This document shows, in pieces, positions 1-64,000 of a stretch of DNA of 64,000 bases. The stretch lies in NCBI GenBank assembly GCA_028577615.1, contig JAJSDU010000002.1, forward strand, positions 99,664 to 163,663, written 5' to 3'. The DNA comes from Nitrosomonas sp. (GTDB taxonomy: Bacteria > Pseudomonadota > Gammaproteobacteria > Burkholderiales > Nitrosomonadaceae). Made by a program: the position numbers and the translations under genes. Position 1 is the first letter of the stretch. Each line of letters starts with the position of its first letter. Below the pieces are notes generated by a model, which saw nothing but the letters and a program-made list of their open reading frames with translations, made no database searches and was not told the origin of the DNA.

Positions 1-1032
1 AAACCGGGTGCCGATCGCGCCGATGCGGATGAAGAGTTTATCGCTCAGCTTGACGATCCGACGACACAGGCGCGTTTTGGCGTCAGCTTGAGTGAAGCGC
101 AACAGGAAATTGAGCTCATCGCTGGCGCCACACCGGAATTCGCTCAGGAAGCGTTTCTCGCCGGTCATCAGACGCCTGTTTTTTTCGGTTCCGCGATTAA
201 TAATTTTGGCGTTCGCGAAATCCTGGACGCCCTGGTCGATCTCGCGCCTTCACCGGAATCACGCCACGCCATGCAGCGCGAAGTGTTACCGGACGAGAAA
301 AGTTTTTCCGGCATGGTATTCAAAATACAGGCCAATATGAATCCTGCGCACCGTGATCGCATTGCTTTTCTGCGTATCTGTTCCGGTCAGTTTAAACGCG
401 GCATGAACTTAAAAGTTGTGCGCAACGGCAAGGATGTCCGCACCAATTCCGTCGTCTCATTCCTGTCGCAGCGTCGCGACATTCTGGAAGAAGCTTATCC
501 GGGCGATATTATCGGCATCCCCAACCACGGCACATTACAGCTTGGCGACACGCTGACCGAAGGCGAATCTTTACAGTTTACCGGCTTGCCTTTTTTTGCG
601 CCCGAAATCTTCCGCACGGTCGAAATCGCCGATCCGCTGCGCAGCAAACAACTTAAACTGGGACTCACCCAACTCGGCGAGGAAGGCGCCATCCAGGTAT
701 TCAGACCACATCTCGGCAGTACGCTGCTGCTCGGCGCAGTCGGTGTACTTCAATTCGAAGTGGTCACTCACCGGCTCAAGTATGAGTATGCTGTTGATGC
801 GCGCATAGCGCCAGCAAAATATCAGCTTGCGCGCTGGGTAACCGCCAAAGACCAGCGGGAACTTCAACGTTTCATCGAAGCCAACGCGCACCGTATCGCG
901 TATGACGCGGTTGATGCACCGACCTTCCTCGCTTCATACGGTGCGGAAATCAGCGTGGCTGAAGAAAACTGGCCATCGATTCAGTTTCATAAAATGCGCG
1001 AACATGCCGGTCTTGTTTTCCAGACACAATAA
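1..1032 (+). CDS. prfC: Peptide chain release factor 3, C-terminal part
   Basis: This is the 3' part of the gene for RF3, the GTPase that recycles RF1 and RF2 from the ribosome after termination. The reading frame is open from base 1, so the gene begins outside the window and the N-terminal G domain is missing. The 343 residues present cover the end of the G domain and domains II and III (about 530 residues is usual for the family). Recognition rests on the stretch around PVFFGSAINNFGVREILD, a domain II beta-barrel, and the ending HEHAGLVF-like region typical of RF3. yicC follows after about 50 bp on the same strand. Confidence 0.9.
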   Translation, partial: KPGADRADADEEFIAQLDDPTTQARFGVSLSEAQQEIELIAGATPEFAQEAFLAGHQTPVFFGSAINNFGVREILDALVDLAPSPESRHAMQREVLPDEKSFSGMVFKIQANMNPAHRDRIAFLRICSGQFKRGMNLKVVRNGKDVRTNSVVSFLSQRRDILEEAYPGDIIGIPNHGTLQLGDTLTEGESLQFTGLPFFAPEIFRTVEIADPLRSKQLKLGLTQLGEEGAIQVFRPHLGSTLLLGAVGVLQFEVVTHRLKYEYAVDARIAPAKYQLARWVTAKDQRELQRFIEANAHRIAYDAVDAPTFLASYGAEISVAEENWPSIQFHKMREHAGLVFQTQ

Positions 1033-1083
1033 ACATCCCTCCGACAGGTTATATTTTTGCAATCAACAGGAACGGCGCATTCG

Positions 1084-1950
1084 ATGATCAACAGTATGAC
1101 CGGTTATGCCACACATACACTGGCGACGCCTTGCGGCACGCTGAATCTGGAGTTGCGCGCCGTCAACAATCGTTACCTGGATGTACAGCTGCGCCTGCCG
1201 GATGATTTCCGTTCCCTGGAGCCCAGCATGCGAGAAACCATCGCCAGGAAACTCAATCGCGGAAAAGTAGAATGCCGGTTGAACTTCACACCACTGGACA
1301 ATCTTGACGAGCCCTGGCAGTTAAATCAGACCTTGCTGCACAAACTGCTGGAGCTTGACCGCACTGTCCGCGCTTCGCTCCCCGAAGCGCAAGGCTTGTC
1401 TGTCGCCAGCATACTCAACTGGCCGGGTATCCTCGGCGGCAATACGCTGCCGGCGGATGCATTGCGTGAATACGCCATGACACTATTGTTCACAACACTG
1501 GAAGCCTTTCAGGCTACCCGGAATCGCGAAGGTGAAAAATTAAAATGCATCCTGCTGGAACGCCTCAACCAGATACGTCAACAGCTTGAGCTGGCAGCGC
1601 CCCGTATTCCGACGCTCATTACCGCCTTCGAAGAAAAACTAAAAACACGCATACAGGAAGCCATTGACAATCTTGATGAAGATCGCATTCGTCAGGAAAT
1701 CATTTTTTTCGCCTCAAAAATCGATATCGATGAAGAATTGTCCCGCCTGAAAACCCACCTGGATGAAGTGGAACATATTCTCAATCAAGGCGGGGCAGTC
1801 GGCAAACGGCTTGATTTTCTGATGCAGGAACTCAACCGCGAAGCCAACACCATCGGCTCAAAATCAGTCGACATCGAAATCTCCAGAGCTTCGATGTCAA
1901 TAAAAATCCTGATCGAACAAATGCGAGAGCAGGTGCAGAATATAGAGTAA
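1084..1950 (+). CDS. yicC: YicC family endoribonuclease
   Basis: The 288-residue product begins MINSMTGYA, the hallmark start of the YicC/YloC family, and matches the family length of about 290. Members are reported RNA-binding endoribonucleases involved in small-RNA turnover and stationary-phase fitness. The C-terminal half holds the conserved DUF1732 region with GKRLDFLMQELNREANT. I chose the ATG at 1084 over an upstream in-frame TTG because it has AGGA about 12 bp upstream and gives the canonical N-terminus. It lies just downstream of prfC and may be co-transcribed. Confidence 0.9.
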   Translation: MINSMTGYATHTLATPCGTLNLELRAVNNRYLDVQLRLPDDFRSLEPSMRETIARKLNRGKVECRLNFTPLDNLDEPWQLNQTLLHKLLELDRTVRASLPEAQGLSVASILNWPGILGGNTLPADALREYAMTLLFTTLEAFQATRNREGEKLKCILLERLNQIRQQLELAAPRIPTLITAFEEKLKTRIQEAIDNLDEDRIRQEIIFFASKIDIDEELSRLKTHLDEVEHILNQGGAVGKRLDFLMQELNREANTIGSKSVDIEISRASMSIKILIEQMREQVQNIE

Positions 1951-1968
1951 TAACGCCGCCACAAGATG

Positions 1969-2049
1969 TAGGGTACCAATAAGCGAAGCGCATTGCACCA
2001 TAAAAACACACCCATTGCCATTGGTGCAATGCCCGTTGGTTATTGCACC
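1969..2049. repeat. Tandem imperfect palindromes built on GGTGCAAT
   Basis: Just after yicC lie two hairpin-forming units. The first runs 1969-1999 (GTAGGGTACCAAT, an AAGCGAAGCGC centre, then ATTGCACC). The second has perfect 8-bp arms, GGTGCAAT at 2023-2030 and ATTGCACC at 2042-2049. The pattern resembles intergenic repeats dispersed in many bacterial chromosomes; that comparison is from memory. It could also affect transcription termination after yicC. Confidence 0.5.
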
Positions 2050-2058
2050 CTGCGATGC

Positions 2059-2250
2059 TCAGTGACTTCGGGCAGAACAAAAGCCAATGAAACTGTGGGG
2101 GATGGATCGAAGTCGTTGCGGTAGCACTTGCCGCAGTTGAGCCACGAGTCGCCACGCGCGCGAAGCCGGCTTCCGGACATTGCAGATCAGTTGCAGCCAC
2201 TGACGGATACGCACCAGCCAAGTCCTGGCACCATTTTCATAAATTATCAT
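2059..2250 (-). pseudogene. Possible transposase remnant
   Basis: A 63-codon minus-strand frame, rich in Arg, Leu and Trp (ENGARTWLVRIRQWLQL near its start), lies beside the palindromic repeats. The composition and the GAR...R...pattern recall the C-terminal ends of IS4/IS1380-type transposases, but I cannot align it with confidence. No terminal inverted repeats or target duplication are evident. It may be a decayed insertion-sequence end or chance. Confidence 0.2.
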
Positions 2251-2492
2251 GCATCTGGTACAGTCCTCAGTCGTTACATGGCAATGTTTTCGTGAAATTT
2301 ACAGGGAATGTCTATACATAAACAAGTTACCGGGTTTCTTCATAAGATTGAACAAGATTATCTATTCTCACATGAAGTTGCAAAATATTATAACCATAGG
2401 AATCTGACAAGCCTAACTACAGCAGCTTTTTCAATTCAGATATCCCTACTTGTTTAGAACAACATAATAATTTTCTTAACAACCATCAGGCA

Positions 2493-2501
2493 TGCTATAA
2501 T
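2493..2501 (+). promoter_or_regulatory. Extended -10 promoter for the RNA helicase gene
   Basis: TGCTATAAT is a perfect TATAAT preceded by TGN, an extended -10. No good -35 is visible, as is common for extended -10 promoters. A start near 2508 would give a leader of about 200 nt before the GTG start at 2708. The rest of the 1951-2707 interval holds the repeats and remnant listed separately and a weak 49-codon frame (2308-2457) without a proper ribosome binding site. Confidence 0.5.
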
Positions 2502-2707
2502 CCTCGGGCTGCATTATTTATTCGTTTGCGCACTTCGCCGTTCCTCTTCTTATATCAGCTTTCGGCTACCTTTCTAAAACACCGCGCATGTTTAGCCATC
2601 ATACACATGGTTAATAAACGATAAGCGTCAGCTTTTTTCTGTATCACTTTTACATATTATATTTTTGCTGAACAATTCAGCTTCTTTAAATTCATTTAGG
2701 AAACACC

Positions 2708-4009
2708 GTGTCATTTGAAAATCTCAATTTGCATCCTTTAATTCTGAAAGCCGTTCACGAAGCCGGTTACAGCACGCCGACGCCGATACAAGAACAGGCT
2801 ATACCGGAGCTTATTTCCGGCACCGACATCATCGCATCAGCACAGACCGGCACCGGTAAAACGGCTGCTTTTATGCTCCCTGCACTGCATCATTTAACAG
2901 CGCCCAGCAAAACAAACGGCCGCGGACCGCGCATTCTGGTCTTGACGCCAACGCGTGAACTGGCCGATCAGGTATCAAACGCCGCCAAAAAATATGGTAA
3001 ATACACCCCTCGCACGAAAGTTATCAGCATTCTCGGCGGCATGCCCTATCCTTTGCAGAACAAATTGTTATCACAACCCGTCGATATTCTGGTTGCCACG
3101 CCAGGCCGGCTGATCGATCACATCCAGCGCGGGCGCGTTGATTTTTCCCGCCTGCAGACACTTATTCTGGACGAAGCGGACAGAATGCTTGACATGGGAT
3201 TCCTGGCGGATATCAAACAGATTGCCTCGTGCTTACCGCAAGGCAGACAAACTGTTTTGTTCTCTGCAACGCTGGATCCGGCTATCGAAAAAGTTGCCGC
3301 ACAATTGCTCAACGCACCCAAGCGGATACAAATAGCAGACCGTCAGACAAAACTGGATCACATCGAACAGCGCCTGCATTATGTGGACGACCTGACGCAT
3401 AAAAACAAACTTCTGGATCATGTCTTGCGCGATGCCGGTTTAAAGCAGGCTATTGTGTTCACCGCCACAAAACGTAACGCCGACCTTATCGCGGACAGTT
3501 TATACGCAGATGGACACACAGCGGCAGCGCTGCACGGCGACATGAATCAGCGCGAGCGCAATCGGACGTTGACAAAGCTCAGAAAAGGCGACCTGCGCAT
3601 TTTAGTCGCTACCGATGTTGCTGCAAGAGGCATCGACATTTCCGACATCACGCATGTCATCAATTTTGATCTGCCTAAATTCGCTGAAGACTATGTACAC
3701 CGCATCGGCCGTACAGGGCGCGCTGGCGCATCCGGCATAGCCGTTTCTTTCGCTTCCAGCAAAGACAGTATCCACTTGAAGCGCATCGAACGCTACACGG
3801 GACACTCCATAGCTTCGCACATCGTTCCCGGTCTTGAGCCGCGCAGCAAAACCAGTCGGCATAATGACAGCAACAAAAAAAATGGCACCCCGACGCACCG
3901 CAAAGGCAAACATCTGATCAGCACCCCGGACAAACGACGAAATGTTAATCCGCACTTCGCACGTCGCCCCAATAAGACAGCACGATCAGCAGCAACAGGG
4001 ACAGTCTAA
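2708..4009 (+). CDS. rhlE: DEAD-box ATP-dependent RNA helicase, RhlE type
   Basis: The 433-residue protein unwinds RNA duplexes with ATP, typically in ribosome assembly and mRNA decay. All core motifs are visible: Q motif PTPIQEQAIP (residues 24-33), motif I AQTGTGKT (45-52), PTRELA (81-86), DEAD (155-158), SAT (186-188) and HRIGRTGR near 337. The last 70 residues are a basic low-complexity tail of the kind used by RhlE proteins for RNA binding. Translation starts at GTG with AGGAAA 5 bp upstream. The long leader suggests post-transcriptional control such as cold induction; that is inference. Confidence 0.92.
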   Translation: MSFENLNLHPLILKAVHEAGYSTPTPIQEQAIPELISGTDIIASAQTGTGKTAAFMLPALHHLTAPSKTNGRGPRILVLTPTRELADQVSNAAKKYGKYTPRTKVISILGGMPYPLQNKLLSQPVDILVATPGRLIDHIQRGRVDFSRLQTLILDEADRMLDMGFLADIKQIASCLPQGRQTVLFSATLDPAIEKVAAQLLNAPKRIQIADRQTKLDHIEQRLHYVDDLTHKNKLLDHVLRDAGLKQAIVFTATKRNADLIADSLYADGHTAAALHGDMNQRERNRTLTKLRKGDLRILVATDVAARGIDISDITHVINFDLPKFAEDYVHRIGRTGRAGASGIAVSFASSKDSIHLKRIERYTGHSIASHIVPGLEPRSKTSRHNDSNKKNGTPTHRKGKHLISTPDKRRNVNPHFARRPNKTARSAATGTV

Positions 4010-4196
4010 AAAAACAGTGTTTTTTTGCGCGAACTGAAAAAAGAAGCAACAAGGCAGCCTATAAACACCGCAACAGCCAAACAGGCACGTTGAAAACGGA
4101 ATTTAGATTTAATAAGCTGCCTTTTCTCGTATCAAGTGAAATCGAGTATTCCTAAGAAAACGGCGGCCAGCCGTCGTGAACTGAACGCATAAACCG

Positions 4197-4616
4197 TTAG
4201 AACAATGCGGGTTTGACGACTACCAGAATCACAACCGCAAATAAAATCAACACCGGGAATTCGTTAAAAAGGCGATAAAAAACATGACCATGTTGATTTA
4301 CGTCATGTTTAAACGCGGATACAAATCTTCCGCAATAATAATGGTAAATGAGCAATATAACGACCAGCGCCAGCTTGACGTGAAGCCACGTTCCCGAGAA
4401 ACCGTATCCCAGCCACAGCCATACTCCGAAAACAACTGTCAGTACCGCACTCGGCGTCATGATGCCATAAAACAGTTTGCGCTCCATGATTTTGAAACGC
4501 TCCTTTCCCGGCGTATCCTCACACATCGCATGATAAACAAACAAACGCGGCAGATAGAACAGTCCGGCAAACCAAGTCACCATAAAAATAATATGTAGCG
4601 CTTTTATCCAGAGCAT
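4197..4616 (-). CDS. hemJ: HemJ-type protoporphyrinogen oxidase
   Basis: A 139-residue integral membrane protein with four predicted helices, matching the HemJ family (oxidation of protoporphyrinogen IX to protoporphyrin IX, the penultimate step of heme synthesis). The N-terminal LWIKALHIIFMVTWFAGLF carries the conserved His (about residue 8), and LKLALV and a second His-bearing helix follow. It is convergent with the helicase gene and has dodecin immediately upstream on the same strand. Confidence 0.88.
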   Translation of the reverse strand: MLWIKALHIIFMVTWFAGLFYLPRLFVYHAMCEDTPGKERFKIMERKLFYGIMTPSAVLTVVFGVWLWLGYGFSGTWLHVKLALVVILLIYHYYCGRFVSAFKHDVNQHGHVFYRLFNEFPVLILFAVVILVVVKPALF

Positions 4617-4674
4617 CGTCGTATTTAATATTTTTTAGTCATCACAATTGATACACATTTGAATCATGATCAAA

Positions 4675-4884
4675 TCAATCCCGCAGTGTGAAACCTACCT
4701 TGATCGTAACCTGCCAGTGCCCGATTTTCCCTTGTTCAATGTGTCCGCGGGTTTCCACAACCTCAAACCAGCGCATATCCTGAATTGTTTTCGCCGCGCG
4801 CGTTATGGCGTTCTCAATTGCGTCCTGGATGCCTGTCGCCGATGAACCGGTAAGCTCCATAATTTTATAAATATGATCTGACAT
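4675..4884 (-). CDS. Dodecin family flavin-binding protein
   Basis: A 69-residue protein that matches dodecin, a small dodecameric flavin or CoA binding and storage protein. The core [19 protein letters not shown] carries the conserved Trp (about residue 39) that stacks on the flavin, and the C-terminal strand has the [14 protein letters not shown] pattern. A strong ribosome site (GGAGAGAGGAA) directly precedes the ATG at 4884. Confidence 0.9.
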
Positions 4885-5066
4885 TTCCTCTCTCCCTTGC
4901 GCGAAAATAAGTACTTACAGTATACCTAAATTGCGGGCTGATTAAACCCATCCATACCATAAATCCATTCCTTATGAATCAATCGGTTCAAATTGGGGAA
5001 ATGAATCTATGTTAGAATCTGATCAATATTTCGATCAGTCCGGCTGAATAGTCAACAAAAATTACA

Positions 5067-5723
5067 ATGTGTTTTTCAGCAGAAGCAAGTTTTCTCATCA
5101 GTGGCAGTCTTTTGGTCGTCGGAAAAGCCATTATCGGAAAAGTTAAAGAAAGAAATGACTATCCCGTTGCACTGATTCCACTTGTTTTTGCTACACAGCA
5201 AATCATAGAAGGATTACTGTGGGTTTCACTGGCACACCATAATCTATTCTTGCAATTCTGGCTTGGCAATCTGTACGGAGTGTTTGTCGGTATCATCTGG
5301 CCACTGTATGCGCCGCTGGCTATTTATTTTGCAGAAACCAATGACCATAGAAAAAAAATGATAAGGCTTTTTGCTATTGCAGGGTTTGCATTGAGCATTT
5401 ATACGGTTATCGCATTGATAAATCAGCCTGTTACGGTGGAAATCATCAATCAGCATATTTATTACGAGCATTATGTGCATGCTTACCCGCTGATCATACC
5501 GCTGTATCTGTTGGTCACATGTGTGCCTTTCATTTTCTCAAGCTTCAGAAATCTGCGCTTGACGGGATACATCATCACACTTGGTTTTGTTGTAGCATTT
5601 TCTGTCTATACGGTAACATTCGTATCCGTATGGTGTTTTTTCGCCGCCATTGCCAGCACATTAATCTTTTTTCACTTTGCCGGAAGCATGCAAAAGCCCT
5701 TTTCCCTATTCGAGAGGAAATGA
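5067..5723 (+). CDS. Multi-pass membrane protein, DUF6629-like
   Basis: A 218-residue protein with about seven hydrophobic segments. The N-terminus MCFSAEASF and the stretch QQIIEGLLWVSL are typical of a conserved uncharacterised membrane protein family that I recall as DUF6629. Function is unknown. No clear ribosome site precedes the ATG, which is the only reasonable start. Upstream DNA (4885-5066) shows nothing recognisable. Confidence 0.75.
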   Translation: MCFSAEASFLISGSLLVVGKAIIGKVKERNDYPVALIPLVFATQQIIEGLLWVSLAHHNLFLQFWLGNLYGVFVGIIWPLYAPLAIYFAETNDHRKKMIRLFAIAGFALSIYTVIALINQPVTVEIINQHIYYEHYVHAYPLIIPLYLLVTCVPFIFSSFRNLRLTGYIITLGFVVAFSVYTVTFVSVWCFFAAIASTLIFFHFAGSMQKPFSLFERK

Positions 5724-5763
5724 ACAGACATTCATAAATTTTCATCAGTAAGAACTACCCATC

Positions 5764-6456
5764 ATGAAATCAAAAACTAAACATTCTCATTCTTTGTTTA
5801 TCGTCTTGTTGAGTTCAATCAGCATTCCTTCTATCAACAGCATCCGCTGAAACAATCAAATCGACGTTTGGTTATCTGGAACCGATAACACTGACCACAC
5901 ATGAGGTCGCTTTGACAGCCAAACTGGACACAGGCGCCGAAACAGCCTCAATTTCAGCAAAAGATATTCTGATTTATGAATTGAATGGACAGGAATATGC
6001 GAGTTTCACTGTTGCACACCCTGAACTGGAGCAACCCGTTCACTACAATTTACCGATTGTGCAGCATGTAAAAATAAAGAAACGAGCAAGCGAACATACT
6101 CAAAAAACCAATGTCATTCCCACCCGGTCGTCAACATGCAAATTCAGTTTGATGGCAAGCCTCACACCATTAGGGTCAACCTGATCGATCGATCGCATTT
6201 CTCGACACCGATGCTGCTCGGCAGAAAAGCATTAAAGAAACTGAATGCCGTCGTCGACAGCACCAAGAAAAATACACTACTGCACGAAACCGACAGCCAG
6301 ACGCCGGCCGGACTCAGGTTTCATTACTGGGCAAAGCAGGAGGCCAGCACCTTTCTTTGCCCGCTGCAATTGCTCAAATCCGGCAAATCCTCAGGAAAAC
6401 AGAACGGATTTGAATCAATTCCTGTCAAGACAACACCTGATCCAACGGCTGGTTAA
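5764..6456 (+). pseudogene. RimK-associated / ATP-dependent zinc protease-like protein, frameshifted twice
   Basis: Three pieces of one gene lie in alternating frames. Residues MKSKTKHSHSLFIVLL (5764 on) start a signal peptide in frame 1. From about 5822 frame 2 continues with AFLLSTASAETIKSTFGYLE, a cleavage-like ASA site and then the family signature AKLDTGAETASISA. Near 6115-6120 the frame returns to 1 with HPVVNMQIQF, IRVNLIDRSHF and MLLGRKAL. The family is PF05618, a retropepsin-like fold with the DTGA motif. Neither shift offers an alternative start. The 3' end overlaps the convergent oxidoreductase gene by about 40 bp. Sequencing errors could mimic this. Confidence 0.75.
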
Positions 6457-9400
6457 TTTTTCCTGCACGGTGTTCTGCCGCAAACGTGACGACAAGCCGG
6501 TAAAATCAACGGAATCCAGCGGTTGATCCTGATTGAAACACGAAAAGACATAAGTCACTTCGCCGGTTTGCGGATCTTTGTGCGGTTGCAGACATTGCGC
6601 GCAGATTTCTTTCATCATGCACTGCATCGGCGAATTGATGGAGCCTATCGCAAAATGTCCGGCCTTCAGATACGGCTTTAACTGATTATGCCGCGCCACC
6701 CCTACCGCTGCCATCATGCGATCGGATCCGATCGCAATAATGCGATCAGCCTCGATCATCGGAACAGGCTGATCGCCCAGTTGACCGCTGCCATAGGCAA
6801 CCATCGCTTCAACAATATTACCGACGAAATGTTTATCGCCCACCCTGTCCGGCTGGAATCCCGGCGCCTCATCGCAGCACCAGACAACCGTATCAGCTGC
6901 GGCTTCGATCTCCGCCACTTTATAACGGTCAATGCGCTTCTTGTATCCAGCGAAATACAACACTCTGGATCCTGCAGCACGCGCTGCTGCGCCGATGGAG
7001 AAAAGCACTGCATTACCCAGTCCGCCACCGACCAGAATTACGGTTTCACCCGCCTCAATTTCAGTTGGCGTGCCTGTCGGTCCCATCAGAATAACCGGCT
7101 CACCCGGTTTCAATAAAGTGCATAAATCCGCAGAGCCGCCCATTTCCAGTGCGATTAATGATACCAATCCCTGCGCAATATCGACTGAAGCGCCGGTTAA
7201 TGCAATGCCCTCCATCGCCAGTCGTGTATCGCTCACTACGGGTGCAAGCGATGCATAATTCTGGAACCGGTAAAACTGTCCCGGATGAAAACGCTCCGCT
7301 GCCAGAGGCGCATGCACTACCACTTCAACAATATTCGGTGTCAGCCGCTCCACTTTATGGACTATCGGTCGCAATTGCCGGTTGAACAACATGAAAAACT
7401 GTTCTGCCGTTTTATCGGAAAACGGCTTAATCTTGCCGAGAACGCGGTCAACCACCGGATACCCCTGCTTGGCGCTGGACATGGCTTTCACAACATTACC
7501 TGAGTATGATGGGTGCAAATCGCCAAAGAAACTGATGAAACGCCCGTCCTGTGCGTCTTTGTAATAGCTCAGTAATACCGAAGCCGTACCGGATTTAGGA
7601 TTCCCATAAGCCGGTCTAACCGGCTTGCCTTCTTCATCGCACGCGGCAAAATAACGGCCATCAAGCTTGTAAGTATTTCCATCTTCTCTTGCCAGTACCG
7701 TGTTCGGTTGCGTCCCGGCTGCAACGAGCAATGCGCGCGCGGACAACTCGACTTCGCCAGTTGCACGCCACTCCCCTGCGTCATCGCGTTTTTGCACTGT
7801 AAAATGAACAGATCGCACATGGTCCCACGGGTCGACGTTAACGCGGCTCGGCGTCAAACCTTCGGCGAACCAGATTCCTTCTTCCAGTGCTTTCTCCACC
7901 TCTTCATGATTCAGCGTATAGGAAGGGCTGTCGATTAGGCGCTTGCGATAGGCGATTGTAGCGCCACCCCAGGACTGCAGCAGCGACAGAATATCCGCTT
8001 CGCGTTCCTCTTGTTCGGCGACTGCGCGCTCAGCGCGAATGGCGCGGGCATGTGCCAGAAATTCGTCAGCAATTTCGGTTTCCTCGGCGTCCCAGATATT
8101 GCGAATCGAAGCTTCGCCCTGAACAGCAGACAACAGTTCATAGCGCTGCAAAAACTTTTCGACCTGTATTGGGTAATAGGCCAGTGCTTCTGTTGCTGTA
8201 TCAATTGCCGTCAAACCACCGCCTATCACGATCACCGGCAAACGTAACTGCATATTGGCGATTGAATCCCGCTGCGCGGCGCCGGACAACTGCAGCGCCA
8301 TTAAAAAATCGGAAGCTGCGCGCACACCGCGCGCCAGACCATTCGGCAAATCCAATACCGTTGGTTTGCCCGCGCCTGCCGCAAGTGCGACATGATCAAA
8401 ACCTATTGCAAACGCATCATCCGTTGTCAGCGTGCCGCCAAAGCGCACTCCGCCAAACAAGGCGAACTGATCTCTGCGTTCCAGTAACAGGCGGATCAAT
8501 TTGAGGAAGTTTTTATTCCAGCGTACAGTGATACCATATTCAGCTACACCGCCAAACCCCGCAGGCATACGTTCATCCAGATTTTCTTCCAGATCACTGA
8601 CATCATAAACCGGCTCAAACGGCACCCGTTCGCCTTTCATATTGACACCGGCGAGCTGTTCCGGTAAAGGTTCTATCTTAAGCCCATCGATCCCAACTAC
8701 GGTATGCCCTTCATTCATCAGATGGTGCGCAAGTGTATACCCAGCGGGCCCCATACCAACGACAAGCACTTTCTTACCGGATAGCGGTTTTGGCACAGGC
8801 CGTTTCAAATTCAGCGGATTCCAGCGCGTCAGCAGGCTATAAATTTCATAGCCCCAGGGCAACGCCAGGACATCTTTCAAAGTACGCGTTTCCGCTTGAG
8901 GAATATCAACCGGATCCTGCTTCTGATAGATACAGGACTTCATGCAGTCATTACAGATCCGGTGACCGGTACCCGCACACATCGGATTATCCAATACGAT
9001 CATCGCCAGACTGCCAACGGCCACACCCTGTGTTTTCAGTTTATGAAATTCTGAAATACGTTCTTCAAGCGGACACCCGGCCAGCAATGCACCGAGTTCA
9101 CTTTTTTTGAATGGCGCCGGTTCATCCGCCGATTTTGGTTTGTCTTTCAAACCCTTTGAACAGGAATCCTTGCCCTGTTCGTGACACCAGATGCAGTAAT
9201 TGGCTTCATCCAAGGCACCAGCCAGATCGGTACCCTGGTCTGTCAATGCAAAACCGTTACGCTGCCGTAAATGACCCAGCCGGTGTAACGGAAAACCCTT
9301 GGATTCATCGGTCTCCAGAGCAAGTAAGTGCTGAAAATCCAGCTTGGCTGGCGATTTGAACAAAATACCGGCCTGTGTGTGTGCCTGGCCTTCCGGCGTT

Positions 9401-9954
9401 CTTAATGCCCAGGCTGCATAGTGCAGCGCTTTTCTCAGACGTGCTTCATTGGCAGTCTCATCTTCCATCCATTGTGCGACGTGTGTGGCAAAAATGAGCT
9501 CCGAAAATGGCGCATCAAATTCAGCAGAGAGCTCTTCCTCCAACGCCAGTCCGTCAATTCCGGCTAATTCATCCGCACCGACTTTGCCTTTTGCACGCCG
9601 CTGCACAAACTGCCGCTTGCAGAAATACAGTGGCGCGAGCTCATGATGCTTCGCAGCCAACGCATTGATTTCAGTTTCGATATTAAACAACTTCGCGATA
9701 AAGTCATCCAGCCACGGTGCAATCTCAATCAGCAGCGCCGACTCATCCTTGGGTTGCAGAATATCCGGTTGTTCACGCGCGATTTTAAGTTTTTCATACA
9801 GCGGCGCATCACCTTCATGGAGATAATCCAGAAATGCCTGATCCAGCCTGAGCAGGCCATCGCGCCGATACAGATCGGAAACAGTCATATTGAATTGAAA
9901 ATCGGGGGCACGAACAATCGAGGGATCGAAGGATAGTGAATCCAAAGTTGTCAT
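6415..9954 (-). CDS. Large FAD/NAD(P)/Fe-S oxidoreductase (GltD-like fused to PyrK-like domain)
   Basis: This 1179-residue protein fuses several redox modules. An N-terminal region of about 220 residues has no clear match. It is followed by cysteine clusters (CIWCHEQGKDSC, then CNDCMKSC) as in the Fe-S segment of the glutamate synthase beta subunit. Next is an FAD fold (VLVVGMGPAGYTLAHHL) and an NAD(P) fold (VIVIGGGLTAIDTATEAL). The C-terminal third resembles the electron-transfer subunit of dihydroorotate dehydrogenase or ferredoxin-NADP reductase (GETVILVGGGLGNAVLF), ending with an Fe-S type C..C...C motif (CAQCLQPHK, then FSCFN). The gene follows cysN by about 100 bp. A role in passing electrons to sulfite reductase is inference. 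Confidence 0.8.
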   Translation of the reverse strand: MTTLDSLSFDPSIVRAPDFQFNMTVSDLYRRDGLLRLDQAFLDYLHEGDAPLYEKLKIAREQPDILQPKDESALLIEIAPWLDDFIAKLFNIETEINALAAKHHELAPLYFCKRQFVQRRAKGKVGADELAGIDGLALEEELSAEFDAPFSELIFATHVAQWMEDETANEARLRKALHYAAWALRTPEGQAHTQAGILFKSPAKLDFQHLLALETDESKGFPLHRLGHLRQRNGFALTDQGTDLAGALDEANYCIWCHEQGKDSCSKGLKDKPKSADEPAPFKKSELGALLAGCPLEERISEFHKLKTQGVAVGSLAMIVLDNPMCAGTGHRICNDCMKSCIYQKQDPVDIPQAETRTLKDVLALPWGYEIYSLLTRWNPLNLKRPVPKPLSGKKVLVVGMGPAGYTLAHHLMNEGHTVVGIDGLKIEPLPEQLAGVNMKGERVPFEPVYDVSDLEENLDERMPAGFGGVAEYGITVRWNKNFLKLIRLLLERRDQFALFGGVRFGGTLTTDDAFAIGFDHVALAAGAGKPTVLDLPNGLARGVRAASDFLMALQLSGAAQRDSIANMQLRLPVIVIGGGLTAIDTATEALAYYPIQVEKFLQRYELLSAVQGEASIRNIWDAEETEIADEFLAHARAIRAERAVAEQEEREADILSLLQSWGGATIAYRKRLIDSPSYTLNHEEVEKALEEGIWFAEGLTPSRVNVDPWDHVRSVHFTVQKRDDAGEWRATGEVELSARALLVAAGTQPNTVLAREDGNTYKLDGRYFAACDEEGKPVRPAYGNPKSGTASVLLSYYKDAQDGRFISFFGDLHPSYSGNVVKAMSSAKQGYPVVDRVLGKIKPFSDKTAEQFFMLFNRQLRPIVHKVERLTPNIVEVVVHAPLAAERFHPGQFYRFQNYASLAPVVSDTRLAMEGIALTGASVDIAQGLVSLIALEMGGSADLCTLLKPGEPVILMGPTGTPTEIEAGETVILVGGGLGNAVLFSIGAAARAAGSRVLYFAGYKKRIDRYKVAEIEAAADTVVWCCDEAPGFQPDRVGDKHFVGNIVEAMVAYGSGQLGDQPVPMIEADRIIAIGSDRMMAAVGVARHNQLKPYLKAGHFAIGSINSPMQCMMKEICAQCLQPHKDPQTGEVTYVFSCFNQDQPLDSVDFTGLSSRLRQNTVQEKLTSRWIRCCLDRN

Positions 9955-10056
9955 AGGAGATTAAATAAGATTTAAATACGGTAAAAAAACGATTACATAT
10001 CATGCATGCATGAAAGAACTGGCACGCTTCCAGTGCCTGGATCGACAGGTTTTAAA

Positions 10057-11340
10057 TTAACTTTTCGGAATACTGATCATACCGGCAGCAACAGTATTAT
10101 TACTGCTTTCATCAATCACAATAAAACAGCCCGTTGCCCTGTTCCGCAGATAATCATCACAGACCAGCGGCTGCTGAACCTTAATGCCGACATGCGCAAT
10201 ATCATTCATCTTCAATTGTTCAACCGATTCATGCTTCATGGTGTTGACATCAACACGATAATCAATCCTTCCAATCATCGCTTTGACCATACGAGTCGTA
10301 TGCTTAATCAGGTATTTGCGTGCCGGATCAAGCGGCTGCTCGGATAGCCAGCACAACATTGCATCGAAACCACTGATGACCTGCGGAAGATCGCCAGTCT
10401 TTACCAGCATATCGCCGCGCGAAATATCAAGATGATCTTCGATAGTCAATGTTATTGATTGCGGCGCATCGGCTTCGTTGATATTGCCTTCGTATAAAAT
10501 AATTTCCCTGATACGCGAGTTTAATCCAGAAGGCAGTACTGTCACGGCATCTCCGGAACGAACAGAACCGGATTCTATTCGTCCCATATACCCCCTGAAG
10601 TCATGCAATTCTTTCGTCTGCGGACGGCATACCCACTGTACCGGAAAACGAAAGTCTTCCTGGTTGACATCGTGGCTGATCGATATATTTTCCAGCAGAT
10701 CGATCAATGTTGCGCCTTTATACCAGTTCAGCTTATCGCCGCGTTCGACCACCATATCGCCAAGCAGTGCCGACATTGGAATAAAATCGATATGATGTAC
10801 ATTAAGTCTTTCCGCAAAAGTGGAAAAATCGCTGCAAATAGCATTGAATACAGATTGTGAATAATCAACCAGATCCATCTTGTTAACCGCGACGACCAGA
10901 TGTGGAATGCCGACCAGGCTTGCCAGATACGCATGGCGGCGTGACTGCGTCAAAACGCCCTTACGCGCATCGATAAGAATAATTGCCAGATTGGCTGTCG
11001 AAGCACCGGTTACCATATTTCGCGTATACTGCTCATGCCCGGGTGTGTCCGCAATAATAAACTTTCGCCTGGGTGTCGCAAAATACCGATAGGCAACGTC
11101 AATAGTAATACCCTGCTCCCGTTCGGCCTGCAATCCATCCGTCAACAGCGACAAATCGACCCCCGCCAATCCGCGTTTACGCGTGGTATGGGTGATTGCG
11201 TTCAGCTGATCTTCAAAAATAGATTTTGAGTCGTGCAGCAAACGTCCGATTAAGGTGCTTTTTCCATCATCAACACTGCCGGCAGTAATAAAACGTAGTA
11301 ACTCGGCTTGTTCAAACGGTATTTTTTCAACTTCTGACAT
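10057..11340 (-). CDS. cysN: Sulfate adenylyltransferase subunit 1 (GTPase)
   Basis: CysN is the GTP-hydrolysing subunit of ATP sulfurylase, which with CysD makes adenosine 5'-phosphosulfate. The 427-residue protein has an EF-Tu-like G domain: G1 GSVDDGKST (about 21-29), the switch region EREQGITIDVAYRYF, G3 DTPGHEQY and G4 NKMD. Two beta-barrel domains follow. There is no C-terminal APS kinase fusion (length is that of CysN alone), consistent with direct APS reduction by CysH. It is the third gene downstream of cysH/cysD in the minus-strand cluster. Confidence 0.95.
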   Translation of the reverse strand: MSEVEKIPFEQAELLRFITAGSVDDGKSTLIGRLLHDSKSIFEDQLNAITHTTRKRGLAGVDLSLLTDGLQAEREQGITIDVAYRYFATPRRKFIIADTPGHEQYTRNMVTGASTANLAIILIDARKGVLTQSRRHAYLASLVGIPHLVVAVNKMDLVDYSQSVFNAICSDFSTFAERLNVHHIDFIPMSALLGDMVVERGDKLNWYKGATLIDLLENISISHDVNQEDFRFPVQWVCRPQTKELHDFRGYMGRIESGSVRSGDAVTVLPSGLNSRIREIILYEGNINEADAPQSITLTIEDHLDISRGDMLVKTGDLPQVISGFDAMLCWLSEQPLDPARKYLIKHTTRMVKAMIGRIDYRVDVNTMKHESVEQLKMNDIAHVGIKVQQPLVCDDYLRNRATGCFIVIDESSNNTVAAGMISIPKS

Positions 11341-11455
11341 CTGGTTTCCTTCTGGAAATTCATTTCACCGCTTTCAACACAATGCTTTTTGTTAAAACAA
11401 AATGTGCGAACTTCCGGTTGACCGCAGGCGATGATCTTTTAATCAACTAAACAAA

Positions 11456-12361
11456 TTAGAAATAGCCCTCTTTCTTGCGCAATTCCATTGAAGCTTCCGA
11501 GGTCTGATCGTCCATACGCGTCGCGCCACGCTCTGTAATACGTGTCATCGCTGTTTCCGCGATAATATCTTCGACGGTAGCGGCAGTCGATGCGACAGGA
11601 CAGGTACAACTCATGTCGCCCACGGTACGGAAACGTACAACCATTCTCTCGGCCTGCTCACCCGGTTTGGGCTGCACCAGATGAGATACGGGCAGCAGTC
11701 CGGCCTCCCGTCGGATGACTTCACGTTCATGAGCAAAATAAATCTCCGGGACTTCCAGTTTCTCGCGCGCGATGTATTCCCAGACATCCAGTTCGGTCCA
11801 GTTACTAATGGGAAATACACGAATATTTTCTCCTGGATGCGTGCGGGTATTGTATAGATCCCACAATTCGGGACGCTGGTTTTTCGGGTCCCATTGACCG
11901 AATTCATCGCGAAAAGAAAAAATGCGTTCTTTGGCGCGCGCTTTCTCCTCGTCTCGACGCGCACCGCCAATACAGGCATCAAAACTGAATTCAGCAATGG
12001 CATCAAGCAAGGTAACTGATTGAAATGGATTACGGCTTTGCGACTCCGATCGCAAAACGATCCGGCCCTTTTTAATCGAATCCTCAAGGCTACGTACAAT
12101 CAAACGTTCGCCCAGCTCTTCGACACGGCGGTCACGAAACGCGATCACTTCAGGGAAATTATGCTCGGTATCGATATGCATTAATGGAAACGGGAAACGG
12201 CCTGGCCTGAACGCCTTTTCAGCCAAACGCAGCAAAACGATAGAATCCTTGCCTCCCGAAAATAATAATACGGGGTTAGCACATTCTGCCGCCACTTCTC
12301 GCATAATATGAATGGATTCACTTTCCAGCGCATCAAGATGGGTGAAGGGACGATTACTCAT
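11456..12361 (-). CDS. cysD: Sulfate adenylyltransferase subunit 2
   Basis: CysD catalyses adenylyl transfer to sulfate in complex with CysN. The 301-residue product has the PP-loop SGGKDSIVLL near residue 37, and the conserved CIGGARRDEEKARAKERIFS stretch. I chose the ATG at 12361 (MSNRPFTHLD), which has AGAGAG upstream, rather than the in-frame ATG seven codons earlier. cysN follows after 115 bp and cysH precedes by about 80 bp on the same strand. Confidence 0.95.
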   Translation of the reverse strand: MSNRPFTHLDALESESIHIMREVAAECANPVLLFSGGKDSIVLLRLAEKAFRPGRFPFPLMHIDTEHNFPEVIAFRDRRVEELGERLIVRSLEDSIKKGRIVLRSESQSRNPFQSVTLLDAIAEFSFDACIGGARRDEEKARAKERIFSFRDEFGQWDPKNQRPELWDLYNTRTHPGENIRVFPISNWTELDVWEYIAREKLEVPEIYFAHEREVIRREAGLLPVSHLVQPKPGEQAERMVVRFRTVGDMSCTCPVASTAATVEDIIAETAMTRITERGATRMDDQTSEASMELRKKEGYF

Positions 12362-12441
12362 ACTTTTTCTCTCTACTTGCAAAAAAACAGCGATGCCTCA
12401 GCATTGTTAACTGTAAAATAATTCCAGAATCAAAGCTGTTT

Positions 12442-13140
12442 CTATTTGATCGGAATAACGTTATTGGTATGTAATCCGCATTCCTTGCCATCCGGGGCTT
12501 CCCACCACCAGCGGCCGGATCGGATATCCTCACCCGGTGTAATTGCGCGCGTGCACGGTGCACAACCGATGCTCGGATAGAACCGGTCGTGTAACTTGTT
12601 ATACGGAACGTTATTCGCTCTGAGATACGCCCACACCTCATCGTTGGTCCATTCGAGCAGGGGATTAATTTTCTGCATGCGATTACTGATGTCATAAGCC
12701 GACACTTTCAAATCCACACGCGTTGTTGCCTGATCACGCCGTATTCCCGTAACCCAGGCCCGTTTGCCATACAGCGCACGGCGCAACGGCTCAACCTTGC
12801 GTACATGACAACAAGCTTTACGCAATTCTATGCTCTCGTAAAAACCATTGATGCCGTGCGCAGCAACATACTCCTCAACCTGTTTGACGTTCGGAAAATA
12901 AATACGTAGCGGGGTTTTGTAGCGTTCACGAACGGTCTGCATCAAATCATAAGTTTCCTGCGGCAGCCGCCCCGTATCGAGACTGAACATCTCAATATCA
13001 ATCTGATACTTATCAATCAAGTCGGTCAGCACCATATCTTCGGCGCCCAGACTGTTGGCAAACGCAACAGGCGCGTAGTCACGGACCGTTTCGGTCAACA
13101 GCGTAACAACCTGCTCAATCTTTTCCGACAAATCAGTCAT
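12442..13140 (-). CDS. cysH: Adenylylsulfate (APS) reductase
   Basis: The 232-residue enzyme reduces APS (or PAPS) to sulfite with thioredoxin. It has the cysteine pairs that ligate a [4Fe-4S] cluster in the APS-type enzymes, CC at 110-111 and C193/C196 (GCAPCT), plus the catalytic ECGLH at 220-224. The N-terminal SLGAEDMVL is the nucleotide-binding P-loop region. The ATG at 13140 overlaps the end of the DUF934 gene by 8 bp, which points to translational coupling. Confidence 0.94.
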   Translation of the reverse strand: MTDLSEKIEQVVTLLTETVRDYAPVAFANSLGAEDMVLTDLIDKYQIDIEMFSLDTGRLPQETYDLMQTVRERYKTPLRIYFPNVKQVEEYVAAHGINGFYESIELRKACCHVRKVEPLRRALYGKRAWVTGIRRDQATTRVDLKVSAYDISNRMQKINPLLEWTNDEVWAYLRANNVPYNKLHDRFYPSIGCAPCTRAITPGEDIRSGRWWWEAPDGKECGLHTNNVIPIK

Positions 13141-13666
13141 CTCCAAAACCTACAGCACCCATTCCCTGCCGTACAACACGACGAAACAACGGCTGCTTCC
13201 GGTCAACGGAAGTCTGGTAAACCTCTGAAAAATCCTCAAAGCCTTTCAATGCATCATTGATATTTCGGTCTGGCCGAGGCTCAAACGTATCAAAACCCAC
13301 GCGCTGCATATAAAACAACTGATCACGCAACACATCGCCAATAGCACGCAATTCACCTGAATATCCCAGCCGAGTCCGCAAATTATAGGCAATCGAATAA
13401 CCACGACCATCCGAAAATTTAGGAAAATCAACGGCTATCACAGAGAACCTGTGCACATCTTCCGCCAAATTCTCGGGGCGCTCATCGCTGGCAAACCAGA
13501 CGCCGATATCATTACGTTGCTGCAAAACAGCACGCTGCGCCAACCAGACTTTAAGCGGCACAATTATTTTACCGTTTGGAACGATCGCCGCTTCTGCTGT
13601 CTCCTGGTCCTGCAATCGCAATACCTGCCAGTCATCTTCAATGATAGCTTTATTCTTTATAATCAT
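13133..13666 (-). CDS. DUF934 family protein of the sulfate assimilation cluster
   Basis: A 177-residue protein of the DUF934 family, typically encoded between cysI and cysH in proteobacteria and presumed to assist sulfite reduction or siroheme/Fe-S function. Recognisable stretches are DFPKFSDGRGYSIAYNLR, GELRAIGDVLRDQ and RVGFDTFEPR. The ATG at 13666 lies 4 bp after the cysI stop and the gene overlaps cysH at its end, so cysI, this gene and cysH form one tight operon. No catalytic residues can be named. Confidence 0.88.
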   Translation of the reverse strand: MIIKNKAIIEDDWQVLRLQDQETAEAAIVPNGKIIVPLKVWLAQRAVLQQRNDIGVWFASDERPENLAEDVHRFSVIAVDFPKFSDGRGYSIAYNLRTRLGYSGELRAIGDVLRDQLFYMQRVGFDTFEPRPDRNINDALKGFEDFSEVYQTSVDRKQPLFRRVVRQGMGAVGFGDD

Positions 13667-13670
13667 AATA

Positions 13671-15416
13671 CTAGAACCGTGGCGAAAAAAATGGAACCGC
13701 ATACCGGGCTGCGACCACACCGTCCTTATCATCGGGCTTGATCGGCTCTTCAGTAAAATCTGTCGCGTACACATGATCTTTGAACGGCGTGTGTCCGATT
13801 CTGCGCACTGTATCAATAAAGCGTTCACCTTCGTCGATACGCTCACGCAAATAAACCTGGAGAATACGGTCGATCGCTTCAGGAATCTGGTGAAAAGTCA
13901 GTGACGGACCAAGAATCTTGCCTAATGAACAGTTGTTGCCCTCAGCACCACCGATGGAAATCTGATACCACTCCTCATGATTTTTTTTCTCAACACCGGT
14001 TATGCCGATATTCCCGATATGATGCTGTCCACAGGCATTCATGCATCCGGATATATTTAATGAAATTTCGCCAATGTCATACTGAAAATCCAGACTCTCA
14101 AAACGTTCAGCAATGAGCTTGGATAAAGGAATGGAACGCGCATTGGCCAAAGTGCAGAATTCAGCGCCAGGGCAACTGATAATATCCGTCAGCATGCCGA
14201 TATTCGGCGAGGCAAGCTCCAGCTTGCTCAATTCACGCCACAGCGCAATCAAATCAGCCTGCTTGACGTCTGCGAAAACCAGATTCTGCTTGTGTGTAAT
14301 CCGCATCTCCCCGAAACTGTAGTGATCCGCCAGATCCGCCACGGCATCCATTTGCTCATGCGTCACATCGCCAGGCGCATTACCGGGTTTTTTCACTGAC
14401 AAGACGACAATGGCATAGCCAGGCACACGATGCGGCCTTACGTTATGTTTCATCCAATTTGAAAAATTGCGGTTATCCGCCATGAATTCCTTGAGACTGG
14501 AATCGTGGTCAGTCAGCACTTCGTACGTCGGATCAGTAAAAAAACTTGCCACACGTTCGACTTCTTCGCGGGTTAGAGTACCTGGACCATCCTTCAGGTT
14601 AAGCCAGTCCTCCTCAACCAGACGCCTGAATTCATCAATTCCCAGTGCCTTGACCAGTATCTTGATGCGCGCTTTAAATTTATTATCGCGGCGGCCAAAC
14701 TGATTGTATATGCGCAGAATCGACTCCACATAAGTCAATACATGTTGCCATGGTAAAAATTCACAGATCTCGCTGCCAATGACGGGCGTTCTTCCAAGCC
14801 CGCCGCCCACCAATACACGAAAACCAGTTTCACCTTGTGCATTTTTCCCCACAGACAGACCAATGTCATGTGCGAGAATAGCGGCACGATCTTCTTTCGC
14901 GCCACTAATGGCGATCTTGAATTTACGCGGCAGGTAGGCGAACTCAGGATGAAATGTGCTCCACTGACGCAGAATCTCAGCATACGGCCGCGGATCGACA
15001 ACTTCATCCTGAGCCACGCCGGCAAACTCATCAGACGTAATATTTCGAACACAATTGCCGGAAGTCTGAATGGCGTGCATTTGCACTGTTGCCAGATCGG
15101 CAAGTATATCTGGCGTATCTTCCAGCTTCAGCCAATTAAACTGAATATTCTGGCGTGTCGTAAAATGACCGTAACCACGATCATATTTACGCGCTATATG
15201 GGCAAACATGCGCATCTGTCTTGAAGAAATCAGACCGTAGGGAACAGCAATACGCAACATATAGCCATGAATTTGCATGTAGAGGCCGTTTTGAAGTCTC
15301 AAAGGCAGAAACTCCGTTTCCGTCAATTCGTTGGATAAACGCCTGCGCACCTGATCCCGATACTGGGAAACACGCTCATCGATCATCCGTTGATCATATT
15401 CGTCATAACAATACAT
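13671..15416 (-). CDS. cysI: Sulfite reductase hemoprotein (nitrite/sulfite reductase family)
   Basis: The 581-residue protein reduces sulfite to sulfide by six electrons. The siroheme/[4Fe-4S] ligands are visible: C415 and C421 in CPGAEFC, then C458 and C462 in GCMNACG. The substrate-binding and ferredoxin-like half domains (RQNIQFNWLKLEDTP) are in place. No cysJ flavoprotein gene accompanies it here, so electrons must come from ferredoxin or another reductase. It heads the cys operon, with a small gene of unknown function just upstream. Confidence 0.92.
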   Translation of the reverse strand: MYCYDEYDQRMIDERVSQYRDQVRRRLSNELTETEFLPLRLQNGLYMQIHGYMLRIAVPYGLISSRQMRMFAHIARKYDRGYGHFTTRQNIQFNWLKLEDTPDILADLATVQMHAIQTSGNCVRNITSDEFAGVAQDEVVDPRPYAEILRQWSTFHPEFAYLPRKFKIAISGAKEDRAAILAHDIGLSVGKNAQGETGFRVLVGGGLGRTPVIGSEICEFLPWQHVLTYVESILRIYNQFGRRDNKFKARIKILVKALGIDEFRRLVEEDWLNLKDGPGTLTREEVERVASFFTDPTYEVLTDHDSSLKEFMADNRNFSNWMKHNVRPHRVPGYAIVVLSVKKPGNAPGDVTHEQMDAVADLADHYSFGEMRITHKQNLVFADVKQADLIALWRELSKLELASPNIGMLTDIISCPGAEFCTLANARSIPLSKLIAERFESLDFQYDIGEISLNISGCMNACGQHHIGNIGITGVEKKNHEEWYQISIGGAEGNNCSLGKILGPSLTFHQIPEAIDRILQVYLRERIDEGERFIDTVRRIGHTPFKDHVYATDFTEEPIKPDDKDGVVAARYAVPFFSPRF

Positions 15417-15494
15417 CTTAAAATCCTCGCACCTTAGTCTGCGCTCATCTCGATTCCAAAAAATGCAATCAGCGTAATGATTGATTATTATAAT

Positions 15495-15731
15495 TTAAGT
15501 TTGGTTTTCCGTTTTGGTGTAATACTTGGAAACAGGTAATAATTTTGCCGCATCAAGCGGAAATTTTGCGCCATACTTGATAATATGATCGACGTCATCA
15601 TCTTCATCATGTCTCAGCGCCATGCCAATATAGGCAAAATCACCTTTTTCACCTATCACAATACCAATTCTTCCTCCACAACCGTTAAACCATGTAACCT
15701 GTTTAGGTTTATTCTCTTCATTTGTGCTCAT
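15495..15731 (-). CDS. Small acidic protein of unknown function
   Basis: A 78-residue reading frame upstream of cysI in the same orientation. I do not recognise the family. The core (VTWFNGCGGRIGIVIGEK, then DFAYIGMALRHDEDDDVDHI) alternates hydrophobic strands with an acidic loop, suggesting a small beta-rich soluble protein. No signal peptide or membrane segment is seen. It could be the first gene of the cys operon (78 bp from cysI) and thus linked to sulfur metabolism; that is inference from position. Confidence 0.6.
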   Translation of the reverse strand: MSTNEENKPKQVTWFNGCGGRIGIVIGEKGDFAYIGMALRHDEDDDVDHIIKYGAKFPLDAAKLLPVSKYYTKTENQT

Positions 15732-15885
15732 AAATTAGTCCTCAGTTTGGTATTCGATGCGACCTTAAAGTAATTGGCATTTCCAAGAACTGTTAAGATA
15801 CCGAGTCGATCACTCTCTGCACTCGAATTGCCCTTCAATCCCCTTCAATCTCGAAACAGCTGGCTTTATACAACTTTAATATGAA

Positions 15886-16245
15886 TTAGTCCAATACTCG
15901 TATAGAAAACCACAGCAACCTGATCTTTCCTGGCTCCATCAAAGCCACAGGGTACATATAAAAAGCAACCCAGTATCCTGGTCTCTCCGTTGAACCAACG
16001 ATAATTGTTTTCACAAATGGTTCATTCACAACACCAGTCCGGCCAGCGTATCCCTCATTGTAGCAATTCTACTAAAACCAGAATTCTTTCCCCATTTCCG
16101 ACAAACCCATTATATTTGCCTTTTTATCGAAAAATCGCAGTTCAAGAATAAAATCAACACCATTAACTGCAATAATCAGAAGTAAAAGAAACTGATCGAC
16201 TTTGACATCAATTCCGGCAAAAAACGAATAACAGAAAGCATTAAC
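15886..16245 (-). pseudogene. Possible decayed gene with tandem amber codons
   Basis: Within the roughly 650 bp between the cys operon and cysB, the minus strand has a 119-codon frame interrupted only by two adjacent TAG codons (16069-16074). The upstream half contains a hydrophobic helix (VDQFLLLLIIAVNGVDFIL) and the downstream half reads like protein (GRTGVVNEPFVKTIIVG, then ERPGYWVAFYMYPV). There is no ATG start or ribosome site, and I recognise no family. It may be a fossil gene or chance. Nothing else is evident in 15732-16383 apart from a short direct repeat CCCCTTCAATC near 15837 and an AT-rich block before cysB. Confidence 0.3.
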
Positions 16246-16383
16246 TTAATTACTGCCGAACCAAAAAACCGACATTTCCGCTGTAACTATTATAAAAAGG
16301 GCGCATATTAACAAATTTAATATATAATCTGAAATAATATTATATTAATTTAATATAGAAAAAAGTTATTATAAATAATATCA

Positions 16384-17313
16384 ATGAAACTGCAACAATT
16401 TCGCTATTTATGTGAAGTAGCCAACCAAAAATTCAATCTGTCCAAGGCCGCACAAAAGCTTCATACCTCACAGCCCGCGATTAGCAAGCAAATTCAACTG
16501 CTTGAAGAAGAACTCGGCGTATTGATTTTTGTTCGCAATGGTAAACGATTGACACAAATAACCCCTCCAGGGCAAATCATCATTCAGATTGCAAAAAAAA
16601 TACTACAGGAAACCGAAAATCTAAAAAAAGCCGCGCAGGATTATGCGCACGAAACAGACGGCACGCTCACCATCGCTACGACACACACGCAAGCACGGTA
16701 TGCCTTGCCACCGATAATCAAACGCTTTACTGCCTTGCACCCCAAAGTTCGACTCATCCTGCGTCAAGGTAGTCCGACTCAAATCTCAGCATTGGTTACC
16801 TCAGGAGAAGCGGATATTGCCATTGCCACCGAAGCGATAGAGCATTTCCAAGAACTGATTATGTTGCCTTGCTATCAATGGAATCGCTGCATTGTAACGC
16901 CCCCCGGTCATGCGTTGCTCAAGGAAAAAGAACTGACTCTGGAAGCAATCAGTCGATATCCCATCATCACTTACGATTTTGCTTTTACGGGACGCTCAAA
17001 AATAAACCAGGCTTTTGAAAACAAAAAACTTGTTCCCAATGTTGTATTAACTGCTATTGATTCTGATGTTATAAAAACCTATGTTGAACTGGGACTTGGC
17101 ATTGGCATACTGGCCAAAATGGCATTTGATCCAAAACGCGACGACCAACTCAGGGCTATTGATGCGGATCATCTGTTTGAACCCAGCACCACACGTATCG
17201 GCATCAGCCGTAACAGCTATTTACAGAGTTTCGTATTTGATTTTATAGAAATGTTTGCACCACACCTGGATAAAACCAGTGTTCAGGAAAAATTAAAAAA
17301 CTCGAGAACATAA
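16384..17313 (+). CDS. cysB: LysR-type regulator CysB
   Basis: CysB activates sulfate assimilation genes and senses O- or N-acetylserine. The 309-residue protein begins with the exact CysB-like start MKLQQFRYLCEVA, has the helix-turn-helix KLHTSQPAISKQIQLLEEEL (about 25-44) and an effector domain with the SPTQI and GEADIAIATE motifs. It is divergent from the cys operon, with a long AT-rich region between. Its own start lacks an obvious ribosome site, and the sequence before it (16310-16380) is rich in TTAATATA-type inverted repeats that could be LysR-type operators. Confidence 0.9.
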   Translation: MKLQQFRYLCEVANQKFNLSKAAQKLHTSQPAISKQIQLLEEELGVLIFVRNGKRLTQITPPGQIIIQIAKKILQETENLKKAAQDYAHETDGTLTIATTHTQARYALPPIIKRFTALHPKVRLILRQGSPTQISALVTSGEADIAIATEAIEHFQELIMLPCYQWNRCIVTPPGHALLKEKELTLEAISRYPIITYDFAFTGRSKINQAFENKKLVPNVVLTAIDSDVIKTYVELGLGIGILAKMAFDPKRDDQLRAIDADHLFEPSTTRIGISRNSYLQSFVFDFIEMFAPHLDKTSVQEKLKNSRT

Positions 17314-17376
17314 TCATTGTCTTATTGTAGTATTTGGAGCAGACTACAATTCTGAATAAGGCTTTTGGAGAGGATC

Positions 17377-18429
17377 ATGACAATCAGCATTACCGGTATT
17401 TTGAAAGAAGAAAGTGAAATGCTCCTCAATCATGTGTGCAAAGGTATTCCCAAAGAGCGATTGCACATACCCGGGCCGGATTTTGTAGATCGCGTATCCA
17501 TTACCAATAACCGTAAACCGAGTGTTTTACGTAATCTCCAAGCCCTCTACAACCATGGTCGATTAGCAGGCAGCGGTTATTTATCTTTATTACCGGTCGA
17601 TCAAGGTGTGGAACATTCCGCCGGCTCTTCTTTTGCACCGAACCCACTGTTTTTTGATCCTGAAAATATAGTTCAGCTGGCTATAGAAGGCGGTTGTAAT
17701 GGCGTCGCTTCTACGTTCGGCGTGCTCAGCAGCATCGCGCGAAAATATGCGCACAAAATACCTATGGTTCTCAAAATTAATCATAATGAATTGCTCACAT
17801 TTCCCAATCACTATGACCAGACCTTATTCGCAAGCGTTGATCAGGCTTTTGATATGGGCGCCTGCGCAGTGGGTGCAACGGTTTTTTTCGGCTCTCCCGA
17901 ATCGCGCCGCCAGATACAGGAAATCAGTGAAGCATTTGAACATGCACATGATCTCGGAATGGTCACAATTTTGTGGGCTTATACGCGTAACCCGGCTTTT
18001 AAGACAACGGAAAAAGACTACCATGTCAGCGCCGATTTGACTGGGCAGGCTAATCATTTGGCAGCAACTATTGGTGCAGACATCATTAAACAAAAAATGG
18101 CAATTAATAATGGCGGATTTAATGCGCTTAAATTTGGAAAAACAAGTCCAAAAGTATATGATGGATTGACCACTGATCACCCGGTTGATTTGGTTCGCTA
18201 TCAAGTTGCCAATTGCTATATGGGCCGAATAGGTATGATTAACTCTGGCGGAGAATCCGGCAGTGATGATTTACATCAGGCTGTTCGCACCGCTGTCATT
18301 AACAAACGGGCTGGTGGCATGGGACTTATTTCCGGACGAAAAGCGTTCCAGAAGCCATTTACCGAAGGCATTAGACTACTCAACGCCATTCAGGATGTTT
18401 ATATGTCACCGGAAGTTACAGTTGCATAA
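17377..18429 (+). CDS. fbaB: Fructose-bisphosphate aldolase, class I (DhnA/FbaB type)
   Basis: This Schiff-base aldolase interconverts fructose 1,6-bisphosphate and triose phosphates, serving gluconeogenesis and, in an autotroph, the Calvin cycle. The 350-residue product has [16 protein letters not shown] near the N-terminus, [10 protein letters not shown], and [10 protein letters not shown] that carries the catalytic lysine region. The ATG at 17377 is preceded by GGAGAGG, so I reject an upstream TTG. It sits 63 bp after cysB and about 175 bp before a cytochrome c gene. Confidence 0.9.
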
Positions 18430-18603
18430 CCTCGTTGAAATGCATAGATTAAAAATTGTGAGCACAAGAGTGATCAGCCGAATTCCTCCGGGTAGCCTTA
18501 ATGTGGAACAGGTGACAGATAAACAGAAGCAGATTTAGCAGCGCTTACGTAACGTCTTAATCTAATACTGAAACCACACTTCTCATGAAGGAGGTACAAA
18601 AAA

Positions 18604-19224
18604 ATGAAAGCAATATTAAAAACCATCTCGGGATTTATGCTTGTCGCTGCAATAGCTGCCGGATATGTAATGAGTGCAGGCGTTTACAATATCGCTGCTA
18701 CCGATAAACATTGGCTGATTACAGAAAAATTAATTGAATGGATGCGGAACAATTCAATAGCCGCCAGAGCAGATGCATTGGAAGTGCCCATCATGGAGGA
18801 AACCGAATATCTAGCCACTGGCGCAGCACACTATGACGCAATGTGCACCATTTGTCACCTAGCTCCTGGACAAGAACTCACTGAACTTGCGCAAGGCCTG
18901 TATCCACAAGCGCCATTATTTCATCAGCGTAAATCGCTAACAGACACGGATGCCATCGAAAATCAAGCAAAAACCTATTTCTGGGTCATTAAAAACGGCA
19001 TAAAAATGACTGCAATGCCCGCATGGGGATTAACGCATGATGATGAAACAATATGGGCAATGGCGTTTTTTATCCAGCAACTCGGCAACATGTCAGCTGA
19101 TGAATATCACAAACTTATCAGCAAGCATGGCGATAGCGATGGACATGAACATCAGCATGATCACCATAACCACAATCATCAAGATGGATACGACTCTCAT
19201 CATCAGGACAAGGATATTGACTAA
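18604..19224 (+). CDS. Membrane-anchored monoheme cytochrome c with histidine-rich tail
   Basis: A 206-residue protein with an N-terminal signal anchor (about residues 5-28), then a periplasmic domain with one heme site CTICH (81-85) and a likely distal Met at 138 in MPAWGL. Residues from about 176 to the end are dominated by His and Asp (HEHQHDHHNHNHQDG), suggesting binding of Cu, Zn or Ni. The heme domain resembles cytochrome cbb3 subunit or class I types. The ribosome site AAGGAGG is strong. The redox partner is unknown. Confidence 0.82.
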   Translation: MKAILKTISGFMLVAAIAAGYVMSAGVYNIAATDKHWLITEKLIEWMRNNSIAARADALEVPIMEETEYLATGAAHYDAMCTICHLAPGQELTELAQGLYPQAPLFHQRKSLTDTDAIENQAKTYFWVIKNGIKMTAMPAWGLTHDDETIWAMAFFIQQLGNMSADEYHKLISKHGDSDGHEHQHDHHNHNHQDGYDSHHQDKDID

Positions 19225-19342
19225 TCACTTCCAGATAATTCCGGCGAGAACCTGCTCAATAGACGATATTAATACAATATTTTCGTTAAGAGCGATAGAG
19301 TCAGCGCTATAGCTTCTTCTTTTCTATAAAAAATAGGTCAGA

Positions 19343-19585
19343 TCAGAGTCTCGCAGTCCATTCTTCCGGTGTGTAAGTCTTCATTGATAATGCATGAATA
19401 TCCTGTTTCATTTTTTCACCCAGCGCTTGATAGACTAATTGATGCTGTTGAATCGTGCGCCTGCCTCTAAACTTGGAACTCACAATAATTGCCTGGAAAT
19501 GGTATCCATCATCCCCATCTATCTGCACCAACTCACAGGGCAATGAATTCTCAATATGTTGCTTTATAGCATCTGCAGTTATCAT
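19343..19585 (-). CDS. BolA/IbaG family protein
   Basis: An 80-residue protein of the BolA family, which partners monothiol glutaredoxins in Fe-S handling. It has the family core with DGYHFQAIIVSSKFRGR and the ending HALSMKTYTPEEW. The C in LPCEL could be a cluster ligand. It is closer to the short IbaG type than to the longer stationary-phase BolA. The gene is convergent with the cytochrome gene and about 175 bp from the end of lon on the same strand. Confidence 0.88.
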   Translation of the reverse strand: MITADAIKQHIENSLPCELVQIDGDDGYHFQAIIVSSKFRGRRTIQQHQLVYQALGEKMKQDIHALSMKTYTPEEWTARL

Positions 19586-19760
19586 TTATATGATTCCATA
19601 GATTAAAATCTAAAAATGTAGCGACAATTCTCTCGAACGAATCCGAATTCACAAAGAACTCCCATCAAATATCGGCATATAACCCTGGAAAGACGGTGAA
19701 TTTATTATTAAAGCTGAGAAATCAAAGAATCAGGAAAATGAAATAGAATTTTTCAGCCCG

Positions 19761-22175
19761 TTAATGTTTAATCACGTCCCCGCCAGCTATTTCATCTTTT
19801 GCATTTTTTTGTAAGGCAGCCGGTGAAATCGCCGGAGAAACGGGTCTCGGTCTATGCTCCAGAGCAATATCAAGAACCTGATCAATCCACTTCACGGGTT
19901 TGATTATCAAATGATCTTTGATATTTTCGGGAATATCAGTAAGATCCTTGACATTCTTTTCAGGAATAATCACACATTTAATGCCACCGCGATGCGCTGC
20001 CAGCAATTTTTCCTTGAGTCCGCCAATAGGCAGAACTTCACCCCTCAAGGTAATTTCACCAGTCATCGCCACATCCGATCTGACAGCGATTCCAGTCAGC
20101 ACGGAAACCATTGCCACGCATATACCGATTCCCGCACTTGGTCCATCTTTTGGTGTAGCCCCCTCTGGCAAATGAATATGTATATCATTCTTCTGATAGA
20201 AATCTTCCGCGATTCCCAATCGATGCGACCGGCCTCGGACGACCGATAAGGCAGCCTGTATTGACTCTTGCATAACTTCTCCAAGTTTTCCGGTAGTAAT
20301 GGTTTTACCTTTACCAGGCAAAACAACAGATTCTATGGTCAACAATTCACCGCCAACTTCAGTCCAAGCCAATCCCGTAACCTGTCCGATCTGATTTTCC
20401 TTCTCGGCAACACCATAAGAAAAACGTCGGACGCCAAGAAATTTGTCTAGATTGCGCGCTGTTACGGAAACCTTGTCACCATCTTGCTCCAGCAAAAGCA
20501 TTTTTACCGCTTTCCTGCAAATTTTTGAAATTTCACGCTCCAAAGCCCGGACACCTGATTCCCGTGTGTAATATCGAATAGTATCACGCAAAGCCACATC
20601 GGACAGAATCAGCTCAGATTTCTTCAAACCATGGTTCTTCATTTGTTTAGGCAATAGATACTTTAACGCGATGCTGAGTTTTTCATCTTCAGTATATCCG
20701 GACAATCGGATTACTTCCAAACGATCAAGCAACGCAGGTGGAATATTCAGCGAGTTTGCAGTTGCCACAAACATCACGTCAGACAGGTCGTATTCAACCT
20801 CAATATAATGATCTACAAAAGTGTGATTTTGTTCAGGATCAAGCACCTCCAGTAACGCGGAAGAAGGATCACCGCGAAAATCCATGCCCATCTTGTCGAC
20901 TTCGTCCAGCAAAAACAATGGATTCTTAACGCCCACCTTGGTCATATTGTGACAAATTTTTCCAGGCATTGAGCCGATATACGTCTTCCGATGTCCGCGT
21001 ATTTCTGCTTCGTCCCGAACGCCACCCAAAGCCATGCGCACAAATTTTCTATTAACCGCGCGAGCAATAGACTGTCCGAGTGATGTTTTACCAACGCCAG
21101 GCGGTCCGACCAGACACAGTATCGGTGCCTTCATTTTGTCGACTCGCTGTTGTACAGCCAGATACTCTATAATTCTTTCCTTAACCTTTTCAAGCCCATA
21201 ATGATCTTCATCCAAAATACTTTTTGCAGCCTTAAGATCTCTACTGATTTTGCTTCTTTTCTTCCAAGGTAAGCCGACCAATGCGTCAATATAATTACGA
21301 ACCACCGTTGCTTCTGCTGACATGGGTGACATCAATCGCAACTTTCTGAGCTCAGTCTCTGCTTTTTCACGCGCCTCTTTCGGCATATGAGCGGCCTTGA
21401 TCTTCCGTTCTATCTCCTCCAGATCTGCGCCATCTTCTCCCTCTCCCAGCTCCTTCTGAATCGCTTTTACCTGCTCATTCAGATAGTAGTCGCGCTGACT
21501 TTTTTCCATTTGCCGTTTAACCCTGCCTCGGATTCGTTTCTCAACCTGAAGAATATCAAGTTCAGTCTCCAATAATCCAAGCAAATGTTCGAGTCTTGTT
21601 TGTACATCGAAAATTTCCAATACCTCCTGCTTCTGCTCAAGTTTGAGCGGAAGATAAGCCGCAATCGTGTCGGCCAGACGTCCTGCTTCATCAATTCCGC
21701 CAAGAGAAGTTATGATTTCAGGAGGAATTTTTTTATTAAGCTTTACATACTGATCAAATTGAGTCATCAATGCTCTACGCATGGCCTCGGTCTCTGGAGA
21801 TTCATTCTTTTCTTCTTCGATCTGAACGGCTTTCGCGTTGAAGTGTGTGTCTGAATCAATCAAATCCAGAATGCGTGCCCGCTGACTGCCTTCAACCAAC
21901 ACTTTAACAGTGCCATCAGGAAGCTTCAGCATTTGCAGAATGTTTGCAATACTGCATACAGTATACATATCATGCGGGGCAGGCTCGTCCTTTGAAGCTA
22001 TTTTCTGCGCCACCAGAAGAATACTCTTATTGGTTTCCATTGCGAGCTCAAGTGCTTTTATTGATTTCTGCCGTCCGACAAATAGCGGAATCACCATGTG
22101 CGGAAACACGACAACATCTCTAAGCGGAAGTAATGGCAGAATCAGCTGTTCGGAATTATCAATGTTAGAATTCAT
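19761..22175 (-). CDS. lon: ATP-dependent protease Lon
   Basis: Lon is a homohexameric AAA+ serine protease that degrades misfolded and regulatory proteins. The 804-residue product has the N-terminal LAN domain starting LPLLPLRDVVVFPHMVIPLF, Walker A GPPGVGKTSL near 360, Walker B LFLLDEVDKM and the Ser-Lys dyad, with the active Ser in PKDGPSAGIG (about 685) and the Lys about 43 residues later. It lies with clpX, clpP and tig on the same strand, a common proteobacterial order (tig-clpP-clpX-lon). A 490-bp gap separates it from clpX. Confidence 0.97.
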   Translation of the reverse strand: MNSNIDNSEQLILPLLPLRDVVVFPHMVIPLFVGRQKSIKALELAMETNKSILLVAQKIASKDEPAPHDMYTVCSIANILQMLKLPDGTVKVLVEGSQRARILDLIDSDTHFNAKAVQIEEEKNESPETEAMRRALMTQFDQYVKLNKKIPPEIITSLGGIDEAGRLADTIAAYLPLKLEQKQEVLEIFDVQTRLEHLLGLLETELDILQVEKRIRGRVKRQMEKSQRDYYLNEQVKAIQKELGEGEDGADLEEIERKIKAAHMPKEAREKAETELRKLRLMSPMSAEATVVRNYIDALVGLPWKKRSKISRDLKAAKSILDEDHYGLEKVKERIIEYLAVQQRVDKMKAPILCLVGPPGVGKTSLGQSIARAVNRKFVRMALGGVRDEAEIRGHRKTYIGSMPGKICHNMTKVGVKNPLFLLDEVDKMGMDFRGDPSSALLEVLDPEQNHTFVDHYIEVEYDLSDVMFVATANSLNIPPALLDRLEVIRLSGYTEDEKLSIALKYLLPKQMKNHGLKKSELILSDVALRDTIRYYTRESGVRALEREISKICRKAVKMLLLEQDGDKVSVTARNLDKFLGVRRFSYGVAEKENQIGQVTGLAWTEVGGELLTIESVVLPGKGKTITTGKLGEVMQESIQAALSVVRGRSHRLGIAEDFYQKNDIHIHLPEGATPKDGPSAGIGICVAMVSVLTGIAVRSDVAMTGEITLRGEVLPIGGLKEKLLAAHRGGIKCVIIPEKNVKDLTDIPENIKDHLIIKPVKWIDQVLDIALEHRPRPVSPAISPAALQKNAKDEIAGGDVIKH

Positions 22176-22666
22176 ATCTATCCAATGCCTGTATTTAAAT
22201 TAATCATGCTCTTTCATTGATCAAGCTTTAACATCCAATTTCTACTCAACTCAATAGAAACTATGTAGTGAAGAAATATATATGTCAGAATCCTATGAAC
22301 AAAAGATATCTAAAAATGACATATAGCCATTTTTCAAAAACTCAAGATGAATATACAGGAATCTGTATTCGATTTGGCAACAAATTAGATACGTTTTTTT
22401 GTGTTTTATTGATATGCATCAGACCAACAGTCTTATTGACCCCGCCATAAAAAGCAGGTCTAAAATTGAAACAACAGAACGATACCCTATCAGGGGCAGG
22501 AATCTCTGGCAGAGGGAGATGATTATCAGCAAATACCAGAAGTGATGATGCTCCGGAATGCCAGTGTCTGATTGCAAAAATAAAACTTACGATCTCCAGG
22601 AATTCTCACATGCTTCAGAAAAACATATTCATCATGAAATTATTATCAAACCAGTGCAATTAAACA
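22176..22666. other. Intergenic region between clpX and lon
   Basis: About 490 bp, AT-rich. It must hold the lon promoter, but I see no convincing sigma-32 or sigma-70 hexamer pair. Small hairpins occur near 22483-22512 (CCCTATCAGGGG and CTCTGGCAGAG) without a T-run. No coding frame is supported. Confidence 0.4.
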
Positions 22667-23944
22667 CTAGCTAGAAGTTTTAGCGACTTTCTGTTGATCA
22701 GAGTAAATCAGAATCGGCTTAATGTCTTCACTTGCCAAATTATAATCAATCACGACTTTAGCGACATTCTCCATTGATGGCAGATCGTACATAATATCGA
22801 GAAGAATCTCCTCCATAATTGAGCGCAACCCACGAGCCCCGGTTTTACGAGACAACGCTTTCTTGGCGATTGCTCTAAGTGCAGGTTCACGAAATTCCAG
22901 TTCCACACCACCTTCCATGTTGAACATTTTCCAATACTGCTTAACCAATGCATTCTTAGGTTCAGTCAAAATCTGGATAAGCGCTTCTTCATTTAATTCA
23001 TCCAGCGTCGCCACAACCGGTAAACGACCGACGAATTCAGGTATCAAGCCAAACTTCACTAAGTCTTCAGGCTCAACACTCTGCAGTACCTTATTGATAT
23101 TTTTACGGTTATTACTTCTGACATCGGCGCCAAAACCAATACCGCCCTTTTCGGTGCGAGCAAGAATTACTTTATCAAGACCATCGAACGCACCACCACA
23201 AATAAATAAGATATTTGTGGTATCAACTTGAACAAACTCCTGATTAGGATGTTTACGCCCACCTTGCGGTGGAACCATCGCTATTGTTCCTTCTATCAAC
23301 TTTAATAATGCCTGCTGAACACCTTCACCGGAAACATCACGCGTAATCGAAGGATTATCCGATTTACGTGATATTTTATCAATTTCATCAATATAGACGA
23401 TACCACGCTGCGCTTTCTCGGCATCATAATTACATTTTTGCAGCAGCTTCTGAATGATGTTTTCAACGTCCTCACCGACATAACCGGCTTCAGTCAACGC
23501 AGTTGCGTCCGCCATGATAAAAGGTACATCCAAAAGACGTGCCAATGTTTGAGCAAGTAATGTTTTACCGGAGCCCGTTGGACCGATTAACAGAATATTA
23601 CTTTTAGATAATTCAATCTCATCGCCATCTGTTCCTTTTGCTAGATTCTTCAAGCGTTTGTAGTGATTATAGACAGCAACAGATAAAATCTTTTTGGCCG
23701 AATCCTGGCCAATAACATATTGATTTAATGTCTGACGAATTTCATGTGGTACCGGCAAACTGGATTTAACCAGTTTAGTTGCTTCGTCTCCCTGCATTTC
23801 TTCACGAATGATATCATTACAAAGCTCAATACACTCGTCGCAAATAAAAACCGAAGGGCCGGCAATCAGCTTTCTGACTTCATGCTGACTTTTACCACAA
23901 AAAGAACAATAAAGCAGTTTCTCGCTACCCGTTTTTTCTGGCAT
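22667..23944 (-). CDS. clpX: ClpXP protease ATPase subunit ClpX
   Basis: ClpX unfolds substrates and feeds them to ClpP. The 425-residue protein has the N-terminal C4 zinc finger (CSFCGK then CDECIELC), Walker [13 protein letters not shown] (about 120), Walker [11 protein letters not shown], and the IGF-type ClpP-docking region as in GIGFGADV. It lies downstream of clpP with a 115-bp gap, which may contain its own promoter. Confidence 0.97.
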
Positions 23945-24059
23945 ATTAATCTATCCTGACAGCATCAAACTAGTGACGCTTACTTGTAAAAACAGCACTC
24001 TATATATCGTGATGCGATAGTTAATGCAACTTGTCACTTATATTTCTTCCACAGCTTCT

Positions 24060-24707
24060 TTAATTTTTATCGGTTGCCACGTCTCGATGCGTCAAAACGG
24101 CATCAATTAATCCATACTTAACCGATTCTTCCGCACTCATAAAATTATCCCGATCAGTATCTTTCTCTATTTCAGACACGGGTTGCCCGGTGTGATGCGC
24201 CATGATCCCATTGAGCTTTGATTTCAAATAAAGAATTTCTCTAGCATGGATTTCTATATCGGAGGCCTGACCTTGAAATCCTCCGAGCGGTTGGTGAATC
24301 ATAACACGTGAATTCGGCAGACAGTAGCGCTTCCCTTTCGCACCCGCCGTCAGTAACAGCGCCCCCATGCTTGCAGCCTGTCCGATACATAATGTACTGA
24401 TATCAGGCTTAATGTATTGCATCGTATCATAAATAGCAAGCCCCGCTGAAACCACTCCTCCGGGAGAATTGATGTACAAATGAATATCCTTCTCAGCATT
24501 TTCGGATTCAAGGAACAGCAATTGCGCCACAACAAGATTTGCACTCGTCTCATTAACAGGGCCAACCAGAAAAACCACACGTTCCTTTAGCAACCGGGAA
24601 TATATATCGTAAGCACGCTCGCCACGGCCACTCGTTTCAATAACCATTGGAATGAGTCCCAGATTTCTGGGTTCCATTCTATCGAGCGAATCAGATTCGA
24701 AATTCAT
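24060..24707 (-). CDS. clpP: ATP-dependent Clp protease proteolytic subunit
   Basis: The 215-residue serine protease forms the tetradecameric chamber used by ClpX. The catalytic Ser is in [11 protein letters not shown], the His in [10 protein letters not shown] and the Asp about 50 residues later. The N-terminal propeptide region (up to [19 protein letters not shown]) is normal. The start ATG is 1 bp from the end of tig, so the two are translated together. Confidence 0.97.
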
Positions 24708-24708
24708 A

Positions 24709-26022
24709 TTAAGCGACTCCCATCAATTCATCAAAAGTCACGGACTTCTCAATCACATTAACCCGCTCCAACACCCACTGCACAACATTTTCTTCCAATG
24801 CAAGCGATTCCGCATCCCGCAACCGTTCTTCGGAAGCATAATGCCACTTAATTACTTCTTCCGGATTATCATACGCCTGCGCAGCCTCTTCAATCACACT
24901 ACGCACTTGCTCGGCTGTAGCTTTCAGATGATGGACTTTCATTAACTCGCCCAGAATAAGTCCCAGCTTGATACGATGTTCCGCCTTTTCTTTAAACAAA
25001 TCCGGTTTTAGTTGCATTTCACTCGTCTCCAGTCCTCTCGCAACCAGATCTTGACGCGCATTTTCCATCAACCGCGCTATCTCCTGATTCACCAGAATAT
25101 TAGGCGCATCAATAGGATTGACATCCATTAAGCAGCGCATTATTTGCGTTTTGAGCTTACTTTTAATTTGCCGCGCAACTTCACGCTCAAGGTCATGATG
25201 TACTGCATCACGCATCTTATCCACATCGCCATCGGCGATACCTAACAATCTGGCAAAATCAGAATTGACTTCTGGAAGTACGGGCAATTCCACCGACTTC
25301 AACTTAACCGTGAAAGTTACTACTTTCCCGGCTACATCCTTGCCATGATAATCATCGGAAAAAGTGACTTCAAAAGATTTTTCCTCATCAAGAGACATAC
25401 CGACAATGGCATCTTCAAAATCTTTCATATACTTACCTTTTCCCACAATCAGGAGAACATCGGTCGCCTGGCCGCCTTCAAAGTCTTTTCCTTCCAATGT
25501 GCCGCGATAATCAATCTTAACGCGATCCCCTTCCATGACCGCCCGATTTACTGTTTGATATTGCACATGTTGTTTACGTATCATTTCAATGGTTTTATCA
25601 ACATCGCCCGCACCAACTGTCGTCAAAGGCTTCTCTATGTTAACCTGCTCAAGATTGCCAAAAACAATTTGCGGAAAAACCTCAAATTTAGCGTTGAATA
25701 CTAATTCAGCGGACTTCTCACTATCGCTATCATGCTGTTTGACTTCATAACTTGGATAGCCCACGACCTGCAAGTCATGCTTTTTGACAACATCGGCAAA
25801 TTTACCCTGTAGAACATCTCCGACGACTTCCTGCTGTACTTGCGCACCATATCTTTGTGAAACCAATTTAAAAGGGACTTTCCCAGGGCGAAATCCGTGC
25901 ATTTTGGTTTTTTTCGCTAATTCCTTCAGACGCTTGTTAACTTCATCCTGAATCTGCTCCTGAGGAATCGAGATCTCTATTCGACGCTCCAATGCACCGA
26001 GATTTTCAACATTTGATTGCAT
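24709..26022 (-). CDS. tig: Trigger factor
   Basis: A ribosome-bound chaperone with peptidyl-prolyl isomerase activity that meets nascent chains. The 437-residue product has the ribosome-binding signature [12 protein letters not shown] (family GFRxGKxP, about residues 43-54), the FKBP-type PPIase domain ([11 protein letters not shown]) and a helical C-terminal domain. The ATG at 26022 has CAGGAA just upstream; upstream in-frame codons run into the tRNA gene and are rejected. It heads the tig-clpP-clpX set. Confidence 0.96.
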
Positions 26023-26131
26023 TAAATTTCCTGATATCCTGAATCGATTACAATTAAAAACGAGTAAATTAGATAAAAAACGTAAAGCCTTACTATGGCC
26101 AATGAATCGCAGTCTATTTTCGAGCCCTTGC

Positions 26132-26216
<85 letters not shown>

Positions 26217-26294
26217 AATAACAGGGAACAATTCACTTATTTATTATTTTATTCGAAGCCAGCCGATTATACCTTGTTATTCCATGATAAGCAC

Positions 26295-27074
26295 TTAGGG
26301 CGCTGCCTGGCATGCAATGATTTCTCCAGTGATTGCTTTACTATCCGGCCCCATAAGGAACAAGTAGACCGACATCAAATCTTCTGGCTGAGGCAATGTT
26401 CTTTTGACTTCGCCAGGGTGTGTTTTAGCACGCTGCGGAGTATTTACTATTCCGGGTATAAGTCCATTAATACGCAAGCCGGGTAATTCATTCCATTCAT
26501 CCGCCTGAATTTTGACAAAAGCTTCGAGTCCGGCCTTGGCAACCGCAAAACCACCCCAGTAAGCAGTTGGATTATGACCATGAGTGCTTGTCGTCATAAT
26601 AACACTGGCATCCGGTGCAGCTTTCAATAAGGGCAAACAAGCCTTAGTTATCGCAAAAGGCGCTATCAGATTAATTTTTAGCAAAGCTTGCCACTGATCG
26701 ACGGTTTGCGACATCAGCGGACTCGGTCCATAAAGAAATGCAGCATTATGCAATATACCGTCCAATCGTCCCAACTGATGCATAATAGATGAAGCAAGCA
26801 CAGAACAATCCTCTTCAGTCACTTTTTCCAAATCCAACGGATAAATAACCGCACTCTCCTTCCCCAAGGCTTCGATTTCATCATAAACCTTTTCCAGTTT
26901 TGCGACTTTGCGGCCGTGAAGAATGACTACAGCACCATGCTGTGCATAGGCCAATGCAGCCAGACGGCCCAGCCCCTGGCCAGCCCCTGTCACAAGAATC
27001 ACACGATCCTTAAGAAAATCTCCGGAGGGCGAATATTCGCTATATGTATTCATAAACCAGAATGTACCATGCAT
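26295..27074 (-). CDS. Short-chain dehydrogenase/reductase, YciK-like
   Basis: A 259-residue SDR with an NAD(P) fold: GAGQGLG (30-36), an NAAFLYG region, and a Ser at 163 in TTST. Overall it resembles YciK. The segment AYWGGFAVAK aligns with the YxxxK signature but has Phe (176) where the catalytic Tyr is expected; Lys 180 is kept. It may therefore be inactive or use a different mechanism. Physiological substrates of this family are not settled. The start could be ATG 27074 or ATG 27053. Confidence 0.82.
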   Translation of the reverse strand: MHGTFWFMNTYSEYSPSGDFLKDRVILVTGAGQGLGRLAALAYAQHGAVVILHGRKVAKLEKVYDEIEALGKESAVIYPLDLEKVTEEDCSVLASSIMHQLGRLDGILHNAAFLYGPSPLMSQTVDQWQALLKINLIAPFAITKACLPLLKAAPDASVIMTTSTHGHNPTAYWGGFAVAKAGLEAFVKIQADEWNELPGLRINGLIPGIVNTPQRAKTHPGEVKRTLPQPEDLMSVYLFLMGPDSKAITGEIIACQAAP

Positions 27075-27142
27075 GATTCATAATCAAAAAGAAGAAAGCC
27101 TTGATGGATGCGATATCAGCGCGATTAATCTGTCTTTACGCT

Positions 27143-27178
27143 AAAAAAAAGCAACAACCCTCAGAAAGGGTTGTTGCC
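27143..27178 (-). terminator. Rho-independent terminator after groL
   Basis: On the minus strand a hairpin with 11-12 bp arms (GCAACAACCCTT / AGGGTTGTTGC), a 4-nt loop and a run of eight T follows the end of groL by about 55 bp. Confidence 0.9.
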
Positions 27179-27232
27179 GGATGACATCAGACAATCACGT
27201 ACTATTTAACGCGATGGCATCGCATGAACAGA

Positions 27233-28900
<1,668 letters not shown>

Positions 28901-28947
28901 TTACACAATTGTTTAGCAAGTTTGTTGTTTCGGCTATTTCGGCATCA

Positions 28948-29238
28948 TTAACTTTCGATTACACCCATAATGTCTTCCTCGCGCATCACCAGAAGCTCCT
29001 CACCTTCAACTTTGACTGTTTGGCCTGAATACTTGCCGAACAATACTCTATCACCCACTTTGACTTCCAACGCGCGCACGCTGCCGTCATCAGCAACTTT
29101 ACCTTTACCCACGGCGAGTATTTCTCCCTGATCAGGTTTTTCGGCGGCACTGTCTGGAATCACAATACCGGAAGCTGTTTTACGTTCCTCCTCCAGTCGT
29201 TTGACAATCACGCGATCATGCAATGGACGAATTTTCAT
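28948..29238 (-). CDS. groS: Co-chaperonin GroES
   Basis: A 96-residue lid subunit for GroEL. It starts [14 protein letters not shown] and contains the mobile loop [14 protein letters not shown] (about 17-30) that binds GroEL. The ribosome site AGGAGA is close to the ATG. The operon leader contains a CIRCE operator about 110 bp upstream. Confidence 0.98.
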
Positions 29239-29348
29239 GCTTGTATCTCCTATTAAAAATTTATCGCTGAAAATCTAATAAAATAATCTTTCATTCTTTT
29301 GATAGGCCGTGCCAAAAAAACTCAATAACATATAGCCATGAATAAATA

Positions 29349-29375
29349 TTAGCACTCATCCATAAAGAGTGCTGA
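29349..29375 (-). promoter_or_regulatory. CIRCE operator for HrcA upstream of groSL
   Basis: TTAGCACTC at 29349-29357 and GAGTGCTGA at 29367-29375 flank a 9-bp spacer, matching the CIRCE consensus (TTAGCACTC-N9-GAGTGCTAA) in all but one position of the second arm. HrcA repression of groSL follows from the known role of this element. The groSL promoter should overlap it. Confidence 0.92.
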
Positions 29376-29588
29376 CAATGATAAGGACTATGTTTGTGAA
29401 TTTCAAGCCCGCTTCGCATAATATTTTTACAAATTTTGCGTAAGCGGGAAGATAAAACCGGAATTTTTACGAAAACAAAACGGAATTAAATTTTTGATGG
29501 TAGAGCGAACAGAAACTTCGGCACAATCTGCGCCGGGTCGGCTGCTTTCACGACATTTTGAAACTGGCTGGCAACCAGACGCGTGGAT

Positions 29589-32408
29589 TCATTTTTTCAA
29601 TATGTTCTGCAAATATTTTCCCGTAAAACTGTACGGATTTACAGCAACAGTTTCAGGCATACCTTCCGCCACAATACGTCCGCCACCGTCCCCGCCCTCC
29701 GGACCCAGATCGATAATCCAGTCCGCGGTCTTAATCACATCGAGATTATGCTCGATAACGACAACAGTATTGCCATGATCACGAAGCCTGTGCAGCACTT
29801 TCAATAGCAGGTCGATATCCTGAAAATGCAGACCTGTAGTGGGTTCATCGAGTATGTAAAGGGTTCTTCCTGTATCACGTTTGGAAAGCTCCAGCGAAAG
29901 CTTGACGCGCTGCGCTTCTCCGCCCGACAAGGTTGTCGCCGATTGTCCCAGCGTAATATAACCCAGCCCGACATCGAGCAGTGTTTGCAGTTTGCGCGCA
30001 ACCACAGGCACCGGACTGAAAAATTCAGCAGCATTCTCCACCGTCATTTGCAGAATTTCGGTGATATTTTTGCCTTTGTATTGAATTTCAAGCGTTTCGC
30101 GATTGTAACGCTTGCCATGACAAACGTCGCAGGTCACGTAAATATCAGGAAGAAAATGCATCTCGACCTTGATGACGCCGTCACCCTGGCAGGCCTCGCA
30201 ACGCCCGCCTTTCACATTGAACGAAAAACGTCCAGGCGCGTACCCCCGCTCGCGCGCTTGCGGCACACCGGCGAACAATTCCCGGATCGGCGTAAAAAGA
30301 CCGGTATATGTGGCTGGATTGGAACGCGGTGTACGCCCGATGGGACTCTGGTCCATGTTGATAACTTTATCAAAAAACGCCAGGCCTTCAATCTTTTCAA
30401 ATGCCGCCGGTTCAGCATTGCTGGCATAAAGATGCTGTGCGACAGCGCGATAAAGAGTCTCGTTAATCAATGTTGACTTGCCTGAACCGGAAACACCTGT
30501 AATACAGATAAACAGCCCGACAGGCAAATTCAGCTGTATCTGTTTCAGATTATTACCTGATGCGCCGGTTATGCGCAGCATTCTGTCCTGGTTTGGCGCG
30601 GTGCGCTGCTCGGGTATTCGGATTGATAATCTTCCTGAAAGATAGGCGCCCGTCAGAGAATCAGGATCTGTCCGAATCTCTTCCGGCTTGCCGCACGCCA
30701 CGACCATTCCGCCATGTTCGCCCGCACCCGGCCCCATATCGACGACATAATCGGCGATTTGTATTGCATCTTCGTCATGCTCCACGACAATAACGCTATT
30801 GCCCAGATCACGCAGATGTTTAAGGGTATTCAGCAGGCGGTCGTTGTCACGCTGATGCAGCCCAATAGACGGCTCATCAAGCACGTACATAACACCGGTC
30901 AATCCGGAACCGATCTGACTGGCCAGCCGTATGCGCTGCGATTCGCCGCCGGACAGCGTATCAGCAGAACGATCGAGCGACAGATAATCCAATCCGACAT
31001 TATTCAGAAACTGAAGCCGACTGGAGATTTCCTTGACAATCCGTTCGGCGATTGATTGCCTGTGTCCGGGCAGAACCAGCTGGTCAAAAAAAACTTTGGC
31101 TTGCTTGAGCGGAAATGCGCTGATTTCGTATATTGTTCTGTCGCCTACAAACACATGCCGGGCCGCCGTGCACAGCCGGGTACCCTGACAGTCCGGACAA
31201 ACCGTCGCATTCAGATACTTCCCAAGTTCTTCACGCACGGTCTGAGATTCGGTCTCGCGGTAGCGGCGTGTCAGATTAGGGATAATGCCTTCAAAGACAT
31301 GTTTCTGCTGACTCTTCTTTCCGCTATCGTTGAGATAGGTAAACAGAATCTTTTCCTGCCCCGATCCATGCAGAATGATCTGTTGAATTTCGGCGCTGAG
31401 TGCTTCGAAAGGGGTTTCGATGTCGAAATCGTAATGCCTCGCAAGGCTGCTCAGTATCTGGAAATAAAATTGATTTCTTTTGTCCCAGTTTTTTACCGCG
31501 CCGGAAGCCAGCGACAAATGCGGAAAAGCCACGACACGCGCCGGATCAAAAAAAGTGATTTGTCCCAATCCGTCGCACCGCTGGCAAGCGCCGAGCGGAT
31601 TATTGAATGAGAACAAGCGCGGCTCCAGTTCGGAAAGCGAATAACTGCATACCGGGCAACTGAATTTTGCTGAAAAGAGATGCTCCTGCCCACCATCCAT
31701 TTCAACCGCCAGCGCACGGCCATCCGCGTGCCGCAAGGCGACCTCGAAGGATTCCGCCATGCGCTGCTTGGCGTCGGACGAGACTTTCAGCCGGTCAATG
31801 ACAACTTCGACGGTATGCTTTTTATTCTTTTCCAGTTTTGGCAAAGCATCAATGTCATAAACTTCTCCGTCGATGCGAAGACGGACAAATCCTTGCGCGC
31901 GCAGCTCATCAAATAAATCCGCCTGCTCTCCTTTGCGCTCAACAATCAGCGGCGACAGAATCATCAATCGCGCCCCCTCCGGCAGCGCCAGCACATGGTC
32001 AACCATTTGTGAAACGCTTTGCGCCGCCAGCGTAATGTGATGCTCGGGACATTGCGGATCACCCACCCGGGCAAAAAGCAGGCGCAGGTAATCATGAATC
32101 TCTGTCACCGTGCCAACAGTTGAACGAGGATTGTGTGAAGTCGCCTTCTGTTCAATCGCTATTGCCGGTGACAGGCCTTCAATGGAATCGACATCCGGTT
32201 TTTCCATTAACTGCAGAAATTGTCTGGCATATGCGGAAAGTGACTCCACATAACGTCGCTGCCCTTCGGCATAAAGCGTATCAAAAGCGAGCGACGACTT
32301 TCCTGATCCGGAAAGCCCGGTTATGACAACCAACTTGTTACGCGGAAGTTCAAGATTAATATTCTTCAGGTTATGGGTGCGTGCACCGCGGATTCTTATC
32401 AATTCCAT
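29589..32408 (-). CDS. uvrA: Excinuclease ABC subunit A
   Basis: UvrA is the damage-sensing ATPase of nucleotide excision repair. The 939-residue product has two ABC modules: Walker [12 protein letters not shown] (32-42) and [11 protein letters not shown] (about 640), two ABC signatures ([12 protein letters not shown] and [12 protein letters not shown]), and zinc-finger cysteines ([16 protein letters not shown] with CDVCHGKRY). It is divergent from the MFS gene at 32475. Between its end and the groSL CIRCE (29376-29588) there is an imperfect hairpin at 29408-29448 without a T-run. Confidence 0.97.
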
Positions 32409-32474
32409 TGGCTATCTATGTGCGAGTCAACCTGATAATATACCCAATTTTCCTGAAAATACATAACCTGATTC

Positions 32475-33902
32475 ATGTCTGTCTCAATTTCATCTGAAAA
32501 AATGAGCCAAACAGAGAAACGCGCAACGATCGGCCTCGCCGGTGTTTATGGGCTGCGCATGTTTGGACTGTTCATTATCCTGCCGGTCTTTGCCTTCTAT
32601 GCCGAGCATCTTCCCGGAGGCAACAATTACACATTGATCGGCATCGCGCTCGGCGCCTATGGATTAACGCAGGCGCTTCTGCAAATCCCGATGGGCTGGC
32701 TGTCTGACAGAATCGGACGCAAACCGGTTATTTATGCAGGATTAATACTGTTCGCAGTGGGTAGTTTTATCGCCGCTTTCGCAGCAGATATCTACTGGGT
32801 GATTATCGGACGCATTATCCAGGGCGCTGGCGCCATTTCAGCCGCAGTCATGGCTTTAGCCGCCGATTTGACGCGCGAGGAACACCGCACCAAGGCGATG
32901 GCTGTGATCGGGATGACAATCGGATTGGTATTTGCGTTATCGCTGGCTGTTGCTCCAGCGTTGAATCAATGGATCGGCGTACCCGGTATTTTTGCAATGA
33001 CAGGCGTACTGGCATTATCTGCAATTCTGATTGTCAAGCAATTTGTCCCTGATCCCCGGATCAGCCTGTTTCACAGTGATACTGAAGCTTCCCCCGAAAA
33101 CTTTGCCAGCGTACTGCGTAACAGGCAATTATTACGTCTGGACTATGGCATTTTTGCACTGCACGCCACGCTCATGGCATTATGGCTGATTGTACCGCTG
33201 ACATTGCGTGAAGCAGGCGTTGCCGCTGACGATCACTGGCAGATTTATCTGCCAGTATTGTTTTTTTCCATGCTGCTGATTATTCCGGCTATTATTTATG
33301 GTGAAAAGAAAGCCAAGTTGAAACAGATTTTTGTGGCGGCGATCGCATTGTTATTGTGCGGACAGATTGCCCTCGCACTGACTACCGGATCGATTATCGG
33401 TATAACGCTGGCATTGTTGATTTTTTTCACGGCATTTAATCTGCTGGAAGCCAGCCTGCCTTCGTTGATTTCCAAAACCGCGCCGGTCGGCGCTAAAGGC
33501 ACTGCGATCGGCGTATACAGCAGCACTCAGTTTCTAGGCGCATTTGCCGGTGCGGCAATTGGCGGGTATTTAATAGAAAACTACGGTAATTCCGCGCTTT
33601 TCGCTTTCTGCGGTGGATTACTGCTGATATGGCTGATTTTGGCCTGCACCATGAAAGCCCCTGCGGCTGTGCGTTCAAAAGCATATCATGTTCGCAAAAT
33701 GGATTTCCAGCAATCACGGGACTTATCCCTGCAGCTTGCTGCGCTGCCGGGAGTGCACGAAGCACTTGTACTTGCGGATGAGAATGTAGCTTATCTGAAA
33801 GTGGATATGAAAGGATTTGACGAAGAAAGCGTAAACAGACTGCTTGAGGAAAAGGAGGAGCAAACAGATGGCATCAGTCAACAAAGTCATATTGATCGGT
33901 AA
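32475..33902 (+). CDS. MFS transporter with C-terminal YAM-like domain
   Basis: A 475-residue major facilitator with 12 predicted helices. The loop 2-3 signature [16 protein letters not shown] (about 75-90) marks a proton-driven drug/metabolite antiporter. After the last helix (to about 400) comes a soluble domain of about 70 residues ([23 protein letters not shown]) with the look of the ferredoxin-like YAM domain of YajR. The substrate is unknown. The 3' end overlaps the ssb start by 35 bp. Confidence 0.85.
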
Positions 33903-34317
33903 TTTAGGCAGAGACCCCGAAACTCGTTACATGTCGAATGGTGAAGCTGTAACCAACATCGCCTTGGCAACGACCGAAGTCTGGAAAGACAAAAACGGAG
34001 AGAAGCAGGAAAAAACCGAATGGCATCGTGTCACTTTTTACCGGAAACTGGCCGAGATCGCAGGCGAGTATCTTAAAAAGGGACGTTCTGTTTATGTTGA
34101 AGGCAGACTGGAAACCCGCAAATGGACGGATAAAAATGGTGTTGACCGCTATACGACTGAAATTATTGCCACCGACATGAAAATGCTGGGTAGTCGTTCT
34201 GGCAGTGACAGTTTCGATGCATCCGATAGAGGTGAGCATGAATCTGCGCCGGCACAATCGTCGCCGGGTAGAAACAATACCGGATTTGATGACATGGAAG
34301 ATGATATTCCGTTTTAA
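33868..34317 (+). CDS. ssb: Single-stranded DNA-binding protein
   Basis: The 149-residue SSB coats single-stranded DNA in replication, recombination and repair. It starts [20 protein letters not shown], holds one OB fold (to about 108), a Gly/Ser/Asn-rich linker and the acidic tip DDMEDDIPF that binds partner proteins. The ribosome site AGGAGG-like AAAGGAGGAG lies inside the 3' end of the MFS gene, so the two overlap by 35 bp. The order uvrA, MFS, ssb is typical of betaproteobacteria. Confidence 0.97.
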
Positions 34318-34327
34318 CAGTAATTAT

Positions 34328-34366
34328 TCAGGATAACGCAGAGTTATTGTTATCCTGAGCTTTTCT
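34328..34366 (+). terminator. Rho-independent terminator after ssb
   Basis: TCAGGATAAC (34328-34337) and GTTATCCTGA (34349-34358) form a perfect 10-bp stem with an 11-nt loop, followed by GCTTTTCT, 11 bp after the ssb stop. Confidence 0.8.
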
Positions 34367-34383
34367 ATATTGAGCAAGGGGAT

Positions 34384-34578
34384 TTACTCCGGATAGAGGA
34401 TGGATTCCTTGATTTCTGAATCATAAAAACCGACCTGGTTTTTGGATAATGAAAATTCTATATTATCGATCTTTCCGCCAATTTCTTCGGCCCACTTACG
34501 AAAATCCAGGGCCAGCATATTCTTTGGAACAATAAAGGTTTGTCGATGCCCGGACTGATAGTTCACTGTTATTTTCAT
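34384..34578 (-). CDS. Small protein of unknown function
   Basis: A 64-residue reading frame starting MKITVNYQSGHRQ, convergent with ssb. It reads as a small alpha/beta protein (an N-terminal strand pair, then FRKWAEEIGGKIDNIEFS) with no membrane segment. I do not recognise the family. The start at 34578 is preferred over ATG 34617, which has no visible ribosome site. Confidence 0.5.
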   Translation of the reverse strand: MKITVNYQSGHRQTFIVPKNMLALDFRKWAEEIGGKIDNIEFSLSKNQVGFYDSEIKESILYPE

Positions 34579-34714
34579 AATACTGATGCTTGTTGTTGGA
34601 TGATGGAACTGTTCCATCGACCTGAAGACGCGAAACTTTAATCCGTGACCGGGAATATTCTTTGTCGCTTTGTCAGTATAAAAAACCTTGTTCTCTCACT
34701 TAGCGGATTCACTG

Positions 34715-34735
34715 TGGCAGAAAAATTTTCTGCCA
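34715..34735. repeat. Perfect palindrome TGGCAGAAA-AAT-TTTCTGCCA
   Basis: Nine-bp arms around an AAT centre, in the gene-free stretch between the small gene ending at 34384 and rnpB. It is not followed by a T-run on either strand and could be an operator or hairpin. Confidence 0.7.
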
Positions 34736-34784
34736 GGATTATATTCATTTGATTCGGGAAGTTATCCTGGTGTGCATATTCGCT

Positions 34785-34811
34785 TGAGCTGCGACAAATT
34801 GTCGCAGCTCA
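34785..34811. repeat. Perfect 12-bp-arm palindrome downstream of rnpB
   Basis: TGAGCTGCGACA and its exact complement surround AAT. In the rnpB direction (minus) it lies about 70 bp past the mature 3' end, but no U-tract follows. On the plus strand a weak T-rich segment (CATTAGTTTTATTAG) follows, so it may terminate plus-strand transcripts or be a processing hairpin for rnpB. Confidence 0.65.
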
Positions 34812-34880
34812 CATTAGTTTTATTAGTTTTTTCTGGAACGGCATGAGCCGATAGTGTGAATAATCAGGCAGAACACAAAG

Positions 34881-35177
34881 GAAGCTGGCCGGTAAGCCGG
34901 ATTCTGTCATGGACAGTCATTCATCTAGATGCACAGTTACCCGTACATTCAAGCAACCTACCCGCAGGCTCCGCGAGCCGCATCATCGCCTGCCTATTTG
35001 GCCTTGCTCCGGATGGAGGTTACCGCGTTTCACCGTAACTTAATACGCTCGTCTCTGTGGCCCTGTTCCTCGCCTCACGGCGTTCGGCCGTTAGCCGACA
35101 TCCCGCTCTGTGGAGTCCGGACTTTCCTCTCCCTGCTGCGCCGGGACGCAACAGGCAGCGACTGCCTGGCCAGCTTC
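34881..35177 (-). ncRNA. rnpB: RNase P RNA (M1 RNA), bacterial class A
   Basis: On the minus strand the 5' end GAAGCTGGCCAGGCAGTCGC and the 3' end GGCTTACCGGCCAGCTTC pair as P1. Universally conserved blocks are present: GAGGAAAGTCCGGACTCC, CAGAGACGAG, GGTGAAACGCGGTAACCTCCA, GGAGCAAGGCCAAATAGG, and ATGACTGTCCATGACAGAATCCGG. The length is about 297 nt, shorter than the E. coli form (377), mostly because the P12 arm is tiny (between GACGAGCG and GGTGAAACG). It catalyses 5' maturation of tRNA. Confidence 0.95.
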
Positions 35178-35232
35178 AACGCCATTCTATCATTCCATGA
35201 AGAAGATGACCGGTAATCTGTAAATAAAAAAA

Positions 35233-35265
35233 TTGTGACAAAATCTGAGTTTTCGGAGATATCCT
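35233..35265 (+). repeat. Partial degenerate copy of the 57.5-kb palindromic element
   Basis: This 33-bp segment matches 57547-57579 at 27 of 33 positions, including an identical first 15 bp (TTGTGACAAAATCTG). The left terminal repeat is absent. Separately, a perfect 9-bp inverted pair GATGACCGG (35205-35213) and CCGGTCATC (35281-35289) flanks it; the second arm overlaps the tolC stop region. Confidence 0.55.
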
Positions 35266-35284
35266 GAAGATATTTCTGATCCGG

Positions 35285-36616
35285 TCATCCCCGCAACATG
35301 GCGTTAATCTGCTGTAATACTTCTTCATCAAGTTCACCAGCTTCCGCACTCAGCCGCAGTCTCGACATCAGATAACCGTGATAGGCTTTGGCCAGATCAC
35401 GCCGCGCCGAATAAAATTGCTGCTGCGCATTCAGCACATCGACTTCCGTGCGAACACCCACCTCTTGCCCCAGTATGGTCGAATCCAGTTGCGTCTTACT
35501 GGAAACCAGCGCCTGCGTCAGCGCTTTTACCTGGGCAATACCGTTGGTGACATTAAGGTAGTTCTGTCGCACCTGCAATACCGTATTACGGCGGGTATCC
35601 TCCAGATCATACCGTGCTTTCTCCTGATTGGCGACCGCTTCGCGGACGCGCGACTGCGTACTCCCGCCCTGGAATATCGGCAGATTCAGTTGCACGCCGA
35701 TTGATTTGGAAGTCAGATCAATACCACGCCCCGTAATCGCTCCGCCCACACCGGTCTGATCACTGTATTGGGCAACCAGATCAACTGTCGGATAATGTTG
35801 CGTCCACACTTTTTTGACTTCCTGGGCCGCCAGTTCGTAAGCTGCCTGTTGAACCTTTAACGCGAAGTTTTGCAATTCAGCGACGTTCACCCACTCGTCC
35901 ATGCTGCCGTAACGCAGACTGGGCAGGTCGGAAGTCACTTCATGGGTGCGGGCAAGCTGTCCGGGAAAACGGTTGATGATGCCCTGCAACGTGCGTTTAC
36001 TGATTTCCAGCGCGTTCTGCGCGGCGATTTCCTGTGACAGGGTCAGATCATAACGCGCCTGCGCTTCGTTGGTATCAACAATCGTTGCGATGCCGACCTC
36101 GAAATTGCGTTTAGCCTGCTCCAGTTGTTTGCGTATAGCTTCCTTCTGCGCCTCCGCGACTTCGACATCGACCTGTGCATCGAGCACGCTGAAATACGCC
36201 TGAGCGACGCGCAGGATCAAATCCTGCGCAGCAATAACAAACTGCGACTCGGCCTGAGATACTTGCGTTTTAGCCTGCGCGTAGATAATGAAGTTTTCAA
36301 AACGTACGATAGGCTGGGTCGCGGAAAGAACAACACCGCGGTTTTGAATCGTTACAGCCGGCCCCAATGTAGTATCGACTTCCTGTACCTGACGGGTAAA
36401 TGACAGGTTAATGTTAGGCAGAAATCCAGCCCTGCCCTGCGCTATTTTTTCCTGCGCAGCCTGATAGGCTGCCCGTGCAGACTGATATTGCGCATCCTTT
36501 TCCAGGGCTTCATGATAGATATCCATCAGATTTGAAGCATCCGATACGGTGCTGCAAACTATTCCCGCCAAAAAAAAGAGCCATAAAAATGCGTTGTGCG
36601 TGATTCTAATCATCAT
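35285..36616 (-). CDS. tolC: TolC family outer membrane efflux/secretion channel
   Basis: The 443-residue protein has a signal peptide (to about residue 28, ending TVSDAS), then two OEP repeats with long helical hairpins (for example ALEKDAQYQSARAAYQAAQE) and the typical QPIVRFENF and LPIFQGGST segments that mark the outer-membrane beta strands. It forms the trimeric tunnel for type I secretion and tripartite efflux. It is co-directional with pcm 75 bp upstream, an arrangement common in betaproteobacteria. No inner-membrane partners lie nearby. Confidence 0.93.
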   Translation of the reverse strand: MMIRITHNAFLWLFFLAGIVCSTVSDASNLMDIYHEALEKDAQYQSARAAYQAAQEKIAQGRAGFLPNINLSFTRQVQEVDTTLGPAVTIQNRGVVLSATQPIVRFENFIIYAQAKTQVSQAESQFVIAAQDLILRVAQAYFSVLDAQVDVEVAEAQKEAIRKQLEQAKRNFEVGIATIVDTNEAQARYDLTLSQEIAAQNALEISKRTLQGIINRFPGQLARTHEVTSDLPSLRYGSMDEWVNVAELQNFALKVQQAAYELAAQEVKKVWTQHYPTVDLVAQYSDQTGVGGAITGRGIDLTSKSIGVQLNLPIFQGGSTQSRVREAVANQEKARYDLEDTRRNTVLQVRQNYLNVTNGIAQVKALTQALVSSKTQLDSTILGQEVGVRTEVDVLNAQQQFYSARRDLAKAYHGYLMSRLRLSAEAGELDEEVLQQINAMLRG

Positions 36617-36690
36617 CGCTGGTATGGCGCTCTGGATGAAACTGACATTGTGTGGTTAATCTGATTAAGAAATGATTTATATATTCAGAT

Positions 36691-37368
36691 TCAGAACACG
36701 AATCTTTCCGCCTGCTCGGCGTTGATCAACGCAGGTATGCTGGTTTCGAATATTTTTTTTACCGTAAATTCGCCTGGCGCGACGCAGGTAATCAATTCAG
36801 CCTCCATCACGGGATCTTCACCTACAATAACAAACAAGCGCCCGCCGACATTCAGGTCGCTTCTGAAACTGTCGGGCAGTACCGGCGTCGAGGCCGTGAT
36901 GACGATCACATCATAAGGCGCATGCGCGGACCAGCCGCGCGCGGCATCGCCCTGTTCGAGCGTGACGTTCTCGATGTTGTGCGCTTTCAGATTGGCTTCA
37001 GCCATTTTCTTAAATTCAGGTACGATTTCGACGCTGTAGACATGCGCGCCGAGTTTTGCCAGCAGCGCAGTCATATAGCCGCAACCGGTGCCGACTTCAA
37101 GGATCTTATCCGTTTTCTTGATGCGCAGTTCCTGCACTATGCGCGCTTCCATTTTTGGCTCGAGCATCACCTGTCCCTGCCCCAGCGGTATCTTCATGTC
37201 AACAAAGGCGGCCTGGCGATAGACCTGCGGAACAAATTCCTCGCGGCGGACTTCATACAGCAGATCAAGCACCTCGTCATCAATCACATACCACGGACGG
37301 ATTTGCTGGACAACCATCTTGTAGCGGGCTTTTTCAAGCCCCTGTTCAGGATTCGTTTCAATGTTCAT
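36691..37368 (-). CDS. pcm: Protein-L-isoaspartate O-methyltransferase family protein
   Basis: The 225-residue protein has the SAM-binding motif KILEVGTGCGYMTALLAKLG (about 85-104), the VYSVEI post-I motif and GGRLFVIVG. Pcm repairs isoaspartyl residues in aged proteins; in this tolC-linked position it is often annotated only as a Pcm-family enzyme. The conserved LGQGQ and M loop (PLGQGQVMLEPKMEARIV) correspond to the family IPxGxxQTISxP region but lack the TISxP residues, so substrate preference may differ. ATG 37368 has AGAAAG upstream and is preferred over TTG 37383. Confidence 0.85.
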   Translation of the reverse strand: MNIETNPEQGLEKARYKMVVQQIRPWYVIDDEVLDLLYEVRREEFVPQVYRQAAFVDMKIPLGQGQVMLEPKMEARIVQELRIKKTDKILEVGTGCGYMTALLAKLGAHVYSVEIVPEFKKMAEANLKAHNIENVTLEQGDAARGWSAHAPYDVIVITASTPVLPDSFRSDLNVGGRLFVIVGEDPVMEAELITCVAPGEFTVKKIFETSIPALINAEQAERFVF

Positions 37369-37435
37369 AGGCTTTCTTGTCAAAAAAGTAATATACTTGC
37401 AATTATTTCATATTTCCATTAGCTTCACAGCATCA

Positions 37436-39465
<2,030 letters not shown>

Positions 39466-39513
39466 CGTGACCGGCGCTTTACTCCATTAACTGAAACAAT
39501 AATAATCATCGAA

Positions 39514-40341
39514 ATGGATCTCACTCTGCTATTCAAAGCACTGATCCTCGGCATCGTCGAGGGGCTGACCGAATTTCTGCCCGTCTCCTCAACCGGTCAC
39601 CTGATTCTGGTTGGCGATCTGCTCGATTTCAACAGCGACCGGGAAAAGGTGTTCATGATCGCAATCCAGCTGGGTGCGATTCTGGCGGTCTGCTGGGAAT
39701 ACCGTCAAAAAATCACCGATGTTATGATGGGCATCGGTTCTGACCGGTCCGCGCAACACTTTGTGCTGAATCTGTTCATCGCGTTCATGCCCGCAGCCCT
39801 ACTGGGCCTGCTGTTTATCGATGTCATCAAGCAGTATCTGTTTAATCCGTTATCCGTAGCCACAGCGCTGGTGATCGGCGGCGTTGTGATTCTGTGGGCG
39901 GAGCGGCGCGATCATCGGATTGAAGTCGAGCAGATCGATAACATGGACTGGAAACATGCGCTGAAAGTCGGCTGTGCGCAATGCCTGGCGCTGATTCCAG
40001 GCACTTCCCGCTCCGGTGCGACCATCATCGGCGGCCTGCTGTTCGGTCTGTCGCGCAAAGCTGCCGCCGAGTTTTCCTTCTTCCTCGCCATTCCGGTCAT
40101 GTTCGCCGCAACGTTTTACGATGTCTACAAAAACCGCGCCATCCTGGAATTCGATGATATCGGCATGTTCGCCACCGGCTTCGTCGCCGCCTTCTTCAGC
40201 GCGCTTATCGCCGTGCGCGGCCTGATCCGCTTTATCAGCAATCATGATTTCACGGTTTTCGCGTGGTACCGGATTGTATTCGGCTGTGTTATTTTACTGA
40301 CGGCGTACACCGGGATAGTCGAGTGGTCCGCGTTTAATTAA
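39514..40341 (+). CDS. uppP: Undecaprenyl-diphosphatase
   Basis: A 275-residue membrane enzyme that recycles the C55 lipid carrier for peptidoglycan synthesis and confers bacitracin resistance. The two catalytic blocks are clear: [17 protein letters not shown] (16-32) and [10 protein letters not shown] (about 167-176). Eight hydrophobic segments are predicted. It follows thiC closely but probably has an unrelated role. Confidence 0.95.
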
Positions 40342-40397
40342 CAAGCGGTTGCTATTCAGCCCGGAATCGTTAACGTCGGGATATACATCAGTGAGGT

Positions 40398-40460
40398 AAA
40401 AAAAAACCAGCACACCATGAACGCCACAAAGGAGAAAGGGTGAAAACAGCGATGTGCTGG
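40398..40460 (-). terminator. Terminator of the candidate sRNA
   Basis: Eight-bp stem (CCAGCACA/TGTGCTGG), a long 38-nt loop with a possible internal CACC/GGTG pair, and a run of nine T on the minus strand. It could also serve as the uppP-side barrier since uppP is convergent. Confidence 0.7.
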
Positions 40461-40578
40461 GCAGTTCGTCAAAGATTTAAACTAACTATTCCAATCATCC
40501 GGCTACGCATGCTGCTGCGCTGACTGGTGCGGTCATACAGCTCAGATAAGGGCTTAATGAGAGCATACGAGCAGTATG
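40398..40578 (-). ncRNA. Candidate Fur-repressed small RNA
   Basis: No gene covers this stretch, yet the minus strand carries a full transcription unit. There is a TATAAT (40585-40590), a TTGCAA -35 (40609-40614, 18-bp spacer), a Fur-box palindrome filling the spacer, and about 180 nt downstream a hairpin (TGTGCTGG at 40453-40460 with CCAGCACA at 40407-40414, seen on the plus strand) followed by nine U. The hairpin loop contains a CU-rich tract (CACCCTTTCTCCTTTG) able to pair with AAGGAG ribosome sites. This resembles RyhB/PrrF/NrrF-type iron sRNAs in logic, not sequence. A 23-codon frame starting MLSLSPYLSC is inside but lacks a ribosome site. Confidence 0.6.
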
Positions 40579-40584
40579 GTTAGC

Positions 40585-40614
40585 ATTATAAATGATAATT
40601 GTTATCATTTGCAA
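40585..40614 (-). promoter_or_regulatory. Fur box overlapping a sigma-70 promoter
   Basis: AAATGATAA-TTG-TTATCATTT (40590-40610) is a 21-bp palindrome that fits the 7-1-7 Fur consensus (TGATAAT-N-ATTATCA) with a single mismatch. It sits between the -35 TTGCAA and the -10 TATAAT of a minus-strand promoter, so bound Fur would block RNA polymerase. Confidence 0.8.
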
Positions 40615-40733
40615 CATATTTTAACTGATACCAATCCACGCAGATCAATTCGCTTCGTGCAATCGGATGGATTTTTGGTGCGAGTAATTTCAGCAGGATC
40701 GTCACAGGTCAACGATCAACATCAAAAAACCAA

Positions 40734-40847
40734 ATGTCTGACCCCATCGACATGAGCAGCATTGCAGGTTTATTTAAAAACAGTGTATTGAAAATTCAGC
40801 TGATGCTGAACAACGATTCCGGCATGCTGAGCGTCTATTCTAAATAA
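40734..40847 (+). CDS. Possible 37-residue peptide
   Basis: An ATG-started frame beginning MSDPIDMSSIAGLF, with no ribosome site. Composition is plausible for a short amphipathic protein, but I recognise no family. The rest of 40848-41278 holds no supported gene; a 70-codon start-less frame (roughly 41066-41300) reads into the next gene and may be chance. Confidence 0.2.
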   Translation: MSDPIDMSSIAGLFKNSVLKIQLMLNNDSGMLSVYSK

Positions 40848-41278
40848 GTTTGTGGAAAGAAATGCGCCGCTCATCTATATATAACCGGAATATCTGTTCT
40901 CGTTGAATCAGAATATGCGGCGGACGGCGCGCAGAATATCATTAATCGTTTTTTTCGGCACCGTGCCAATGATTTTCTTTCGTTATTTGTAACAATGGAC
41001 TAAACCATATACTCAGCCGGCCGGGCAATTTGTCCATCCTGTGCAAACGGGTACATCTTCAAAAATATGACCAAAGGACAATTTTTACAATGATGAATCC
41101 CGGATAAAGTTATGCGAAATTGAACAGCTGAAGAAAGACACAGCGATAGAAGCGATGGCAAGCGACATCTTTCGGGTTGACAGCCGGAGTAGCTGCCAGT
41201 GTGTATGCACTACGGCATGTTTCGCTGGTCTGGTAGCTTCTGGTTTGATTTTAATATCGGATACAAATGGAGATAATC

Positions 41279-41578
41279 ATGGAAAAAATAGTGAACACTA
41301 CACATAATAAGGCGGTGACTGACACACAAACTATTGCAAAGCATTTCGGCCGCAGTCACGAGGAATTAATTCACGCCCTGCGTGATTTGAAACGCGATTG
41401 CGGCACCGCGTTCAGCAAAGAGAATTTTGTGAAACAGGACCACAACAGCTTGCACTGGATCACATGCGCAGGATTCTTGGTCTTATCCGGATTGTTTGTG
41501 GGTGCGCGCGATACACGTATCAAAATCACATTTTTCGATGCATTTACCAAAGCACAGGAAAAAATCAACAACAGTTAG
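41279..41578 (+). CDS. Rha-like phage regulatory protein (orphan)
   Basis: A 99-residue protein whose TDTQTIAKHFGRSHEELIHALRDL start matches the N-terminal pattern of the Rha family (phage regulators with a small DNA-binding fold). The ending FFDAFTKAQEKI fits the family's FxxAFxxxE end. GGAG lies 7 bp before ATG 41279. No other phage genes surround it, so it is probably a leftover or a domesticated regulator. Confidence 0.65.
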   Translation: MEKIVNTTHNKAVTDTQTIAKHFGRSHEELIHALRDLKRDCGTAFSKENFVKQDHNSLHWITCAGFLVLSGLFVGARDTRIKITFFDAFTKAQEKINNS

Positions 41579-41986
41579 GGTCTGTTGGCACTTCGCATAG
41601 GCAGCCACAGCTATCCACACGCCGCGGCTGACATACCCTCAAAATTTTTCTTTAATTTGTCGTTGACAGCTACTGCCCGATACTGCTTTAGTCGGGCAAT
41701 AGCACTTTCCCTCAGATACCGGTATCAACATGCATAGCTGCCACCAATCAATTCTCATTGCCTATCCGGATCATTAACCAGCACCTTGAAAATCCTTAAC
41801 CATTTGCTGCTTAATGGTCATGCGCGAATCTTTAGTCGATGGAATTCCAGCACCTGAGTGCCTTGGACAGGTCTCCCACACAGATAATCATTCGAATTCA
41901 ATACAGCATACCTTTCTACCGACATGCGTGATTGCGCTTTTTAAAAATCGCTTCCTGAAGCAGAATCTTCTCCAGCCACGACCAGC
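41579..41986. other. Intergenic region with one hairpin
   Basis: About 400 bp without a supported gene. TGCCCGA (41674-41680) and TCGGGCA (41692-41698) form a 7-bp hairpin with an 11-nt loop but no T-run. Nothing else stands out. Confidence 0.5.
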
Positions 41987-42283
41987 TTAAAGCCTCAGTC
42001 GCTCGGTTATCACCGATGATACGGTGATCGGCAGAATGAACGTATCCAGCGCGAAGCTCGCGGGCAGGTCGAGTATCGGACACGCCGGAGGTTCCACGCC
42101 CAGCCTGCTCAATGCGGAATGGTTATTCGAGATCGCATAAAGGTTAAGCGAAGTACCGCTATAAATTCTAGGGCTCGAATCGCCATACTTTACAGCGGAA
42201 ATGGTTCTGTAGGTTGCGCAACCGGTGGTCAACAGCAGTGTTGCGCCAAGCGCGGCGCTGATCGCGAACATTCTAAGCGTCAT
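41987..42283 (-). CDS. YceK/YidQ family lipoprotein
   Basis: A 98-residue protein with a signal peptide and lipobox LTTGC (Cys about 22), then ATYRTISAVKYG and the ending PASFALDTFILPITV typical of the DUF1375 (YceK/YidQ) lipoproteins. Function is unknown; small envelope proteins often encoded singly. The ATG at 42283 has AGGATCACAGG upstream. It follows ppsR by 26 bp on the same strand. Confidence 0.8.
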   Translation of the reverse strand: MTLRMFAISAALGATLLLTTGCATYRTISAVKYGDSSPRIYSGTSLNLYAISNNHSALSRLGVEPPACPILDLPASFALDTFILPITVSSVITERLRL

Positions 42284-42309
42284 CCTGTGATCCTTTGTCT
42301 GTTGTACGG

Positions 42310-43149
42310 CTATCCATACAGCCGCCGCTTCAAGCCGCTGCGATTCAGGATGATCGCGCTGATTTCCTCGATGGAAATGCGCGTCGTATCGAGAAACGGG
42401 ATATGGTATCGTTGAAACAGCGACTCCTGCCATTCGATTTCTTGCGCGCATTGCGCCAGCGAAGCATATTGGCTGCCGGGACGGCGCTCGCTGCGGATAA
42501 AATGGAGCTGCGCCGCGCTCAGCGTCAGGCCAAACAGTTTTGCTCTAACCGGCTTCAGCACTTCGGGCAATGTTGCGGCCTGATTTGCGCGCATGTCATC
42601 CGGCGTCAATGGATAATTCGCCGCCGCGATACCGTACTGCAATCCAAGATAAAGGCAGGTGGGCGTTTTGCCGGAGCGCGATACACCGGTCAGAATGATT
42701 TCAGCAGCATCGAAGTTGCGCGGATTAACGCCGTCATCATGCGCCAACACATAATTAATCGCCGCAATGCGCTTGAAATACGATAAATGATGCTGCAGGC
42801 CGTGTGAGCGGCCCGCCATGCGGACAAAAGGCTGGTGCAATTCTTCCTCGATGGAACGGATAAACGTTTCAAAAAAATCAAAAATCCGGCAATCGGCCTG
42901 CTTAATGACCTCCAGAATTTCCGGCCTGAGCAATGTACTGAAAACCAGCGGCCTGAAACCATCGCGTTCAGCCGCCTGATCGATCTGTTCCCTGACAGCA
43001 CCGGCTTTTTCTACGCTATCGAGAAACGGCGCATTGACCGTTTCCCAGGCGATGTTATCAAACTGCGTCAATAAACTGTGGCCCAGCGTTTCAGCGGTAA
43101 TGCCGGTCCTGTCGGACAGATAGAAGACCGTGCGCTTTTGTTCGCTCAT
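42310..43149 (-). CDS. ppsR: PEP synthase regulatory kinase/pyrophosphorylase
   Basis: PpsR (DUF299) switches phosphoenolpyruvate synthase by ADP-dependent phosphorylation of a Thr next to the catalytic His and by Pi-dependent removal. The 279-residue protein starts [20 protein letters not shown] and has the P-loop [14 protein letters not shown] (about 150-163). The ATG overlaps the ppsA stop by 4 bp (ATGA), showing translational coupling with its target. Confidence 0.93.
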
Positions 43150-45539
43150 GCGGAATGCTGAATGCCGGCCAGATCGGCGAGATTGAGCCACGTCTGTATC
43201 ACCGAATCGGGATTGAGCGACAGGCTGCTGATGCGCTGCTCAAACAGCCAGGCGGCGAAATCCGGATAATCCGACGGCCCCTGTCCGCATATGCCGATAT
43301 ATTTGTTCTGCCTGTGACAGGCGTCAATCGCCATCTTCAGCAGTTGCTTGACAGCCGGATTGCGCTCGTCGAACAAATGCGAAACCAGCCCGGAATCGCG
43401 GTCGATGCCCAGTGTCAATTGCGTCAGGTCATTCGAACCGATCGAAAAACCGTCGAAATACTGTAAAAACGCTTCCGCCAGCACCGCGTTGGACGGAATT
43501 TCGCACATCATGATCAGCCGCAGGCCGTTCTTGCCGCGCTCAAGCCCTTGTGACGCGAGCAAAGCAGTGACCTGCTCCGCTTCTTCAAGCGTGCGGCAAA
43601 ATGGAATCATAATCTCGACATTGGTCAGCCCCATGTCATCGCGCACTTTACACAACGCTTTGCACTCCAGCTCGAAACAGTCGCGGAAATCCGGCGAAAG
43701 ATAACGTGACGCGCCCCGGAAGCCGATCATGGGATTTTCTTCATGCGGTTCGTAACGATCGCCGCCAAGCAGATTGGCGTATTCGTTCGATTTGAAATCG
43801 GACGTGCGCACGATCACCGGGTTGGGATAAAAAGCCGCGGCCAGCGTTGCAATGCCTTCGGTCAGTTTGTCGACGTAAAAATCGACCGGACTACCGTAAC
43901 CCGCGATAGGGCTGGCAAGCTGATTCTTCAGGCTTTCGGGCAACCGGTCGAATTCCAGCAGAGCCTTGGGGTGAATGCCGATCATGTTGCTGATGATGAA
44001 TTCCAGCCTCGCCAGGCCGACGCCCTGATTCGGCATGCGCGAAAATGAAAAGGCGTATGACGGATTACCCACGTTCATCATGATTTTTACCGGCAGCTCG
44101 GGCAGATTGTCCGTCGCGGCAGTGGTATGCTCAAACGGCAGCAAACCGTCATACACAAACCCGCTATCGCCTTCGGCGCACGAAACGGTGACTGGCGCGC
44201 CATCGGCGATTTTTTCTGTCGCATCGCCGCAACCCACCACCGCAGGAATACCCATTTCCCGGGCAATAATCGCCGCGTGGCAGGTACGCCCACCCCGGTT
44301 CGTCACAATGGCAGCCGCCCGTTTCATGATGGGTTCCCAGTCCGGATCGGTCATATCGGTTACGAGCACATCGCCTGCCTGGATCTTGTGCATCTGGTCA
44401 ATACCCCTGATCAACCGCGCCGTTCCCTGGCCTATTTTCTGACCGATTGCCCGGCCTTCTGTCAGCACCGTCCCCTTGCTGTTCAACTTATAGCGTTCCA
44501 GCACCGCGCTGCTGCGGCTTTCGACGGTCTCCGGACGCGCCTGCACGATATACAGCTGCCCATCAGCGCCGTCCAGCGCCCATTCGATATCCATCGGACG
44601 TCCATAATGCTGTTCGATAATCACGGCCTGACGCGCAAGCGCTTCAATCTGATCGTCGGACAGGCAGAAGCGCATGCGGCGGCCGCCGTCAACCTCGCGC
44701 GTCACCGTGGGGGCCTTTTCACCGTTGGTCGCGTCACCATAAATCATTTCGATCGCCTTGCCGCCAAGCCGCCGGGAAAGAATAGCTGGATACCCCTTCT
44801 CAAGACCGCGCTTGTAGACATAAAACTCATCCGGATTGACAGTCCCCTGCACGATAGTCTCGCCCAGTCCGTAAGCCGCGGTGATAAACACGGCATCCCG
44901 GAAGCCCGACTCGGTATCCAGCGTGAACATAACGCCGCTTGCACCCAGATCGCTGCGCACCATTTTCTGGATACCGGCGGACAGATAGACCTTGTCATGC
45001 GGAAAATGCTGATGCACGCGATATGCGATGGCACGGTCGTTATACAGGGAAGCGAAGACAATTTTGACGGCATCCAGCAACGATTCGAGACCATGAATAT
45101 TCAGCAGCGTCTCCTGCTGACCGGCGAACGAGGCGTTCTCCAGATCTTCCGCAGTCGCTGAAGAGCGCACGGCAAATGAAATCGCACCCTGCTGGCCGCT
45201 GCCCGCAGCAAGTTTTTCGTAGGCGCTGGAAATTTCCTGCACCAGCGCATCAGGCAGTTTGGCATCCAGAATCCAGTTACGTATCGTCTGTCCCGCCGCC
45301 GTCAGCGCGCTGATATCATCGACATCAAGCGCCTCCAGTTTCCGGTTGATGGGACCGGTAAGCCTGTTTTCATCGAGAAACGCCCGATATGCTTTTGTTG
45401 TGGTGGCAAAACCGCCCGGCACATTCACACCAGCCCGGGAAAGGTGTCTGATCATTTCACCCAGCGACGCATTTTTGCCCCCCACCGCGTTAACATCACG
45501 CAAGGTCAATTGATCAAACCATCGAATATATTCTGTCAT
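43146..45539 (-). CDS. ppsA: Phosphoenolpyruvate synthase
   Basis: The 797-residue enzyme makes PEP from pyruvate with ATP (forming AMP and Pi), feeding gluconeogenesis. The N-terminal ATP-binding domain begins [26 protein letters not shown]; the swivelling phospho-His domain has [19 protein letters not shown] (catalytic His about 423, with the PpsR target Thr immediately before the Cys); the C-terminal barrel ends with the [17 protein letters not shown] region. ppsR overlaps its 3' end. Confidence 0.96.
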
Positions 45540-45772
45540 AGCGCACTACTCCCTATATTGCCAACAATACTGCTTCCGCACCCGTTCCATTGATGGTTAT
45601 CATAACCAATCGCCCGGCAACCTGCTCGGCTAATATTCAATGCAGCGTTACTTCCCGGCTGTAATGTCGAGAAATATTACAGCACAGTTCGATCACAATA
45701 TCCCGGGTGCAATCATCATGTCCAACATCCCGGTTAAAGCGTGTGCATGCTGCCGAAAGACAAAACATTCCT

Positions 45773-45877
45773 GCGTCGTATTTTATCGAGCAGGTTGCCC
45801 GGAATTTTATTTGAGCGCAGAATACGGCGCTGAGTGTTGTATCGAAATAACCGGCAGGCTGAGTCGCCTGTTTTTTT
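45773..45877 (+). promoter_or_regulatory. Structured leader with intrinsic terminator before the tail-collar gene
   Basis: A 10-bp stem (GCGTCGTATT 45773-45782 with AATACGGCGC 45821-45830, one GU pair) is followed 24 nt later by CAGGC-TGAGTC-GCCTG and seven T (45855-45877). The terminator lies about 50 nt upstream of the next plus-strand gene, and no plus-strand gene precedes it. This is the layout of an attenuator or riboswitch, but no known aptamer is recognisable. The rest of 45540-45772 shows no supported gene. Confidence 0.45.
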
Positions 45878-45926
45878 GGTACAAACCTCAGGACCAATTT
45901 TGTGAACAACTCGAACAGGAGCTATT

Positions 45927-46553
45927 ATGGGATATCCTATCCGTCGCACTGCTTTATCCGTCACAATTGCAGCCTCATTATTTTCCGGAATACTGGCCAG
46001 CAGCAATGCTCAAGCCTGCAGCGGCGATTCGCCCATGCTTGGCGGCATGTGCGTTTTTGCCGGTAACTTTGCACCGCGCGGATGGGCGCTGGCAAACGGC
46101 CAGATGTTGCCAATTTCCAGCAATACCGCATTGTTCTCCCTGTTGGGCACAACCTACGGCGGTGATGGCAAGACGACATTTGCGTTGCCGGACACCCGCG
46201 GACGTTCCGTCATTGGTGCAGGACACGGACCAGGATTATCCAATTATCAAATCGGCGAGATGGGCGGCACCGAATCAGTTACGCTGACTTCAGCACAGCT
46301 GCCTGTCATCACGCCTACGGCAACAGTTCACGCGCAAAGCGGCGCTGGTGGCAGCGCAGACCCTGGTAACAACGTCTGGGCAGTGCTCAGCCGGCAGAAT
46401 GTTTATTCCAATGCCGCGCCGGATGTCAGCATGAATCCGGCAGCCGTAACGATCAGTCCATTTGGCGGCGGCCAAAGTCATGAGAACCGCGCGCCTTTTA
46501 TTGCGATGAACTGGATCATCGCGACTGAAGGCATTTACCCGTCACGCGATTAA
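45927..46553 (+). CDS. Secreted phage-tail-collar domain protein
   Basis: A 208-residue protein with a signal peptide (to about residue 30, SSNAQA) and a tail-collar domain (PF07484): FAGNFAPRGWALANGQMLPI at 44-63, then GGDGKTTFALPDTRGR. The C-terminal end HENRAPFIAMNWIIATEGIYP is also typical of this fold (microcystin-dependent MdpB-like proteins). Most relatives are cytoplasmic or phage baseplate proteins, so a signal peptide suggests surface use. AACAGGAGC precedes the ATG. No phage genes are nearby. Confidence 0.85.
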   Translation: MGYPIRRTALSVTIAASLFSGILASSNAQACSGDSPMLGGMCVFAGNFAPRGWALANGQMLPISSNTALFSLLGTTYGGDGKTTFALPDTRGRSVIGAGHGPGLSNYQIGEMGGTESVTLTSAQLPVITPTATVHAQSGAGGSADPGNNVWAVLSRQNVYSNAAPDVSMNPAAVTISPFGGGQSHENRAPFIAMNWIIATEGIYPSRD

Positions 46554-46593
46554 CTGATTGTTGAATCACCAAGTGATCTGATTCCACTCCACC

Positions 46594-46625
46594 AGGCTGC
46601 TGACAGCAATGGCAGCAGCCTTTTT
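46594..46625 (+). terminator. Rho-independent terminator after the tail-collar gene
   Basis: AGGCTGCTG (46594-46602) and CAGCAGCCT (46613-46621) form a perfect 9-bp stem with a 10-nt loop followed by a T-run. Confidence 0.88.
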
Positions 46626-46645
46626 CATTGAAACCCGAATCCGCA

Positions 46646-47635
46646 ATGCCACGCTTCCAGAAAAATAATCTCGCAATGATTTTAATCATCGCCGCGCTGA
46701 CGGGAATCCCGCTCGGTTCGACGGCGCGATCGGAACAGCCGCAACCGGATGCCCGGGCACCGCTGAACGAGGCGCAACAGTGGTTAGCTGAAGGTGATTA
46801 TCAGAAAGCCTACGCTGCATTTCTTTTGCATGCACGGACACAGCAAAATCCGTTGGCGCAATTCACGCTGGGTCTGTTTCATCAGCACGGCTGGGGAATG
46901 GCGATTGACAACGTTCAGGCTTGCCAATGGTTTGAAAAAGCCGCTGAAAACGGCGTGCCCGCAGCCACTCATTTCCTGGGCGAGTGCTACCGGGATGGTC
47001 TGCATCAACCGGTTGATTATGTAACAGCACTTCACTGGTTTCAAAAGGCCGCTGAATTGGGACATATCGTCTCGTTGTGTTCAATGGCGGAATTGATCAT
47101 GCAGGGAAAGGGCGCGCCAGAAAACCCGCAAAAGGCGTTGAGTCTGTGCCAGCAGGCGGCTTCCGCTGGATCGGTCAACGCCCGGCTGCAACTGGGACAG
47201 CTCTACCTGCATGGCGATGCATCGATACGCGATCCGCTTCAGGCAGCGAAATGGTTCAGCCACGCAGCGGAAAAGGAATCACCCGGCGCTTATTATTACC
47301 TGGGTAAAATTCATGAGGATGACCTCAACGATCCCGCAACCGCGCTAAGCTGGTATGAAATGGCAGCAAGCCGGGGCCACCTGCCCGCCTACTTTCCCAC
47401 CGCCCGGTTGTACTTTAATGCGCCCGCAGCCGATCAGACACAAATGCCCACCGCCGAGAATCTCGCCAAAGCCTACCTGTGGCTATCCGCTACCCGGCAG
47501 CTTTCAAAAGACAGCAACGAAAAACATACGGTTGAAAGCATGCTGAGAAAAGTCGAGCAGATTATGCCCGCAAGCTGGAAAAAAGATCTCGATCAGAAAG
47601 TTGCGCAGCACATCAGCACATTCCACCACGACTGA
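46646..47635 (+). CDS. Sel1-repeat (TPR-like) exported protein
   Basis: About 329 residues with a signal peptide or anchor (MILIIAALTGIPLGST) and then Sel1-type repeats of about 36 residues: AQFTLGLFHQHGWG, ATHFLGECYRDG, LCSMAELIMQGKG, ARLQLGQLYLHGD, and AYYYLGKIHED. Sel1 proteins scaffold protein-protein contacts in the envelope. No enzymatic motif is visible. ATG 46646 is chosen over an upstream TTG that lies just after the preceding terminator; ATG 46676 is also possible. Confidence 0.82.
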   Translation: MPRFQKNNLAMILIIAALTGIPLGSTARSEQPQPDARAPLNEAQQWLAEGDYQKAYAAFLLHARTQQNPLAQFTLGLFHQHGWGMAIDNVQACQWFEKAAENGVPAATHFLGECYRDGLHQPVDYVTALHWFQKAAELGHIVSLCSMAELIMQGKGAPENPQKALSLCQQAASAGSVNARLQLGQLYLHGDASIRDPLQAAKWFSHAAEKESPGAYYYLGKIHEDDLNDPATALSWYEMAASRGHLPAYFPTARLYFNAPAADQTQMPTAENLAKAYLWLSATRQLSKDSNEKHTVESMLRKVEQIMPASWKKDLDQKVAQHISTFHHD

Positions 47636-47730
47636 AAGCGTGGCAATGCGCCCGGCATTCCGGGCTACCTGAATATTTTATGCTATTCGCGCAATCAGCG
47701 ATTCAACAAAACGGCAAAGAAAAAAGACGA

Positions 47731-47769
47731 AAAAAAACCTCATGGCCGGAAAGCCCCCATGAGGTTTTT
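47731..47769. terminator. Bidirectional terminator
   Basis: CCTCATGG (47738-47745) and CCATGAGG (47757-47764), flanked by seven A on the left and five T on the right, lie between the convergent Sel1 and PEP-CTERM genes and can end transcription both ways. Confidence 0.9.
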
Positions 47770-47802
47770 AAATCTAAAACGCTGTAATCTTATATTTCTA
47801 AA

Positions 47803-48561
47803 TTAAGCCTTTGCAAAACGGCGGCCACCGACAAGGCCAAGCAGCCCAAGTCCCAGCAGTGCAAGAATGCCTGGCTCTGGTATGGGTTTGACCGATTCAA
47901 CGATCACAACAAAGTCGGTATAGTCAAGATCTGAAACGCTGGCATCCAGATCTTCCCATGCCATGATATATTCACTGGAAGTCCAGACACCGGCAGAGAA
48001 AGGTGGAATCTGAATAACATCGGAATCATTACCTTGATACGCCGCCATGTGATCCAATCCATCGGTATTCAACGCAGTCTCGGAATACCATCTTTGACCT
48101 GTCGCGGCGACATTCAGATAAAAGCCAAATGTATTGCCGCTGGCAAAATCAACGCCGGTATCAACAAAATTCACGATGACCGAACCATCCGCCAGAATAG
48201 CGAGTGACGCCTGAGATCCCGCGCCTTGCGGACCGGAAAAAATTTCGACGGAATTCGCCGGATTAGTCGAATCATAAACACCGAATGAATTACTGCCAGC
48301 AAAACCCGCCAGCTCGATAATCATCGTTGAAATAGAACCGCCGCTGCCGGTTATCGCCCACAGCTGATCCGGGCTGAGCTGATCTGTAACAACATTAACG
48401 CTGCTGGAGCCTGCAACCGGACCAACGGTTATACCATCCAGAACGCCTTGCAACGCGGCGCCACCATCACCAAAAACTACCGTCGCATTTGCTGCGCCAG
48501 CCATGGACAGACCCAGAACACCGGCAACTGCTGTCTTTACTAAATAAGATTGTGTTTTCAT
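47803..48561 (-). CDS. PEP-CTERM sorting domain protein
   Basis: A 252-residue exported protein with a signal peptide (ending NATVVFG region) and a C-terminal PEP-CTERM signal: IPEPGILALLGLGLLGL followed by GGRRF. Such proteins are cut and sorted by exosortase, often linked to exopolysaccharide. The middle is acidic, Ser/Gly-rich and unrecognised. A sigma-54 type promoter lies about 180 bp upstream, and AGAAATTAAA precedes the ATG. No exosortase gene is in this window. Confidence 0.88.
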   Translation of the reverse strand: MKTQSYLVKTAVAGVLGLSMAGAANATVVFGDGGAALQGVLDGITVGPVAGSSSVNVVTDQLSPDQLWAITGSGGSISTMIIELAGFAGSNSFGVYDSTNPANSVEIFSGPQGAGSQASLAILADGSVIVNFVDTGVDFASGNTFGFYLNVAATGQRWYSETALNTDGLDHMAAYQGNDSDVIQIPPFSAGVWTSSEYIMAWEDLDASVSDLDYTDFVVIVESVKPIPEPGILALLGLGLLGLVGGRRFAKA

Positions 48562-48739
48562 TTTAATTTCTCCAAAAATATGTGCTTCTTTTACAAAATT
48601 CCCACCAAACGAGCCCTGTACCCGGATTTTCTGTTTACTGCGCCAGTAAAAACTAAATAATTTTTTAACTTTCGCTTTTTTAATTTTTACTTTTTTAACT
48701 TCCAGAGCGCGTTATTCGCAGAACTCCTATTCTTTTATA

Positions 48740-48755
48740 AGCAATCTCCATGCCA
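48740..48755 (-). promoter_or_regulatory. Sigma-54 promoter of the first PEP-CTERM gene
   Basis: The minus strand reads TGGCATGGAGATTGCT, matching the RpoN consensus TGGCAYR-N4-TTGCW with the invariant GG and GC 10 bp apart. A start about 12 bp downstream gives a leader of about 165 nt, which includes T-rich repeats (48660-48710). Confidence 0.75.
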
Positions 48756-49351
48756 AGTTTTTTATCTTATTGATTTATAACAAATAGAACTCCTGGAAGA
48801 GTAAAAACAATCCGCATACTCAAGCTGCCGTGTAAAAAATATCGACACCGCTATGACACAGCCGCGCGTGCAGATCGATCACAGGTTAATCAATCCGGTC
48901 ACATTCACCGAAACGATGTCTATCGACTTACGAATACGCGGGATAGCCACATAGCATGATGGGTCATCCTGATTGGTGGATCACCCTGCGGGCATCCGTC
49001 CTGCGTGAAACCGGTGATCTGAATGGAACGGAAAATGATTGCATCGAACGTGCCATCATCAAACTGTAAGATTTTTCGACACTCCAACCGCAAACATGGC
49101 CGCGCGAAGAATAAATACCGGCATCCGCAATACTCGCCCCAACTACACATCGCACTGCTTTACCGCACAGGCGCGATATAATAGCGTGCATCCAATAAAT
49201 TGCCGGGTTTTGACAGGCTGTTAACGCGATTTTTCGCAGCACGGCTCAGGAACCAGCCCATCTGCCCGGTTGCCTCATCCTATGAATAATTACCCGACAG
49301 GTCATGCTATAGATGTATATGCGCAAAACTACCATTCCGCAGGGTGTCTGA
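48756..49351. other. Intergenic region before the glcF-like gene
   Basis: About 600 bp. It probably holds sigma-54 enhancer sites for the PEP-CTERM gene on one side and the promoter of the Fe-S oxidoreductase gene on the other. Minus-strand frames of 76-92 codons exist here but overlap in several frames and show no family resemblance. Confidence 0.4.
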
Positions 49352-50668
49352 ATGGCGGAATACCCGGACAGTAACCGCTCATCAGCGGATGATTTCCACA
49401 AACGGCTCATCGAAGAAAGCAATCGGTGTGTCGCGTGCGGCCTTTGTCTGCCGCATTGCCCGACTTACCGGCTGTTGCAGTCGGAAGCGGATTCTCCCCG
49501 CGGAAGGATTGCCTTGATCCATGGCGTGGCCACAAACCGTATCCCGCTGAATGAAAAATTTGTGCAGCACCTGGATCGTTGCCTGACTTGCAGAGCCTGC
49601 GAATCGGTCTGCCCGAATCATGTCGCATATGGCTATCTGGCGGATGAAGCGCGCAAAATCATCCGGATATCCGCAGCGCCACGACAGCAGGCCCGGCAAA
49701 CGGGTGAATTTCAATCCCGGCCGCTTCCGGCGATGCTGTCGGCCTGGGTAACACAGCCTGCGCGGCTGGAACGATTGCGCGGCTGGTTATATCTGCTTCA
49801 GAAAACCGGCGCAATAAGTCTGCTCAGGAAAGTCAATTTCTGGAACCGGAGTCTGGTCGACAAAATCCTGATGCAACTGCCGCCGGTCGTGTTCCCCCGC
49901 ATGGCGACAAAGAAAAAGCGCTTTATCGCACCGGTCTGGCAATCCTTCTATCCGGCTGCAGGCGAGGAAAAAGGCACAGTCGGCCTGTTTCTCGGCTGCA
50001 TCGCGCGCATCACCGATGCCGAAACACTCAACGCCGCGATTTTTGTACTGAATCGCATCGGCTACAGCGTGTGCCTACCCGCCGGACAGACCTGCTGCGG
50101 CGCTTTGTATCAGCACGCCGGCGAGCCGGAAAAAGCAGCGCGGCTGATGCGGCAAAACCGCGAGGCATTCTCCGGATCAGGCGTGCAGACAATCATTACC
50201 ACGGCCTCGGGGTGTGGCGCGCAGCTGGCGGAATCCGATACAGGCGGCGCTGTGGCCAGCGATATCAGCAAATTTCTGATAGGCGCGGCGGATTGGGATA
50301 CAATAATCATCAGACCGCTGGCAAAAACAATCGCCGTGCATGACCCATGCAGCCTGCGGCATGTTCTGCATGATGCGGTTTATCCGTATCGGCTGCTGAA
50401 ACATATTCCGGACGCGCAAGTGGTGTCATTAGCGGATAATGATCAGTGCTGCGGTGCCGCGGGTACTTATTTTATTCGGCAGCCGGCACTGGCAGACAGA
50501 TTACTCGATGGTAAAATAAAAGCACTGAATCAGAGTGGCGCGCAACTGCTGGTGACTTCCAATGTCGGATGTTCCATGCATATCGCAGGCAGGCTGCGCG
50601 CAACCGGCTCCGATATCGAGGTTTTGCATCCGGTGACGCTGCTGGCGCGGCAGATGGGCATGCAATGA
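49352..50668 (+). CDS. glcF: (Fe-S)-binding protein, glycolate oxidase GlcF-like
   Basis: The 438-residue protein has two ferredoxin-type [4Fe-4S] motifs, [13 protein letters not shown] (about 27-39) and [12 protein letters not shown] (about 77-88), and two C-terminal CCG domains ([21 protein letters not shown]). This architecture matches GlcF, the iron-sulfur subunit that passes electrons from glycolate oxidase to the quinone pool. GlcD and GlcE are not in the window, so the partner is unknown; in an autotroph glycolate salvage fits. It starts the plus-strand run. Confidence 0.82.
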
Positions 50669-50735
50669 AGCTTATATCTGTTATATTGTTGTTATTGCTG
50701 CATTGAAAATTCATTTTTTAAGTGCTGAAAAGATT

Positions 50736-51362
50736 ATGGTTACACTGGACAAATTAATTATCGGCTTTGACAGTGCGTTACGCACGCTGTTAACCCCGGC
50801 GCAGACGGCGCGGCCTGTGCCGGGCAGGGATTTGCCGGAACCCGAATTGACGGTATCCGAAAAAGACCTTTCCGCCGCCTTGATGCGCATCAATCATGTC
50901 GGCGAAGTGTGCGCGCAGGCACTTTACCAGGGACAAAGCCTGACCGCGCGCAATGAGATGGTGCAACAGGCATTGACCAAAGCCGCGCGCGAGGAAACGG
51001 AACATCTTGCATGGACGGAGCGCCGCATTGCAGAACTCGGCGGCCGCAAGAGCCTGCTGAACCCCTTATGGTACGGCGGTTCCTTTGCCATCGGCATGCT
51101 TGCCGGATTACTGGGCGACAAATGGAATCTGGGTTTTCTGGCCGAAACCGAAAAACAGGTCGGCGAACATCTGGGCAGCCATCTGCTACGTTTGCCTCAA
51201 AATGATGAAAAAAGCCGCGCCATCGTTTCGCAGATGCAGATTGACGAAGCCAGTCATGCAACCATGGCGGTTTCCCACGGCGGTGGCGAACTGCCACTGC
51301 CGGTCAAGTTTGCCATGAAACTGAGTTCCAGAGTCATGACACAAACAGCATACTGGATTTGA
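50736..51362 (+). CDS. coq7: 2-polyprenyl-3-methyl-6-methoxy-1,4-benzoquinone monooxygenase
   Basis: Coq7 is the di-iron enzyme that hydroxylates demethoxyubiquinone, the last ring hydroxylation in ubiquinone synthesis. The 208-residue product has the ligand pattern [18 protein letters not shown] (E and ExxH) and REETEHLAW, then EKQVGEHL and [10 protein letters not shown], giving the six iron ligands. ATG 50736 gives the family-typical start MVTLDKLI; an upstream TTG is rejected. Confidence 0.93.
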
Positions 51363-51424
51363 TTGCAGATAAATGTGATCTTATGCGGAATGCTGCCATG
51401 TTCTCATAAACAACCGGTGCTGCC

Positions 51425-51985
51425 ATGGAAAACATCAACCTGACGGATCATTTTCTAATAGCCATGCCAGCTATGGAAGATTCCTTTTTCTCCAAAACGG
51501 TGACCTATATCTGCGAGCACAATGATCAAGGCGCGTTGGGACTGGTGATTAACCGGCCGATGAATCTGCCGCTAAACGGTTTGTTCAAGCAACTGGGCAT
51601 AAAAGCGAAAGACCGGCTCAATCATGACGTGATGGTGCTGTTTGGCGGACCGGTGCAGGTCGATTGCGGTTTTGTGCTGCATCAGCCGGTTGGCCGCTGG
51701 CAATCCACGTTGACAGTCAACCGGAAGCTCGGCCTGACCACCTCACTGGACATTCTGAATGCCATCGCCAATGCGGAAGGTCCCGAACATACGCTGGTTG
51801 CACTCGGTTACTCCGGCTGGGCAGCCGGTCAGATTGAGCATGAAATGGCGCAAAATGCGTGGTTATCGGTGCCCGCTTCACTGGATGTTATTTTCAATCT
51901 GCCCGCGGAAGCGCGGCTCGCAGCGGCAATGGCGCTGCTCGGCGTCGATTACACCCGGCTGTCCAATGATGTGGGCCATGCCTGA
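51425..51985 (+). CDS. YqgE/AlgH family protein
   Basis: A 186-residue UPF0301 protein. It shows the family starts [38 protein letters not shown], and the GGPV and [13 protein letters not shown] motifs. Function is not established; AlgH is linked to alginate regulation in Pseudomonas. Its place directly upstream of ruvX (yqgF) is the conserved yqgE-yqgF order. Confidence 0.94.
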
Positions 51986-52015
51986 TATGCAGTTCTCAAT
52001 TCCATTGCACCCGGC

Positions 52016-52516
52016 ATGACAAATCCGTTGCACCACTTCACCAGCCCATCCGTTTCAATACAGCAAATCAACCGCCTTGATGCTGATGGTGCTGTGCTGG
52101 CGTTTGATTTTGGCAGGAAACGCATTGGCGTCGCTGTCGGCAACACCGCCTTGAAACTCGCGCATCCGCTGACAACCATTCACGGCGAAAAAAACGATCA
52201 ACGCTTCGCCGCCATTCATGCGCTGATTAAGGAATGGCAGCCCGTTCTGCTGATCGTCGGACTGCCGTGCCATAGCGATGGCGTAACGCATGAAATGACG
52301 CACCTGTGCCGGCGTTTTGCGCGGCGTCTGACAGGCCGTTTTAACATTCAGGCAGTGCTTGTAGACGAACGTTATACATCCAGAACGGCCAGCGCCGCGC
52401 TGCATCAGGCAGGCATATCGGGCAGGAAACAGAAGCCGTTTCTGGATCAGATTGCAGCACAGCATATTCTTCAGTCCTTTTTCGATGAACACCATGCCCG
52501 TCCATTCACTGCCTGA
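52016..52516 (+). CDS. ruvX: Putative pre-16S rRNA nuclease / Holliday junction resolvase YqgF
   Basis: A 166-residue RNase H-fold nuclease involved in maturation of 16S rRNA 5' ends (formerly called RuvX). Motifs: AFDFGRKRIGVAVGN (catalytic Asp), LLIVGLPCHSDG and VDERYTSRTA, with the closing [15 protein letters not shown]. The first 25 residues before VLAFDFG are longer than usual, so the real start might be internal. pyrR overlaps its end by 32 bp. Confidence 0.93.
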   Translation: MTNPLHHFTSPSVSIQQINRLDADGAVLAFDFGRKRIGVAVGNTALKLAHPLTTIHGEKNDQRFAAIHALIKEWQPVLLIVGLPCHSDGVTHEMTHLCRRFARRLTGRFNIQAVLVDERYTSRTASAALHQAGISGRKQKPFLDQIAAQHILQSFFDEHHARPFTA

Positions 52517-53039
52517 CGCCGAAACACTTTACACTGAACTGGTCAAAAAAATCCGTGCGGACAGTGACAAGCGCTTTGCGCTGGTCGGCATTCATACCGG
52601 CGGCGCATGGCTGGCCGAACGGCTGTTTCAGGATCTGAGCACGCCACAGCCGCTGGAATCACAAGGTCTGGCGGAGCAACTGGGCATGCTCAGCGTCTCA
52701 TTCCACCGTGACGATTTCGACCGCATCGGCCTGCATGCGCTGAAAAAATCGTCCAGCATTCCTTTCCCGGTCGATGGCGCGCATATTCTGCTGGTCGATG
52801 ACGTACTGCAGAGCGGACGCACCATCCGGGCCGCAATTAACGAACTGTATGATTACGGCAGGCCCGCTTCGATCAGTCTCGCCATTCTGGTCGATCGCGG
52901 CGGACGGGAACTGCCGATTTGCGCGCAATATACCGGAATAACGCTGGAACTGCCGGAAGGAAAGACTCTGGTATTCAACCGTGATGACCAGGGCAGGTTT
53001 TATCTGAGCATGAAAGATAGGCAGGACGCGCCGGCATGA
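52485..53039 (+). CDS. pyrR: Bifunctional pyr regulator / uracil phosphoribosyltransferase
   Basis: A 184-residue PyrR-like phosphoribosyltransferase. The PRPP motif is [17 protein letters not shown] (about 103-119) and the N-terminal half holds [16 protein letters not shown]. In Gram-positives PyrR attenuates pyr transcription; here its position next to pyrB supports a pyrimidine role, though attenuation in Proteobacteria is unproven. It begins inside ruvX and ends with ATGA overlap into pyrB. Confidence 0.92.
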
Positions 53040-54007
53040 TCAACCGTAATCCACAGCTGGATGCCAACCGTGCTTTACAGCACCTGTTGACCACGGAAGG
53101 ACTGCCCGCCGCAATTCTGCTGCAAATACTGGATACCGCGGAAACGTTCATGGGCGTTACCGAACGCGAGGTAAAAAAAGTGCCTTTATTGCGCGGCAAA
53201 TCCATTTTCAATCTGTTTTTCGAGCCGAGCACACGCACACGCACAACATTTGAGATCGCAGCCAAGCGCCTGTCCGCCGATGTGATCAATCTGAATATCG
53301 CGGTATCCGCGCAATCGAAAGGCGAGACATTGCTCGACACAGTGGACAATCTCGCGGCGATGCACGCCGACATGTTTGTCGTGCGGCATTCGCAAAGCGG
53401 CGCTGCGCATCTGATCGCCAGGCATGTGCAGTCCGGCATCCATGTCATCAATGCCGGGGACGGCCGTCATGCGCACCCGACGCAGGCTTTGCTCGATATG
53501 TTCACGATTCGCCGCTACAAAAAGGAATTCCACAATCTGCGCGTCGCGATTGTCGGTGATATCCTGCATTCACGCGTCGCGCGCTCACAGATTCACGCAT
53601 TGACCACACTGGGCGTACCCGAAGTCCGCGTCATCGCGCCCAAAACCCTGCTGCCGCGCCAAGTGGAACGTCTTGGCGTACATGTGTATCACGATATGCG
53701 CAGCGGACTGCGGGATGTGGATGTCCTGATGATGCTACGCTTGCAGAAAGAACGCATGCAGGGTGCGTATCTGCCGAGCTCGGAAGAGTATTTCAAGTAT
53801 TACGGCCTCACGCCGGAAAAACTGGCGCTGGCCCGGCCGGATGCAATCGTCATGCACCCCGGACCGATGAACCGCGGTGTGGAAATCGACTCGGAAGTCG
53901 CTGACGGCCATCAGTCCGTAATTCTGCCGCAAGTGACTTACGGTATTGCGGTGCGCATGGCAGTCATGGCGATTCTGGCCGGTTCCCAATCCGGCGACAG
54001 CCTGTAA
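53036..54007 (+). CDS. pyrB: Aspartate carbamoyltransferase catalytic subunit
   Basis: PyrB joins carbamoyl phosphate and aspartate in the committed step of pyrimidine synthesis. The 323-residue product has the carbamoyl-phosphate loop [15 protein letters not shown] (about 60-74), the [12 protein letters not shown] stretch and [13 protein letters not shown]. It overlaps pyrR by 4 bp and is followed 11 bp later by a dihydroorotase-like gene, the arrangement known for dodecameric PyrB/PyrC' complexes. Confidence 0.97.
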
Positions 54008-54018
54008 CGGATAGCGCA

Positions 54019-55302
54019 ATGCGGATTCATATTCAAAACGGACGCCTGATCGATTCTGGAAATCATGTCGATGCTGTCCGCGATATTTATATCGCCGACG
54101 GCAGAATACGATCTTTTGACACACCACCCGCCGGATTCCACGCCGACCGCGTCATTGACGCCAGCCATCTGGTGGTTTGCCCCGGTCTGATTGACCTGTC
54201 GGTACGCCTGCGCGAACCCGGACTGGAATACATGGCGACACTGGAATCCGAAATGAGCGCAGCGGTTGCCGGTGGCGTGACCCGCTTTGCGTGTCCGCCG
54301 GATACCGATCCGCCGCTGGATGAACCCGGACTGGTGGAAATGCTCAAGCATCGCGCCAGAAACTTGAACCAGGCGCATGTCTATCCGATTGGCGCACTGA
54401 CCCAGGGACTCAAAGGCGAGCATTTGACCGAGATGGTTGAATTGCACGACGCGGGCTGTATTGTTTTCGGACAACCCAATGCGCTGCCCAGGAATCTGCG
54501 TGTACTGATGCAGGCCATGCAGTATGCCGCGACTTTCGGTTTCGGCGTATGGCTGAGTCCGCAGGATATCCATCTTGCCTACGATGGCGTGGCGCACGAT
54601 GGTGAAGTAGCGACGCGGCTCGGATTACCGGCAATCCCGGTCTGCGCGGAAACCATCGCCATCGCCAATATCGTTCTGCTGGCGAAAGAAACCCAGGTGC
54701 GCGTTCACCTGTGCCGGATTTCCAGCGCGGAAGGACTGGCCATGGTTCGCGCGGCCAGACAGCAGGGATTGAAAATAACATGCGATGTCTCCATCAATCA
54801 TCTTCACCTGTCGGATATGGATATCGGTTATTTCGATTCCAATTGTCATATGATTCCGCCGTTACGCAGCTTCAGCGACCGCGATGCACTGCGCGCCGGA
54901 CTGATTGACGGCACCATAGACGCCATTTGCTCGGACCACGCGCCTGTCGATGATGACGTCAAACTGCTGCCGTTCGGGCAATCGGAAACCGGCGCAACCG
55001 GCGTGGAGTTGCTGCTGCCGCTTACGCTGAAATGGGGGCTCGAGATGAAACGCCCGCTCGTTGAAATACTGGCCGCGATAACATGCAAGCCGGCCGGGAT
55101 TCTAGGCATCAATGCCGGGCATCTGGCGCCGGACGCCGCTGCGGATATCTGTATTTTTGATCCCGAAGACTACTGGAAAGTAACGCCGTCGGCGTTATTG
55201 AGCCAGGGCAAGAATACCCCGTTTCTGGGCATGGAACTGCCCGGAAAAGTCAGGTATACCCTGGTTAACGGCAATATCGTCTATGAATCATCCGTCTCAT
55301 AA
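54019..55302 (+). CDS. pyrX: Non-catalytic dihydroorotase-like protein (PyrC')
   Basis: A 427-residue amidohydrolase-fold protein. Active dihydroorotases carry HxH in the DxHxHLREPG motif; here it is DLSVRLREPG, so both metal-binding His are gone. A late motif CSDHAPVDDD and ETGATGVELLLPL are kept. As in Pseudomonas, such PyrC' subunits hold PyrB in its active assembly rather than catalysing. A genuine pyrC must lie elsewhere. The 3' end overlaps the next gene region. Confidence 0.9.
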   Translation: MRIHIQNGRLIDSGNHVDAVRDIYIADGRIRSFDTPPAGFHADRVIDASHLVVCPGLIDLSVRLREPGLEYMATLESEMSAAVAGGVTRFACPPDTDPPLDEPGLVEMLKHRARNLNQAHVYPIGALTQGLKGEHLTEMVELHDAGCIVFGQPNALPRNLRVLMQAMQYAATFGFGVWLSPQDIHLAYDGVAHDGEVATRLGLPAIPVCAETIAIANIVLLAKETQVRVHLCRISSAEGLAMVRAARQQGLKITCDVSINHLHLSDMDIGYFDSNCHMIPPLRSFSDRDALRAGLIDGTIDAICSDHAPVDDDVKLLPFGQSETGATGVELLLPLTLKWGLEMKRPLVEILAAITCKPAGILGINAGHLAPDAAADICIFDPEDYWKVTPSALLSQGKNTPFLGMELPGKVRYTLVNGNIVYESSVS

Positions 55303-55324
55303 TCATCATTTAACCATCACAACC

Positions 55325-57451
55325 ATGACTACCTTATCCAATCCATTACTCGATTTTTCAGGCCTGCCGCGTTTCTCGGACATTAAAACCGAACATGTCA
55401 CACCCGCGATCGAGGCGCTGCTGAATGAAAACAAAACCATTCTCGATAACATCCGGCATGATCCGCAACCGCCAACCTGGTCCACCTTCGTGCAGCCGAT
55501 CGTCGATGCCACCGAGCGCTTATCCCGCGCCTGGGGACAGGTTTCGCACCTGAACGCGGTGATGAATTCACCGGAACTGCGCGCGGCGTACAATAAGAAC
55601 CTGCCGTTGATCACGCAGTTCTATGCGGAATTGTCACAGGATCAGCAGTTGTTCGAAAAATTCAAACAAGTGCGCGCAAGCAAGGAATACGCAACGCTCA
55701 GCCCGGCGCGCAAAAAAATTATCGAAGACGAACTCAGGGATTTCAGACTGGGCGGCGCGGAATTGCCGGACGAAGAAAAACAGCGTTTTCTCAGAATACA
55801 GGAAGCCCTGTCTGAAACGTCATCGCAATTCAATGATAATCTGCTGGACGCCACTAACGCCTTTTCACTGTTGACCGACAATCCACAGGACGTTGCCGGC
55901 ATTCCCGAAGATGCGCTGCATGCCGCCAGGCAACTGGCGGAACAGGAAGGCAAGACAGGCTGGAAATTCACACTGCACATGCCGTCCTATCTGCCGGTAC
56001 AGCAGTACGCGGAAAATCGCGAATTGCGCGAAAAAATGTATCGCGCCTACAATACCCGCGCGAGCGAATTCGACGCGGTCCATCCGGAAACCGGTCAAGG
56101 CGAGGCCAAAAGCCTGGATAACATGCCGCTGATCAATAAAATCCTTGAATTGCGCGAGGAAGAAGCCCGATTACTCGGCTTTAACAATTACGCGGAAGTA
56201 TCGCTGGCCACCAAAATGGCCGAATCGCCGCAACAGGTACTGGATTTTCTTCGCGAGCTTGCCGCCAAAGCCAAACCCTATGCGGAAAGAGACTTGCAGG
56301 AACTGCAGCAGTTTGCCGCCGAACAGCTCAGCCTGCCGAAACTCGAGGCCTGGGACATTCCCTACGCCAGCGAGAAACTGCGTCAGGCGCGCTACGCTTT
56401 TTCGGACCAGGAAGTCAAGCAGTATTTCCCGGAAAACAAGGTATTGCCGGGCATGTTCAGACTGGTGGAAAAACTGTACCGCATCACCATCACACCAGCG
56501 GACGCCGCGCGCAATATCCAGTACTGGCACCCCGATGTCACGCTGTACGACATTTTTGACGCCAGCGGCGCTTTGATCGGCCAGTTCTATCTCGATCTCT
56601 ACGCCCGTGCATCGAAACGCGGCGGCGCCTGGATGGACAGCGCGATTTCACGCCGCCTGGTCGAGCAAAAACAGGGTAAACCCGCGGTGCAAATTCCGGT
56701 AGCCTACCTGACCTGCAATTTTTCCGCGCCTGTTGCCGTCGGTGGCAAGCCAAGACCCGCTTTATTCACGCACAATGAAGTCATCGTGCTGTTCCATGAA
56801 TTTGGTCACGGCCTGCATCATCTGCTCACTCAGGTTGACGATCTGAGCGTATCCGGCATCAATGGCGTAGAATGGGATGCCGTTGAATTGCCAAGCCAGT
56901 TCATGGAAAATTTCTGCTGGGAATGGGATGTGTTGACCGGAATGACCGGACATGTCGAAACCGGCGCACCATTGCCCAGAGCACTGTACGAAAAGATGCT
57001 GGCGGCCAGGAATTTCCAGAGCGGTATGCAGATGGTGCGTCAGATCGAATTTGCGCTCTTCGATATGCGATTGCATTCCGATTTCAATCCGCATGGCGGC
57101 AAAACGGTTCTGCAATTGCTCGATGAAGTGCGCAGCGAAACCGCAGTCATTTTCCCGCCCGCCTACCATCGTTTTCCCAATAATTTTGCACATATTTTCG
57201 GCGGCGGCTATGCAGCAGGCTACTACAGCTACAAATGGGCCGAAGTATTATCCGCGGATGCCTACGGCATGTTTGAAGAACGCGCCGCAAGCAGCGTTGA
57301 AGGCGTGCTCAACGCCGATATCGGCGCGCGTTTCAGACAGGAGATCCTTGCCATGGGCGGCAGCCGGCCCGCGCTGGAGTCATTTGTTGCATTTCGCGGA
57401 CGGACACCGCAAATGGATGCATTGTTACGGCATAACGGCATGGCGGCCTGA
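55325..57451 (+). CDS. prlC: Oligopeptidase A (M3 family)
   Basis: A 708-residue cytosolic zinc metallopeptidase that degrades signal peptides and short peptides. The zinc site HEFGHGLHHLL (HExxH, about 493-503) and the downstream glutamate ligand region GVEWDAVELPSQFMENF are clear. Relatives are about 680-700 residues. ATG 55325 (MTTLSNPLLDF) is preferred; an in-frame ATG at 55283 would overlap pyrX and adds a His/Asn-rich leader. Confidence 0.95.
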   Translation: MTTLSNPLLDFSGLPRFSDIKTEHVTPAIEALLNENKTILDNIRHDPQPPTWSTFVQPIVDATERLSRAWGQVSHLNAVMNSPELRAAYNKNLPLITQFYAELSQDQQLFEKFKQVRASKEYATLSPARKKIIEDELRDFRLGGAELPDEEKQRFLRIQEALSETSSQFNDNLLDATNAFSLLTDNPQDVAGIPEDALHAARQLAEQEGKTGWKFTLHMPSYLPVQQYAENRELREKMYRAYNTRASEFDAVHPETGQGEAKSLDNMPLINKILELREEEARLLGFNNYAEVSLATKMAESPQQVLDFLRELAAKAKPYAERDLQELQQFAAEQLSLPKLEAWDIPYASEKLRQARYAFSDQEVKQYFPENKVLPGMFRLVEKLYRITITPADAARNIQYWHPDVTLYDIFDASGALIGQFYLDLYARASKRGGAWMDSAISRRLVEQKQGKPAVQIPVAYLTCNFSAPVAVGGKPRPALFTHNEVIVLFHEFGHGLHHLLTQVDDLSVSGINGVEWDAVELPSQFMENFCWEWDVLTGMTGHVETGAPLPRALYEKMLAARNFQSGMQMVRQIEFALFDMRLHSDFNPHGGKTVLQLLDEVRSETAVIFPPAYHRFPNNFAHIFGGGYAAGYYSYKWAEVLSADAYGMFEERAASSVEGVLNADIGARFRQEILAMGGSRPALESFVAFRGRTPQMDALLRHNGMAA

Positions 57452-57476
57452 TACCGGCTGATCTGCCCGCATTTTT

Positions 57477-57582
57477 TTAAGGGCGTCTCTAAAAATTCAA
57501 AGTTTCAAACAGAAAATGCGCAAAACGCGGCGTAAGCAATAAAGTGTTGTGACAAAATCTGGATTTTTAGAGATGCCCTTAA
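57477..57582. mobile_element. 106-bp MITE-like palindromic element
   Basis: Nearly perfect 22-bp terminal inverted repeats: TTAAGGGCGTCTCTAAAAAT at the left, and at the right the complement of TTAAGGGCATCTCTAAAAAT. The TTAA on both ends may be part of the repeat or a target duplication. The interior has no gene. The right end shares 27 of 33 bases with 35233-35265. It sits 25 bp after prlC and its hairpin may act as a terminator. Confidence 0.75.
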
Positions 57583-57613
57583 TGCGTTTTACCTAGACCA
57601 GTGAGGCCAGGCA

Positions 57614-57886
57614 ATGGAATACAAAGTACTATTCACCGTCTTTATTACTGTTTTTCTCGCTGAACTGGGCGACAAAACCCAGTTAGCCACCCTGCTGTTC
57701 GCTGCCGACAAGGAAGTCAGCAAGCTGACCGTATTCACCGGTGCTTCACTGGCGCTGGTCGCCGCAGCGGGGATCGGCGTACTTGCAGGCAGCGCCATGT
57801 CGCAATATATCAATGAAAGATACCTGCACACTATTGCCGGCGCCGGTTTCATCGGAATTGGCCTATGGATGCTGGCCAAGGCCTAG
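57614..57886 (+). CDS. TMEM165/GDT1 family (UPF0016) membrane protein
   Basis: A 90-residue three-helix protein with the family signature ELGDKTQLATLLFA near residue 16. Long homologues have two such halves, and short ones pair up as dimers. Members transport Mn2+ or Ca2+/H+ . The other half motif is absent here, so it may homodimerise or need a partner outside the window. After it, 57887-58078 has an inverted repeat CTCAATTTT (57944-57952) / AAAATTGAG (57980-57988), nothing else. Confidence 0.88.
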   Translation: MEYKVLFTVFITVFLAELGDKTQLATLLFAADKEVSKLTVFTGASLALVAAAGIGVLAGSAMSQYINERYLHTIAGAGFIGIGLWMLAKA

Positions 57887-58078
57887 GCATCTGTCGGACA
57901 TAAGACTAATCTACTGCGCCAATGGGATAACGGCTCATATTTCCTCAATTTTTCGCTACATAGCCTTGCTATTCGCCTCAAAATTGAGAGAATCCGCGCT
58001 TGCCCTCCCACCCGGTTCACTACGATTGCTTAAGTCCGGCAGACTCCTAGCACGCCGGTCATCCGGTTTCCTGAAGAA

Positions 58079-58987
58079 TTAATTACGCAATTTGACCAGA
58101 ATCTCTCTGGCGTCCCTGTCCTTATGATCCAGGTGGCGCACGGTCATACCGGGGAAGTTTTTTCGCAGCAGATTCGTGAGTAACTGCGCCTTCTCTCTGG
58201 CTTCAGCGTTATAGTAAATGACTTCCGTCCGATCGACGCTGACATGCGACACGACATTGCGATCCTTGATCAGAAAACCGCTTTCCGTCAGCAGCGCAAA
58301 AATGGCAGCCTGACGGGCATCATCCAATGGGTGATCGCCATCAATCTGGAAAAAAATTTCATAAAATGAATTCTGGATTTTTTCAATCGCATGCCGGTCG
58401 GATTTAGCCTGTTCCTGAAGATTTCTGGCTTCATGAATGGATGCAAGCAATTCTGATCTCAGTTTCTGAATTTCAGTGTGTATGGTGTTATCAATTTCAT
58501 TGATTTTCTGACTGAGCTGCTTGAGACGTTCAAATTCCTGTTGAATGGTCTGCCCGAATGTATCCGCCTGCTCGCTCACTCTCGTCGAATCCAGGCTTAC
58601 CTTTGCGGCGTTCTCGCTCAATTGCCCGCTTAAAGCCGTGATTTCATTCTGGCTGTCAAGAATCAGCCGCTCAAAATCACTGAACTGTTTATAACCCCAG
58701 ATAAACAACGCCACCAGCAGTATCGAAACTGCAGAACCGAGGAAAAATAACTGCACCTTAGCCCATTTAATCGCCTTGTCATGAATTTCATCCAGCGTGC
58801 TGATTTCAATGAAATGCGCCTCTTTTTTGACCGATTGCAGCGTAGTCTCGGCAAGCTGATGAATTTCACCGGCTGCATCGGCAACCGGCATGATGCTGCG
58901 GCGCCGCTCACCCTGCAGTAAAGCGCCGCACTTTCCGCAGAACGTATTACTTTCCGGATTATCCTGCTGACATTGTGGACAAATCAT
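58079..58987 (-). CDS. Zinc-ribbon, single-pass membrane protein with coiled coil
   Basis: A 302-residue protein of unrecognised family. It begins with a zinc ribbon (CPQCQQDN then CGKCGALL, residues 3-25), has one membrane helix (about 80-100, LFFLGSAVSILLVALFIWG), a long coiled coil (about 105-205) and a C-terminal alpha/beta domain (about 215-300, HPLDDARQAAIFALLTESG, then VSHVSVDRTEVIYYN) that resembles the LytR_C/SPOR-like small folds. Topology suggests a cytoplasmic ribbon and periplasmic coiled coil. It is 21 bp downstream of the next gene. Confidence 0.75.
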   Translation of the reverse strand: MICPQCQQDNPESNTFCGKCGALLQGERRRSIMPVADAAGEIHQLAETTLQSVKKEAHFIEISTLDEIHDKAIKWAKVQLFFLGSAVSILLVALFIWGYKQFSDFERLILDSQNEITALSGQLSENAAKVSLDSTRVSEQADTFGQTIQQEFERLKQLSQKINEIDNTIHTEIQKLRSELLASIHEARNLQEQAKSDRHAIEKIQNSFYEIFFQIDGDHPLDDARQAAIFALLTESGFLIKDRNVVSHVSVDRTEVIYYNAEAREKAQLLTNLLRKNFPGMTVRHLDHKDRDAREILVKLRN

Positions 58988-59008
58988 TCCAAGTCTCCTT
59001 ATCGCTGA

Positions 59009-59884
59009 TTACTCTTCCAGCCGCCGTTGCCTGGACTGCCGCAGCATCTTCTCATAATCACTGCGGATAAATTGCGTGCCACGATAGTCCAGTAGCTTGA
59101 ACCGCTCCGCCAGATCAGGTTTTGCATCAAGCCGCATGCTGCCAATTCGCGTTTTGCCGCTGAGCGCTTCCTCTCCGGATAACGGCAAGTGCACCTCGTG
59201 CTGACGCTGGTAATCAAGCCGGTAAACAGACTTGTTCTTGAGACTGTTGTCGAAATAGATTTTATATTTCAGGGATGTTTCATGCAGATAGGTGACTTCT
59301 TCAGGTATGCGGCTCAGTATCAGCGCAATGTCGAGAACAACATAACCGCGATCCAGATCTTCTGTAGAATGACGTTCTGGTGCGATATGGAAATCGCCTG
59401 ACAGCAGAATGGCGTGATTTTTCCTGCGCACCAGAAAAAAACGCCCCATCCCTTCAGTCATGAAAAATTCCGGAGAAACAGGATCGAGGTACGTCGAAAA
59501 ATTGAAAAAACCGCGCACGTAAATGTCCTTGCGCAGCAATTCATCACGCAATGCGCCCAGACCATAGCGATCCTTGATCTGCTGCCAGTTGGCTTCTCCC
59601 AGAAGCCGTAAAAAAACATCGTCAATCCGCTGATTGAACCATTGCATCTGATCTATCGGATGCTGTGCATTGTTTTCAGGAGGACTCTGAAAGTCGAAAG
59701 TCTGGGTATAAGCTTCTGTCTGACTGACCCGCGCCATTTGAATGGGTACGACATGCGTCATTGATGCGCACCCCGACAGAACGAAGCAGAAGAAGCAAAC
59801 AAGAAAATAAGGGCAGTCCGGCCGTATACCGGGCACAGCGAAGTTTGCGCGCCGTTGTGTGCGGGAGGTGCTGTTTCCGTTCAT
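59009..59884 (-). CDS. Predicted lipoprotein of unknown function
   Basis: A 291-residue protein with a positively charged start, a hydrophobic segment (LVCFFCFVLSGCAS) and lipobox LSGC, so Cys about 39 would be lipidated. The mature domain has FFMTEGMGRFFLVRRKNHAI and is rich in aromatic and charged residues. I do not recognise the family. With the coiled-coil protein 21 bp downstream it forms a two-gene unit. GGGG precedes the ATG. Confidence 0.65.
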   Translation of the reverse strand: MNGNSTSRTQRRANFAVPGIRPDCPYFLVCFFCFVLSGCASMTHVVPIQMARVSQTEAYTQTFDFQSPPENNAQHPIDQMQWFNQRIDDVFLRLLGEANWQQIKDRYGLGALRDELLRKDIYVRGFFNFSTYLDPVSPEFFMTEGMGRFFLVRRKNHAILLSGDFHIAPERHSTEDLDRGYVVLDIALILSRIPEEVTYLHETSLKYKIYFDNSLKNKSVYRLDYQRQHEVHLPLSGEEALSGKTRIGSMRLDAKPDLAERFKLLDYRGTQFIRSDYEKMLRQSRQRRLEE

Positions 59885-59983
59885 TCGTGTCCCCTATCAC
59901 AGCAGTAAACATTGTCCAGAATTTTATCTCAGGACGTCCCAGGTATTACTCGGATTATTAAAATATCCGTTTATTCCACGCCC

Positions 59984-60865
59984 CTACCGCTCCCTGAGAT
60001 AGTGTGACAAAAATTCCGACACTTCCCGTTCGTAAGCTCTTCCGGCATAGTCATGCATATTGAAATGCCCTGCGCCGGGCACAATCCACAATTCCTTGGG
60101 TTCACGCGCCGCCGCGAACAACCGCTCGATTTCCGGAACGGTCGTATGCTGGTCATGGGTTCCGGAAATAATCAATACCGGCGCATTCAGGTTGTTGATG
60201 TGCGCAATCGGACTCAACGTATCGACAGAAACACCGGTGAACAACGAAATCTGGAACAGCAGCACTGGCAGGAACACTGCGCCAGGCTCGCCCAGAAAAA
60301 GTCGCAGGCGATTTTCAACGGCCTCCTCGATCGTTGGATGCAGTGACTCCAGAATCACTGCGCTCAACCGGAGATCCTGTTTCGCCAGAACAATCGCCGC
60401 CGCGCCCAGTGATACGCCGATCGCGCCGATGCGTTCATGCGGAAAAGTCCGCCGCAGAAAATCAACCGCCGCCGCTACATTCACGGATTCCCGCGCGCCA
60501 AATGTGATACGGTTTCCGGGTGTTTCGCCATGCGCCTGCAAATCGATCATCAAGGTATGATACCCCTGCGCTGTTAAGAACCGGGCCCGGCCCAGCATTT
60601 CGACCCGATTGCTGCGAATCGAATGCACCAGCAAAATCACGCCGTTGCCATCCTGCCCATACGTCAGCCAGCCATGCACCGGAACGCCGTCAGCCGCCGG
60701 AATTTTTACGGACTGTACGGGTACATCGGTCAGCAGCACTTCCGTCGCCGTGGCCGCCGAACCTGTCACCACCTCACCCGCCAGAAAAGCAGCCGCCGCC
60801 ATCAACACAAGCATGCCGGACAAGGCCATAACAATTTTCCGCACCATATTTAAACCCCATTCCAC
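59984..60865 (-). CDS. Alpha/beta hydrolase with N-terminal signal/anchor
   Basis: A 293-residue alpha/beta-hydrolase. The nucleophile elbow is GVSLGAAA (GxSxG, Ser about 155), the Asp lies in ISGTHDQHT and the His in PGAGHFNMH. An N-terminal hydrophobic segment (about 8-28) may be a signal anchor. It resembles the extended-ester hydrolases of the DUF/Abhydrolase_1 group; the substrate is unknown. It is upstream of the lipoprotein gene on the same strand by about 100 bp. Confidence 0.82.
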   Translation of the reverse strand: MEWGLNMVRKIVMALSGMLVLMAAAAFLAGEVVTGSAATATEVLLTDVPVQSVKIPAADGVPVHGWLTYGQDGNGVILLVHSIRSNRVEMLGRARFLTAQGYHTLMIDLQAHGETPGNRITFGARESVNVAAAVDFLRRTFPHERIGAIGVSLGAAAIVLAKQDLRLSAVILESLHPTIEEAVENRLRLFLGEPGAVFLPVLLFQISLFTGVSVDTLSPIAHINNLNAPVLIISGTHDQHTTVPEIERLFAAAREPKELWIVPGAGHFNMHDYAGRAYEREVSEFLSHYLRER

Positions 60866-61384
60866 CGAGGTTTTCAGATTAAACCTGAATTCCCTGATTG
60901 ATCACTGATTTTAGAACTATCGTGTAACGAATATTACACATTTTCCGGTATTTATAACAATTTCCAAGCCAGTCGCACTGTATCACCGCACGATGATCGT
61001 CGATATTTCCACACGCGGCATGCGTCTGGCGGATGCCTTGTTTTCAAGCAGACCAATGCACAATGTAATACAATAACTAACGGAATATTATGCAATATAT
61101 ACCCACCGCACGGCAGAGTCAGGCAACCATACTTTGTTTCGTCGGGAGAAAACCGGAATGGATAATAAAAAACCGGATTCTGAAGTGCGATGCGTATAAT
61201 ATTGCGTAACCCGTATTTGCAGCCAGCACGCCTGTATCCGGCAGACGCGCATGAAATGAACGGCATTACGATGATAAAAAGCATGGTTCAAGTCAACATT
61301 GCACAGCCATGTTTTTTACTTCAGAGAGCCCTTTATTACAGTTGCTGGCGCATTGATTGACACTTTAATAATGGAAAGCCTACC
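60866..61384. other. Intergenic region before the GGDEF gene
   Basis: About 520 bp between divergent genes. It contains the promoters of both. A TGGCGCATTGATTGAC stretch (61346-61361) resembles a sigma-54 site but lacks the invariant -12 GC. No other structure is seen. Confidence 0.4.
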
Positions 61385-63049
61385 ATGACTCAATCCGTAG
61401 CAGAATTTCAGGAAAAAATGCGCCTGCTGTCAAAAGCATTTTTAACAGAACTTCCCGTTAAAACCAAAGCGATTGAAACTGCCTGGCTTCAGTTTCAGGA
61501 CCAGAAAAATCCTGAAGCACTGCAGAGCGCCCAGCGTAAGGCGCATGGTCTGGAGAGCACGAGCAAAATTTTCGGCTACCGGGAACTCAGTCAAGCCGCC
61601 GCCAACCTCGAGCGCGCATTAAAGCGGTTACTCCAGGACAGCCCGGCATGGAATGGCGAGCCGGATCAGGCTGTCCATCAGCAAATCACTGCGCACATCA
61701 CCGAACTGAACCGCCTTACCGTCAAGCCCAGACAGGATCAGGCGCTCGACTACACAAAAAAACTCAATGACGCCCGGTGCATTGATCCTGAAGCAGCTTC
61801 CAAAGTCTTCGTCGTCGATGACGACCAGGAATCGGCGCAGGAACTGGCCATGCAGCTGAGCTACTACGGTTACGAAGTTGAAGTTTTCGGCAAGCTCGCG
61901 AAATTTCGCAGCGCGATCCAGAAGAACCCGCATGCGATGGTACTGATGAATATTGAATTTTCCGATGACGATCACGCCGGTTTGCGTGCCATGAAAGAAA
62001 TTCAGCAGAAAATGGACGAACCCGTTCAGGTCATGTTTCTATCGTCCAACGACGATCTGGCGTTACGGCTGGAAACGGTACGCGCTGGTGGTATCGCCTA
62101 CCTCACCAAGCCAATCAATTCGACCGATTTGATTGATCAGCTGGATTCGTTCGCCGCACTGCAAACGCAGGAGCCTTTCCGCGTGCTGATGGTCGACGGC
62201 AGCGATGCTGTTCTTGCCTATCATGCCGCAATTCTCGAACTGGCAGGCATGACCGTAAAAACAGTCAGCACCGCGGACGCAGTGATGAAAACCCTGCTGG
62301 AATTCAACCCCGACGTCATTCTGGTTGATACCTACATGCCGGAATGCAGCGGCATCGAACTGACCACAGTCATCCGCCAGATTGACGGACTGCTCAATCT
62401 GCCGATTATTTATCTTTCATCGGAAAACGATTTCAATACCCAACAGGAGGCCATGCGTCTGTCCGGTGATGATTTTATTGTCAAGCCTGTCGAACCGGAG
62501 CGCCTGGTATCGGCGGTTACGCTGCGCATCAGACGCGCGCGTTTGCTGCGCGGGCTGATGGTACGCGACGGACTGACCGGGTTATTCAACCACACAGCCA
62601 TCAAGGAGCAGCTCAACCGGGAAATCGTGCGTTCGAATCGGCTGAAAACACCGCTGTCCTTTGCCATGGTCGATGTCGACTTTTTCAAGAAAATCAATGA
62701 TAAGCATGGACATGCCGCGGGAGATCGCGTGCTCAAAAGCCTGGCGCGCCTGCTGAAGCAGCGTCTGCGCGGCACGGATATTGTCGGCCGTTACGGCGGA
62801 GAGGAATTCGCCGTGATTCTGACCGATACCGACGCGCCCGGCGCATCCAGGGTAATTGACGAAATCCGTAACGTATTCTCGCGTCTGATCCACATGAGCG
62901 ATAACAGGGAATTCACCGTCACATTCAGTTGCGGCATCGCCGACATCAAACATTTTCCGGATGCCAAAAGCGTCAGTGACGCCGCTGACAAGGCGTTGCA
63001 CAAGGCCAAGAAAAAAGGCCGCAATCAGGTGATGACCAGCGCCGAATGA
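61385..63049 (+). CDS. Hpt-REC-REC-GGDEF diguanylate cyclase
   Basis: A 554-residue cytoplasmic signalling protein. Domains in order: Hpt (1-115, phospho-His 54 in KAHGLEST), receiver 1 (139-255), receiver 2 (265-380) and GGDEF (395-554). The GGEEF site is at 471-475 and an inhibitory RxxD site (RGTD, 462-465) precedes it. Receiver 1 has DDD at 145-147 but Asn 189 in place of the phospho-acceptor Asp. Receiver 2 keeps Asp 315 (VDTYMP) but has VDGSD for the usual acidic pair. The Hpt plus two receivers suggests an internal phosphorelay or a degenerate one. Confidence 0.9.
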   Translation: MTQSVAEFQEKMRLLSKAFLTELPVKTKAIETAWLQFQDQKNPEALQSAQRKAHGLESTSKIFGYRELSQAAANLERALKRLLQDSPAWNGEPDQAVHQQITAHITELNRLTVKPRQDQALDYTKKLNDARCIDPEAASKVFVVDDDQESAQELAMQLSYYGYEVEVFGKLAKFRSAIQKNPHAMVLMNIEFSDDDHAGLRAMKEIQQKMDEPVQVMFLSSNDDLALRLETVRAGGIAYLTKPINSTDLIDQLDSFAALQTQEPFRVLMVDGSDAVLAYHAAILELAGMTVKTVSTADAVMKTLLEFNPDVILVDTYMPECSGIELTTVIRQIDGLLNLPIIYLSSENDFNTQQEAMRLSGDDFIVKPVEPERLVSAVTLRIRRARLLRGLMVRDGLTGLFNHTAIKEQLNREIVRSNRLKTPLSFAMVDVDFFKKINDKHGHAAGDRVLKSLARLLKQRLRGTDIVGRYGGEEFAVILTDTDAPGASRVIDEIRNVFSRLIHMSDNREFTVTFSCGIADIKHFPDAKSVSDAADKALHKAKKKGRNQVMTSAE

Positions 63050-63119
63050 CCGAGTGGAGAGCAACAAGCCACAGTTGTTGTAAAGGAATAACAACCAAAA
63101 ATAACAGCCTGATAACCAC

Positions 63120-63164
63120 AAAAAAACCGCCTCCTGTTTTTATCCCCCAGGAGGCGGTTTTTTT
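63120..63164. terminator. Bidirectional terminator
   Basis: CCGCCTCCTG (63127-63136) and CAGGAGGCGG (63148-63157) form a perfect 10-bp stem, flanked by A-run and T-run, between the convergent GGDEF and PEP-CTERM genes. Confidence 0.93.
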
Positions 63165-63211
63165 GCGGGTGAGCTTTAACCGCTCACGCGCAGGGCTACA
63201 GGCTATATACC

Positions 63212-63847
63212 TTAGGCAAATGATTCAGCGCTTTGCTGTCTGCGTGCGGTAACCAGCAATCCAAGCAATCCGATGCCCAGTAACAGAACGATGCCGGGTT
63301 CGGGTATGCTCGTAGAAGGTTTACCCCAGATGGAAACATGCGAAATTGCGCCTTGTTGCGGCCAGAAATCGCGCAATATGATATCTTCCGTGCCATTCCA
63401 GCTGGCCAGGTTATAGAAATAATAAGTCGGTGCGTGATTACCATCCTTGATCGCGAGATAACAGTCCGGGCAGGTGATCGACGCTCCGGAGATATAGTCA
63501 ATCAACGCGTTTGAGGGATCAGTTGCGGTATTGGAAAATGTGGTCATATACGATGCCGCAAAGGTGCCGGAATCGGAACCGATGCCCGAAGTTCCTGAAA
63601 CATCTGATTTGTACAATAATGACAAACTGCCATTATTGACACCACCGTTAACATTGAATGCATTGTAAACACAATTCGGTTCGCAATTTGCAGGTCCTGT
63701 GGGCGGCGTCAGACTGCTGCCGAGAATGATGCCGGCGGTACTCGGCGTGATGATAATCGCATGCGCGTTGAAACCAACAAACCCTAGCAACAATGCAAAC
63801 AGCGAGGCTGTCGTTGCTCTGGTTATTTTTTGCTTATTAATAAACAT
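63212..63847 (-). CDS. PEP-CTERM sorting domain protein
   Basis: A 211-residue exported protein with a signal peptide (to about residue 30, GFNAHA) and a C-terminal PEP-CTERM signal: SIPEPGIVLLLGIGLLGLL then TARRQQ. The middle contains two Cys pairs (ANCEPNC and TCPDC) that may form disulfides, and Ser/Asn-rich repeats; no known domain is seen. ATG 63847 has GGAGAG upstream. Like the first PEP-CTERM gene it is preceded by a sigma-54 type promoter. Confidence 0.88.
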   Translation of the reverse strand: MFINKQKITRATTASLFALLLGFVGFNAHAIIITPSTAGIILGSSLTPPTGPANCEPNCVYNAFNVNGGVNNGSLSLLYKSDVSGTSGIGSDSGTFAASYMTTFSNTATDPSNALIDYISGASITCPDCYLAIKDGNHAPTYYFYNLASWNGTEDIILRDFWPQQGAISHVSIWGKPSTSIPEPGIVLLLGIGLLGLLVTARRQQSAESFA

Positions 63848-63937
63848 GATTACTCTCCTTGAGTTACTCTTTTTTTTGATATTCAGTTGCATTTCCAAAC
63901 TTCCAAGCAAATTATTGCTCAGCTACTTTTAATAAGA

Positions 63938-63953
63938 AGCATAATTCGTGCCA
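63938..63953 (-). promoter_or_regulatory. Sigma-54 promoter of the second PEP-CTERM gene
   Basis: The minus strand reads TGGCACGAATTATGCT, matching the RpoN consensus TGGCAYR-N4-TTGCW with one mismatch in the -12 element; GG and GC are 10 bp apart. The predicted leader is about 80 nt. Any enhancer site would lie beyond the window edge. Confidence 0.7.
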
Positions 63954-64000
63954 ATCTTATAAGTAATTTTTAATTGATTGTTATATAAGTGTTTTATTTT

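Follow-up and report, generated by a model that had tools for sequence, protein, structure and literature searches.

A predicted Fur-controlled small RNA of Nitrosomonas belongs to a multi-copy, apparently undescribed family of structured RNAs in chromosomes and viruses

RyhB of the enterobacteria and PrrF of Pseudomonas are Fur-repressed small RNAs (sRNAs) that end at an intrinsic terminator and are found in hosts with Hfq, while CU-rich anti-Shine-Dalgarno loops are carried by the sibling sRNAs of Neisseria and by the cuckoo RNAs of Rhodobacter. Ammonia oxidizers are packed with heme and iron proteins. Among the betaproteobacteria, Neisseria has NrrF, a Fur-controlled noncoding sRNA whose targets are reported to include the sdhCDAB and petABC mRNAs (PMC5586341), and the siblings NgncR_162/163 (PMC5362039, PMC9973317) are a case of several related sRNAs per genome. 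Small RNAs termed psRNAs have been predicted in N. europaea, according to a secondary citation (Gvakharia et al. 2010, FEMS Microbiol Lett 312:46, cited in PMC3927594).

The locus described herein lies in a window of 64,000 nucleotides of Nitrosomonas sp. DNA, by which we mean the whole stretch that was analyzed, and the RNA predicted from it resembles each of these systems in part. It shares with NrrF a predicted Fur control and a noncoding nature, and differs from it in being one of many copies in a family whose core hairpin is nearly invariant. It has in common with RyhB and PrrF the predicted Fur repression, the intrinsic terminator, and a host with Hfq, whereas its presumed pairing element lies in the terminator loop and its copies are dispersed and also occur in phages. 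The neisserial siblings and the cuckoo RNAs are similar in forming sets of several related sRNAs per genome with CU-rich loops, but Rfam gave no match connecting them with this RNA, the upstream regions here are of several kinds, and we know of no core hairpin like that of the window RNA in either group. The N. europaea psRNAs, as far as the citing source describes them, are likewise sRNAs predicted in an ammonia oxidizer, and what sets them apart here is a match to Rfam psRNA2 at another place (locus L077). The covariance models of RyhB, PrrF, and NrrF gave no match in the window at the gathering score or across 40350–40700 at E ≤ 10, a relaxed threshold at which the whole of Rfam returned chance-like matches alone for that interval. 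By analogy, the window RNA would most likely be controlled like the iron sRNAs of the NrrF and RyhB type and built like the sibling CU-loop sRNAs. Its parts, with the basis for each, are as follows.

40614–40609, minus strand: –35 hexamer TTGCAA (sequence; identical in the relative G002, loci L003/L066)
40610–40590, minus strand: Fur-box-like 9-3-9 inverted repeat (13/14 to TGATAATNATTATCA)
40590–40585, minus strand: –10 hexamer TATAAT (promoter scoring; 18-nt spacer from the –35)
40578–40398, minus strand: predicted sRNA of ~180 nt (extent from the inferred start and the terminator)
40578–40534, minus strand: 5' hairpin region (minimum-energy fold only)
40535–40489, minus strand: conserved core hairpin (58.9 bits with core model R2, and covariation)
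40460–40407, minus strand: terminator hairpin CCAGCACA..UGUGCUGG (sequence and covariation of the family stem)
40440–40423, minus strand: putative CU-rich anti-Shine-Dalgarno loop CCCUUUCUCCUUUGUGGC (sequence; pyrimidine bias of the family)
40406–40398, minus strand: nine-U terminator tail, nine T in DNA (sequence)

The promoter, TTGCAA-18-TATAAT, has the top promoter-like score in the 38–43 kb interval (10/12), where promoter-like sites as a class are barely above chance (8 against a shuffle mean of 5.5, sd 2.5), and from the –10 spacing transcription would start near 40577–40579. An initial annotation of this DNA had placed a 21-bp Fur box between the two hexamers, and it does fill the spacer: the element AAATGATAA-CAA-TTATCATTT, which as a whole inverted repeat reads AAATGATAACAATTATCATTT, has perfect 9-nt arms flanking 3 nt and shares 2 nt with the –35 and 1 nt with the –10. 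Compared with the 7-1-7 Fur consensus TGATAATNATTATCA it has one mismatch and is the sole such site across the 64 kb; sites with up to two mismatches number two, against 0.33 per shuffled window. Hence, at the window copy a predicted Fur box overlaps the core promoter, the arrangement of a Fur-controlled sRNA. The same annotation described the stretch as gene-free and as ending, about 180 nt away in the same direction, in a hairpin with nine U, and both descriptions hold. No ORF of more than 40 aa lies wholly within 40342–40617 (ORFs listed from 30 aa), and the uppP-like ORF at 39514–40341 (+) is convergent to the predicted sRNA, as it is in G002. The U9 terminator was missed by a simple terminator scan with a loop limit of 8 nt, which found four sites, below the 6.2 of shuffles. 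Elsewhere in the window, a TPP riboswitch at 37429–37534 (Rfam, 60.7 bits) precedes an ORF at 37570–39465 that is thiC-like by eye, and the RNase P RNA lies at 34877–35177 (–). A 103-aa ORF at 41267–41578, in gene-poor surroundings 0.7 kb upstream of the sRNA promoter, weakly resembles the phage regulator Rha (25.5 bits, not reaching the Pfam cut-off of 29.9) and is possibly a phage remnant.

The locus proved to be one of many. A plain DNA search of 61 genomes, which preceded any model building, gave a match in G002 (E 1e-104, 95% over 238 nt) in which box, core, and terminator are all kept, together with shorter mid-block matches in G026 (E 1e-11, spanning the Fur box into the core), G022 (E 2.5e-9), G028, G031, G027, G020, and G007 amid many chance-like ones. 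Eight relative places share the order of upstream region, core, CU-loop stem, and T-rich end, as well as the core pattern CCGCACCA(G/A)(T/C)CAG(C/G)GC..AG(C/T)CGGATG..TGG; by eye, a Fur-like box is present at six of them (L003 to L008) and no obvious box at L009 and L011. A covariance search with a model built from nine copies (R1) gave 125 matches at E ≤ 0.1 in 41 of the 85 genus genomes, with at most eight per genome. In 100 fetched regions R1 has 106 matches at E ≤ 1e-3, among them a probably false one (L089:2501) and a few degenerate ones, and the unfetched matches have E values of at least 1.1e-4, except G101:C50 at 4.7e-6. A core model built from 92 cores (R2) matched 42 of the 85 genus genomes at E ≤ 0.01. 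R1 matches the window copy over 40400–40535; this copy was in the training sets of both models, and its 102.5 bits (R1) and 58.9 bits (R2) are not independent evidence.

Outside the genus, matches were few. Among 300 genomes drawn from the order, R1 matched five at E ≤ 0.01, three of them in the genus (own genome, G108, and G013) and two outside it and weak (E ~0.003), and among 369 genomes drawn from the class, R2 matched the own genome alone at E ≤ 0.001; these searches score part of the candidates under strict filters, and the absences are soft. A pattern scan of one genome per species (84,980 species) gave 48 stretches, eight of which were discarded (R2 core score below 25 bits or none), and the 40 with a core by R2 comprise 38 from Nitrosomonas, one from Gallionella, and one from a proteobacterium. 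The carriers include N. oligotropha, N. ureae, N. marina, N. aestuarii, and supralitoralis (titled Nitrosomonas); N. europaea and N. eutropha are not among the matches of this pattern, which is narrower than the model, in a scan where the inclusion of both genomes is unconfirmed. The copies sit at differing genomic places, yet the same order of parts recurs, and they are related to each other, so that counts overstate independent events. At the gathering score, Rfam 15 gave no match on a core or terminator, either in the window or in the 15 fetched regions (of 100) that were scanned; the matches obtained, to tRNA, RNase P, TPP, psRNA2, and CRISPR-DR9, all lie elsewhere. Literature searches in PMC, mostly of titles and abstracts, returned no description of this RNA, and we regard these structured RNAs of Nitrosomonas chromosomes and viruses as an apparently undescribed family. 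Conservation of the Fur box and terminator in relatives, on which the initial annotation had staked its claim beforehand, was found in G002 and in many dispersed copies; what that annotation could not have seen is the conserved core hairpin, or that the window locus has many relatives, part of them carried by phages.

Several observations on individual copies may be recorded here. The own genome holds a second, degenerate copy (L159, G000:C51:2821-2972; 31.6 bits) with no strong Fur-like box (9/14). CRISPR repeats lie within ~150 nt upstream of the core copies L132 (244–280; CRISPR-DR9 in Rfam) and L151 (type I-E-like by eye). The proteobacterial sRNA psRNA2 of Rfam is found at L077:3039–3229 (87.5 bits), ~0.4 kb from a Fur-type copy and on the opposite strand.

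The structure is argued from comparison and not from energy, because the 182 nt fold with an ordinary energy (z –0.96, with 33 of 200 shuffles equally good). In the model-fitted alignment 95.5% of cells are paired, and two-sided changes occur in 22 of the 23 pairs; they amount to 470 cells, where shuffles give 96.4 and none of the 500 comes as high, and pairing falls to 28–39% when the partner is shifted by one to three columns. Since that alignment is fitted to structure, the core was recounted in a MAFFT alignment of 92 cores that is not, and from which 14 of the 106 copies are omitted (ten weak or odd by eye, four with a duplicate core). Two-sided changes are seen there in 11 of 12 pairs, a number reached by three of 500 shuffles, and in 193 cells, where shuffles give 40.2 and again none of 500 comes as high. 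The terminator stem of the family shows two-sided changes in all 11 of its pairs; both positions of a pair are occupied in 85–95 of the 105 distinct rows, and 96% of the cells so occupied are paired. These compensatory changes support the noncoding reading of the initial annotation, and the U9 tail, the covariation, and small frames that are not kept in relatives together give the locus the predicted make-up of a stand-alone noncoding gene with an intrinsic terminator.

Fur-like boxes recur upstream of part of the family. Sites of at least 11/14 lie ~20–110 nt upstream of the match in 41 of the 106 copies. The corresponding frequency in 17,683 random windows from the same loci is 0.95%, too easy a control given that those windows are largely coding; dinucleotide shuffles of the same 106 upstream regions, the fairer control because these regions are AT-rich (67%), gave a mean of 3.5 and a maximum of 9 in 100 rounds. 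Boxes at 13/14 number 12, against 0.08 in shuffles, and 31 of the 41 boxed upstream regions fall below 70% similarity when compared without gaps. The own genome encodes a clear Fur (154.7 bits) and a second member of the Fur family (52.1 bits). The other 65 copies score below 11/14, nine of them at 10, and Fur control would therefore be a property of a subset. By eye, the non-Fur copies among those read have GGGAACCAAT-like sequence before CTCTA, or ACCGYACAGA followed at ~20 nt by an AT-rich –10. One subtype, whose cores are ACCGCATCAACCAGTGC-like (L132, L136, L138, L140, L146, L148, L149, L154, and L155, some of which deviate), has, also by eye, a CU-rich hairpin loop preceding the core and, upstream, GGAACC(AAT)-like sequence ~15 nt before a CTCTA-like one, resembling an ECF sigma promoter.

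Viral contigs contain 17 stretches with the pattern, 13 of which have a core, the other four being discarded. The viral copies L271, L274, L276, L280, and L281 closely resemble the copies L060 and L061. Only L274 among these five has a Fur-like box (11/14); in the remaining four there is an inverted repeat, AATGAGAATAAAACTCATTT, that scores 10/14 or is not the best site, and these are not counted as Fur-type. Upstream of the core lies a CII-like gene (PF06892 / phrog_101), at a distance of 95–98 nt in L280 and L281 and, with another ORF between, of 0.9 kb in L274. Searches of phage and plasmid records gave short, chance-like matches alone. The module is common to host and phage and, as read from its sequence context, is in some phages intercistronic and not part of an sRNA. 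Could the family as a whole be phage-derived, with a core that would be a phage early-operon structure (for example, for processive antitermination or as a leader) and with chromosomal copies that would be remnants or domesticated, lacking any trans-acting role? Consistent with this are the cores shortly after CII-like genes in prophage-like contigs (L280, L281, and L147, where the distance is 37 nt), a Gallionella prophage in which a YdaS/Cro-like gene is followed by the core and then an ORF with no terminator between, and the copies L176, L269, L270, and L147, where by eye the core directly precedes a ribosome site and ATG, again with no terminator. The weak Rha-like ORF near the window copy and the lean of box-less copies to the strand of the next ORF (34 to 17) point the same way. 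However, the terminator stem is kept by compensatory change across most of the family, and in six genomes a copy has stayed at a common position ahead of a 508-aa ORF, whereas remnants would decay. We retain this explanation because the module is shared with phages and is intercistronic in some, and we consider it improbable. The six copies (L075, L076, L081, L082, L085, and L090) are non-Fur copies ~280 nt before that ORF and make a good orthologous set for comparative target prediction.

An equally improbable alternative accepts the sRNA as real and has it act as a protein sponge through its core and not by loop pairing. The core of the window copy consists of stem 1 (CCAGTCA/TGATTGG) and stem 2 (GCGCA/TGCGT), with CCGCA at 40532–40528 and a 3' bulge AGCCGGA at 40504–40498. 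Across the family, it is the most conserved part, and the unpaired CCGCA and AGYCGGA are nearly invariant, as is the GGA within AGYCGGAUG, while loop sequences differ between copies, all of which a sponge would fit. Such near-invariance of unpaired bases is, at the level of sequence, the signature of a binding site or a tertiary contact, and the core hairpin is most likely a shared module that would bind an RNA-binding protein or an RNA partner. Against the sponge, the CU bias of the loop is family-wide, and the best-known reader of GGA, CsrA, is an unlikely partner, since the own genome (90.5% complete) has no CsrA match. CsrA binding of the core GGA was set aside on the same ground, and the window RNA does not resemble the CsrA-sequestering type (CsrB/RsmY), there being no CsrA match in the host and a single GGA in the core. 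A CCG/CGG pseudoknot between the conserved flank and the bulge is also conceivable; the nine deviating copies have no clear compensatory change.

We favor the reading in which the terminator loop pairs with mRNA. Pyrimidines make up on average 79% of the terminator loops and 55% of the linker (in the 95 of the 106 copies that have loops of at least 8 nt), and the motifs CCUCCUUU and UCUCCUUU occur among them. The initial annotation had called the window loop CU-rich and anti-Shine-Dalgarno; the CU-richness extends to the whole family, whereas an order-specific anti-Shine-Dalgarno signal does not go beyond composition shuffles (mean p 0.46), so that the signal is one of CU content. Between the window and G002, 17 loop nucleotides (CCUUUCUCCUUUGUGGC) are unchanged and flanking loop bases differ. 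Pairing of the loop with purine-rich ribosome sites would be the natural reading. The own genome encodes Hfq (102.1 bits) and the RNA has a U-rich tail, as in Hfq-dependent sRNAs, and we predict that Hfq is used here. The pattern AAAGGAGAA-N1..9-ATG occurs at 21 sites in the own genome (G000) and 13 in G002, against one and zero for the backward control. Thirty of these 34 sites were assigned to loci, which yielded 27 frames 25 aa or longer (two of them overlapping in one gene), and four pairs of candidate-target orthologues are common to both genomes, which by eye are a CxxCH protein, a small lipoprotein, an 89–90-aa protein, and an Hsp20-like protein. The loop duplex energies of the shared candidates lie within a background of 59 ORFs (7% to 37% as good), with none outstanding, and those of the whole sRNA were computed without a background. 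The CxxCH candidate, of heme c type by eye, has an ordinary duplex energy and matches no Pfam family in its first 70 aa.

Fur promoter, structured RNA, and terminator in series also have the form of an attenuator, and the RNA might thus be a cis-acting, riboswitch-like leader of an iron-uptake gene now lost from this place, much as the initial annotation had suggested in speaking of a lost receptor gene. The neighborhoods argue otherwise. The uppP-like next gene is convergent both in the window and in G002, and the next ORFs after Fur-type copies (at least 100 aa, called mechanically) are balanced, 19 on the same strand and 20 on the opposite one, with two copies having none, from which we conclude that these copies are stand-alone and not leaders. 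Recurring neighbors, by the same mechanical calls, differ in kind, each common to two or three loci, for example L092/L118/L139 on the same strand and L141/L144/L150 on the opposite one. This explanation is accordingly very unlikely for the window RNA. It should be noted that copies at 10/14 have the next ORF on the same strand in six cases and on the opposite strand in two (one none), and that in box-less copies the next ORF is more often on the same strand (34, against 17 opposite and five with none), so that only the Fur type can firmly be read as stand-alone and some box-less copies may be operon or leader elements. The tiny peptide mentioned in the initial annotation, in a 27-aa plus-strand frame or a 13-aa minus-strand frame, has in its favor that AAAGGAGAAAGGGTG (AAAGGAG..GTG, 40428–40442, +) is a good initiation site as written, and is the least probable of all, as this GTG is lost in G002, the minus-strand ATG is present only in the window copy and G002 out of nine copies in the first comparison, the core loop differs in length between copies in ways that break the frame, and changes in the stems follow pairing.

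Based on the sequence parts, the family with its covariation, the enrichment of Fur-like boxes, the CU bias, and the presence of fur and hfq genes, we consider it likely that the window encodes a Fur-repressed, trans-acting sRNA, a member of an apparently new family, that blocks translation through its CU-rich loop, probably with the help of Hfq. We propose the following mechanism, in which transcription, Fur binding, Hfq use, the targets, and the role of the core are all predicted. When iron is present, Fur would occupy the spacer box and block RNA polymerase; when iron is absent, the RNA of ~180 nt would be made, ending at the U9 terminator. Its CU-rich terminator loop would then pair with the purine-rich ribosome sites of target mRNAs, whose translation would be blocked, with Hfq probably holding the U tail and the core hairpin (CCGCA ... 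AGYCGGA) binding an RNA-binding protein or an RNA partner. More speculatively, and with distinctly less confidence, the core may be the element recognized in Nitrosomonas by an RNA-binding protein or RNA hub yet to be discovered, so that one module of core plus CU-loop terminator would have been placed under Fur or other promoters in dispersed paralogues, with phage copies, some of them with Fur-like boxes, near CII-like genes.

The literature searches returned no account of post-transcriptional iron rationing in ammonia oxidizers, and the window RNA is a concrete, testable candidate for an iron-responsive sRNA in these organisms, with family members in the cultured species N. oligotropha, N. 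ureae, N. marina, and N. aestuarii. The family to which it belongs is an RNA motif with strong covariation and without an Rfam match, multi-copy in many genomes of the genus and present in phages. If the core is indeed recognized by such a partner, the iron status of a nitrifier and the decisions of its phages would be read out by one RNA family.
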